IMG/VR virus record: IMGVR_UViG_3300036766_000229 | Span: 1 to 35,889 of that record | Strand: one strand, 5' to 3' | DNA from: a virus | Length of the DNA: 35,889 bases | In this document: positions 1-35,889 of the stretch, one piece after another | How the letters are laid out: each line of letters starts with the position of its first letter | How positions within the stretch are numbered: the first letter of the stretch is position 1 | The notes under the pieces: model-generated | Databases searched by the model: none | Told to the model about the DNA's origin: nothing | The model's input: the letters and a program-made list of their open reading frames with translations, nothing else | Made by a program: the position numbers and the translations under genes

Positions 1-1
1 A

Positions 2-400
2 CATAGAGTCGTCTGGCTCGACCATCACGCTTGCTTTTATTGTGGGATGAACTTATGGGACGCTTTGCACCATATCATCAGCCCGTCCTTCTACCTCTAC
101 ATAGACGGCAAGCACAATGAAAGCATCCTGAACTCTGCTCCGATACACAATTTCAAACATCCTGACGCAGTAGGTGAGATCGAGAATTGCCATATTGGAA
201 ATGAGGCTTGGCTCTACAAGGAGGAGAATATCTCGATGCTCCTTAAGTTGGTCTACCAAACCTTGACCGAGAACTATGGCTACCAAATAAAGCCTTTGGA
301 TATAGACTTTCTGACCAAGTATTACTATCTCTACGGGGAGGATTTCTTCAAGGAAAACCCCGTTATTTCTTATCCACAGGCTGTCATAGAAACCCCTTGA
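2..400 (+). CDS. HNH-type nuclease-like protein, 5' end beyond the window edge
   Basis: The frame is open from base 2. A start at ATG 47 is possible, but the codons before it read as real protein (HRVVWLDHHACFYCG), so the true start is probably upstream. If the window is circular, the frame continues back to an ATG at 35864 and gives a 141-residue protein. A CxxC pair, a following DALHHI segment, and a later Asn...CHIGN segment match the order of Cys, His and Asn residues in small phage HNH endonucleases. Phage HNH nucleases often lie near the terminase genes and help DNA packaging or recombination. The TGA stop lies inside the -35 box of promoter P1. The family call is from motif order only. 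Confidence 0.55.
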   Translation, partial: HRVVWLDHHACFYCGMNLWDALHHIISPSFYLYIDGKHNESILNSAPIHNFKHPDAVGEIENCHIGNEAWLYKEENISMLLKLVYQTLTENYGYQIKPLDIDFLTKYYYLYGEDFFKENPVISYPQAVIETP

Positions 401-425
401 CTTCGTTTACTACGTTTACTAATAT
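370..425 (+). promoter_or_regulatory. Promoter P1 with upstream TTATCCACA box and tandem 9-mers
   Basis: TTGACT lies at 397-402 and TAATAT at 420-425, with a 17-base spacer. The spacer holds two tandem copies of CGTTTACTA (405-422). A perfect TTATCCACA box (identical to the DnaA-box consensus) is at 370-378, inside the end of the preceding gene. The core is shared with three other promoters in the window (1674, 28064, 33084). It should start transcription near 432, just before the boxA-like element, and serve the HTH gene. Confidence 0.8.
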
Positions 426-436
426 AGAGACAGGAG

Positions 437-450
437 GTTCTTTGAAAACT
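437..450 (+). promoter_or_regulatory. boxA-like transcription antitermination element
   Basis: The 14 bases GTTCTTTGAAAACT match the boxA sequence of Gram-positive rRNA operon leaders, which recruits NusB/NusE to make RNA polymerase resistant to termination. It sits only a few bases downstream of the predicted start of transcription from P1, as in lambda nut sites. No boxB hairpin was recognised beside it. Confidence 0.55.
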
Positions 451-458
451 GAATAGGG
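438..458 (+). repeat. Left copy of a perfect 21-bp inverted repeat
   Basis: These 21 bases are the exact reverse complement of 867-887. The pair brackets two small genes (474-614 and 616-855). The flanking bases are also partly complementary. The left copy contains the boxA-like element. It could be the terminal repeat of a small element or one arm of a long-range RNA stem. Confidence 0.9.
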
Positions 459-473
459 GTAACAAAATCTATC

Positions 474-614
474 ATGCGTAAACTTTCAGGCGAACAAGTC
501 GCAAAAATTAAAACTCTACACCAAGAGGGTGAGAGCGAAAGAGCCATCGCAAAGGCGGTCGGTTGTTCTCGAAGTGCGGTGTGGTATCAGTTGAAGAAAG
601 CTAAACTCGTCTAG
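474..614 (+). CDS. Small helix-turn-helix DNA-binding protein
   Basis: A 46-residue protein that is almost entirely one helix-turn-helix. Residues 18-42 (EGESERAIAKAVGCSRSAVW) match the resolvase/homeodomain-like HTH pattern, with the turn at VGCS and the recognition helix RSAVWYQLKK. It probably binds DNA as a regulator. It is the first gene after promoter P1 and is separated by one base from the next ORF. The start ATG 474 gives a basic N-terminus; there is no good ribosome binding site at the normal distance. It has no catalytic domain, so it is not a full resolvase or transposase. Its operator may be the tandem 9-mers in the four related promoters, which is speculation. Confidence 0.75.
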   Translation: MRKLSGEQVAKIKTLHQEGESERAIAKAVGCSRSAVWYQLKKAKLV

Positions 615-615
615 T

Positions 616-855
616 ATGTACAAAGACAACATCACATACAAACTAAACTTTAGCTTCGACTTCTTTGGAGACATCACGAAGAATAAAGAGTCAGTGAGTT
701 CATTCAAAGAAGGCGAATTGTTCTATCACAACTCCGAGTTTGGTCGCTTCTACTCGGTAGCGGATGGAGCGCAAATCTCAGACGGCGTAGCGGCAAAAGT
801 CGGTCGTCAGATGAAGAAGAAAATGTTTGTGAAGGCGGAGGTGCAGATGTTCTAA
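616..855 (+). CDS. Hypothetical protein, 79 aa
   Basis: No family recognised. The protein is soluble, rich in aromatic residues (SFDFFGD near residues 13-19; FYHNSEFGRFYSV in the middle) and ends in a basic KKKMFVKAEVQMF segment. It follows the HTH gene with one base between stop and start, so the two are almost certainly co-transcribed from P1. It ends 11 bases before the right copy of the 21-bp inverted repeat. Confidence 0.65.
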   Translation: MYKDNITYKLNFSFDFFGDITKNKESVSSFKEGELFYHNSEFGRFYSVADGAQISDGVAAKVGRQMKKKMFVKAEVQMF

Positions 856-866
856 ATTAACCCACA

Positions 867-887
867 CCCTATTCAGTTTTCAAAGAA
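867..887 (-). repeat. Right copy of a perfect 21-bp inverted repeat
   Basis: Exact reverse complement of 438-458. It follows the stop of the 79-residue ORF. In an mRNA from P1 this segment could pair with the boxA-containing leader. There is no T-run directly after it, so it is not a simple terminator. Confidence 0.9.
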
Positions 888-920
888 TCTCCCGAGATTA
901 TAAGTAACCCATAGATTATT

Positions 921-1178
921 ATGTTTATCGCAATTTTCATCTTCCTGTTCATCCTCTTGCTTCCGCTCCTTGTGATTGTTCAGTTGGTTGCCAATAGGAA
1001 GAAGTTGAGACAGATGGATGATCTGATTGAGGAGTTCCGCAAGACAGAGTTCCAAACCGAAGTGGCAAAAGAAGATGCCAAGTATGCTTTGAGAAAGAGA
1101 CTCTCTGTACTCAAGTCTCACATTCTGGCCGACAAAAAAAGTCTTGAATTAGCCAACGATAAGATGCTTTACCTCTAG
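921..1178 (+). CDS. Small membrane-anchored coiled-coil protein
   Basis: 85 residues. An N-terminal hydrophobic helix (residues 1-24, FIAIFIFLFILLLPLLVIV) is followed by a charged, probably helical tail with heptad-like spacing. This looks like a single-pass inner-membrane protein with its tail in the cytoplasm. It ends one base before the next ORF, a multi-spanning protein, so the two may work together at the membrane. Function unknown. Confidence 0.65.
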   Translation: MFIAIFIFLFILLLPLLVIVQLVANRKKLRQMDDLIEEFRKTEFQTEVAKEDAKYALRKRLSVLKSHILADKKSLELANDKMLYL

Positions 1179-1179
1179 T

Positions 1180-1677
1180 ATGAGAGCCGTTAAAGTCATT
1201 CTTGGAGGGGTTGTGGTATTCTTCGCGGTCTACCTGATTCAAACTTGGTTGGGTTCTGCTTTGGGCCAAGCAGAGAGTTTCGCAATTTGGTGGCTCCTTG
1301 TCTTGGCCTCGATAGAAGAAGTAGGCAAACTCTCACCCGTCTTCTTCCTCAATAAAGAGGTTGGCAGGTATGACTTGATGAAATATGCGGTGTTGAGTGC
1401 GTGGACTTTGGCTGTAATAGAGACCTTCTTCTTTGAGTGGGGGGCGTTGTCTGACGGTCAAGGGTTCAATTGGGTGAGGCCTATTCTGGCCGTAAATGTT
1501 CACGTTGTGGCCACCCTGATAGCTTCAAGTTATTGGACTAGAAATAGACGGTTCGCCGATCTCCTCAAAGGGCTTCTAATAGCCGTGTTGGTACATACTT
1601 TATTCAACATCATTGTTATCAATTGGGTAGAGATTATCCACAGCTTTATCCCCAATTTTGTCCACAAAATCTCTTGA
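1180..1677 (+). CDS. PrsW/CPBP-like intramembrane protease candidate
   Basis: 165 residues with about five hydrophobic segments. Inside membrane segments lie EEVGK (residues 46-50, an EExxK motif), a Glu at 81, His108 and HTLFN (139-143, HxxxN). This order of EExxK, Glu, His and HxxxN is that of PrsW and related CAAX/bacteriocin-processing intramembrane proteases. PrsW cleaves anti-sigma factors in the host membrane. A phage copy could alter host envelope signalling, process a host membrane protein, or exclude other phages. It is shorter than typical PrsW (about 200-300 aa). The 3' end of the gene also holds the operator boxes of promoter P2, and its TGA stop is part of the -35 box. Confidence 0.55.
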   Translation: MRAVKVILGGVVVFFAVYLIQTWLGSALGQAESFAIWWLLVLASIEEVGKLSPVFFLNKEVGRYDLMKYAVLSAWTLAVIETFFFEWGALSDGQGFNWVRPILAVNVHVVATLIASSYWTRNRRFADLLKGLLIAVLVHTLFNIIVINWVEIIHSFIPNFVHKIS

Positions 1678-1702
1678 CTTCGTTTGCTAGGCTTACTAGA
1701 CT
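1634..1702 (+). promoter_or_regulatory. Promoter P2 with three TTATCCACA-like boxes
   Basis: TTGACT is at 1674-1679 and TAGACT at 1697-1702, with a 17-base spacer containing CGTTTGCTA followed by GGCTTACTA. Upstream boxes are TTATCCACA (1634-1642), TTATCCCCA (1647-1655) and TTGTCCACA (1658-1666), spaced about one to two helical turns, all within the coding end of the preceding gene. The core matches P1, P3 and P4. Transcription should begin near 1709 and run through the structured leader at 1717-1812. Confidence 0.8.
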
Positions 1703-1716
1703 ATAGGTAGTCAGAG

Positions 1717-1812
1717 TTGGTTCGGCCCTCCCCTTCAATCTGAATTACTGGTTATGACGTTGCTGAGTTAAAGAGCGCACAGACCTTAATTTGGAAGGGA
1801 GAGCCGAGCCAA
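1717..1812 (+). ncRNA. Structured leader RNA, long imperfect stem
   Basis: Bases 1717-1736 pair with 1794-1812: ten pairs (one G-U), one C/A mismatch, five pairs, a bulged C, then three pairs. This gives about 18 pairs closing a 57-base inner domain. The inner domain contains small possible helices (TCTG/CAGA) and, on the opposite strand, a GCTCTTTAAC string like E. coli boxA. It lies directly between promoter P2 and the ATG at 1838, so it is either a regulatory 5' leader or a separate small RNA. There is no U-run after it. It is not a recognisable tRNA. Confidence 0.55.
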
Positions 1813-1837
1813 TCGGATGATTAGATAATCAAAAACT

Positions 1838-2008
1838 ATGGATACATACACAAATGAAAAGGGCGAGCAGGTCATTATCGCCACGATGGATAACTTCCGT
1901 CTCGTAAACGCCATCGCCAAGTACGCGGTGATTGAGGGCAAGGACTCGGAAACGGTCAAGGCACTGAAAGCGGAAGCGTTGAAGCGTCTTACCCCAAAAG
2001 CCGAATGA
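1838..2008 (+). CDS. Small phage protein, 56 aa
   Basis: A 56-residue acidic/basic helical protein beginning MDTYTNEKGEQV and ending RLTPKAE. No family recognised. It is the first gene downstream of promoter P2 and its structured leader. The following ORF begins one base after its TGA stop, so the two are translationally close. Confidence 0.6.
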   Translation: MDTYTNEKGEQVIIATMDNFRLVNAIAKYAVIEGKDSETVKALKAEALKRLTPKAE

Positions 2009-2009
2009 G

Positions 2010-2354
2010 ATGCTCACGCTCTTTGGAGAGAAGATGGTCTACTCGAAGGGCTGGGAGCATAGATGCTCTCACGCCAAGAGCGGTAAGTGTACTTGCCAAT
2101 GCGGTGGAGCTAATCATGGCAAAGATCGTATGAGCAAAGTTAATACCAAATCCACCAAGCAACGCAAGCCAAAGAAGCCGAGCGATGCCACAACCCAAGC
2201 TATGTATCTAGCGGTGGCCAAGTACATCAAGGAATTGGGTGGCTCGGCCGCAGTCATTGGTGGCGTGTCCGTGATGAAGAAGCCCGAGGATTTGAAGTTC
2301 AATTATTCATTAGTTATTAACATCACGGGCCAATCCCCTGTTGAACCAAAATAA
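2010..2354 (+). CDS. Cys-rich (zinc-binding) phage protein
   Basis: 114 residues. The N-terminal third contains CSHAKSGKCTCQCGGANHGK (residues 19-38), a Cys/His-rich motif that recurs in small phage proteins and is likely to bind zinc. The middle is basic (KSTKQRKPKKPSD), followed by a helical segment. It may bind nucleic acid. The start ATG 2010 is one base after the previous stop. Confidence 0.6.
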   Translation: MLTLFGEKMVYSKGWEHRCSHAKSGKCTCQCGGANHGKDRMSKVNTKSTKQRKPKKPSDATTQAMYLAVAKYIKELGGSAAVIGGVSVMKKPEDLKFNYSLVINITGQSPVEPK

Positions 2355-2358
2355 ATCT

Positions 2359-2526
2359 ATGGGAGAAATAGCAGAAATGATGACGAGTGGAGTGATGTGC
2401 GAATGCTGTGGCGTTTATCTTGAATGCGAGGAATGCGAAGCCGAGGGCATCCCTGCCTATTGTTCTCTCAAGTGCGCCAAAGATAGAGGCCGAGGCAAAG
2501 AAGCGGTTTGCGACCATGACCAATGA
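2359..2526 (+). CDS. Small zinc-finger protein
   Basis: 55 residues, starting at ATG 2359 (an upstream TTG at 2341 is in frame but less likely). Four Cys pairs or singles (CECC, CEEC, C...C) surround GIPAYCSLKCAKDRG, a treble-clef-like pattern common in small phage proteins. The GIPxYCSxxCAxDRG part is a signature I recognise from siphophage genomes. Its TGA overlaps the ATG of the next small ORF. Confidence 0.6.
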   Translation: MGEIAEMMTSGVMCECCGVYLECEECEAEGIPAYCSLKCAKDRGRGKEAVCDHDQ

Positions 2527-2591
2527 AACAAGCAATCCAAAAAGCAATAGAGGGAGGGTGGCACGGTGTTCAGTCAGCACAGAATACATAG
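2523..2591 (+). pseudogene. Truncated N-terminal copy of the 3018-3344 gene
   Basis: The ORF starts by ATGA overlap and encodes only 22 residues. Its first 12 (MKQAIQKAIEGG) match the start of the 108-residue protein at 3018 (MKQAIKLAIEGG), with 32 of 36 bases identical. It then diverges and stops at TAG 2589. It looks like the remains of a duplicated gene cut by recombination. Confidence 0.5.
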
Positions 2592-2596
2592 ACATT

Positions 2597-2629
2597 ATTA
2601 ACAAAAGATTACTCACCCTAACCAAGCAA
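2597..2629 (+). repeat. Direct repeat R2, first copy
   Basis: Bases 2597-2611 and 2615-2629 match 2983-2997 and 2998-3012 exactly; the only difference is a 3-base insertion (2612-2614). The second copy lies immediately before the 3018 gene, whose own start is also duplicated at 2523. The arrangement suggests tandem duplication followed by deletion. Confidence 0.8.
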
Positions 2630-2639
2630 TAATAAATAT

Positions 2640-2900
2640 ATGACAACAACAACCAAAGACTGGCAAGAGAGGTTGGAAAAGTTCCCACTTGAAATTACCT
2701 GTAGTCTTGAAGCAGAAGAAATCCAAGATGTGTTGAAGCAGGTATCTCCACAACTCAAGTCCTTCATCCTCTCTGTAGAAAAAGAAGCCTACGAACAAGG
2801 TTTCAAAGAAGGGCAGAGGAGTGTGAAAGAAACATTATTGAAACATAGTGCCAGAATCCCGAAAGAAGTGTTAGCAAAGATTTTATCAACCTTAATATAA
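2640..2900 (+). CDS. Hypothetical phage protein, 86 aa
   Basis: Soluble and mainly helical, with MTTTTKDWQERLEKF at the N-terminus and a central YEQGFKEGQRSVKE segment. Similar short helical proteins occur in phage early regions, but no function is known to me. The next start codon follows its stop directly. Confidence 0.55.
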   Translation: MTTTTKDWQERLEKFPLEITCSLEAEEIQDVLKQVSPQLKSFILSVEKEAYEQGFKEGQRSVKETLLKHSARIPKEVLAKILSTLI

Positions 2901-2987
2901 ATGAGTATGAAAGAAGAAAACAAACACTTTATAGCAGGAATGGACCAAGAACTCTCCCAACAAGGTAAGGAGGTAAAGATTGATTAA
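2901..2987 (+). CDS. Possible micro-protein, 28 aa
   Basis: A 28-codon frame (MSMKEENKHFIAG...) starting immediately after the preceding stop and ending TAA 2985-2987. It fills the gap before the next gene and keeps the same reading-frame packing as its neighbours. There is no recognisable domain. It could simply be leader sequence. Confidence 0.3.
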   Translation: MSMKEENKHFIAGMDQELSQQGKEVKID

Positions 2988-3012
2988 CAAAAGATTAACC
3001 CTAACCAAGCAA
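2983..3012 (+). repeat. Direct repeat R2, second copy
   Basis: Thirty bases identical to the copy at 2597-2629 apart from a 3-base gap. Here it forms the short leader of the gene at 3018. Confidence 0.8.
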
Positions 3013-3017
3013 GAGAA

Positions 3018-3344
3018 ATGAAACAAGCAATAAAACTAGCAATAGAGGGAGGGTATTTCTGGAAGGGTGAGATGAATGAAAAACAAAAAGAAAAAGTAAT
3101 CACAATACTTAATGAGCATTGGCAAGAGGTTGTTGTTGATAAAGACTTCTGGCAGGCACTCGGTAAGGCGATGGGGTGGGTTAAATATACTCGTGCTGAT
3201 GGTTGTGGGGCAGATAATCCAAGAATAGAAGATATGCCAAATCAAGGTTGGAAAGAATCGTGGGAACATCACTGGCACCGCTTCAAAGCCCACCTAGCAG
3301 AAGGGAAAGATGCAGATAGTTTCTTTAAGGAGTTATTGAAATGA
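3018..3344 (+). CDS. Hypothetical phage protein (FWQALGKA family)
   Basis: 108 residues. It has an N-terminal MKQAIKLAIEGGY, a central DKDFWQALGKAMGW and a C-terminal HLAEGKDADSFFKELL segment. This three-part pattern recurs in small proteins of many siphophages, but I know of no assigned function. It ends with an ATGA overlap into a 22-codon YopX-like remnant. A truncated copy of its N-terminus lies at 2523. Confidence 0.65.
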   Translation: MKQAIKLAIEGGYFWKGEMNEKQKEKVITILNEHWQEVVVDKDFWQALGKAMGWVKYTRADGCGADNPRIEDMPNQGWKESWEHHWHRFKAHLAEGKDADSFFKELLK

Positions 3345-3409
3345 CTAGACCAATTAAGTTCAGAGCATGGGATAGAAAAGAGAAACGGTTTGTTAAGCCT
3401 GAACATTAA
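3341..3409 (+). pseudogene. YopX-like N-terminal remnant
   Basis: The 22-residue frame begins MTRPIKFRAWD, the typical N-terminus of YopX-family phage proteins (KFRAW), and stops after KPEH. The full-length family member in this genome is at 34485-34961 (KPVKFRAW). No continuation of the YopX domain follows, so this is a recombination remnant rather than a working protein. Confidence 0.5.
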
Positions 3410-3509
3410 AAGCCTTTATCGTATTCGGCAGGTACTTAGTCTCTTTGACGACAAAGACCGAGTTTCAATCAAGAAGGTTCGGGTGATAATGCAGGCAATC
3501 GAAGAATAA
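3390..3509 (+). CDS. Possible 39-aa protein or fragment, TTG start
   Basis: A frame shifted +1 from the YopX remnant reads LLSLNIKSLYRIRQVLSLFD... to TAA 3507-3509. The composition is protein-like, but the only available start is TTG 3390. It may be the C-terminal piece of another gene joined here by recombination. Confidence 0.25.
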   Translation: MLSLNIKSLYRIRQVLSLFDDKDRVSIKKVRVIMQAIEE

Positions 3510-3559
3510 TTATCCTCAATCTCTCCCTCACTTCTCTAGGAGTAAGGCTATTCTTGGTG

Positions 3560-3565
3560 TAAAAT
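3560..3565 (+). promoter_or_regulatory. Candidate -10 box before the KH gene
   Basis: TAAAAT preceded by TTGGTG. It lies in the 91-base gap before the KH-domain gene and would give a leader of about 30 bases. No matching -35 element was seen. Confidence 0.35.
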
Positions 3566-3600
3566 ATGTTAAAGAGTACAGAGCTAGAGTCCTCAACCCG

Positions 3601-3903
3601 ATGGAAGAAATCAAAGAAATCATTCTCACGATGGTTAAGAGCATAACCAAATACCCCGACGATGTTGTCTTAAACATCCAAGAGATTCAGGACGCTGAGC
3701 GCGGCGAGGTCGTCCAAATCAATATCAAGGTTAATACCGAGGACATCCCCTCTTGCATTGGCTCGGGTGGCAGTACGGCCGAGGCAATCAGACGCGTGGC
3801 TATCCTGACGGGGAAACGCATCCGCTTCCCAAAGTCCCTATTTATCCGAGTGGATGCGCCAGAGTTGCCGAAGAATCATTTCAACTTCAATGAGCGACAA
3901 TAA
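3601..3903 (+). CDS. KH-domain RNA-binding protein, KhpA-like
   Basis: 100 residues, close to the usual 75-100 of bacterial KhpA (YlqC). The N-terminal VKSITKYPDDV segment and the GSGG loop (residues 54-57, within SCIGSGGSTAEAIRRV) followed by a GKRIRFP strand match a type II KH domain, which binds single-stranded RNA. In bacteria KhpA pairs with KhpB/Jag to bind many RNAs. It sits directly upstream of the terminase genes, at the head of the structural transcription unit. Its last 14 bases overlap the next gene. Phage copies are unusual. Confidence 0.7.
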   Translation: MEEIKEIILTMVKSITKYPDDVVLNIQEIQDAERGEVVQINIKVNTEDIPSCIGSGGSTAEAIRRVAILTGKRIRFPKSLFIRVDAPELPKNHFNFNERQ

Positions 3904-4099
3904 AGACAATTTGATAATCTCACCCTACTTCCAACCCGAGCAGTTGAAAGAGACCTCTGCGCCAGTCTTCGATATGCGCCTCATTGTGGAGATCGGCAAA
4001 GTGTGTGCGACCTATGGATACAAAGAGTTTAACATTCAGGCCACCAATAAAGATGGAGTGGTGGTGGTCGGGCATGGCAAGTTCGTTAAGAAGCAATGA
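3890..4099 (+). CDS. Hypothetical protein, 69 aa
   Basis: The start at ATG 3890 (MSDNKDNLIISP) overlaps the end of the KH gene. A central MRLIVEIGKVCATYGYKEFNIQATNKDGVVVV segment suggests a small alpha/beta fold. No family recognised. It sits tightly between the KH gene and the small terminase. Confidence 0.6.
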   Translation: MSDNKDNLIISPYFQPEQLKETSAPVFDMRLIVEIGKVCATYGYKEFNIQATNKDGVVVVGHGKFVKKQ

Positions 4100-4100
4100 T

Positions 4101-4739
4101 ATGGCTACGAAACAAATCGGAGAGATTATAAAGGAGAAAGAGGGTAAGGTTGCCGATGTCCCTACAAAGGACAAGAAGCCCAAAGCTCCTGTGTATAGAA
4201 AGTTGTCCGTAAAGGAACAGGATATGCTCTTGGCCATCTTCGACAAGCATAGTGGCAACATCTCCTCGATGCTCCTAGATGAGAATTGCATCTTTAAGTC
4301 TTGGAATCAGCTTGCTCACTACCGAGACCTCTACGGCTTCAAAGATAAATTAGCTGAAATTAGGGGAGAAAGAGCTAAGAGAGTTATGGCTAATTTGGAG
4401 GACTCGAAAATCAAAGCGTTGCAGATAGCGCAGAAGTTTCTCGATCCACAGTACCAAATCGTCAGGAACAAACTTGGGGTAGAAGTTTATGATGCAGAAG
4501 GTGTCCCAATCATTGTGGAGAAACTTCCCTACTACAAGGAAATCAAAGTGGCTTGGGAAATCATTAAGGCTGAACTCGGTGAACCAACAGAAGGCATTGC
4601 TATCATTGGAGCAAAGGAGTTGGCGGCCAAACTGGATAAAGTGTTAGATGAGGACGACGATGAGATAGAAGTAAAACAAGATGAAGATATTCAAAACCAC
4701 CCCACGGCAGAAGAAAGTAATACGGGAGATAGTCTCTAA
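4101..4739 (+). CDS. terS: Terminase small subunit (probable)
   Basis: 212 residues from ATG 4101. Longer in-frame starts upstream would overlap the previous gene heavily. The N-terminal part has a lysine-rich lead, then KLSVKEQDMLLAIFDKHSGN, a helix-turn-helix-like DNA-binding region as in phage small terminases. The middle is helical and probably for oligomer formation. The C-terminus is very acidic (LDEDDDEIEV). Small terminase recognises the packaging site and loads the large subunit. The 59-base overlap with the large terminase and the gene order support the call; sequence motifs alone would not. Confidence 0.65.
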   Translation: MATKQIGEIIKEKEGKVADVPTKDKKPKAPVYRKLSVKEQDMLLAIFDKHSGNISSMLLDENCIFKSWNQLAHYRDLYGFKDKLAEIRGERAKRVMANLEDSKIKALQIAQKFLDPQYQIVRNKLGVEVYDAEGVPIIVEKLPYYKEIKVAWEIIKAELGEPTEGIAIIGAKELAAKLDKVLDEDDDEIEVKQDEDIQNHPTAEESNTGDSL

Positions 4740-5994
4740 TTACTTTAAGGATAAGAAGGGCAAGCCTTTTCAATTGACCGACGGCCAGTGTGATTTGTTC
4801 GGGGCTATCGTTAAAAGGGAGATGCACTATGTGTGGTGTTCTGCACCGAGCCGATATGGGAAGACGGAGGTGTGCGCTTTGGCCCTTATCTATTTAGCTG
4901 TTATCAAGCACTTTAAGATTCCGATTGTGGGTGGTTCAGAAGAAAAGGCCAAGAAGATTATGGAGTACATTCTCCAACACTTGCCAGACCATCCCGAGCT
5001 ATACGCAGGGCTTATCAATCTCGCAGGTGTAAACGATATTAAGAAACTCCAAATCCAAGCATCGAAGAACGTCTTGCGTTGGGCCACTGGCGGTTGGATT
5101 TATATAACTTCGATTGAGGCAAGGCAGGTCAGTAAGGAAGGCGAGAAGGTGGTCGGTGAAGGAGGGGATGTGGTTATCCTTGAGGAAGCTGGCCTCATCA
5201 GAAGTAAGGAGCAGTATTCCAAAGTGGTGCGTATGGCAGAAGGGGATTACCGCAAGTTGGTGATGCTTGGAAACTGTATTGAGAAGTCGGTCTTTGAGAA
5301 TGCCTTCAATGATGATTTGTATGTGAAGGTGCATATCAAACTAGAGCAAGCCTTGAAGGAGGGTCGCTTTACTCAAGAAGAATTAGACGAAAAGAAAACA
5401 CAGACGACCAGCCGTGATTGGAAGCGATACTACGAAGTTGAGTTCCCCGAGGGTAGCCAGTTCAACTACTTCAAGCCTAAGACCTACGAGTTCCTGCCGA
5501 CCATGAAGGAGATATACGGGGCAGTGGACTTGGCCCTTGGTGAAAGCAAGAAGGGCAGTCTCGTTGGCATCACGGTCACGGGCAAGGATGAGAACGGTCA
5601 ATTCTACGAGCTAGAGAGCATCGGCGAACACCTGACTCCTGACGAGACTATCGTGAGGATAATGAACTTGCCGTACACCTTCAACCGCTTCGGCGTGGAG
5701 ACGGTGCAGTTCCAAAAGTATTTCTTCCAAGTCATCGAGCGCAAGAGTAAGGAGATGGGGAAGTACATCCCCTTCGAGCGCATCGAGCAGTCGAAGAAGA
5801 AAGAGATCCGCATTGAAAGTCTTGAGCCGCCCATCAACACAGGGCAGATTTTGTTCAAAGGAAGTGGTGTATTATGGGAGCATATGAGCGACTATCCTAA
5901 CTGCCAACTCGATGTTCTCGACTCTCTTGAGATGAATGCACGCATCAGTGGATTGAAAAGTGATAAACCCCGTTTCTCCTTTGAAGTCTTGTAG
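4681..5994 (+). CDS. terL: Terminase large subunit (packaging ATPase/nuclease)
   Basis: 437 residues, normal for the family. The N-terminal ATPase has a deviant Walker A SAPSRYGKT (residues 54-62), and Walker B VVILEEA (164-170) with the catalytic Glu pair. The C-terminal RNase H-like nuclease keeps its acidic residues: Asp283 in AVDLALG, Glu340 in GVETVQF, and Asp411/414 in DVLDSLE. It pumps DNA into the prohead and cuts concatemers. The start ATG 4681 lies inside the end of the small terminase gene. The next useful ATG would remove the Walker A region. Confidence 0.95.
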   Translation: MKIFKTTPRQKKVIREIVSNYFKDKKGKPFQLTDGQCDLFGAIVKREMHYVWCSAPSRYGKTEVCALALIYLAVIKHFKIPIVGGSEEKAKKIMEYILQHLPDHPELYAGLINLAGVNDIKKLQIQASKNVLRWATGGWIYITSIEARQVSKEGEKVVGEGGDVVILEEAGLIRSKEQYSKVVRMAEGDYRKLVMLGNCIEKSVFENAFNDDLYVKVHIKLEQALKEGRFTQEELDEKKTQTTSRDWKRYYEVEFPEGSQFNYFKPKTYEFLPTMKEIYGAVDLALGESKKGSLVGITVTGKDENGQFYELESIGEHLTPDETIVRIMNLPYTFNRFGVETVQFQKYFFQVIERKSKEMGKYIPFERIEQSKKKEIRIESLEPPINTGQILFKGSGVLWEHMSDYPNCQLDVLDSLEMNARISGLKSDKPRFSFEVL

Positions 5995-5996
5995 CT

Positions 5997-6002
5997 TATA
6001 AT
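5997..6002 (+). promoter_or_regulatory. -10-like TATAAT box 7 bases before the portal ATG
   Basis: TATAAT just after the terminase stop, with seven bases between it and ATG 6010. If used as a -10 box, transcription would begin within one or two bases of the start codon. No -35 match. Confidence 0.45.
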
Positions 6003-6009
6003 TATTGTA

Positions 6010-8172
6010 ATGCCAAACTTTCTCAAGAGATTCTTTCCAAAAGCTGAGAGCAAATCGTTTTTGACTGGCGTGCAGTCCTTCATGTCCTACTTCGAGGACA
6101 ATGCCAAGCCCACGAGCCGTGACTACCTCGATGCCTACGAAGCCTCTTGGGTCGTCTATGCCTGCGTCCGAAAGATTGCCGAGCAAACTGCGCTCTCGAC
6201 CGAATTGCGCCTCTACAAATTGAAAGGCAAAGACAATGTGGATGAGATTGACGACCACGACCTCCTTGACCTCTTGGCCAAGTTCAACCCTCGTCTCACG
6301 CGCTTCGAGGCTATTGATCTGACGCAGACCCATCTCGAACTCCTCGGCAATGCTTACTGGTTGAAGGTGCGTGCGGAAGATGGCAAGAGTATTCTGCAAA
6401 TTGAAATCCTGCGCCCTGATTGGGTAACGGTCAAGTTCAACGACAACAATACTCGCTACTACGAATACCGACCAATGGGCGGTGATAACCTCATCTTCCA
6501 AGAGGCAGATGTTATTCACTTCATCACGCCGAATCCAAAGTCTTCAACCTACGGCCTGCCTATCATCAAGCCAGCATTGGAGTTGATTAAGACCTCGGTG
6601 TATCTGACGAGGATGCAGATGAACACCTTCCTCAACAACGCACGGCCCGACTTCCTCTTGTTCTCCAAGACCTCTATCAGCGATGATGAAAAGAAAGAGT
6701 TTAGGAAGACTTGGAATGCCACCTTTCAGGGATTGGATAAGGTCAATAAGTACGGCATCTTCACTGGTGAGCTAGAGTTTAAGGAAGTAAACCGCAAGTT
6801 CTCTGACCTCGGCCTCAACGAGTTGAACGAGCAATTGGTAGACCACATCCTCGGAGCGTTCGGCGTGCCGCGCTCGGTCTTGGGCCTCAAGGGTATGAAC
6901 CGTGCCGAAGCGGAATCGCAGTTGGAAGCCTTCATGTCGGGCGTTATCGAGCCGAAGATTAAGCGCATGGTCGAGAAGGTCAATGAGTTCCTTGTGCCTG
7001 ACTTCGGCATCGATCTCTATATCGACTACGATGACCCTGTCCCCGAGAACCGTGAGCTGGTCTTGAAAGAATACGAGAATGCCATCAAGAACAATTGGAT
7101 GACCGTGAATGAAGTGCGCGACAAAGAAGGCTTGCCTCCAATTGAGGGCGGCTGGGATATTTATGCTCCTATCACTATGATTCCCGTCAAAGATATTGCT
7201 GATGGAGATAATGTGAAGGCTGACGATACTGCCAAGTCTGCCTACCCTCTCTTGAAACTCGGCCATATGACACAGAAGAAGTACGAGGAGCATAAGACAA
7301 AGGAGTTTAAGAAGCGGATCTACCGCAAAGCCAGCGAGGGCAAGCGTATCTATAAAGCCTTTGAACGATTCAAGAAAGAGGTTGCTCCTGCTATGGCCAC
7401 GCTCTTGAAGGGTGTGCGTGCCAATACCCCAAAGGCTCTGACGGCCGATATGAAAGAAAAGATTTGGGGTGAACACGACAAGGCTCTCATCCGAGACGAG
7501 AAGCTGTTCTCACGTCTTGTCCGTTCCCTATTCCGCAATCAGAAGCAGAGAGCGGCCGAGGCGGTCAAAGAGCAATTTGGCGGTGGAGCAGTGCCTCACG
7601 ATAAGTCGCTCTTGAATTGGGGAGTCGAGAAAGAACTCTTTAAGCAGGCTTCCCAACCTGTCTATATGCAAATCTACAAGGAGCGCGGTGAGGCCCAAGA
7701 TCAGCGTTTGAATAAAAACTTCACAGTAGACGAGAAGGTACTTGAAGCTATCTTGGCAAAGGCTTTCAAGTTTGCGGATTACGTCAATGCGACTACGGCC
7801 GAACTGATTCGTGAGGCTCTAGTCGAAGGTGTGGACGCAGGAGAAGGTATTGCTGAAATCGGCCGACGTGTGAATGCCATCTTCAACAAACGTCTTGAGA
7901 GATTCCAAGTCGAGCGTATTGCCAGAACGGAAGTTTTGGGTGCAAGCAATGAAGCGGCTCTGCTCTCGATGAAACAATCGGGCGTAGTGAAGAAGAAGGA
8001 ATGGCTGGCGACTCTCGATGGGCGCACTCGCGAGAGCCATGCTCACCTGAACGGCGAGATTGTTGATTTGGAGAAAGAGTTCAGCAACGGTCTTAAGTAT
8101 GCTGGCGATCCGAACGGTGCGGCCGAGGAAGTTATTAACTGTCGTTGCGCCGTTATCGAAGTGATTGATTAA
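6010..8172 (+). CDS. Portal protein fused to Mu gpF-like minor head protein
   Basis: 720 residues. Residues 1 to about 410 are an HK97-type portal, with YEASWVVYACVRKIAEQTA near the N-terminus, a central GNAYWLKV segment, and NRAEAESQLEAF at about 295-310. The portal forms the dodecameric DNA gate. Residues about 580-719 are a Mu gpF/SPP1 gp7-like head morphogenesis domain, with IARTEVLGASNEAALL, a TLDGRTRESHAHLNG block, and a C-terminal INCRCAVIEV ending. These two functions are separate genes in many phages; here they are one reading frame without a stop. The linker (410-580) is lysine-rich and helical. Confidence 0.9.
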   Translation: MPNFLKRFFPKAESKSFLTGVQSFMSYFEDNAKPTSRDYLDAYEASWVVYACVRKIAEQTALSTELRLYKLKGKDNVDEIDDHDLLDLLAKFNPRLTRFEAIDLTQTHLELLGNAYWLKVRAEDGKSILQIEILRPDWVTVKFNDNNTRYYEYRPMGGDNLIFQEADVIHFITPNPKSSTYGLPIIKPALELIKTSVYLTRMQMNTFLNNARPDFLLFSKTSISDDEKKEFRKTWNATFQGLDKVNKYGIFTGELEFKEVNRKFSDLGLNELNEQLVDHILGAFGVPRSVLGLKGMNRAEAESQLEAFMSGVIEPKIKRMVEKVNEFLVPDFGIDLYIDYDDPVPENRELVLKEYENAIKNNWMTVNEVRDKEGLPPIEGGWDIYAPITMIPVKDIADGDNVKADDTAKSAYPLLKLGHMTQKKYEEHKTKEFKKRIYRKASEGKRIYKAFERFKKEVAPAMATLLKGVRANTPKALTADMKEKIWGEHDKALIRDEKLFSRLVRSLFRNQKQRAAEAVKEQFGGGAVPHDKSLLNWGVEKELFKQASQPVYMQIYKERGEAQDQRLNKNFTVDEKVLEAILAKAFKFADYVNATTAELIREALVEGVDAGEGIAEIGRRVNAIFNKRLERFQVERIARTEVLGASNEAALLSMKQSGVVKKKEWLATLDGRTRESHAHLNGEIVDLEKEFSNGLKYAGDPNGAAEEVINCRCAVIEVID

Positions 8173-8184
8173 CTCTCGTGGTAC

Positions 8185-8190
8185 TATAAT
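8185..8190 (+). promoter_or_regulatory. -10-like TATAAT box before the 34-aa ORF
   Basis: TATAAT, ten bases before ATG 8201. A second TATAAT lies at 8270-8275, 26 bases before the protease start. Confidence 0.35.
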
Positions 8191-8200
8191 GACTAACAAT

Positions 8201-8305
8201 ATGAGCAAGGGCGAATGGACAATCCAAATCATAAAGATAGTTGTGGGTGTGGTGGCCTTTATTCTGATTTATAATAAACTTACAGTAATCGCGAACCTTA
8301 TATGA
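8201..8305 (+). CDS. Small membrane protein, 34 aa
   Basis: The frame MSKGEWTIQIIKIVVGVVAF... ends ...VIANLI. One hydrophobic helix fills residues 8-26. Its TGA stop overlaps the protease ATG (8302) in an ATGA junction, and a TATAAT box precedes it. This is good evidence that it is translated. Its position between portal and protease is unusual for a membrane protein. Function unknown. Confidence 0.5.
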   Translation: MSKGEWTIQIIKIVVGVVAFILIYNKLTVIANLI

Positions 8306-9171
8306 ACAAGTCTCTACACATAGAAGCAGAGGTTAAGGCACTTCAAGAAGGAGAGTTTGAAGTCATCGCTTCTACGTCGGATAAAGACCGCATGGGTGAC
8401 ATCGTGAAGGTGGATGGTTGGGAGTTGAAGAACTTCAAGCGTAATCCCGTCATGCTTTGGGCGCACGACAACTATCTACCACCTATCGCCAAGGCGATGA
8501 AGATTTGGACAGAGGATGGCAAGCTGATGGTCAAGGGCAAGTTCGCCAGCACTCCGCTCGGCCAAGAAATCGCTGGACTGGTGAAAGATGGGTTTATCAA
8601 CGCTGTGTCTGTCGGCTTCATCCCTCTCAAGCGTGCCGATAAGGGCAAGAAGGGCCATGTCGAAGGCGAGAACGGTGAGAACTACATCCGCGCTACAGAA
8701 GAAGAAGTGAAGGGCCTTGAGGAAAAGGGCTTCTTCGGTGATGAGATATTTGAAAAACAGGAACTCCTTGAAGTCTCATTCGTTTGTGTGCCAGCCTTGC
8801 CACAAGCACTCATCACTGCTAGAAACGAGGGCAAGAGTTTTGGAGCTATTATGTCGAAGGCTATTGAGACAACCGAAGTGAAACAATTTGAAGAAGTTGT
8901 CGCCGATCTTTCCAAGAAAGATGTGGACAGTGATTTTGACTTCGTGCCAGCAAGTAAGGTAAAGTCTATGATAGATGAAGCGGTTGCGTTAGCCATCCGA
9001 GACGTTGAGGTAAAAAAACCTGTGGACGTTAAGGAGCAACCCATCACATCGGTCGAAACCCCTGTCTCAGTCGAAAAAGGTCTTGATAATAAGGCCATGC
9101 TAAGACTTCTAAGAATAGCTGTCAAAGCTATCGAAGCAGGCATTATCAATGTAAAGAAGGCAAATCAGTAA
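8302..9171 (+). CDS. HK97-family prohead protease (S78) with long C-terminal extension
   Basis: 289 residues. The protease domain covers residues 10-175. The catalytic His is His55 in LWAHD, the Ser is Ser103 in NAVSVGF, and the third acidic residue is likely Glu157 in LLEVSFV. It cleaves the capsid delta domain during head maturation. Residues 180-289 form a charged extension, perhaps a scaffold. The next gene, the capsid protein, begins three bases after its stop. Confidence 0.92.
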   Translation: MNKSLHIEAEVKALQEGEFEVIASTSDKDRMGDIVKVDGWELKNFKRNPVMLWAHDNYLPPIAKAMKIWTEDGKLMVKGKFASTPLGQEIAGLVKDGFINAVSVGFIPLKRADKGKKGHVEGENGENYIRATEEEVKGLEEKGFFGDEIFEKQELLEVSFVCVPALPQALITARNEGKSFGAIMSKAIETTEVKQFEEVVADLSKKDVDSDFDFVPASKVKSMIDEAVALAIRDVEVKKPVDVKEQPITSVETPVSVEKGLDNKAMLRLLRIAVKAIEAGIINVKKANQ

Positions 9172-9173
9172 AA

Positions 9174-10412
9174 ATGATTAAAGTCAAAAGGGGAGAGAAA
9201 GAAATCTACCTCAAAGACGAATCAGCTTTGGAGAAGGGGGATGAACTCATCGACAAGAACGTCGATGACGAGGAATTGAAGGGGGCGCAGGCTTTGCTTG
9301 ACGTATCTATCGGGAAACTGGCAGATAGTATCAAGGACAGCATTGAGGCTTCCCAAAAGACCATCATCGCTTCTACTAAGGATGTTGTCTCTGCTGAAAA
9401 GTCGGTTTTGGAAACTGACGTTCTTGTGCGTAGGATGAAGCCTTTCGTTAAACTTTCTCCTTCAATGGAGAGTTTCGTGAAAGATTTCAAGTCCTTCGTG
9501 AAGACGGGCATTCTTCCATCGACTTTCAAAGCTATGTCGGAAGGTACAGACACCGCAGGTGGCTTTACCGTTCCCGAAGAGTTCCAAGCAGAGGTCATCC
9601 GTTATTCCACCGTCGGTGGCATAATCCGCCCAAGAGCAAGAGTTGTGCCGATGTCATCCGATAAGGTTTCTTGGCCTAAGTTAGACCAAGACACCGCTAC
9701 GGACAATGACCACTTCGCAGGAGTTCTGTTCTATGAACTCGACGAAGCGGAAACTGCCACTGAATCTACACCTAGATTCGGTCGCATCACACTCTCTGCT
9801 AAGAAGGCGGTTGGTCTCACTGTCATCTCTAACGAGCTTTTGGAAGACTCTGCGGTTAATATCGCAAACTTCATCGTATCTCTCTTCGGAGAGGCATGGG
9901 CTTGGAAGGAAGACAAGGACTTTCTCAGAGGCACTGGCGTGGGTCAGCCACTCGGCGTTATCAATGCCGCAGATAGGAAGCAGGTCACTCGTACCACCTC
10001 AAGTCGCATCAAGCACTTGGACGTGTTCGCGATGGACAAGGCCCTACCTGCTCAGCATGATGCTGGCGCAGTATGGCTCACCACTAAGGCAGGCCGTGAA
10101 CAATTGTTGATCGCAGACAGAGAGTCTACGACTAACCTATTCTTCCAGCCAAACCTTAGAGATGGATACCCTCAGACCTTGCTCGGAAAGCCATTTATCG
10201 TCGTAGACGATAATATGCTTCCTGCGCTCGGCTCTGTTGGCGACATCGTTCTCGGCAACTTCTCTCGCTATTTCATTGGCGACAGAGGCGGCATGAGAGT
10301 CGATACCTCCATCCACGACAAGTTCCGTGAAGACCAAGTGGTCATCAGGACTATTCGTCGAAGGGACGGCCAGCCAGCGTTCCAAGATGCCTTCGTCACT
10401 CTAACCACCTAA
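9174..10412 (+). CDS. Major capsid protein, HK97 fold
   Basis: 412 residues. Residues 1 to about 118 are a charged helical delta/scaffold region. The mature part probably begins near MSEGTDTAGGFTVP (121-134), the usual HK97 pattern of a Gly-rich segment leading to a VPxxF strand. Later signatures are SNELLEDSAVN, DFLRGTG...QPLGV and the C-terminal RRRDGQPAFQDAFVTL. It forms the icosahedral shell. It follows the protease and precedes a probable decoration protein. Confidence 0.95.
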   Translation: MIKVKRGEKEIYLKDESALEKGDELIDKNVDDEELKGAQALLDVSIGKLADSIKDSIEASQKTIIASTKDVVSAEKSVLETDVLVRRMKPFVKLSPSMESFVKDFKSFVKTGILPSTFKAMSEGTDTAGGFTVPEEFQAEVIRYSTVGGIIRPRARVVPMSSDKVSWPKLDQDTATDNDHFAGVLFYELDEAETATESTPRFGRITLSAKKAVGLTVISNELLEDSAVNIANFIVSLFGEAWAWKEDKDFLRGTGVGQPLGVINAADRKQVTRTTSSRIKHLDVFAMDKALPAQHDAGAVWLTTKAGREQLLIADRESTTNLFFQPNLRDGYPQTLLGKPFIVVDDNMLPALGSVGDIVLGNFSRYFIGDRGGMRVDTSIHDKFREDQVVIRTIRRRDGQPAFQDAFVTLTT

Positions 10413-10416
10413 TTAG

Positions 10417-10848
10417 ATGCCAGCTATTAGAGACCTCGCGAACAATGTTACTTCCATCGCGCTTCTCCCTGCTCAATCACATGGCTCCGCAAAAACTGCA
10501 ATCGCAGGCGTAGCCGTTGACACAGCAGGTGAAGCCCGAAAGTTGTACGCATTGCTCACTGTCGGTCTTGGCTCTGACTATGGCGCACAAACTCTAGGAA
10601 AGGCTACTGTCACGGTAGAAATCCAAGAGTCTGCATCCTCGACTTCGGGTTGGGTCACTCTCGGGAGTTTTTCTCCAAAGAGTCAGACCTCTCTCGTGGC
10701 GATGGATTTGACACCGAACTACAGATGGCTTCGCGCTTCCGCGAACGTCACTGTCGGTGCATCCACCGTTCAGACCATAGACTTCGCTTTGTTGGGTGTG
10801 TTCTATGACGAAAGGAATCGACCGTCTAACGTTACTCCGACCGCCTAA
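10417..10848 (+). CDS. Probable capsid decoration/head protein
   Basis: 143 residues, beta-rich, with MPAIRDLANNVTSIALLPAQ at the start and few charged residues. It sits four bases after the capsid gene, where many HK97-like phages encode a decoration or head fibre protein that strengthens the shell. No specific family was recognised; the call rests on position and composition. Confidence 0.5.
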   Translation: MPAIRDLANNVTSIALLPAQSHGSAKTAIAGVAVDTAGEARKLYALLTVGLGSDYGAQTLGKATVTVEIQESASSTSGWVTLGSFSPKSQTSLVAMDLTPNYRWLRASANVTVGASTVQTIDFALLGVFYDERNRPSNVTPTA

Positions 10849-10853
10849 TTCTT

Positions 10854-10985
10854 ATGAGTCAAGCTAAGGAAATCCAACTTGCGTCTTGTGGGTACACTCT
10901 TGCTAGAGTAAAATCTAGTGAGTCTGCATCTACTGAGACCGCTCCTAAGAAGAAGAGGAAGTCGAAGGCGAAGGACACCGAGTAG
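10854..10985 (+). CDS. Small basic-tailed protein, 43 aa
   Basis: A 43-residue frame with a C-terminal KKKRKSKAK cluster. It starts five bases after the previous stop. The tail suggests binding to DNA or to an acidic surface. Small proteins of this type occur after capsid genes, but the role here is unknown. A strong hairpin follows at 11001-11038. Confidence 0.5.
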   Translation: MSQAKEIQLASCGYTLARVKSSESASTETAPKKKRKSKAKDTE

Positions 10986-11000
10986 AGTAGCTTTCGTGAG

Positions 11001-11038
11001 CATATCCCTTTACCCGATGGCTCGGGTAAAGCAATATG
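11001..11038 (+). other. Strong mRNA hairpin after the capsid genes
   Basis: CTTTACCCGA (11008-11017) pairs perfectly with TCGGGTAAAG (11022-11031) around a four-base loop. A further CATAT/ATATG helix (11001-11005 with 11034-11038) stacks outside a 2x2 internal loop. There is no T-run, so it is not a typical terminator. It may stabilise or separate the abundant capsid mRNA. Confidence 0.6.
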
Positions 11039-11067
11039 GGTACGAAATAGATAAATAGGCAAGCAAT

Positions 11068-12108
11068 ATGTCAGGCCCTACACAAGCATCACAGAACACT
11101 CTCACTGAAAAAGAACAAGCCGAACACGCTTTGGCTACGGTTGAGTTGCTCTACAAGCTGAACACTATCGCTATCAAGGTCAGGAAGTCGGGCCTCGGCT
11201 TTCTCGCAGGACAGAAGCCAGCCCTCGATGGCAAGAATCCAAACGGTGCGGCTGTTCTCTCGAACAAACCCGAAGATCCCAAAGAGTTCGCGGCTGTCTA
11301 TAAAGTGGACTTCCCTACCGCCGAGATTCCGACAGCGAACGGTGAGACGCAAGGCACTTTCGCTTGGCTGACTCACAGACGCTACCCGATGCGCGGCTTC
11401 GCCATTGCCGAAACTGTCCACGCCTTGACTATGTTCAAGAAGATGTTCCGTTTGACGCTCGAAGGCTTGGCCAAGCACAAGGTCAAGGTGGTCTTGATGG
11501 CTGTGCTGTTTCCTAAACCGTTCATGGCTCTCGGTAGTGCGCTCGTGCAAGGCTTCGCACAGGGCATGGAGAAGCACTTGTTCAAAGATGAACGCTACTG
11601 TCAGCCTGTGAGAGAAATACGGCGCGTGCTGATGAAGCAATTGAGAGAAGATGGCTACATGACTTATGAGGAGATGCCGAAGCCTACGACTGGGGATGAG
11701 AAGCGTGCCAACATTGCTCGGTTCGAGAGTTTCCGCACGCGCATTAGCGTCTTGGAATCTGTCTCGGCTCTCCTAGAGTTCGATGACGCATACCGCTATC
11801 GCTTCCAGTGGCTTTTCAAATATAACGGGCAGGCTAAAGAAATCGCCAAGTCCCCTGTCAAAGAACTCCGCAAGATGTTCGGCATCATGCTCGAAAGGGA
11901 ATCTGATCCGAGACTCAAGACGCAGTGGAAGGTGTTCAGACAAGCGGTGTGGCTCTTGGCTATCAACTGGCGACTACGCAAGGAAGTGCAGAGATTCTTC
12001 AACGAATTGAACGACGAGGAGATGATGCTCTCGGTCGAGGATAAGTTCCATGCCGTGATGAAATCCTCCTTCGATTTCGGCTTACCCCCACAGGAAAGCT
12101 ATCACTAG
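11068..12108 (+). CDS. Hypothetical head-region protein, 346 aa
   Basis: A large protein of no recognised family. It is mainly helical and basic, with an N-terminal SGPTQASQNTLTEKEQAEHA lead, a hydrophobic MAVLFPKPFMALGSALVQGF segment (about residues 144-163) and many Arg/Lys afterwards. It lies between the capsid block and the head-tail adaptor. Candidates include an internal virion protein or an assembly factor. The hydrophobic patch could be an amphipathic membrane-active region. Confidence 0.75.
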   Translation: MSGPTQASQNTLTEKEQAEHALATVELLYKLNTIAIKVRKSGLGFLAGQKPALDGKNPNGAAVLSNKPEDPKEFAAVYKVDFPTAEIPTANGETQGTFAWLTHRRYPMRGFAIAETVHALTMFKKMFRLTLEGLAKHKVKVVLMAVLFPKPFMALGSALVQGFAQGMEKHLFKDERYCQPVREIRRVLMKQLREDGYMTYEEMPKPTTGDEKRANIARFESFRTRISVLESVSALLEFDDAYRYRFQWLFKYNGQAKEIAKSPVKELRKMFGIMLERESDPRLKTQWKVFRQAVWLLAINWRLRKEVQRFFNELNDEEMMLSVEDKFHAVMKSSFDFGLPPQESYH

Positions 12109-12123
12109 ATATTTAGAGAGGTG

Positions 12124-12129
12124 TATAAT
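12124..12129 (+). promoter_or_regulatory. -10-like TATAAT box before the adaptor gene
   Basis: TATAAT preceded by GGTG, 17 bases before ATG 12147. It would leave a leader of about ten bases. No -35 match. Confidence 0.4.
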
Positions 12130-12146
12130 AGGGACTAAATATCCTC

Positions 12147-12803
12147 ATGACTAGACAATACACCGATAGCTCAACAGTCGAATTATTTCTCTCCGATGCG
12201 TTCCAAGCAACGATCGCGGATATTAACAATTCGTTTAGCGTGCAGATGACGCTTTACATCGAGCAGATGACCGCTTTTATCGAGAGCGAGACGGGCCGTC
12301 AGTTCGTCGCTGATACGGTTGCTTCCGTGCGCCTCTTTGAAGTTGAGGGCGGTGACAGTGGGGAAGTTGGACGCTACACCTTCGCTCCTAATGAACTCTC
12401 TATTGATGAAGCGGTGAGCGTGACCAAACTGGAAACGAAAGGTGCGATTGATGATACGTTTGTCGAAATCTCAAGTGATAAATGGCTCACCTATCCAGCC
12501 AACAGAACTCCGAAGGTACGGCTCTTTGTGGACGAGGGTGCGACGACTCAGCTAAAAATCGGTCGGCAGAATATCCGTGTCACGGCCAAGTGGGGATACT
12601 CGATCGCTTGTCCTGATGACATCAAGTTTGCCTGCACCGTGCTGGTCGCTGGCATTCTCCAATACTCGCACCGACATCAGGGCCAACAGACCTCTCTAAC
12701 AATGGGACGCTATCAAGTGGCTTACAGAAACGAGGCCCAGCTAGGTTCTTACAAACAGGCTCTCGGCATTATCGAAAGTTATAAGCGGAACTCTATTGTC
12801 TAA
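12147..12803 (+). CDS. Head-tail connector (adaptor) protein, probable
   Basis: 218 residues. A helical start (VELFLSDAF...YIEQMTAFIESETGRQF) is followed by a beta-rich centre and a C-terminal helical LVAGILQYSHRH...KQALGIIESYKR. This is the layout of HK97 gp6/SPP1 gp15-type adaptors, which bind beneath the portal. Its last base is the first base of the next gene's ATG. Confidence 0.65.
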   Translation: MTRQYTDSSTVELFLSDAFQATIADINNSFSVQMTLYIEQMTAFIESETGRQFVADTVASVRLFEVEGGDSGEVGRYTFAPNELSIDEAVSVTKLETKGAIDDTFVEISSDKWLTYPANRTPKVRLFVDEGATTQLKIGRQNIRVTAKWGYSIACPDDIKFACTVLVAGILQYSHRHQGQQTSLTMGRYQVAYRNEAQLGSYKQALGIIESYKRNSIV

Positions 12804-13108
12804 TGGATGCCCATTACGATAAAACGGTCAGTGTCTCGCGCCTCGTAGCGGCGCAGTCGGCCGACACTGAGAGATACGCCATTGTCATCAGTGAACTCTT
12901 GTGCCAAATCCAACCGCTTGATGACACCACTATTGAGAACCTAGATGGCTCGGCTGGCAAAGATTTCCTGATGTTCTCTAACTATGTCGATATTCACCAT
13001 GAGGATAAGGTGACTGATGGAAGTACCGTCTACCTTGTGGTTGGTATCGAGCAATACAACTTCGAGGGCAAGAAGCACACCGAGACTAGGATCAGACAAG
13101 CAAAATGA
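12803..13108 (+). CDS. Head-tail closure (stopper) protein, probable
   Basis: 101 residues, beta-rich. It starts with YDKTVSVSRL and has an internal GKDFLMFSNYVDIHHEDKVTDG segment like a DNA-gate stopper (SPP1 gp16 type), then VYLVVGIEQYN. It sits between the adaptor and the gp10-like protein, the expected place. Start and stop overlap both neighbours. Confidence 0.65.
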   Translation: MDAHYDKTVSVSRLVAAQSADTERYAIVISELLCQIQPLDDTTIENLDGSAGKDFLMFSNYVDIHHEDKVTDGSTVYLVVGIEQYNFEGKKHTETRIRQAK

Positions 13109-13167
13109 TATTGCTTCTTAATCTACTAAAGAAAGTTTGGGGATTTATAGAAAGAAAGACAGTATGA
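13105..13167 (+). CDS. Possible micro-ORF, 20 aa
   Basis: The ATGA overlap with the preceding stop begins a 20-codon frame (MILLLNLLKKVWGF...). It ends in another overlap with a second 19-codon frame. Both fill the gap before the gp10-like gene. They may be only re-initiation relays that keep ribosomes moving. Confidence 0.3.
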   Translation: MILLLNLLKKVWGFIERKTV

Positions 13168-13223
13168 AAGTGATTTCAAGATTTTTTGTGAAGACTTTAA
13201 GAACTTTAACGACAGAGATATAA
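13164..13223 (+). CDS. Possible micro-ORF, 19 aa
   Basis: The frame MKVISRFFVKTL... overlaps the previous micro-ORF stop by an ATGA junction and ends TAA directly before ATG 13224. Basic and amphipathic. Coding status uncertain. Confidence 0.3.
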   Translation: MKVISRFFVKTLRTLTTEI

Positions 13224-13580
13224 ATGTCTAACTTCGTCATCAAAGTAGAGGGCTTAGACGAAGCACGAGAAGCATTGAGGAAGTATCCCGAGAAAGCCAA
13301 AGGAGCTTTCGCCACAGCTATTTCCAAAACGGTTCGGGCTGTGAAAGCTGAGACTCAGAGACGCGCACCTGTGGATACGGGCAGGTTGAGAACATCTGTC
13401 CACGTCGTCAAAGAAACGCCAACCGAAGGAGAAGTGGATAGCGGTGTGAAGTATGCCATCTTCGTCCACGAAGGCACTCGCTTTATGAAGGGTCGGCCGT
13501 TTATGAGAGATGCGGTCGGCTCATTGAGTACCGCTATTCAGCGTTGGTTCGGTGAGGCAATGGAACAGATTTTTAAGTAG
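13224..13580 (+). CDS. HK97 gp10-like tail-completion protein
   Basis: 118 residues. RAPVDTGRLRTSVHV (residues 49-63), VKYAIFVHEGT and a GRPFMRDAV segment are the classic signature of HK97 gp10-like proteins, which act at the head-tail junction. The start ATG 13224 follows a TAA directly. Confidence 0.85.
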   Translation: MSNFVIKVEGLDEAREALRKYPEKAKGAFATAISKTVRAVKAETQRRAPVDTGRLRTSVHVVKETPTEGEVDSGVKYAIFVHEGTRFMKGRPFMRDAVGSLSTAIQRWFGEAMEQIFK

Positions 13581-13585
13581 AGGGG

Positions 13586-13591
13586 TATAAT
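13586..13591 (+). promoter_or_regulatory. -10-like TATAAT box 8 bases before the tail-terminator ATG
   Basis: TATAAT with eight bases to ATG 13600, so a transcript would start at, or a base or two before, the start codon. No -35 match. Confidence 0.45.
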
Positions 13592-13599
13592 ATATCCAA

Positions 13600-14022
13600 A
13601 TGATTGAAACGATCTTCGATGCCATCAAAGCCTACCTAGTCCTAGTAGACGAAATTGAGGAAGTGCTTGAGTATCCGACCGATCAGCCAACTGGCTACCC
13701 CTACGCTTGGGTGGAGTATGTCGGGGATGAATCGGAAATCCTCAACAACCAGTCTGACCGTGTGACCTACGAGTTCAGGATTCGCCTGATCCAAGAGAAG
13801 TTTGAGGACATCAAGGGCCGAGCGAACGCCGAGGAAACGACCCGAGACAGGGCCTATACTATCAGTGAGAAGTTCCGCGCCAATAACAACCTCAACACAG
13901 GCACGGTGCTTAAGATGCGCCCTATCCGCACCGAGAAGGAATATGTACAGGGGGCCACTCGTATCCAATTGACTATAACGCTAATGGTTGAGACAATAGA
14001 GACAATCACGAGATCATCCTAA
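13600..14022 (+). CDS. Tail terminator protein, probable
   Basis: 140 residues with the gpU/tail-terminator layout: an N-terminal helix MIETIFDAIKAYL, a PYAWVEYVGDESEI strand pair, VTYEFRIRLIQEK, and a C-terminal strand LTITLMVETIE. It caps the tail tube and lies just before the tail tube gene. Position and fold pattern support the call. Confidence 0.65.
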   Translation: MIETIFDAIKAYLVLVDEIEEVLEYPTDQPTGYPYAWVEYVGDESEILNNQSDRVTYEFRIRLIQEKFEDIKGRANAEETTRDRAYTISEKFRANNNLNTGTVLKMRPIRTEKEYVQGATRIQLTITLMVETIETITRSS

Positions 14023-14023
14023 T

Positions 14024-14227
14024 ATGAAAATAAGAGCAACAACTCATTGTGTCATTCCCCAACTCGGTCTATCTTTCGAGCGTGGTGATGTGAGAGAAGT
14101 TGGCAATGAGCAGGGCGAGAGTCTGGTAATGACTGGCAACTTTGTAAAGGTTGAAGAAAGCGAAACTGGCGAGAGAGACGGAGGTTATAAACACCGCGAG
14201 ATGCGACGTGGGCGCAAGAACCTTTAA
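14024..14227 (+). CDS. Hypothetical protein, 67 aa
   Basis: Starts one base after the previous stop. An N-terminal beta segment resembles small phage proteins of the form ...LGLSFERGDVREV...GNFVKVEE. The tail is basic (REMRRGRKNL). It may be a head-tail accessory protein. Confidence 0.55.
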   Translation: MKIRATTHCVIPQLGLSFERGDVREVGNEQGESLVMTGNFVKVEESETGERDGGYKHREMRRGRKNL

Positions 14228-14235
14228 TACCGTAG

Positions 14236-14241
14236 TATAAT
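14236..14241 (+). promoter_or_regulatory. -10-like TATAAT box 6 bases before the tail tube ATG
   Basis: TATAAT with six bases to ATG 14248, the exact spacing expected for a leaderless transcript. No -35 match. Confidence 0.5.
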
Positions 14242-14247
14242 AAAAAC

Positions 14248-15201
14248 ATGACAGTATACACTGGACGCAGAGGAACACTAGGAGCGGCGGTCGTTGTCAC
14301 GTCTGGCAATTCCGCACAATCCAAAGTCTATCTGCCCTTTCTCGAAAATACTCTTCAAGAAATGCACGAGCCGATTGCAGATAATTCTGCTAGAGGCGTG
14401 CGTGATACAGAAGGCAATATGTCGGTCGTCGGCAAGAAGTGGGGCGAGGGCAATATCAAAATGGTACTCGACCCTGAGCAAGCACCTATCCTCTTTGCTG
14501 GTGCGCTTGGTACATCCTCCATCACTTCTCTTGGCAACGGTCTCTATCGCCACTTCTTCACTCGCAAGTCGGCCAACGAAATCACCAGCATCAACTTCTA
14601 TGTGGATAGAGGGACTGATAAGGTGGATTTCTCTTTCGCAGGTATTGACCAGCTTGACCTTGAGTTCTCCGAAGATGTCGCTACTCTCACGGCTCAAGTT
14701 CTCTCGGCTTACCCAACCGTGCGACCTACGGCTCTGGTAGAAACTGGTGTCTACACTACTGACACTCCCCCTCTCTACACCTTCAAGGATGCCAAGGTTT
14801 ACCTCGGCACGAACGGTGCGGCTTCGACTACCCTTGCTCTCCGTGAATGTTCTATCTCCCTCAAAAACAATCTTGAAGCTATCTACGCTCCGAATGATAA
14901 CGACATCGACAGGATTGTTTCCAAGGGCTTTGAATGCAACGGCAGTATGCGCCTCCTTCTCGAAGATGAGACCTACAAGACAGCGTTCAGTTCTCTCACC
15001 AAGTATTCTCTCGCTATCGTCTTTAACGAATCGGCCACCACTGGCGAAATTGTCATCTACGTTCCGCGCATCAGGATTCAGGGCTACAAGCAGGATAGGC
15101 CGATTGACGATCTTGAGGAACAGACCATTGAGTTCATCGCAGAGACTGCCAACTACCCTATCAACATCAGCGTCAAGAACGAGAAGTCCACATACGCATA
15201 G
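14248..15201 (+). CDS. Major tail tube protein, probable
   Basis: 317 residues, beta-rich. It begins with TVYTGRRGTLGAAV and contains GNGLYRHFFTRKSANEITS and a C-terminal EEQTIEFIAETANYPI. This matches the length and layout of siphophage tail tube proteins, which stack into the tail tube. It sits between the terminator and the chaperones, as expected. Its own TATAAT box fits a need for high expression. Confidence 0.75.
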   Translation: MTVYTGRRGTLGAAVVVTSGNSAQSKVYLPFLENTLQEMHEPIADNSARGVRDTEGNMSVVGKKWGEGNIKMVLDPEQAPILFAGALGTSSITSLGNGLYRHFFTRKSANEITSINFYVDRGTDKVDFSFAGIDQLDLEFSEDVATLTAQVLSAYPTVRPTALVETGVYTTDTPPLYTFKDAKVYLGTNGAASTTLALRECSISLKNNLEAIYAPNDNDIDRIVSKGFECNGSMRLLLEDETYKTAFSSLTKYSLAIVFNESATTGEIVIYVPRIRIQGYKQDRPIDDLEEQTIEFIAETANYPINISVKNEKSTYA

Positions 15202-15233
15202 AGGCTTCGATTAACAGGTAATTTAGGACACTT

Positions 15234-15551
15234 ATGGAAAATAAAACAATTCAGACTACCAGTGGCAAGACTGTTGTGCTTAAGCAGTTGCTCACGGGCA
15301 GAGACATCGAGTACATCGAACAGCCAATGCTCGATCTCAAGATTGCTTTCAGCGAGAAAGGGAAGTTGGCTGGGGAGATGAACGCTGGTGATGCCAAGAC
15401 CCAATCGCTCCACCGTGCCATTGAGAAGGTGGTTATCTCCGTGGATGGCAAGACAGATTCTATTCTTGAAATCGTCCTTGACCTACCTGCCAAGGATTAT
15501 AGAGAAATCGCTCTAGAGGTAGATAAGATTGTCGCTGGGGATTCTTTTTAG
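15234..15551 (+). CDS. Tail assembly chaperone, short form (gpG-like)
   Basis: 105 residues. MENKTIQTTSGKTVVLKQLLTGRD at the start and LPAKDYREIALEVDKIV near the end resemble siphophage tail chaperones that coat the tape measure. It ends TCT TTT TAG; the downstream -1 frame encodes the longer form. Confidence 0.75.
   Translation: MENKTIQTTSGKTVVLKQLLTGRDIEYIEQPMLDLKIAFSEKGKLAGEMNAGDAKTQSLHRAIEKVVISVDGKTDSILEIVLDLPAKDYREIALEVDKIVAGDSF
15543..15551 (+). other. -1 ribosomal frameshift site (TCT TTT TAG)
   Basis: The TTT codon at 15546-15548 can slip back one base onto an identical TTT (15545-15547) with the stop TAG waiting in the A site. The -1 frame then stays open for 70 codons. This is the lambda G/GT arrangement, in which a small fraction of ribosomes makes the extended chaperone. 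Confidence 0.75.
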
Positions 15552-15760
15552 AAGCCCGTCAGAACTCGGTCAGGTATTACAAGGTTGGTCGCCTGACTCC
15601 TGAGATGATGGTAGTGAGCATTATGAGGGAGATGGGCTGGACGTACGACCAATATCTCTCACAGCCAATCCACGTCATTGAGCTACTCAAAGCCCAATTG
15701 GAAATTGACGCTCACCAGCAAAAACAAGAGCAAGAGAAAGCGAAACGAAAGAGTCGCTGA
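15548..15760 (+). CDS. Tail assembly chaperone, frameshift extension (gpT-like)
   Basis: This frame has no proper start codon at its beginning and is entered by -1 slippage, giving a fusion of about 175 residues. It reads LEARQNSVRYYKVGRLTPEM..., then an MREMGWTYDQYLSQP segment, and ends in a Lys/Gln-rich coiled tail. Such C-terminal domains recruit the tail tube protein. The gene order just before the tape measure supports this. Confidence 0.75.
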   Translation, partial: LEARQNSVRYYKVGRLTPEMMVVSIMREMGWTYDQYLSQPIHVIELLKAQLEIDAHQQKQEQEKAKRKSR

Positions 15761-15773
15761 TTTGTCTTGGTGC

Positions 15774-15779
15774 TATAAT
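15774..15779 (+). promoter_or_regulatory. Extended -10 box before the tape measure gene
   Basis: TGCTATAAT is a full extended -10 (TGn-TATAAT), 11 bases before ATG 15791. It can work without a -35 box. Confidence 0.5.
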
Positions 15780-15790
15780 AAAATCAAATT

Positions 15791-17446
15791 ATGGCTCAGC
15801 AATTCGATCTCAAGTTTATCGCTTCGCTCGAAGACAGGGCTTCTTCTCAAATGCAGAATATGGAGAAGAAACTACAGGGGATGTCTCGTGGTTTCGGGGC
15901 ATTAACTGTCGCTAGTGGTGCGGCGTTCGCAGGAATCACGGCTGGTATTATGGGTGCGGTTAAAGCTGGTATTGATTTTGAGCAGACGACCATTGCCTTT
16001 GAAACAATGGTGGGTTCTGCTGAGAAGGCTAAAATCCTGCTTGGGCAACTGACAGATTTTGCCTCAAAAACCCCTTTCCAACTCACTCAAGTTGAGACTG
16101 CCACCAAACAACTCTTGGCCTATGGAGTCTCGGTTGAGGATATTATCCCCACCCTCAAGACTCTTGGTGATATTTCATCAGGTGTCGGTATGGATAAATT
16201 GCCGAATCTCATTCTTGCCTTCGGTCAGGTTAAGGCCGCCACTCACTTGACTGGTATGGAACTGCGCCAATTCACGGAATCTGGTGTCCCCCTTTTACAA
16301 GCTCTTGTAGACCAAGCCAATAAGATGGGCGGTGCAATGACTTCAACGGGCAAGGCAGTCAAGGCAACACATATAGATATAAAAGAATTGAATGACAAAC
16401 TTGCTATCGCCAAAGTGAGACTGGCCGAGGCAGAGAAAAAAGGAAAGCAAAAGGCTTCAACCATGATGTCTTTAAGAAATGCTGTCGAGAACTATCAGCA
16501 GGCAATAAGCAAAGCCAATATTACGAATCAGGGTGTAGCTGAAACCTTTGCGCGTACGACCGTCACGGCCGCTCAAATGCAGGAAGCTATCTCTAACGGA
16601 GAAGTGACCTTTGAACAGGTTCAGAAAGCACTTCAAGGGATGACTACAGAGGGTGGTAAGTTTAATGATCTGATGCTTAAACAATCCGCTACTCTCGGTG
16701 GTATGCTCTCGAACTTACAGGATGCAATAGAGAAGACGATGAGGTCAATCGGTACTCAAATCGTCCCCCAACTCAAACCCCTCGTTGAGTGGTTGATTGA
16801 AGCCACCGCCAAAGTTCAGGCATTTGCGGCAGAGCATCCTAAACTTACTACTGCCATCATTCTGGCCGCCGCCGCCCTCACTGGATTAGTGGCACTCATA
16901 GGTACTATTGGCTTGATTCTCCCAACCGTCATCGCAGGATTCGTCCTCCTAGCTGGGCCAGTGGGACTTATCATCGTTGCTATCGTCGCTCTCTCGGCCG
17001 CCATAACGTATCTCATTATAAAATGGGGTGAGATAAGGACTGCTTTTATAGAAGGTTGGACGGCCCTCAAAGCCATCTTCAAGGAGACTGTGGACTGGAT
17101 TATCGCCAACACTCTACAACCGCTTATGGACTGGATCAATAAAGTAGTTTCAGCACTCTCAAGAGTCAAGGAAAGCGTATCGAGTGTGGCCAGCAAGGTG
17201 GGGAGCGGGATCACCAACAGCATCAAGAACATCATCCCATTCGCAGACGGCGGTATCGTGACACGGCCAACTCTCGGTCTAGTCGGTGAAGCTGGGCCAG
17301 AAGCTATCGTGCCTCTGAGCAAGATGGGTGGCTTCGGCGGTGGTCTCAGTATTACTATCACAGGCAACACCTTTATGTCAGACAGGGAAGCCGCCGAGAA
17401 AATCGGCAATATGATTATCAAATCGCTACCACTTAAACTAGCCTAA
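15791..17446 (+). CDS. Tape measure protein
   Basis: 551 residues. The N-terminal tape-measure domain contains AGIDFEQTTIAFETMVGSAE and ASKTPFQLTQVETATKQLLA, typical of the family. A coiled-coil region with KAEKKG-type charge is followed by a run of hydrophobic helices at about residues 353-413. The C-terminus has FADGGIVTRPTLGLVGEAGP, common in this family. It sets tail length: at about 0.15 nm per residue the tail would be near 80 nm. It may also form part of the DNA channel in the host membrane. Confidence 0.93.
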   Translation: MAQQFDLKFIASLEDRASSQMQNMEKKLQGMSRGFGALTVASGAAFAGITAGIMGAVKAGIDFEQTTIAFETMVGSAEKAKILLGQLTDFASKTPFQLTQVETATKQLLAYGVSVEDIIPTLKTLGDISSGVGMDKLPNLILAFGQVKAATHLTGMELRQFTESGVPLLQALVDQANKMGGAMTSTGKAVKATHIDIKELNDKLAIAKVRLAEAEKKGKQKASTMMSLRNAVENYQQAISKANITNQGVAETFARTTVTAAQMQEAISNGEVTFEQVQKALQGMTTEGGKFNDLMLKQSATLGGMLSNLQDAIEKTMRSIGTQIVPQLKPLVEWLIEATAKVQAFAAEHPKLTTAIILAAAALTGLVALIGTIGLILPTVIAGFVLLAGPVGLIIVAIVALSAAITYLIIKWGEIRTAFIEGWTALKAIFKETVDWIIANTLQPLMDWINKVVSALSRVKESVSSVASKVGSGITNSIKNIIPFADGGIVTRPTLGLVGEAGPEAIVPLSKMGGFGGGLSITITGNTFMSDREAAEKIGNMIIKSLPLKLA

Positions 17447-17447
17447 A

Positions 17448-18929
17448 GTGAATGTCGAACTACTTATCAATGGGCATGACCGCACTTCTCTTGTAGATGC
17501 AGATTCGATATTCAAGTCGAACATCATCAATGACCGAGAGGATTCATTAAACTTTGATGTCATTGAAAGTTTCCCTTCCGAGTTTTTGCTCCAAGAAAAC
17601 GGCTATAGTCTTCTCCAAGAGAACGGAGATGGGATAATCCTTGAAGCTACGCTTCTCGATGGAACTTCTCTGGCTGTGGGGAATGATATTGAGTTGTGGC
17701 TTAGTGCGGAAAAAGTATTCGGAGGCATCATCACTTCTCTCAAGACCACAACGAGAGGGGATAGAAATGTGATCTGGCACGTTGAATGTTCGGACTACAC
17801 CTTCCTCCTCAACCGCGCGCTCATCACTGAGAGATACGAAGATAGTACGGCTGATGTCATCATTGCCGACCTCATCACCCAGCTTAATGAGGTGGCCGAT
17901 GAGACCTTCACTGGCAACAACGTGAATGCTCCGATAGATATTTCCTCTATCGGCTTCAACCGACTGACAGTCCGCCAGTGCATTGACAAGATAGCCCAAC
18001 TGTTGAATTACTACTGGTACATCGACTACGACAAAGACATCCATTTCTTCGCCAAGAATAGCGAAGTCGCGCCCTTCTCCATTACTGACGATAACGGAAA
18101 CTTCCTCTATGACTCGCTCGAAGTGACCGAGGACTTGAATCAAATCAGAAACGTCGTTCTGCTCGAAGGAGCAGAGATTGAGGGTACGACCCGAGTGGAA
18201 ATCTACAATGCGGTAGAGAATCAAAGAGCCTTCCCTCTGGCCAACAAATATGCCCATGTGCCGACGGTCTACCTGAACGGCAGTTCGGTTACGGTAGGCA
18301 TAGACTTCCTCACAGCCGACGAAGATATGTCGGTGGCATGGGACTTCAACCAAAAGTATCTGCGCTTCATTGATACGCTGAACTCAACGCAGAGCGTGAT
18401 GACTTCGGGGATCCCCCTCTTTCCCCTCATTGTCCAACTGCAGGACTCGACCTCTATCTCCCTCTATGGCGAATACCAATACACCAAGAAGGATACGACC
18501 GTCAGGACTAGAGATGAGGCTATTGCGCTGGCCTCGGCCCAACTCGATGCCTATGCCGCGCCTATGGTTGAGGGTAGCTTCAAGACCTATACGGATGGTC
18601 TGCGTGCAGGACAGATTATCAACATTCAATCGGACGTGCGAAGTGTGGATGACTTCTACCTGATTGAAAGAGTGAACATGAAAATCCAAGCGGTAGATAG
18701 AGCCATCTACGAAGTGCAGTTTGCCTCAGTGAGAACACAGGGTATCGTGAGTGTCTTGCAGGGCCTCCTCACGGACGACGAACTCAAAGAAGGCGAGTCA
18801 GGCCAGATTCTCGCCTTCGAGCAAGTCTCAACCAACTTCTCGGTCACGGCCGAAGTGACTGACATCACGGTCGATGGCGACCCTTATGTTTGGGGAACTG
18901 ACAAGTGGAATATGTCAGTATGGTCTTAA
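17448..18929 (+). CDS. Tail tip/hub protein, probable, GTG start
   Basis: 493 residues. The start is GTG 17448, directly after the tape measure stop. Residues 40-65 contain a duplicated LLQENG motif, a pattern seen in phage tail proteins. The N-terminal VELLINGHDRTSLVDADS and central VRQCIDKIAQLLNYYWYID are like hub proteins of the gp27/gpJ type, with a beta-rich C-terminal part. It probably builds the baseplate hub that holds the tape measure. Confidence 0.65.
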   Translation: MNVELLINGHDRTSLVDADSIFKSNIINDREDSLNFDVIESFPSEFLLQENGYSLLQENGDGIILEATLLDGTSLAVGNDIELWLSAEKVFGGIITSLKTTTRGDRNVIWHVECSDYTFLLNRALITERYEDSTADVIIADLITQLNEVADETFTGNNVNAPIDISSIGFNRLTVRQCIDKIAQLLNYYWYIDYDKDIHFFAKNSEVAPFSITDDNGNFLYDSLEVTEDLNQIRNVVLLEGAEIEGTTRVEIYNAVENQRAFPLANKYAHVPTVYLNGSSVTVGIDFLTADEDMSVAWDFNQKYLRFIDTLNSTQSVMTSGIPLFPLIVQLQDSTSISLYGEYQYTKKDTTVRTRDEAIALASAQLDAYAAPMVEGSFKTYTDGLRAGQIINIQSDVRSVDDFYLIERVNMKIQAVDRAIYEVQFASVRTQGIVSVLQGLLTDDELKEGESGQILAFEQVSTNFSVTAEVTDITVDGDPYVWGTDKWNMSVWS

Positions 18930-18933
18930 GTGA

Positions 18934-18939
18934 TATTAT
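18934..18939 (+). promoter_or_regulatory. Extended -10-like TGATATTAT, 6 bases before ATG 18946
   Basis: TATTAT preceded by TGA forms an extended -10 with six bases to the ATG, predicting a leaderless mRNA. Confidence 0.45.
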
Positions 18940-18945
18940 AAAAAC

Positions 18946-19461
18946 ATGAAATCAATCTCCAAGTTCGGTCTAAGCGGAAAATACAGACTGCTTTCATTCA
19001 AAACTGGGGAGTACCAAGCGTGGCTCAAAGACCAATCCCAGCCTCGGCCAACTCCCCTTCGCACGAGTGGTTGGATGCACAACATCGTGGTCATCAACGC
19101 CACAAGGGGATTGAATATCCTCATCAGACATCTTACGGATGATACGGCTATAGATTTGGTCGTCTCATCAGCTTCGATTGGAACTGGCAATACCGCTCCG
19201 TCTGTAAATGATACAAGTCTCGATGTCTCGGTTCTCTCGGGCATTCCCGTAGCCAGAGCGACGGCCAATACTGACAATGCGGTCATCGAGTTCTTCATCA
19301 CTGACAGCGAATTGGCTGACGGGACTTATAAGGAGTTTGGTCTTTTCGTCAATCGAAGTAATGAGAAACTTTTTGCCCGTAGTCTCATTACTCCCAACCA
19401 CACCAAGTCCGCAGGCGAAGATACTTTGGTAGAATATACGATAACAGCCTCATCATCATAA
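18946..19461 (+). CDS. Tail/baseplate protein, 171 aa
   Basis: Beta-rich protein with a basic N-terminus (MKSISKFGLSGKYRL) and a C-terminal TDSELADGTYKEFGLFV segment that recurs in siphophage tail-tip proteins. It sits between the hub and the probable fibre genes. Exact role unknown. Confidence 0.55.
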   Translation: MKSISKFGLSGKYRLLSFKTGEYQAWLKDQSQPRPTPLRTSGWMHNIVVINATRGLNILIRHLTDDTAIDLVVSSASIGTGNTAPSVNDTSLDVSVLSGIPVARATANTDNAVIEFFITDSELADGTYKEFGLFVNRSNEKLFARSLITPNHTKSAGEDTLVEYTITASSS

Positions 19462-19465
19462 AAAT

Positions 19466-20038
19466 ATGACTATCGGAACAGGACAAGTAATTGCACCATC
19501 AGATTTCCCAGAAGCCAAGAGCATTGTTCCTGTGTCGGATTATCCGCTCGTTTTTCACGGCGCGAACGACGGCCAAGATCAGTTGGAGATTTCCAGCAAT
19601 ACCAATATGGTTTGTGGTCGGGTTTTCTTCCCAGCCCATATCACGGTTAATAAACTATCGTTCGTCGTCCAACTTGTCAGTGTGGCTGGCACTTTCAAAA
19701 TTGCCATGTACAGCGAAGATGGGCAGACCAAAATCATAGACCAAGTAAGTGCCACGATAAGTTCTACGGGGCTTAAGACCATCTCTCTAGGTGCGCCAAT
19801 CACTATCCCTCGCGGTTACTATTATCTCTGTGTGGTTGGAATTAGTACCGTTTTCGTAGACCTGTGGGGTTGGACACTGGCGACTGGTGGAGTATCAACA
19901 ACATTGGCTAACACCGTTTCTTCCGAACCTAGATTTGCAGGCTATGTGGCAGTCTCGGCAGGAACTCCGCCGTCCACCTTTGACCCGACTGCGCTGACGG
20001 CAAGTGATAGAATCCCATTGATTAGATTCGACAACTAA
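19466..20038 (+). CDS. Tail tip/fibre-associated protein, 190 aa
   Basis: Soluble and beta-rich, with a jelly-roll-like distribution of hydrophobic residues: RVFFPAHITVNKLSFVVQLV near residue 52, and IPRGYYYLCVVG. It lies in the tail fibre region, so it may bind receptor or sugar. No family recognised. Confidence 0.5.
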   Translation: MTIGTGQVIAPSDFPEAKSIVPVSDYPLVFHGANDGQDQLEISSNTNMVCGRVFFPAHITVNKLSFVVQLVSVAGTFKIAMYSEDGQTKIIDQVSATISSTGLKTISLGAPITIPRGYYYLCVVGISTVFVDLWGWTLATGGVSTTLANTVSSEPRFAGYVAVSAGTPPSTFDPTALTASDRIPLIRFDN

Positions 20039-20039
20039 A

Positions 20040-20360
20040 ATGGCAGACGCAAAAATCTCAGAACTGACAGCCTATACCACACCCATCAGCACGGACTTGT
20101 TCGTGATTGTGGATATTAGCACCACTACCACTAAGAAGATTACCTTCTCTGATCTCAAATCAGCGATGGCAGGAAGGCTGGCTCCAACGGGAACGGTGGA
20201 TGGGGTGAATGCTTCTTTCGTTTTTACCATTGCACCCAGCATCATCTTCGTAGATGGAGTAGCCAAGCAGAAGGTGGCCAGCGATGGCACGGTCAATTGG
20301 ACTGGCACGACCACCTGCGTGTTGGCCGTCGCTCCAACATTTGATGTATTTGGTCTATAA
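20040..20360 (+). CDS. Tail fibre-type protein, 106 aa
   Basis: The N-terminal ADAKISELTAYTTPISTDLF followed by VIVDISTTTTKKITFSDL is a common start of phage tail fibre and receptor-binding proteins. A short C-terminal beta domain follows. It probably joins a fibre to the tail tip. Confidence 0.65.
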   Translation: MADAKISELTAYTTPISTDLFVIVDISTTTTKKITFSDLKSAMAGRLAPTGTVDGVNASFVFTIAPSIIFVDGVAKQKVASDGTVNWTGTTTCVLAVAPTFDVFGL

Positions 20361-20361
20361 T
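20356..20361 (+). promoter_or_regulatory. -10-like TATAAT box 6 bases before ATG 20368
   Basis: TATAAT overlaps the end of the preceding gene, with six bases to the ATG, so it predicts a leaderless mRNA. No -35 match. It supports ATG 20368 as the true start over upstream in-frame codons. Confidence 0.5.
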
Positions 20362-20367
20362 AAATCC

Positions 20368-22374
20368 ATGAAAAAACTACTCACGCTGGTCTTAGGGATC
20401 CTTATCTTACTACCATCTGTCGCCTCGGCCGTCTTTACCGTCCCCGTTACTGCTACCTCAACCACCCAAGGCTGGGTTTTCCCTGCGAAAGTGAATGGAA
20501 CAGAACAGAGTTTTGTGGCGCAGATGTTCATCGCCTCGACTACCAACTTAGTGAGCATCTTTCCTCTAGCTTCCACAACCGCCCTATCAGGGAAGGTACT
20601 TTGTATCTCAACTGACTGTCGCTCATCGTGGCCTTCGATTGGTACATTCTCTTGGCCTTTCACTAAGCAGACTGACACTTCACAAGGTACGACCACCGTA
20701 ATGAGTTTCTTAGGGGGCTTCTACTCATCGGCTTCTTCCACCATCAGTAGCCTTTTCACAGTGAAAGCCACCAGTACAAGTCTGAATGTCTTAACCAGCT
20801 TTAGAGTTGGTACAGACGGAGGGCAAGACTCAGTGAACTTCGGTAATACCGATGAACTTTGGGGCTTTGGCACGACCACCTCAACGGTCACCACCTCGGA
20901 TGGAGGTCTGCGCGTCGCTCCGTTTGTGGTCAATGGTTATGGTCATATTCAAGTGTTGGGAGCCGCACAAAGCACTCACGCAGGCCATATCACTCTATGG
21001 GGTGGAGATACAGGTGCTGGTGCTTTAGATTCTCTCCTCACTTATCGAGGTAAAAATGGGCTTGGATTTAGAAGCCAGCCTGACTATAGCGTGCTAGATT
21101 CCACGGCTTCTACCACCCTCTTTCTAACCAATGGCAATAAGGTTGGCATCGGGACTACTACCCCAGCCCAGCAATTGACCATTTCTTCTTCAACTGGCCC
21201 TCAACTCGGCCTTGCTGACGGTTCTCTAGCCTCGAATCATTGGACTTTCAGAAGTCAAAGTGGCGCACTGTATATCGCCACCAGTTCCCCGACCTCTCTA
21301 GCGACTTCTACCGTGAATGCTCTCAGTTTGGATAAGGATGGCAATGCGGCTTTCCCCTTGAAATTAACGACTCTAAACTTACTGGCTTTGGGATCTAGCA
21401 CACTGCAAACCTTTAATGCCACCACGGGACTCTTTGGTAGCAAGGTTGGCATCGGGACGACTACCCCTACTGCCATACTGACCCTTGCTACTTCTACCTT
21501 CGCTGAGGCATCAACTCCGATTGCCTTTCTTATCGGAGGCTTGGGACTGACTTCGGGAAGCGCAGGAGGGACTATCATCGGCACCAATCTCTATTCGTCT
21601 TTTGCAGGAGATTACTTCAACTTCCAAAAAGCTGGGGTCAAACAGTTCGGAGTAGATAGCTTCGGCAACGGAACATTTAACGGAGATGTCACGGGGGCAA
21701 ACATCGTAGCAGGGACATTGAACCATGTCCACTTCACCAGTTCCACCAGAATTGCCGCACCTTCCGATGGAGTCCTTGAACTCATCAACAACGCATCCAA
21801 CGACTTCACTCGCTTGCAGTTTGGAGGCACGACTTCATCCTTCCCATCCATCAAGAGAAGTACGACCCTACTTGCCTTCCGTCTCGCTGACGATAGTGCA
21901 GACGCAGGCATCACGGCAGGAACAGGATTGTTTAATAGTTCTACCACCCTCCAAAACTTCACTTCTCAAAGTGCTACCTCAACAAACATCAACTTCACAG
22001 GTAATCTCACGGCTGGGGCTAATTACATAAATGCCACCACCTCAGTTTCTCTAACCATTTCTTCCACGACGGCTTCCTTCATTGAGAATAGAGGTTTCGG
22101 GGCTGGCACTTCCACGTTCCCATTCGGGCGATTTGCTGAAAGCAGAATTGTTCGTAGCGTAAATTGCTTCGCGACCACCACGGGCGGCTTCCTCCTGCGC
22201 TTCCGTGCAGGGGATACTTTCTCCTCCACCTTCTTCTGCGACAATAACCAACGCCAAGTGGCTATCAACTTCTCTATCCCACCAGACACGCAAGCCTATT
22301 GGGTTATCGGCCCTGCCTCAACCACCGCTACTGGCATCAACCCCACCGCGTATATAAACAGAGTTTCTCCATAA
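20368..22374 (+). CDS. Secreted GIGTTTP-repeat surface/fibre protein
   Basis: 668 residues from ATG 20368. A clear Sec signal peptide (MKKLLTLVLGILILLPSVA, cleavage probably after ASA) precedes a very Ser/Thr-rich beta protein. Two GIGTTTP motifs (about residues 260-266 and 361-367) each follow a KV and lead into a LTI/LTL strand. This repeat style is frequent in surface proteins of Parcubacteria/CPR bacteria. It may be a long fibre, or a host-type adhesin the phage puts on the infected cell. A signal peptide is unusual in a virion fibre. Confidence 0.75.
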   Translation: MKKLLTLVLGILILLPSVASAVFTVPVTATSTTQGWVFPAKVNGTEQSFVAQMFIASTTNLVSIFPLASTTALSGKVLCISTDCRSSWPSIGTFSWPFTKQTDTSQGTTTVMSFLGGFYSSASSTISSLFTVKATSTSLNVLTSFRVGTDGGQDSVNFGNTDELWGFGTTTSTVTTSDGGLRVAPFVVNGYGHIQVLGAAQSTHAGHITLWGGDTGAGALDSLLTYRGKNGLGFRSQPDYSVLDSTASTTLFLTNGNKVGIGTTTPAQQLTISSSTGPQLGLADGSLASNHWTFRSQSGALYIATSSPTSLATSTVNALSLDKDGNAAFPLKLTTLNLLALGSSTLQTFNATTGLFGSKVGIGTTTPTAILTLATSTFAEASTPIAFLIGGLGLTSGSAGGTIIGTNLYSSFAGDYFNFQKAGVKQFGVDSFGNGTFNGDVTGANIVAGTLNHVHFTSSTRIAAPSDGVLELINNASNDFTRLQFGGTTSSFPSIKRSTTLLAFRLADDSADAGITAGTGLFNSSTTLQNFTSQSATSTNINFTGNLTAGANYINATTSVSLTISSTTASFIENRGFGAGTSTFPFGRFAESRIVRSVNCFATTTGGFLLRFRAGDTFSSTFFCDNNQRQVAINFSIPPDTQAYWVIGPASTTATGINPTAYINRVSP

Positions 22375-22389
22375 GACATCTCAATAAAT

Positions 22390-23466
22390 ATGAAAGTAAC
22401 GACTAAGAGCAAACTTAAAAAAATAGGAGCCAGTATCGCCATACTTGGATCTATAGGCGTTGCTCCTATCGTGCCAAAGCCAATGATGCTTGCCACTTCC
22501 TTTTGTGATGTAGCTTCTCATTTCGTTGATAAACCTACTAGCACCACAGTTTCATCCACCAGCACTCCCAAAGACGCCTCTGTTCAATTTAACGACCATC
22601 CAAGCTCTTTCAGAGACGATGACGGCAATGGCTACATCTGTGCATCTATCTTTATACAATCCGATGGCACCCCTCTCGTAGTTCAAATCTCAGACGCAGT
22701 ATACGAATCAATGGGTTTAGTTAATGGAACTAAAAACAACCCCACAAAGACTGAGTTCCTTAGCCCTGTTGAAATCTTAACTCCAACGGCCAGTGCCGCT
22801 ATTGCTCGGGACGCTACCTCAACTAGCGGTGTCACTATTGCCACTTCTCAAACTTGGGCGCATACAATGAGTGCAGGGTCAAACGGCGTACTTTTTCTTT
22901 ATGGCTTCGTGCGAAGCACTGATGCTACAAATCTTAGTACCGCGAAATATAATGGGGTGCTGATGTCTACGACTACCCCAGCTTGGTCTGACTATCTTGA
23001 AGGTAAATATGGCTGGATGATGCATTTAGCCGCTCCGACCTCTGGAACAAATAATATCGTTACTACATTCAATGCTTCTTTAAGTACAACTTGGGCGGCG
23101 GTCTCTTATACGGGAGCATCTCAAAGTGGTATTCCTGATTCCATCGTAACTAACGCAGGAGATGCTACCTCGAATAACTTCTCAATGTCTACAACCGTAG
23201 TAGCTTCTAATTCTTGGCTTCTTATGTCGCAAATTGGCGTGGATGCGGGAAGTTGTAGCACCGCAACAAGCCCTGCGGTTCTCATCAATACCCAAAACCC
23301 CGGACAGACTGACACAAATGGTGTAGTAGGCACAGGTTCTCAATCTATTGCTGTAACTGGTTGTGGAAATAGAATACAGGTTAAAGTTATTCTTTCTTTT
23401 GCCCCTGCGGCGAATGTTGTTAATGCCACTGTCCCCCAGCCTTTACTCATCTTTTCAGACGAGTAA
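22390..23466 (+). CDS. Secreted or anchored beta-sandwich protein
   Basis: 358 residues. A basic then hydrophobic N-terminus (residues 1-36; KSKLKKIGASIAILGSIGVA) looks like a signal or anchor. Two Cys lie at about 39 and 79. The second half has an ATSQTWAHTMSAGSNGVLFL pattern with YNGVLMSTTTPAW and AAVSYTGASQSG. This is a beta-sandwich type I recognise from phage tail and bacterial surface proteins. It lies next to the GIGTTTP protein and shares its Ser/Thr-rich style. Its role in host contact is inferred. Confidence 0.6.
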   Translation: MKVTTKSKLKKIGASIAILGSIGVAPIVPKPMMLATSFCDVASHFVDKPTSTTVSSTSTPKDASVQFNDHPSSFRDDDGNGYICASIFIQSDGTPLVVQISDAVYESMGLVNGTKNNPTKTEFLSPVEILTPTASAAIARDATSTSGVTIATSQTWAHTMSAGSNGVLFLYGFVRSTDATNLSTAKYNGVLMSTTTPAWSDYLEGKYGWMMHLAAPTSGTNNIVTTFNASLSTTWAAVSYTGASQSGIPDSIVTNAGDATSNNFSMSTTVVASNSWLLMSQIGVDAGSCSTATSPAVLINTQNPGQTDTNGVVGTGSQSIAVTGCGNRIQVKVILSFAPAANVVNATVPQPLLIFSDE

Positions 23467-23530
23467 AAAGGGTGGTAATATAAAGTTATAATTTAAGCGA
23501 GTATAGGTATTCTTAGTAAGCGCGACAGTT

Positions 23531-23536
23531 TATAAT
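23531..23536 (+). promoter_or_regulatory. -10-like TATAAT box before the lysis genes
   Basis: TATAAT with eight bases to ATG 23545. Another TATAAT lies at 23486-23491. The 78-base gap holds no hairpin I could recognise. Confidence 0.45.
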
Positions 23537-23544
23537 GAATACAT

Positions 23545-23856
23545 ATGCAAGCCACTGACCCAGCATCTCTAAGCGCAATTCAACAAGTCATTTTACAACT
23601 TGGTGTGAGCGGCACTATCGCCGTGGCGACCCTTTATATACTTCGAGAATATCTCGCTAGAGCAGATAAGAGAATTGATACTCGGGATGAAGCCTTCGGC
23701 AAGTTCGTGACTGACCACAATGATAAGATGAGCAAGCTGGTGGTGGAATCCACCGTGGCGATCATCGCTTCCAGTGAAGCTATAAAAGAAGCGACGAGGG
23801 CTATTAAAACCTCTACGGATATGCTTTGCAAAAACTCATTAGACCGACGCACATGA
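23545..23856 (+). CDS. Small membrane protein, holin-like candidate
   Basis: 103 residues. An amphipathic N-terminus leads into one hydrophobic helix (about residues 17-33, LGVSGTIAVATLYILRE), then a long charged helical tail. One-helix proteins of this form next to an endolysin are often holins or holin partners. Its TGA overlaps the M23 peptidase ATG (ATGA). Confidence 0.6.
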   Translation: MQATDPASLSAIQQVILQLGVSGTIAVATLYILREYLARADKRIDTRDEAFGKFVTDHNDKMSKLVVESTVAIIASSEAIKEATRAIKTSTDMLCKNSLDRRT

Positions 23857-24467
23857 AATATCCACTCCCTATCGAAGTAGTGCGCGGCCGCCGACCCACT
23901 GTCACTCAAGAGTTCGGCAATCACACCAACGACGCATGGTACAAAGCCAACGGGGTCAATTTAGATAATACGGGCCACAACGGTACAGACATCGTTATCA
24001 CGGGCGGCAAGAATCGCTCGGTGGACACTTACGGCACGAAGCTGGTCTGCCCTGTGCCTAACGCCTCTCTGACGAAGCTGTGGTGGGCGCATGAGGCTCT
24101 AAACACGAAGGGTAATGGCATCGAGATTCAATGGAAAGATGAAAGGGGACTCATCTACGTTCTCTGCTGGCATTGCTCGGAAGTCGTGGAAGGCAAGGAC
24201 ACCTTCAAGAAGGGCGACCCTCTTGGCTACATGGGCAACTCGGGCCTCGTCTCGCCCAAGCCAAGCTACTTCGCTGTCCACAATGGCGCACATCTGCACC
24301 TCGGCACATGGATTAACGGTGTATTGGTCAATCCGCGCGAAGTCTTCGACTTCGAGCAGTGGTTCACTACGGAAGTGGATACGGGCATCGCGAAAGACTT
24401 GCCACCTATCCAATACTTCCTGAACCAAGTGGTACTAAGTCTTAAATCGTTTATTAAAAGTTCGTGA
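23853..24467 (+). CDS. M23-family peptidase, endolysin candidate
   Basis: 204 residues from ATG 23853. Zinc ligands are His42 and Asp46 in GHNGTD and His149 in HLHLG; His107 and His147 fit the catalytic His positions. This is the lysostaphin/LytM pattern, and such enzymes cut peptide cross-links in peptidoglycan. The C-terminal helix (about 180-203) is amphipathic. No signal peptide is visible, so release would need a holin. The gene lies between two small membrane-protein genes. Confidence 0.88.
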   Translation: MKYPLPIEVVRGRRPTVTQEFGNHTNDAWYKANGVNLDNTGHNGTDIVITGGKNRSVDTYGTKLVCPVPNASLTKLWWAHEALNTKGNGIEIQWKDERGLIYVLCWHCSEVVEGKDTFKKGDPLGYMGNSGLVSPKPSYFAVHNGAHLHLGTWINGVLVNPREVFDFEQWFTTEVDTGIAKDLPPIQYFLNQVVLSLKSFIKSS

Positions 24468-24473
24468 TAAAAT
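24468..24473 (+). promoter_or_regulatory. Extended -10-like TGATAAAAT before the holin candidate
   Basis: The TGA stop of the M23 gene forms the TGn of an extended -10 with TAAAAT, seven bases before ATG 24481. The same arrangement recurs at 32415-32423. Confidence 0.45.
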
Positions 24474-24480
24474 AATTGTT

Positions 24481-24663
24481 ATGAATGACATCATCAAGTA
24501 TCTTGAGGGTAAGAAGACCTACATCGTGGCGGCCATCGTGTTCGTCCTCGGTGGTTTACAGGCTATCGGCTACCCTGTCCCTGAATATGTATACCCTCTC
24601 TTGGGCGCACTGGGCTTAGGCACTCTCCGTGCTGGCGTTTCCAAGACCACTCCTAGCGAGTAG
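24481..24663 (+). CDS. Holin-like small membrane protein
   Basis: 60 residues. LEGKKTYIVAAIVFVLGGLQ (8-27) and a second hydrophobic stretch with LLGALGLGTLRAGV are typical of small phage holin-like proteins placed beside endolysins. It would make membrane lesions that let the M23 enzyme out. Two hydrophobic segments are visible. Confidence 0.7.
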   Translation: MNDIIKYLEGKKTYIVAAIVFVLGGLQAIGYPVPEYVYPLLGALGLGTLRAGVSKTTPSE

Positions 24664-24689
24664 AGAGTGGCTGTTCTTTAGGAGGTCAG

Positions 24690-24947
24690 ATGAATAAACC
24701 GCTACCCGAAGTCGCTTGTTCACGGTGCTTTCGCATCCAGACGTACACAGGACAGAGCTACTGCAAGTCCTGTGAGAAACCGCTAGTGGCCATCCCACCG
24801 TGGCATGGCACGAAACATGAACGCCAGAAAGTACCTTCGGGAGGACGTTATGTGTTCGCACCATCGCCCAACACGGGACGACCAACTGTTTCTGAAGAAA
24901 CTCGGCATCCTGCCATGGCTCAAGTGCGAGTTGTGCGTCAAACGTGA
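24690..24947 (+). CDS. Zinc-ribbon protein, 85 aa, with canonical ribosome binding site
   Basis: Starts six bases after a strong AGGAGG-type site (24678-24684), which is rare in this window. Residues 10-29 hold CSRC and CKSC, a zinc ribbon. After about residue 40 the sequence looks less protein-like, and a second zinc-motif frame overlaps it from 24850. It is possible that only the first half matters, or that a frameshift split one gene. Function unknown. Confidence 0.5.
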   Translation: MNKPLPEVACSRCFRIQTYTGQSYCKSCEKPLVAIPPWHGTKHERQKVPSGGRYVFAPSPNTGRPTVSEETRHPAMAQVRVVRQT

Positions 24948-24996
24948 AGTCCCCATCACCAAGAAGCTCAAAACTGAAGAGTCAGATGGGGCATAA
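24850..24996 (+). CDS. Overlapping zinc-ribbon protein, 48 aa
   Basis: ATG 24850 follows GGGAGG (24839-24844) at good spacing. The frame reads MCSHHRPTRDD... with CELC near residue 32, giving a Cys-His/Cys-Cys pattern, and a basic C-terminal part. It overlaps the end of the 24690 ORF in another frame. A longer start at 24805 is possible. A terminator follows its stop. Confidence 0.5.
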   Translation: MCSHHRPTRDDQLFLKKLGILPWLKCELCVKREVPITKKLKTEESDGA

Positions 24997-25002
24997 TCCC
25001 AA

Positions 25003-25032
25003 AGGGCCGTCCGTATGTGGCGGCCCTCTTTG
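25003..25032 (+). terminator. Rho-independent terminator after the lysis genes
   Basis: AGGGCCG (25003-25009) pairs with CGGCCCT (25021-25027) around an 11-base loop, then CTTTGT. The stem is GC-rich, the T-tract is short. It probably ends the lysis transcription unit. Confidence 0.65.
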
Positions 25033-25207
25033 TATAAAGAGAGAGATATAACTAAACCACACCCGAAAGGGTGTGGAGTTTGATTGCAATATATTGAACG
25101 ATAGTGTCGCAGTGGTTTCGCCTAAAGCGACTAGGGAATCCCCTATCTATCGTGCGCCTTAGTATCATAACACACGCATACCATTTTCGTCAAGTCCTGA
25201 AAATGGT
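25033..25207 (+). ncRNA. Candidate structured RNA with hairpin, three-way junction and terminal stem
   Basis: No ORF of note lies here. -10-like boxes TATAAA (25033) and TATAAC (25047) are followed by a perfect 8-bp hairpin with a GAAA loop (25057-25076). Next, ACGATAG (25098) pairs with CTATCGT (25147) to close two inner stems: GTCGC/GCGAC (25106, 25127) and TAGGG/CCCTA (25132, 25141). Last is a 9-bp inverted repeat (25180-25188 with 25199-25207). These elements in order look like one small RNA of about 150 bases. Confidence 0.5.
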
Positions 25208-25225
25208 CTAACTAGACTTATGGGG

Positions 25226-25231
25226 TATAAT
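25226..25231 (+). promoter_or_regulatory. -10-like TATAAT box in the intergenic region
   Basis: TATAAT preceded by GGGG, between the inverted repeat and a second non-coding stretch that ends in a terminator. No clear -35 box. Confidence 0.4.
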
Positions 25232-25235
25232 TAAG

Positions 25236-25371
25236 GAACTGATGGGGCCTCTTTTCCCTATCGGTTGGGTGCTTCGGTATCACCCATTTTGTTTGCCATT
25301 GTTTGAGGGGTTTGGGTTTTTTGTCCATGACCCCGAGGAGATCCCTGTTTTGTGGCAGGGATTTTCCTTTT
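25236..25371 (+). ncRNA. Candidate short non-coding transcript
   Basis: From the TATAAT at 25226 to the terminator at 25341 the sequence has hairpins but no convincing gene. GGGTG(cttcggtat)CACCC lies at about 25266-25284, and a GGGGT/ACCCC pair is nearby. A reading frame from ATG 25242 runs through these stems and the terminator, so I regard its first 51 codons as spurious. Confidence 0.4.
25341..25371 (+). terminator. Rho-independent terminator
   Basis: ATCCCTG (25341-25347) pairs with CAGGGAT (25356-25362) around eight bases, followed by TTTCCTTTT. A new -10 box begins ten bases later, so this separates two transcription units. Confidence 0.75.
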
Positions 25372-25381
25372 CTATAAATGC

Positions 25382-25387
25382 TATAAT
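25382..25387 (+). promoter_or_regulatory. -10-like TATAAT box 7 bases before ATG 25395
   Basis: TATAAT directly after the terminator, seven bases before ATG 25395. An ATG at 25386 overlaps the box and cannot be the start. Confidence 0.5.
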
Positions 25388-25394
25388 GATAGAG

Positions 25395-25619
25395 ATGAGA
25401 AGGTACTTTGAGGATGTGATGATATATGCGCTCTGCTTGGCTTTGGTTCTTGGTCTTTACTTTGTGATTCGTATAGGCATTCATAAAGGCGAGATAGCTG
25501 AATGCTACAAGCTACAGAAACAGACGGCGATGGCAGGATTCTTTATCACCGATTGGCAAGACGAAATGTGCAACGGGACATACGGAATCTTTGTGGACGC
25601 GCCGATTGTCGCTAGATGA
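25395..25619 (+). CDS. Small membrane protein, 74 aa
   Basis: Starting at ATG 25395 (MRRYFEDVM), it has one hydrophobic helix (residues 9-27), then a soluble tail with Cys36, Cys61 and FFITDWQDEMC. This start was chosen because the terminator and the -10 box lie inside the longer frame. It overlaps the lysozyme-like gene by an ATGA junction, so it may be a lysis accessory (spanin-like or anti-holin). That role is only inferred. Confidence 0.65.
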   Translation: MRRYFEDVMIYALCLALVLGLYFVIRIGIHKGEIAECYKLQKQTAMAGFFITDWQDEMCNGTYGIFVDAPIVAR

Positions 25620-26023
25620 TAAACCCCTTCATATACTGGCCCTTCATCCCCTTCCTCCTGACCCCTACGTTTGCCCCTTCCAGCGTACCCACGCCTCTCC
25701 TAGATGAACCCAAGCCAGCCATAGTGCATCCAACCCACGCCCAAGAGACTTGGATACGGGCTTTGGAGTGGTGTGAGAGCAATGGCAGAGCCGAGGCCAT
25801 CAATCCTAATGACTTAGACAACACGCCGAGCTATGGGGCATTTCAATTCAAACCCGAGACCTTTGTGGGCTTTAATAAAAAGTACGGACTGACTGGCGAA
25901 CTAATGGATAGAGAGGCGCAGTACCGAATCGTGGTGAGAATGGTGCTTGATCCCGACCGAATTGCATTCGACAAGCAATTCCCCGATTGCACAAGGAGGC
26001 TTGGTTTTCCACCAAAAAGCTAG
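25616..26023 (+). CDS. Secreted lysozyme/transglycosylase-like protein
   Basis: 135 residues. The N-terminus (about 1-25) is hydrophobic and may be a signal-anchor, followed by a Pro-rich linker. From residue 47, ALEWCESNGRAEAINPND with the likely catalytic Glu in WCESNG, then PSYGAFQFKPETF, matches the resuscitation-promoting/lysozyme-like fold (E-S-N-G ... GxxQF). It would cut peptidoglycan glycan strands, complementing the M23 peptidase. Confidence 0.72.
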   Translation: MINPFIYWPFIPFLLTPTFAPSSVPTPLLDEPKPAIVHPTHAQETWIRALEWCESNGRAEAINPNDLDNTPSYGAFQFKPETFVGFNKKYGLTGELMDREAQYRIVVRMVLDPDRIAFDKQFPDCTRRLGFPPKS

Positions 26024-26059
26024 AGACGTGTAGGCAAATCTTTTCTTACAAAGTAATCC

Positions 26060-26076
26060 ACCTGTTGTACACAGGT
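26060..26076. promoter_or_regulatory. Inverted repeat, possible operator
   Basis: ACCTGT-TGTAC-ACAGGT, six-base arms around five bases, in the 110-base gap before the replication gene. Confidence 0.4.
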
Positions 26077-26115
26077 TTCTGCACTAATTTTCTATTTCAC
26101 TTCCCTGCTGAGTCT

Positions 26116-26133
26116 GCTAGATTATGGTCTAGC
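26116..26133. promoter_or_regulatory. Inverted repeat abutting ATG 26134, possible operator
   Basis: GCTAGA-TTATGG-TCTAGC, perfect six-base arms ending immediately before the start codon. It overlaps a weak -10 (TAGATT 26118). A repressor bound here would block the start. Confidence 0.45.
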
Positions 26134-27599
<1,466 letters not shown>

Positions 27600-27603
<4 letters not shown>

Positions 27604-27782
27604 ACGAGTTTGACTGCGACTGCTCGGAGCGTGGTAATCCTCTTGCCTTTGACTCTCGGCTCTTTCTTAAAGATTCGGCAACCTCTGACCATTGCGGTGG
27701 GATGGGAAGTGGCGACAACGCGGTACTCCAACTCATAGGGATAAGGGATGTCTGTGGAAACCTTTACTAAAAATGTGGTCAT
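27600..27782 (-). CDS. Small basic protein upstream of the metalloprotease
   Basis: 60 residues, basic, starting MTTFLVKVSTDIPYPYELEY, with an RVVATSHPTA strand. Its stop overlaps the metalloprotease start, so the two form a minus-strand operon. The fold may be a small ferredoxin-like or RNA-binding unit, but no family was recognised. Confidence 0.55.
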
Positions 27783-27841
27783 CTGTTTTGTGGTTAAGCG
27801 GTGGCCTGATTGCCCTCGCTGTATCTATTTTAACATTTTGA
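27773..27841 (+). CDS. Possible 22-aa membrane peptide
   Basis: The + strand frame MWSSVLWLSGGLIALAVSIL... is a single hydrophobic helix ending TGA 27839. Its ATG overlaps the start of the minus-strand operon. It is too short to be sure of. Confidence 0.2.
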   Translation: MWSSVLWLSGGLIALAVSILTF

Positions 27842-28035
27842 CAAGCGTTTGTAAAAATTGTGTGATAAAATTACGACTTGTGGTGGCTTAATAGAGCCGT
27901 TAAAAATGGATGATTGAGTGCAACTGTGTCAGAAAGTCGCTCAACCAACCAGACCCTTGACACAAAGTTGTATAATGTTGTCGCAGGAATAAGGCTTAAA
28001 AAGATTTTTTGATGATTTTTCCGTTATCCACATCC
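27837..28035. promoter_or_regulatory. Non-coding control region, divergent promoters or possible origin
   Basis: The 315-base gap 27783-28097 has no larger gene. It holds TTGACA (27837) with a weak TGTGAT 17 bases on, and TATAAT (27971). An inverted repeat pairs TGTGTCA (27925-27931) with TGACACA (27958-27964). A T-rich stretch (28000-28020) is followed by a perfect TTATCCACA box (28024-28032). An AT-rich tract beside a DnaA-type box, next to the recombination block, would suit an origin, but only one such box is present. Confidence 0.45.
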
Positions 28036-28091
28036 TCTCAACAGTTTTGTCCTATAATCTAGCTTGACTTCGCTTACTCCGTTTATATACT
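28024..28091 (+). promoter_or_regulatory. Promoter P3 with TTATCCACA box
   Basis: TTGACT is at 28064-28069 and TATACT at 28086-28091 (16-base spacer) with the shared CGCTTACTC/CGTTTATAT 9-mer pair between. TTATCCACA is at 28024 and a weaker TTGTCCTAT at 28047. The -10 ends six bases before ATG 28098, predicting a leaderless mRNA for the recombination block. Confidence 0.8.
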
Positions 28092-28097
28092 AAGGAT

Positions 28098-28349
28098 ATG
28101 AAAGTCTCTGACATTAAGAGGAAGATTATTTCTCTTGAGAGCGACAAGCTCTATAGCATTGATGACATTATGAAAATGGGTCTGATTGTCGATGGCAGTC
28201 TGCAACCTGCCCGTTGGCGCGTCTACCGCCTCATCCGAAGTAAGGAACTGGAAGGAGTGAACATGGGCAAAGGCTACAACTCTCGGTGGTTCGTGAAAGG
28301 CAAACATCTGAGGGCATACGTTTCTAAGTTGTTGAGATTACCGATTTAG
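28098..28349 (+). CDS. Small DNA-binding (HTH) protein, probable
   Basis: 83 residues. A segment LYSIDDIMKMGLIVDGSLQP followed by RWRVYRLIRSKELEGVNMG resembles the winged-HTH of excisionase/MerR-type phage proteins, with a Gly-Tyr-Asn wing. The C-terminus is basic. It is the first gene after promoter P3 and may regulate the recombination block. Confidence 0.6.
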   Translation: MKVSDIKRKIISLESDKLYSIDDIMKMGLIVDGSLQPARWRVYRLIRSKELEGVNMGKGYNSRWFVKGKHLRAYVSKLLRLPI

Positions 28350-28369
28350 AAAATTATCAGGGGCGAGAA

Positions 28370-28375
28370 TATAAG
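28370..28375 (+). promoter_or_regulatory. -10-like TATAAG box 7 bases before ATG 28383
   Basis: TATAAG with seven bases to the start codon, the same spacing as other starts in the window. No -35. Confidence 0.3.
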
Positions 28376-28382
28376 CAACAAA

Positions 28383-29171
28383 ATGGCAATCACAATAGAA
28401 AAGAAAAAGAAGGTAGAGAGCAAGGCGGTGGCAGTCGCACCGTCGAACAGACGCTTAGCTTGGGGTAATACGCTGACCAAGCCACAGACCTTCAACGACG
28501 ATCAAGTGAACAAGTTTATCGCTTCGGTCTCTATCATCTACGGTGTGCCGACAATGGGCTTCACTATGCAGGGCGACAAACCGTACCTCAACAAAGACGG
28601 TCGCCTGTTCCTGCTCCACGACTTCCGCAAAGGGAAGCAGGGCATCAAAGCTATCCGCACCGAGTTCTTGCAGATGTCCAAGAGCAAGGAGGAAGCCTCT
28701 ATCTGCAAATGCACTATCGTCTTCCACGACGGCCACGAGATTGAAGGGATTGGCGAAGCCAGCTTTGCCAGCGTGAGTTTGGCGAAAGTGCAGACAACTC
28801 TCAACATGATGGCCGAAACTCGCGCCCTGAACCGCGCCATTTGGAAAGAGATTGCTGGGGATACGTGGGACAGAGTAGCCAAGAACATTGCCAAGATTAA
28901 GGGGATGTCTGAGGAAGAAAAGGCGGCCGTTATGGATGCTGGCAAGGTCTCGGCCGAGGAAATGAATCAGCCCGACCACAATGCCGAACCGCCTATCGCG
29001 TCCTCGCCAGCCGACCTCGAAGCCAATCTAAGGAGAACGGTGGAGAATTGCACTAACCCTGACACCTTGATTGAGATTGATGAGAAGTTGCAAAAGTCGC
29101 CACTCTATAGCGCCAAGTTCAAGAAGGAGATGAAGACCCTGATTAGTGGTAAAGTAGATAAATCTTCCTAG
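28383..29171 (+). CDS. Single-strand annealing protein candidate (Rad52/Sak-like)
   Basis: 262 residues. The core contains GFTMQGDKPYLNKDGRLFLL, GIGEASFASV and MMAETRALNRAIWKEIAG. The AETRAxNRAI motif is typical of phage single-strand annealing and related recombination proteins. The C-terminus is acidic and helical, as in annealing proteins that bind SSB. It lies just upstream of a PD-(D/E)XK nuclease, the normal partner of an annealing protein. The specific subfamily is uncertain. Confidence 0.6.
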   Translation: MAITIEKKKKVESKAVAVAPSNRRLAWGNTLTKPQTFNDDQVNKFIASVSIIYGVPTMGFTMQGDKPYLNKDGRLFLLHDFRKGKQGIKAIRTEFLQMSKSKEEASICKCTIVFHDGHEIEGIGEASFASVSLAKVQTTLNMMAETRALNRAIWKEIAGDTWDRVAKNIAKIKGMSEEEKAAVMDAGKVSAEEMNQPDHNAEPPIASSPADLEANLRRTVENCTNPDTLIEIDEKLQKSPLYSAKFKKEMKTLISGKVDKSS

Positions 29172-29177
29172 AGCAGT

Positions 29178-29834
29178 ATGCGAGATTATAAAAAAGAGAC
29201 TCTGTTTCCCAATACAAAAGTCTTGAGTGGTAGTCAGGTACTCGACTATGCCAAAGATCCTGCCGACTTCCACACGAAGTGGGTGCTGGGCGTGGAAGGA
29301 GGTAAAAGTCCTGCCCTCATGTTCGGCCTCATTTTCTCCGAGGCGTATGCTGATAGGAAGTACGACTTCTTGACGGCCTGCAAGGAACACAAGATAAACT
29401 CTCGGCTCGTCTCGCTCCTCCAAAAAGTCTTGCCTCTGTTCCCTGTCCTGCCGAACCCGAAGAAGAACTGTGAACACGAACTCAAGATCAAGCTGGATAA
29501 TGGCTGGACGATACGAGTGACGCTGGATGGCTTCCTGCCCACGCAGGCCACCATCATCGAGAACAAGACGGGGCAGATGATGTGGACGCAGGAGGTCTGC
29601 GACACGCATCCGCAACTGACGCTCCAACAGTGGGCCGTGTGGAAGAAGACAGGCAAGCTGGCGAAAAAGCACTTCGTCAATTGGGTCGATACCAGCACGC
29701 AGGCGACCAAGCTGATACACAGTTTCCAAACCAAGCGCACGATGGCCCAACTGAAAGAGTTCGAGGTCAAGCTCTACGCCATCGTCGAAGGCATCGAGAT
29801 CGGCAACTTCACGGTTAAAAGATATTTTTGGTGA
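29178..29834 (+). CDS. PD-(D/E)XK (RecB/YqaJ-like) exonuclease, probable
   Basis: 218 residues. The nuclease core is LDGF (Asp117) and IIENKTG (Glu128 and Lys130), giving D...ExK, followed by a QLTLQQWAVWKK segment in which a Gln/Trp pair is characteristic. The N-terminal LSGSQVLDYAKDPADFH is like the start of Cas4/RecB-type nucleases. It would chew DNA ends so that the annealing protein can load. The ATPase gene begins one base after its stop. Confidence 0.75.
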   Translation: MRDYKKETLFPNTKVLSGSQVLDYAKDPADFHTKWVLGVEGGKSPALMFGLIFSEAYADRKYDFLTACKEHKINSRLVSLLQKVLPLFPVLPNPKKNCEHELKIKLDNGWTIRVTLDGFLPTQATIIENKTGQMMWTQEVCDTHPQLTLQQWAVWKKTGKLAKKHFVNWVDTSTQATKLIHSFQTKRTMAQLKEFEVKLYAIVEGIEIGNFTVKRYFW

Positions 29835-29835
29835 T

Positions 29836-31518
29836 ATGAAACTTTCAAAAGACACAGCCATAGATTTGAAGCGACTGGTGGTCAGCCGTCTGCTCATTAA
29901 CGCTAACTCGGGCGGTGGCAAGTCTTGGGCCATCAGAAGGCTCTTGGAGCAATCTCACGGGCAGATACAGCAGATTGTCATAGATCTCGAAGGGGAGTTC
30001 GTGACGCTTCGCGAGAAGTACGACTATTTGCTTGTCGGACAGAATGGCGAAATCCCTATCAGCATCAGAACGGCCGAACTCCTTGCCCGTCGCCTTTTGG
30101 AATTGAATGTCTCGACGATCCTCGATCTCTCGGAATTGAAGCACCCTGAGCGCATCACCTTCGTCAAACGCTTCCTCGACTCGCTGGTGAATGCTCCAAA
30201 GAATCTCTGGCATCCTGCGCTAATAGTGGTAGATGAGGCGCACCAGTTCTGCCCTGAAAAGTCGAGTGCGGAATCCTCCTCGGCCGTGATTGACCTGATG
30301 ACCCGAGGACGCAAACGAAAGTTCTGCGGAGTCCTCGCTACTCAAAGAGTTTCCAAACTCCACAAGGACGCAGTAGCCGAGTGCAACAACTACATGATTG
30401 GGCGTACTGGCTTAGACATTGACATGAAGCGTGCCAGCGAGATATTGGGCTTCACCACTAAAGAGGATTTCCGTTCGCTCCGCGACCTTGAAGCTGGCGA
30501 GTTCTACACCTTCGGCCCTGCCTTCTCTCACAAAGGAATCAAGAGAGATAAGGTCGGCGAGGTCAAGACCACCCATGAGATAACAAACGTCCAACTCAAA
30601 ACGCCTATCAAGACCCCTGCCAACATTCAGAAGATCCTCAAAGACATCACCGACTTGCCGAAGCAGGCCGAAGAAGAATTGAGAACGGTGGCCGACTACA
30701 AGAAAAGAATTACTGAATTGAAGATGGAAGTAGCAGTCTCCAAACGAGGTCATACGACGATGCAGGTGGATGCTCTAGCTATCGAGAAGGCGCACCAAAA
30801 GGGATTTGAAGGGGGACTGAATCAAGGTAGAAAGGAGAACAGGGCAATCTCGGCCACCATCAATGAGCTACATAAGAGACTGCTTCAAATCGGCAAGATT
30901 GCTGGGCAGGATATTAAAGTTGAAAGTTCTGACTTTATCGCAAAAGTGGTCATGCCTAAACAAGAGAATGTGTCACAAAAGCGAGCAATAGAGCCACGAA
31001 TTGAGCGTGAGAATGTTCTTGTCAATCGTAATATACAAGAGAATGATTCTACTGAGGAAGGGCCAATGGGTAAGGGTGAGGAATCTATCCTAAATGCCAT
31101 TGCCCAATTCACGGAGGAAGGTATCACCACCGAACATATTGCTGTCCTGACTGAATACAAAGCCACCTCCCGACGAGAATATCTTCGCAAGCTGGTGGCC
31201 CGAGGGTACATCACTCGTTCTGGCGAACTCTACCACTCTACTTATGAGGGTCGTGAGGCTCTTGGCGATAAACTCAAGCCTCTGCCTATGGGTGCGGAAC
31301 TCCGTGAGTTCTGGCTATCCAACTTGCCCGAAGGCGAGAAGAAAATCTTCTCGGTCATTATTGAAGCGTATCCCGAGGCGGTGGATAAGGAAGTCATCAT
31401 GGAGGTCACTGGCTACAGGCCAACCTCGGTGCGCGAGTATCTGCGGAAACTCTCGGCCCGAAAGATTGTTTCTGTTGAGAATGGCGGAGTAAAAGCGCAT
31501 GAGAAATTATACGAGTAA
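29836..31518 (+). CDS. HerA-like (DUF87) ATPase with twin C-terminal winged helices
   Basis: 560 residues. Walker A is NANSGGGKSWAI (22-33), Walker B ALIVVDEAHQF (128-138) and the sensor region LATQRVS (167-173), as in HerA/FtsK-type motor ATPases. A coiled region spans about 280-350. The C-terminal 150 residues hold two similar winged-helix units, each with an S-x-REYLRKL motif (about 450 and 540). HerA normally works with a NurA nuclease in end resection; here a different nuclease is encoded just upstream. It might pump or clear DNA during recombination, or replace a host translocase. Confidence 0.78.
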   Translation: MKLSKDTAIDLKRLVVSRLLINANSGGGKSWAIRRLLEQSHGQIQQIVIDLEGEFVTLREKYDYLLVGQNGEIPISIRTAELLARRLLELNVSTILDLSELKHPERITFVKRFLDSLVNAPKNLWHPALIVVDEAHQFCPEKSSAESSSAVIDLMTRGRKRKFCGVLATQRVSKLHKDAVAECNNYMIGRTGLDIDMKRASEILGFTTKEDFRSLRDLEAGEFYTFGPAFSHKGIKRDKVGEVKTTHEITNVQLKTPIKTPANIQKILKDITDLPKQAEEELRTVADYKKRITELKMEVAVSKRGHTTMQVDALAIEKAHQKGFEGGLNQGRKENRAISATINELHKRLLQIGKIAGQDIKVESSDFIAKVVMPKQENVSQKRAIEPRIERENVLVNRNIQENDSTEEGPMGKGEESILNAIAQFTEEGITTEHIAVLTEYKATSRREYLRKLVARGYITRSGELYHSTYEGREALGDKLKPLPMGAELREFWLSNLPEGEKKIFSVIIEAYPEAVDKEVIMEVTGYRPTSVREYLRKLSARKIVSVENGGVKAHEKLYE

Positions 31519-31530
31519 GAATATAAATCT

Positions 31531-31692
31531 ATGTTAGGAAAAATCTTCAAGGCGGCCGTAAGTGTGGTCACTCTACCAGTTGAGATTGTTAAAGACGTGG
31601 CTACTTTAGGTACGGAGAAAATCTATAGTGGGCGGACTTTTACAGAAAAGAAGCTGGATAAGATAGTTGAGGAATTAGACGAAATCGCCTAA
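31531..31692 (+). CDS. Small phage protein (LGK...VTLPVEIVKDV family)
   Basis: 53 residues. MLGKIFKAAVSVVTLPVEIV recurs in many phages as a small amphipathic/membrane-associated protein, role unknown. A TATAAA lies 4-9 bases before the start. Its TAA overlaps the next ATG. Confidence 0.6.
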   Translation: MLGKIFKAAVSVVTLPVEIVKDVATLGTEKIYSGRTFTEKKLDKIVEELDEIA

Positions 31693-32189
31693 TGCTCGAA
31701 GTCGTAGCCAGACCAATGCGAGTGATGACAATGGAGGTAGAGCCTATCAAGGTGCTTTTCCTCGACATAGACGGGGTGGTGAATTGTGCTACGACAACGC
31801 AAAGGCATCGGGGCTTCATCGGCATTGACCCGTACATGGCTTTCCTTGTGGGGAAGCTGGTCATGGAAACGGGGGTGAAGGTGGTGCTGTCGTCCTCGTG
31901 GCGAAACTCTCCTGATGGTATTGAAGAAGTGGAGAGCCAAGTTGTGAAATTGTTTGATATGACGGAAACGCTGGGGCGACCAGTTGGCACGAGTATTGAA
32001 TACTGCGAACGTGGCAGAGAAATCAAGGAGTGGCTAGATCGACATCCCCAAGTCGTGCGCTACGCTATTCTCGATGACAATAACGATATGCTCCCCGAGC
32101 AACAGCCTAACTTCTTCAAGACCTCTTGGCTCACTGGCATCACGCCCGAGATTTGTGCCGAGGTTAAGGAACATCTACTCAAAACTTAA
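31692..32189 (+). CDS. HAD-superfamily phosphatase (RNA-repair HAD-like)
   Basis: 165 residues. Motif I is FLDIDGVVN (about residues 23-31), motif II VVLSSSWRNS, and YAILDDNNDML supplies the acidic motif IV. Later FFKTSWLTGIT fits the family of small HAD domains found in phages and in RNA repair proteins. It would remove phosphates from nucleotides or RNA ends. The start at 31692 overlaps the previous stop; M14 is another possible start. Confidence 0.75.
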   Translation: MLEVVARPMRVMTMEVEPIKVLFLDIDGVVNCATTTQRHRGFIGIDPYMAFLVGKLVMETGVKVVLSSSWRNSPDGIEEVESQVVKLFDMTETLGRPVGTSIEYCERGREIKEWLDRHPQVVRYAILDDNNDMLPEQQPNFFKTSWLTGITPEICAEVKEHLLKT

Positions 32190-32204
32190 GTAATATCTAC
32201 TCAT

Positions 32205-32417
32205 ATGATAACGGTCAGTATTCTCATCAACGGCAAGCCCATCTATACTCGAACAGGAGTCAATCGTTCTGATGAGTATTTTGAAAGTCGTAAGAATAAA
32301 AAAGGCTTGAGAGATGCTTACAAATTGGATAATGGAGATTGGGTTTTCCACAATCCAAAGTCGGGAGCAGTGAAGTTGGCCGTTAAAATGCTTGAGACTA
32401 TTAAAGAAGTAAAGTGA
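32205..32417 (+). CDS. Small hypothetical phage protein, 70 aa
   Basis: Beta-rich start ITVSILINGKPIYTRTGVNR followed by a RNKKGLRDAYKLDNGDWVFH segment; small proteins like this recur in phage early regions. It ends in TGA that doubles as part of the next gene's extended -10. Confidence 0.55.
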   Translation: MITVSILINGKPIYTRTGVNRSDEYFESRKNKKGLRDAYKLDNGDWVFHNPKSGAVKLAVKMLETIKEVK

Positions 32418-32423
32418 TAAAAT
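32418..32423 (+). promoter_or_regulatory. Extended -10-like TGATAAAAT before the IF-1 homologue
   Basis: TAAAAT, with the previous gene's TGA as the TGn element, seven bases before ATG 32431. It predicts a nearly leaderless mRNA. The same design precedes the holin candidate. Confidence 0.5.
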
Positions 32424-32430
32424 AAAGACA

Positions 32431-32628
32431 ATGGAAATTGAAGCACAAGTGATAGAGTCGCTTCCCAACGCTCGGTACAAAGTCGAGCATGAGGGCAAAG
32501 AATACGTCTGTTATGTGGCAGGCAAGATGCGAATGAACAAGATTGCGGTGTTGGTGGGCGACTGGGTGCGCGTGATTTTAGACCCGTATGGGGGGAAAGA
32601 GACGAATCGGATTATCAGGAGATTATAA
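32431..32628 (+). CDS. infA: Translation initiation factor IF-1 homologue
   Basis: 65 residues, against about 72 for bacterial IF-1. IEAQVIESLPNARYKVE, VAGKMRMN and a VGDWVRVILDPY segment closely follow the IF-1 S1/OB-fold order (VxExLPN, xGKMRxN, GDxVxVxLxPYD). IF-1 binds the A site of the 30S subunit during start-codon selection. The N-terminal MAK extension is absent. It lies among small accessory genes, without a ribosomal-protein neighbour, as expected for a captured gene. The family call is strong; its activity in infected cells is unknown. Confidence 0.85.
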   Translation: MEIEAQVIESLPNARYKVEHEGKEYVCYVAGKMRMNKIAVLVGDWVRVILDPYGGKETNRIIRRL

Positions 32629-32634
32629 AAATAT

Positions 32635-32826
32635 ATGGATATACTCAAATTATTGATTGTGCTGGCGGCCATCTTCGCTGGGGTAATCTTACTAATGAAC
32701 AATATCGGACGCTCTTGGGTCTATGCTGATTTGGAACACGGCAGAGAAATGGAGATCTGCTTGTCCAAAGAAGTGGCCTTCCAAGATTGCTATAGGGCTA
32801 TTTATGATAGGAGTAGTTTCAAATAA
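32635..32826 (+). CDS. Small membrane protein, 63 aa
   Basis: One hydrophobic helix (residues 3-23) then a soluble tail with two Cys (ICLSKEVAFQDCYR). It resembles the 74-residue membrane protein at 25395 in plan. Function unknown. Confidence 0.6.
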   Translation: MDILKLLIVLAAIFAGVILLMNNIGRSWVYADLEHGREMEICLSKEVAFQDCYRAIYDRSSFK

Positions 32827-32827
32827 G

Positions 32828-33082
32828 ATGAAAACTAAACTCCAAGAGATACGAGAGAAGCGTGGGGCTTACGAACGCAAGAGACGCAAGAAGTTCTTGC
32901 TGATGAGTGGGGATGAACTGGCCCATAGGCGCAGTATTGCCGCTCAAATCGCCAAAGGGAAGAAGCGAGTGATGCCGAGAGACTTCAAGGTGGACGTTAT
33001 CGGCTACGACAAGCCCAACTTCCTGACCCGAGCTATCAACAGATTTAAGACCCTTCTCCACAGGTTTGTCCCCACTTCTTAG
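32828..33082 (+). CDS. Small basic protein, 84 aa
   Basis: Very basic N-terminal half (KLQEIREKRGAYERKRRKKF), which suggests nucleic-acid binding. The start is ATG 32828, after the previous stop. Its 3' end contains the operator boxes of promoter P4. Confidence 0.6.
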   Translation: MKTKLQEIREKRGAYERKRRKKFLLMSGDELAHRRSIAAQIAKGKKRVMPRDFKVDVIGYDKPNFLTRAINRFKTLLHRFVPTS

Positions 33083-33112
33083 TTTGACTTCGTTTGCTGG
33101 GTTTACTAAAAT
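33054..33112 (+). promoter_or_regulatory. Promoter P4 with degenerate TTATCCACA boxes
   Basis: TTGACT is at 33084-33089 and TAAAAT at 33107-33112 (17-base spacer) with CGTTTGCTG/GGTTTACTA between. TTCTCCACA (33054) and TTGTCCCCA (33066) lie upstream, twelve bases apart. The core matches P1, P2 and P3. It serves the gene at 33143. Confidence 0.78.
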
Positions 33113-33142
33113 ATGAGCCTAATACTAATGAGATTATAAGCA

Positions 33143-33835
33143 ATGCCTAAAACAAAAAAAGAGACCGAAGAGACAGAGGTGGTGATACTGCCCGAGCAGA
33201 AAGTGGAGGAGATTTCCAAAGACATCAAGACCTTCGGCAAGAAGGCTGAGTCCTTTCTCGCGATCAAATCCCAAGAGGATTACAACAAGACCACGGCCTT
33301 CATCGTGGAAGTGAAGGGTCGCTTGAACCGCATGAAGGAAGTGATTGAGTTCTTCACTAAGCCCTTCCAAGATGCACGCAAGAAGGCTCTCGATGATATG
33401 AAGAAGGTGGAGGCCCTCTTTGCCCCCTCGCTCAACAGCTATATGGATATGGAGTCCAATCTCAAAATGGCCATGAGCAGTTTCAAAATGAACGAGGATA
33501 GGCGCATCCGTGAGGAAGAAAGACTGGCTCGTGAGAAGCGAGAAAAGGAAGATAGGAATGGCAACTTCAACCCTGCACCTATGCCGACCGTGGAGCGTGT
33601 GGCACCGACTGTGGCGACCGACAAAGGCAAGGCCACGGCCAACAAGGTATGGAAGTTCGAGGTCTTGCAACTAGCTGAGTTGAGGAAGGATAAGGCGTTC
33701 ATGGATTCCTTTTGGAATGCCACTGTGGAGAAGGGCCTGCACGAACAAGTGCTACGCAACATGGTGCGTGCTGGGGTGCGCGAGGTAGCTGGTGTTCGCA
33801 TTTATGAGGACTTCGATATAAGCGTCAGAGCGTAG
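33143..33835 (+). CDS. Coiled-coil phage recombination-region protein
   Basis: 230 residues, helical throughout the first 140, with charged heptads such as EERLAREKREKEDR, then a Pro-rich linker and a C-terminal KVWKFEVLQLAEL domain. Proteins of this shape, with an N-terminal coiled region and a GVRIYEDFDISVR ending, commonly sit beside annealing proteins or SSB in phages. Function unknown. Confidence 0.65.
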   Translation: MPKTKKETEETEVVILPEQKVEEISKDIKTFGKKAESFLAIKSQEDYNKTTAFIVEVKGRLNRMKEVIEFFTKPFQDARKKALDDMKKVEALFAPSLNSYMDMESNLKMAMSSFKMNEDRRIREEERLAREKREKEDRNGNFNPAPMPTVERVAPTVATDKGKATANKVWKFEVLQLAELRKDKAFMDSFWNATVEKGLHEQVLRNMVRAGVREVAGVRIYEDFDISVRA

Positions 33836-33836
33836 T

Positions 33837-34301
33837 ATGGAACAACAAAAACAACTGACATTAGGTGAGTTGATAAAAGCTCTTGAGCCGATGCTTGAAG
33901 ATTGGAAGGGAAAAGTTGCAAGTTCTAAAGAAAAGAATGATGAAGAACCGACAATCATTTTCGATTTCGGAAGTGCATTACCTACTGGCCTATCGAGCTA
34001 TAGAGGCTATTATGCACAATTGGCTATCAACTATAGCTTCAACGGTTATGGAAATATGGTTGGCTACCACAAACAGGATGGCTCTACGTTTGAACCAAAG
34101 CCGCCGACCTTGAGTGAGTTCTTGGCGATGCTTAAAGAAGCTGACGGGAAAGAGTATATAGGGTGGAAGGGTGGAGAGTTTGTGATGAGAAAGAATACTC
34201 CACTCTGGGTTGCTAACGATGGAGACTGCGACGACACGGCAGTAGTGGGGGTATTCAACAAAGGTTGGGGGGTAATTTTACTAACCCAATTCCACGAATA
34301 A
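33837..34301 (+). CDS. Hypothetical protein, 154 aa
   Basis: TLGELIKALEPM at the N-terminus, IIFDFGSALPTGLSSYRGYY near residue 45, and a C-terminal WVANDGDCDDTAVVGV. The SYRGYY segment recurs in phage and plasmid proteins I cannot name. It is soluble. It starts one base after the previous stop. Confidence 0.6.
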   Translation: MEQQKQLTLGELIKALEPMLEDWKGKVASSKEKNDEEPTIIFDFGSALPTGLSSYRGYYAQLAINYSFNGYGNMVGYHKQDGSTFEPKPPTLSEFLAMLKEADGKEYIGWKGGEFVMRKNTPLWVANDGDCDDTAVVGVFNKGWGVILLTQFHE

Positions 34302-34302
34302 T

Positions 34303-34485
34303 ATGGACGACCAAGACTTACTTACAGTTGAGGCAATGACACGCTATGGCGGTAGCTTCGTGAAGGCACTGGCCGAACTTGCTAACAGAGCAGACAGTAT
34401 CAATTTGCAGAAAATTAAAGAGACGTGGCCTGAGTATTGGAAAGAGTACGAGAAGATGGCCGAGAAAGATAACGAAGCAATATAA
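34303..34485 (+). CDS. Small phage protein, 60 aa
   Basis: MTRYGGSFVKALAELANRAD followed by NLQKIKETWPEYWKEYEKM is a recurring short phage protein of unknown function. The final TAA overlaps the next ATG. Confidence 0.65.
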   Translation: MDDQDLLTVEAMTRYGGSFVKALAELANRADSINLQKIKETWPEYWKEYEKMAEKDNEAI

Positions 34486-34961
34486 TGGCCGATCCTATCA
34501 AAGAATTGCGGAAGATGCCGTTCCCCACTAAGCCTGTGAAGTTTAGGGCGTGGACTGGTTCTGAGTTCGAGTACCGCGTCTTGGCAGGTGCTTTGGGCCA
34601 TTTCTATGCAGAAGGATTAGATCCGAAAGATACTGCTTGCATCAGTCCATTCAACACCATCTACCCTCCGCAAACGCCTCTCATGCAGGCTATTGGTCTC
34701 AAAGACAAGAACGGCCAAGAGATGTACGAGGGGGATGTTTTGAGTATTGGTGGCCAACTGTGGGTTATCGGCTGGGACATTAAGAACGTGGGTTTCGGCC
34801 TGCTCTCTATTTCTAGTTCCCCTACCACCACGCCCTTCCAGCCAGCCGAGGATTACTTTTGGGTCGGGGGAGGCATGATGGTCGTGTGGAAGCACTCTGG
34901 CTCATCTGGTGAGGTTGAAATCGTAGGCCATATCTGCGAGGAGAAGTATCAGCACGAATAA
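34485..34961 (+). CDS. YopX-family protein
   Basis: 158 residues. KPVKFRAW at the N-terminus, LMQAIGLKDKNGQEMYEGDV in the centre and EVEIVGHICEE near the C-terminus are the YopX signature. The family is common in phages, role unclear. A remnant of a second copy lies at 3341. Middle residues GLLSISSSPTTTPF are an insert. Confidence 0.85.
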   Translation: MADPIKELRKMPFPTKPVKFRAWTGSEFEYRVLAGALGHFYAEGLDPKDTACISPFNTIYPPQTPLMQAIGLKDKNGQEMYEGDVLSIGGQLWVIGWDIKNVGFGLLSISSSPTTTPFQPAEDYFWVGGGMMVVWKHSGSSGEVEIVGHICEEKYQHE

Positions 34962-34964
34962 CAT

Positions 34965-35372
34965 ATGTCTTGGTTCAGACAAAACTCGCTTGAGTACCAT
35001 GAGGTGGCTGGTCTGGCCAGCGCGATATTGCGGTGCTACTACTTCAACCTCTTTGAGAAAAAGAAGGCGATGCTCAACTTCAACTTGGGTAAGGCCATGG
35101 CTTATACAGTCGTCCTACAGAAGATGGGTTATATGCAGTTCATCCATACCGACAACGAGGAAGTGATAGACAAGAAGCTGTGGATGGTCGTGCGGCGCGG
35201 ACTGCTCGATACCTATGACATGAAGGGAAGGCACAGGGCGATGATTGCCATGAAGTGCCAAATGTTCGAGGATGCTATTGAGGATATGCGCTTCACCCAC
35301 CCGACGGTTGTGCCTAACCTCTTGGAGTTTTATAAAAAGTACGACAATGAAAAAAATCTTAGCACAGCCTAA
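34965..35372 (+). CDS. Hypothetical protein, 135 aa
   Basis: Helical throughout, with EYHEVAGLASAILRCYYFNL near the start and KKLWMVVRRGLLDTYDM in the middle. No family recognised. The last 26 bases overlap the next gene in another frame. Confidence 0.6.
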   Translation: MSWFRQNSLEYHEVAGLASAILRCYYFNLFEKKKAMLNFNLGKAMAYTVVLQKMGYMQFIHTDNEEVIDKKLWMVVRRGLLDTYDMKGRHRAMIAMKCQMFEDAIEDMRFTHPTVVPNLLEFYKKYDNEKNLSTA

Positions 35373-35889
35373 TGCTCTACGGACGGCCTTCTTCATCCCC
35401 TCGGCCTATGCCCGACAGCAACTTCTAGTGTGGCTCAAGAAGTATAAGTGGTTCGAGATTGTGCCACGCTCCAACCACTCGAAGAAAGCACAAGCCTTCC
35501 TTGAAGCGGCCGTGATACCAGCTTGGGGCAAGTTCAACTATGGCCTTGATCCGACCAAGCCCGAGGATATGGATACGGCCCGAGAACTTTTCAAACAAGA
35601 TTTCCACTACGCTATTGTCAAAGACAAAGACGGCCAGCCGAAGCGTATCGGAAAGTCCCTCGCGAACGTCCACACTGCTATACTAGAGAAGTATAGTGAG
35701 TATGCAGAAGCGAATGGTGCGCCGATACCCAACCCCGAACTCTTTAAGATTTATCGGGATAAGTATTCGGGTGATTACCAATTTGAAAACTATTACGACT
35801 GGCTGAACGCCATTGGCCTAGAGGTAGACTCGATGCCCACACGAGAGACCTTCCAAAGATTTGATGAAACAATCAGGACTAAGAAACCG
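35347..35889 (+). CDS. NinB-like recombination protein candidate, runs off the right edge
   Basis: 181 codons are visible, all open. RSNHSKKAQAFLEAAVIPAW, then DTARELFKQDFHYAI, and KSLANVHTAILEKYSEYAE followed by PIPNPELF, resembles the order of motifs in NinB/Orf-like phage proteins that aid recombination, but the match is loose. If the window is circular, the frame closes after one more codon: Thr then TAG at 4-6. The HNH-like gene would then start within it at ATG 35864. Confidence 0.5.
   Translation, partial: MKKILAQPNALRTAFFIPSAYARQQLLVWLKKYKWFEIVPRSNHSKKAQAFLEAAVIPAWGKFNYGLDPTKPEDMDTARELFKQDFHYAIVKDKDGQPKRIGKSLANVHTAILEKYSEYAEANGAPIPNPELFKIYRDKYSGDYQFENYYDWLNAIGLEVDSMPTRETFQRFDETIRTKKP

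Follow-up and report, generated by a model that had tools for sequence, protein, structure and literature searches.

The best-documented case that we found of DnaA acting on a phage promoter is lambda pR, which is stimulated by this replication initiator in E. coli (PMC3698200, PMC3985674), and DnaA boxes are also present in the promoter regions of the bacterial dnaA, sda and gcrA genes, where they serve gene control (PMC8203912). Another kind of promoter element, direct repeats of 9 bp, is bound by BldC, a member of the MerR superfamily, which oligomerises on them head-to-tail (PMC5859096). The rRNA-type boxA, in turn, has been described in extra-ribosomal positions, between a promoter and a non-rRNA gene such as suhB or a ParE-like toxin gene (PMC5725501).

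In this work we present an analysis of a whole IMG/VR virus record of 35,889 bp (hereafter the window), which carries a tailed-phage gene set (terminase, portal, capsid, tape measure and an M23 peptidase-like protein) and four copies of one predicted promoter module, each preceded by boxes of the DnaA type. The likeness to lambda pR is that the replication initiator of the host would modulate a promoter of the phage, DnaA binding being in our case predicted from the boxes. The DnaA-footprinted boxes of lambda, however, lie downstream of pO near the origin, whereas the tandem arrays of the present phage stand immediately upstream of the −35 element and are repeated at four promoters. DnaA-responsive phage promoters are already known, and it is in its arrangement that the four-promoter version differs. 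In the case of dnaA, sda and gcrA the boxes occupy promoter regions as well, but there the controlled genes are those of the host, while here they would belong to a regulon of the phage, whose promoters hold a repeat element as a second feature.

Results and discussion

The record and its relatives

With the first 25 kb of the window as a query, no close match was found among 50,697 phage records, and a terminase query led to no close relative. The portal query gave a single relative (42%) on a 4.6-kb contig, and the query with the HerA-like ATPase gave relatives of 32–45%; the module is absent from all of them. The tRNA scan of the window found no tRNA, and the search for Rfam RNA families no match. 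From 28098 onward the DUF87/HerA-like ATPase (29836) is the sole recognisable product, which leaves unsupported the name of recombination block that an earlier, sequence-only reading of this DNA had given to that part.

Four copies of a predicted promoter core

The pattern TTGACTTCGYTTRCT has exactly four matches in the window, all on the plus strand (397, 1674, 28064 and 33084; modules 1–4, Table 1), and none on the reverse strand or in a backwards control. In a scan with a 25-bp weight matrix, which was built from the four module sites themselves, these sites were the best with 30–36 bits and the next one reached 13.7. The spacers between TTGACT and the −10 hexamer are 17, 17, 16 and 17 bp long in modules 1 to 4, and the shared cores with 16–17-base spacers described in the sequence-only reading are thereby borne out. 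Its statement that in two copies the stop codon is part of the −35 element holds as well, since TGA 398–400 (the end of the ORF upstream of module 1) and TGA 1675–1677 (the end of a PrsW-like ORF at module 2) both lie inside TTGACT.

Table 1. Positions of the promoter modules and of the elements and genes associated with them in the window
Feature	Position	Strand	Details
Module 1 box	370–378	+	TTATCCACA; −27 from −35 start
Module 1 weak second box	381–389	+	CTGTCATAG
Module 1 promoter	397–425	+	TTGACT 397–402; 9-mers CGTTTACTA 404–412, 413–421; −10 TAATAT 420–425
rRNA-type boxA	433–458	+	GGAGGTTCTTTGAAAACTGAATAGGG; left arm of inverted pair; starts seven bases after module 1 −10
46-aa resolvase-type HTH protein	474–614	+	First gene of module 1
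Inverted boxA copy	867–892	−	96% complementary; closes two-gene HTH cassette
Module 2 box array	1634–1666	+	TTATCCACA 1634, TTATCCCCA 1646, TTGTCCACA 1658; 12-bp spacing
Module 2 promoter	1674–1702	+	TTGACT; 9-mers CGTTTGCTA 1681–1689, GGCTTACTA 1690–1698; −10 TAGACT 1697–1702
Module 3 boxes	28024–28055	+	TTATCCACA 28024–28032, partial TTGTCCTAT 28047–28055
Module 3 promoter	28064–28091	+	TTGACT; 16-bp spacer; −10 TATACT 28086–28091
83-aa MerR/excisionase-like winged-HTH protein	28098–28349	+	Candidate reader of 9-bp repeats
Module 4 boxes	33054–33074	+	TTCTCCACA 33054–33062, TTGTCCCCA 33066–33074
Module 4 promoter	33084–33112	+	TTGACT; 9-mers CGTTTGCTG 33091–33099, GGTTTACTA 33100–33108; −10 TAAAAT 33107–33112

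The −35/−10 pairs of the modules are of the sigma70 type (9–10 of 12 consensus matches, spacers of 16–17), such matches alone being common in the window, and the −10 is not conserved among the four copies. Of the 25 core columns, 17 are the same in all modules, against an expectation of 1.6% for each column. The flanks (beyond 60 bp upstream and 30–130 bp downstream), by contrast, are 19–37% alike, which is the chance level. Segmental duplication as the origin of the four copies is ruled out by this low likeness of the flanks, and the combination of an invariant core with unrelated surroundings points to a selected operator-promoter. The four-copy module is real. Module 3 is probably leaderless, because the ATG at 28098 stands 6 bp after its −10.

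Over the whole window a Shine–Dalgarno-like site was found at only 6 of 50 gene starts, and a TATAAT-like hexamer stands 3–14 nt before ATG at 15 of 49 (1.5 expected), for example at 5997, 13586, 14236, 15774, 23531 and 25226. Placed before single genes, these hexamers may act as leaderless-type promoters. Since most of them, in structural genes, have no −35 element, boxes or 9-mers, the four modules make up a distinct promoter class in this phage.

DnaA-type boxes upstream of the core

Each core is preceded, 16–40 bp upstream, by one to three TTATCCACA-like boxes. In E. coli the sequence TTATCCACA constitutes the strong DnaA box (PMC5835720), and its three exact copies in the window (370, 1634 and 28024) are all situated upstream of a module, one at each of modules 1–3. 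Of the nine plus-strand TTNTCC[AC]CA sites, seven belong to the modules; on the basis of the other two alone, 0.2% of plus-strand positions have such a box 9–45 bp upstream. The clustering of DnaA consensus boxes at the modules is thus beyond chance for exact and near boxes of this strand. Measured from the start of the −35 element, the offsets are −27 in module 1, −40/−28/−16 in module 2, −40 in module 3 (plus TTGTCCTAT at −17) and −30/−18 in module 4; they cluster at −16 to −18, −27 to −30 and −40, with a spacing of about 12 bp within the arrays, and every module box is on the plus strand. Both the range of 16–40 bases at every module and the location of the boxes inside coding ends in three copies had been noticed from the letters of the DNA, and both agree with our measurements, the boxes of module 3 being the non-coding ones. 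The proposal that the blocks are coordinated is partly supported: the sequence speaks clearly for a regulon shared by four promoters that have boxes of the DnaA consensus, with host DnaA or a phage repressor as candidate readers.

A search for phage-encoded DnaA domain IV (PF08299) gave no match at E up to 10 in this record, which may be incomplete. A phage-encoded DnaA as the reader of the boxes is rejected for this record, and any DnaA reading them would be that of the host.

Repeats in the spacer and their candidate reader

The core has a period of 9 bp (TTGACTTCG TTTACTACG TTTACTAAT in module 1), and YTTRCT-N3-YTTRCT is found only at modules 1, 2 and 4. Two tandem 9-mers had been claimed for each spacer; they are clear in these three copies, and the second one of module 3 is degenerate (CGTTTATATAC). 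A phage protein is a likely reader of the spacer, because RNA polymerase does not need this sequence and the full core pattern, when sought in other viral contigs, was found in none. The 9-bp repeats fit a phage-encoded operator better, and their reader need not be the same as that of the boxes.

The model of the protein encoded at 28098 is a winged HTH of low confidence (pLDDT 69.5, best Z 4.2), with MerR-superfamily chains (HiNmlR, TorI, GlnR and BldC) among its top, weak matches; an HTH_17 match of the protein falls short of the Pfam threshold, and no PDB sequence relatives were found for the 28098 and 28383 proteins. The likeness to the BldC family, weak and structural only on the side of the protein, would lie in the small size of a protein made up of a wHTH alone and in the presence, at promoters, of tandem direct repeats of about 9 bp (PMC5859096), whereas the phage repeat is TTTACTACG-like and that of BldC is AATTXXXXC. 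We treat the 28098 MerR/BldC-like protein as a lead, perhaps the reader of the 9-bp repeats. The Cox protein of phage P2 was considered as an analogue for binding to 9-bp repeats, and is likewise kept as a lead.

An rRNA-type boxA after module 1

Directly after module 1 there is an exact rRNA-type boxA (GGTTCTTTGAAAACTGAATAGGG), a feature absent from the sequence-only reading; it agrees with the published consensus if a G is accepted in place of A at one position (PMC5725501). A single genome_contigs record, from an Acidobacteria MAG, contains the 23-nt core of this boxA, directly ahead of a contig end, and in L225, L228 and L229, three other genomes of Acidobacteriota, an identical 18-mer of it stands upstream of 16S rRNA genes; boxA is not lineage-specific, so it is of no use in naming the host. 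As in the extra-ribosomal boxA genes, it stands between a promoter and a non-rRNA gene, but here it is phage-borne, located at the very start of the transcript and accompanied by an inverted copy after the cassette. The RNA across the pair can fold into a long stem enclosing both genes (z −5.7), and on the minus strand TATAAT (902–897) stands 9 nt before ATTCTTTG of the second copy. A possible similar convergent pair, which could be due to chance, was seen in the viral stretch L053 (3371 minus, and 2788 plus with 3 mismatches).

The rRNA-type boxA GTTCTTTGAAAACTGAATA occurs in 52 viral stretches (L045–L096), in many of them leader-like between promoter and ATG, which suggests that many phages make use of the signal by which the host antiterminates its rRNA. 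The boxA leader would be a second borrowed host control, one used by bacteria for rRNA.

Box–promoter pairing in other viral contigs

Two boxes followed within 4–26 bp by TTGACTT were found in 33 viral stretches, 27 of them non-redundant (near-copies merged), and a reversed-box scan of equal information gave 61 stretches, about half of them one related family; 25 are non-redundant. Taken together, the forward and reversed pairings amount to about 50 non-redundant viral contigs, as against 3–4 per scan by a chance estimate which is rough, being scaled from the mostly chance matches of a TTATCCACA-N8-38-TTGACTTCG scan; the 27 viral stretches found by that scan were rejected on reading as mostly chance. 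Among the 52 non-redundant stretches, 25 have a −10 that matches in 4/6 positions or more (20% background), and several are evident promoters, for example L119, L122, L125 and L130, which have a perfect TATAAT at 16–17 bp. Reversed boxes are as frequent as forward ones, so box orientation is free, and no directional box–promoter preference was found. Part of the excess may reflect both motifs living in intergenic DNA. The recurrence supports a general association of such boxes with promoter-like sequences and does not by itself prove DnaA control. With the proposed four-promoter regulon and these contigs, one can test whether the replication initiator of the host is a common means by which phages time their genes.

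In a family of some 30 viral contigs (L161, L165, L178 and relatives), TGTGGATAA boxes stand not only upstream of TTGACTT but also in the spacer from −35 to −10, an arrangement in which the promoter might be blocked by DnaA or a mimic.

Explanations of the modules

The explanation that we favour, and to which we give about an even chance, is that of four co-regulated promoters, each with an upstream site for host DnaA and a 9-bp-repeat operator for a phage regulator. The modules would be sigma70-type promoters of one phage regulon, probably an early one. The same-strand array of TTATCCACA-like boxes (about 12 bp apart, with centres at about −48, −60 and −72 from the predicted start) would bind host DnaA, which might either help RNA polymerase to bind or tie firing to the replication state of the host. 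The promoter-embedded direct repeats (TTGACTTCG-TTTACTACG-TTTACTA) would be the operator of a phage-encoded regulator, for which the best candidate is the 83-aa winged-HTH protein, presumably made first from module 3; placed over the spacer, it would either repress the four promoters or retune them. The module 1 transcript, with its boxA, would be expected to recruit host Nus factors. Against this explanation speak the box offsets, which vary by a few bp (−16/−17/−18, −27 to −30) where a rigid activator site would hold them fixed, the lack of a conserved box orientation in other phages, whose tandem boxes are also found in large intergenic gaps, and the low confidence of the wHTH model.

It is conceivable, if somewhat unlikely, that the regulon is read by a phage protein only, encoded at 28098 or 474, with DnaA uninvolved and the 9-bp repeats, perhaps the boxes too, as its operators. 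Within the module, conservation is highest in the spacer core, the full core was met in none of the other viral contigs, HTH genes are headed by two of the four modules, and some of the MerR/excisionase-type wHTH proteins which the 28098 product resembles bind direct repeats. The boxes, however, are the strong DnaA box, and the same arrays stand beside promoters of unrelated phages without 9-mers, which points to a shared host factor. A role of the modules, or of module 3 at the least, as origins of replication or as DnaA-titration sites, at which the promoter primes or activates replication and gene control is secondary, we consider quite improbable. Module 3 does lie in the largest intergenic gap (27783–28097, 315 bp, 38% GC), between divergent genes and with a 74% A+T stretch adjoining its TTATCCACA box, and the large gaps with tandem DnaA boxes in Klebsiella phage FBKp16 and Gordonia phage Cafasso may be origins; but the four copies are dispersed, three lie in coding ends, where no A+T-rich stretch suited to unwinding was noted, every module is oriented with the downstream gene block, and conservation is centred on the promoter core, not on the boxes.

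We find it highly improbable that these are ordinary strong promoters reused by the phage, with boxes that arose by chance or coding constraint. Their −35 and −10 are near consensus, and the boxes of modules 2 and 4 are read in one codon phase, yielding C-termini that resemble each other (IIHSFIPNFVHKIS and LLHRFVPTS). The codon phase of module 1 differs, though, and the box at 28024 is non-coding, so it is as DNA that the boxes are conserved; they are, moreover, enriched at the modules, and the spacer is conserved though RNA polymerase does not need it. As for the favoured reading of host DnaA acting together with a phage regulator, its widest form seems unlikely to us: host DnaA would be a widely used phage transcriptional clock, and this regulon would read DnaA upstream, its own BldC-like protein in the spacer and an antitermination leader in the first operon.

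Other features of the record

The phage encodes a KhpA-like KH RNA-binding protein (3601–3903; PF13083, above the cut-off), and the module 2 leader (1709–1817) contains a long stable hairpin (z −3.4) that belongs to no Rfam family. On the minus strand, two overlapping leftward ORFs (27211–27782), one of them with an HEYAHH motif (weak SprT-like), point away from module 3 on the far side of the largest intergenic gap, and a leftward promoter-like site is present in this gap at 27855–27827, between the ORF pair and module 3.
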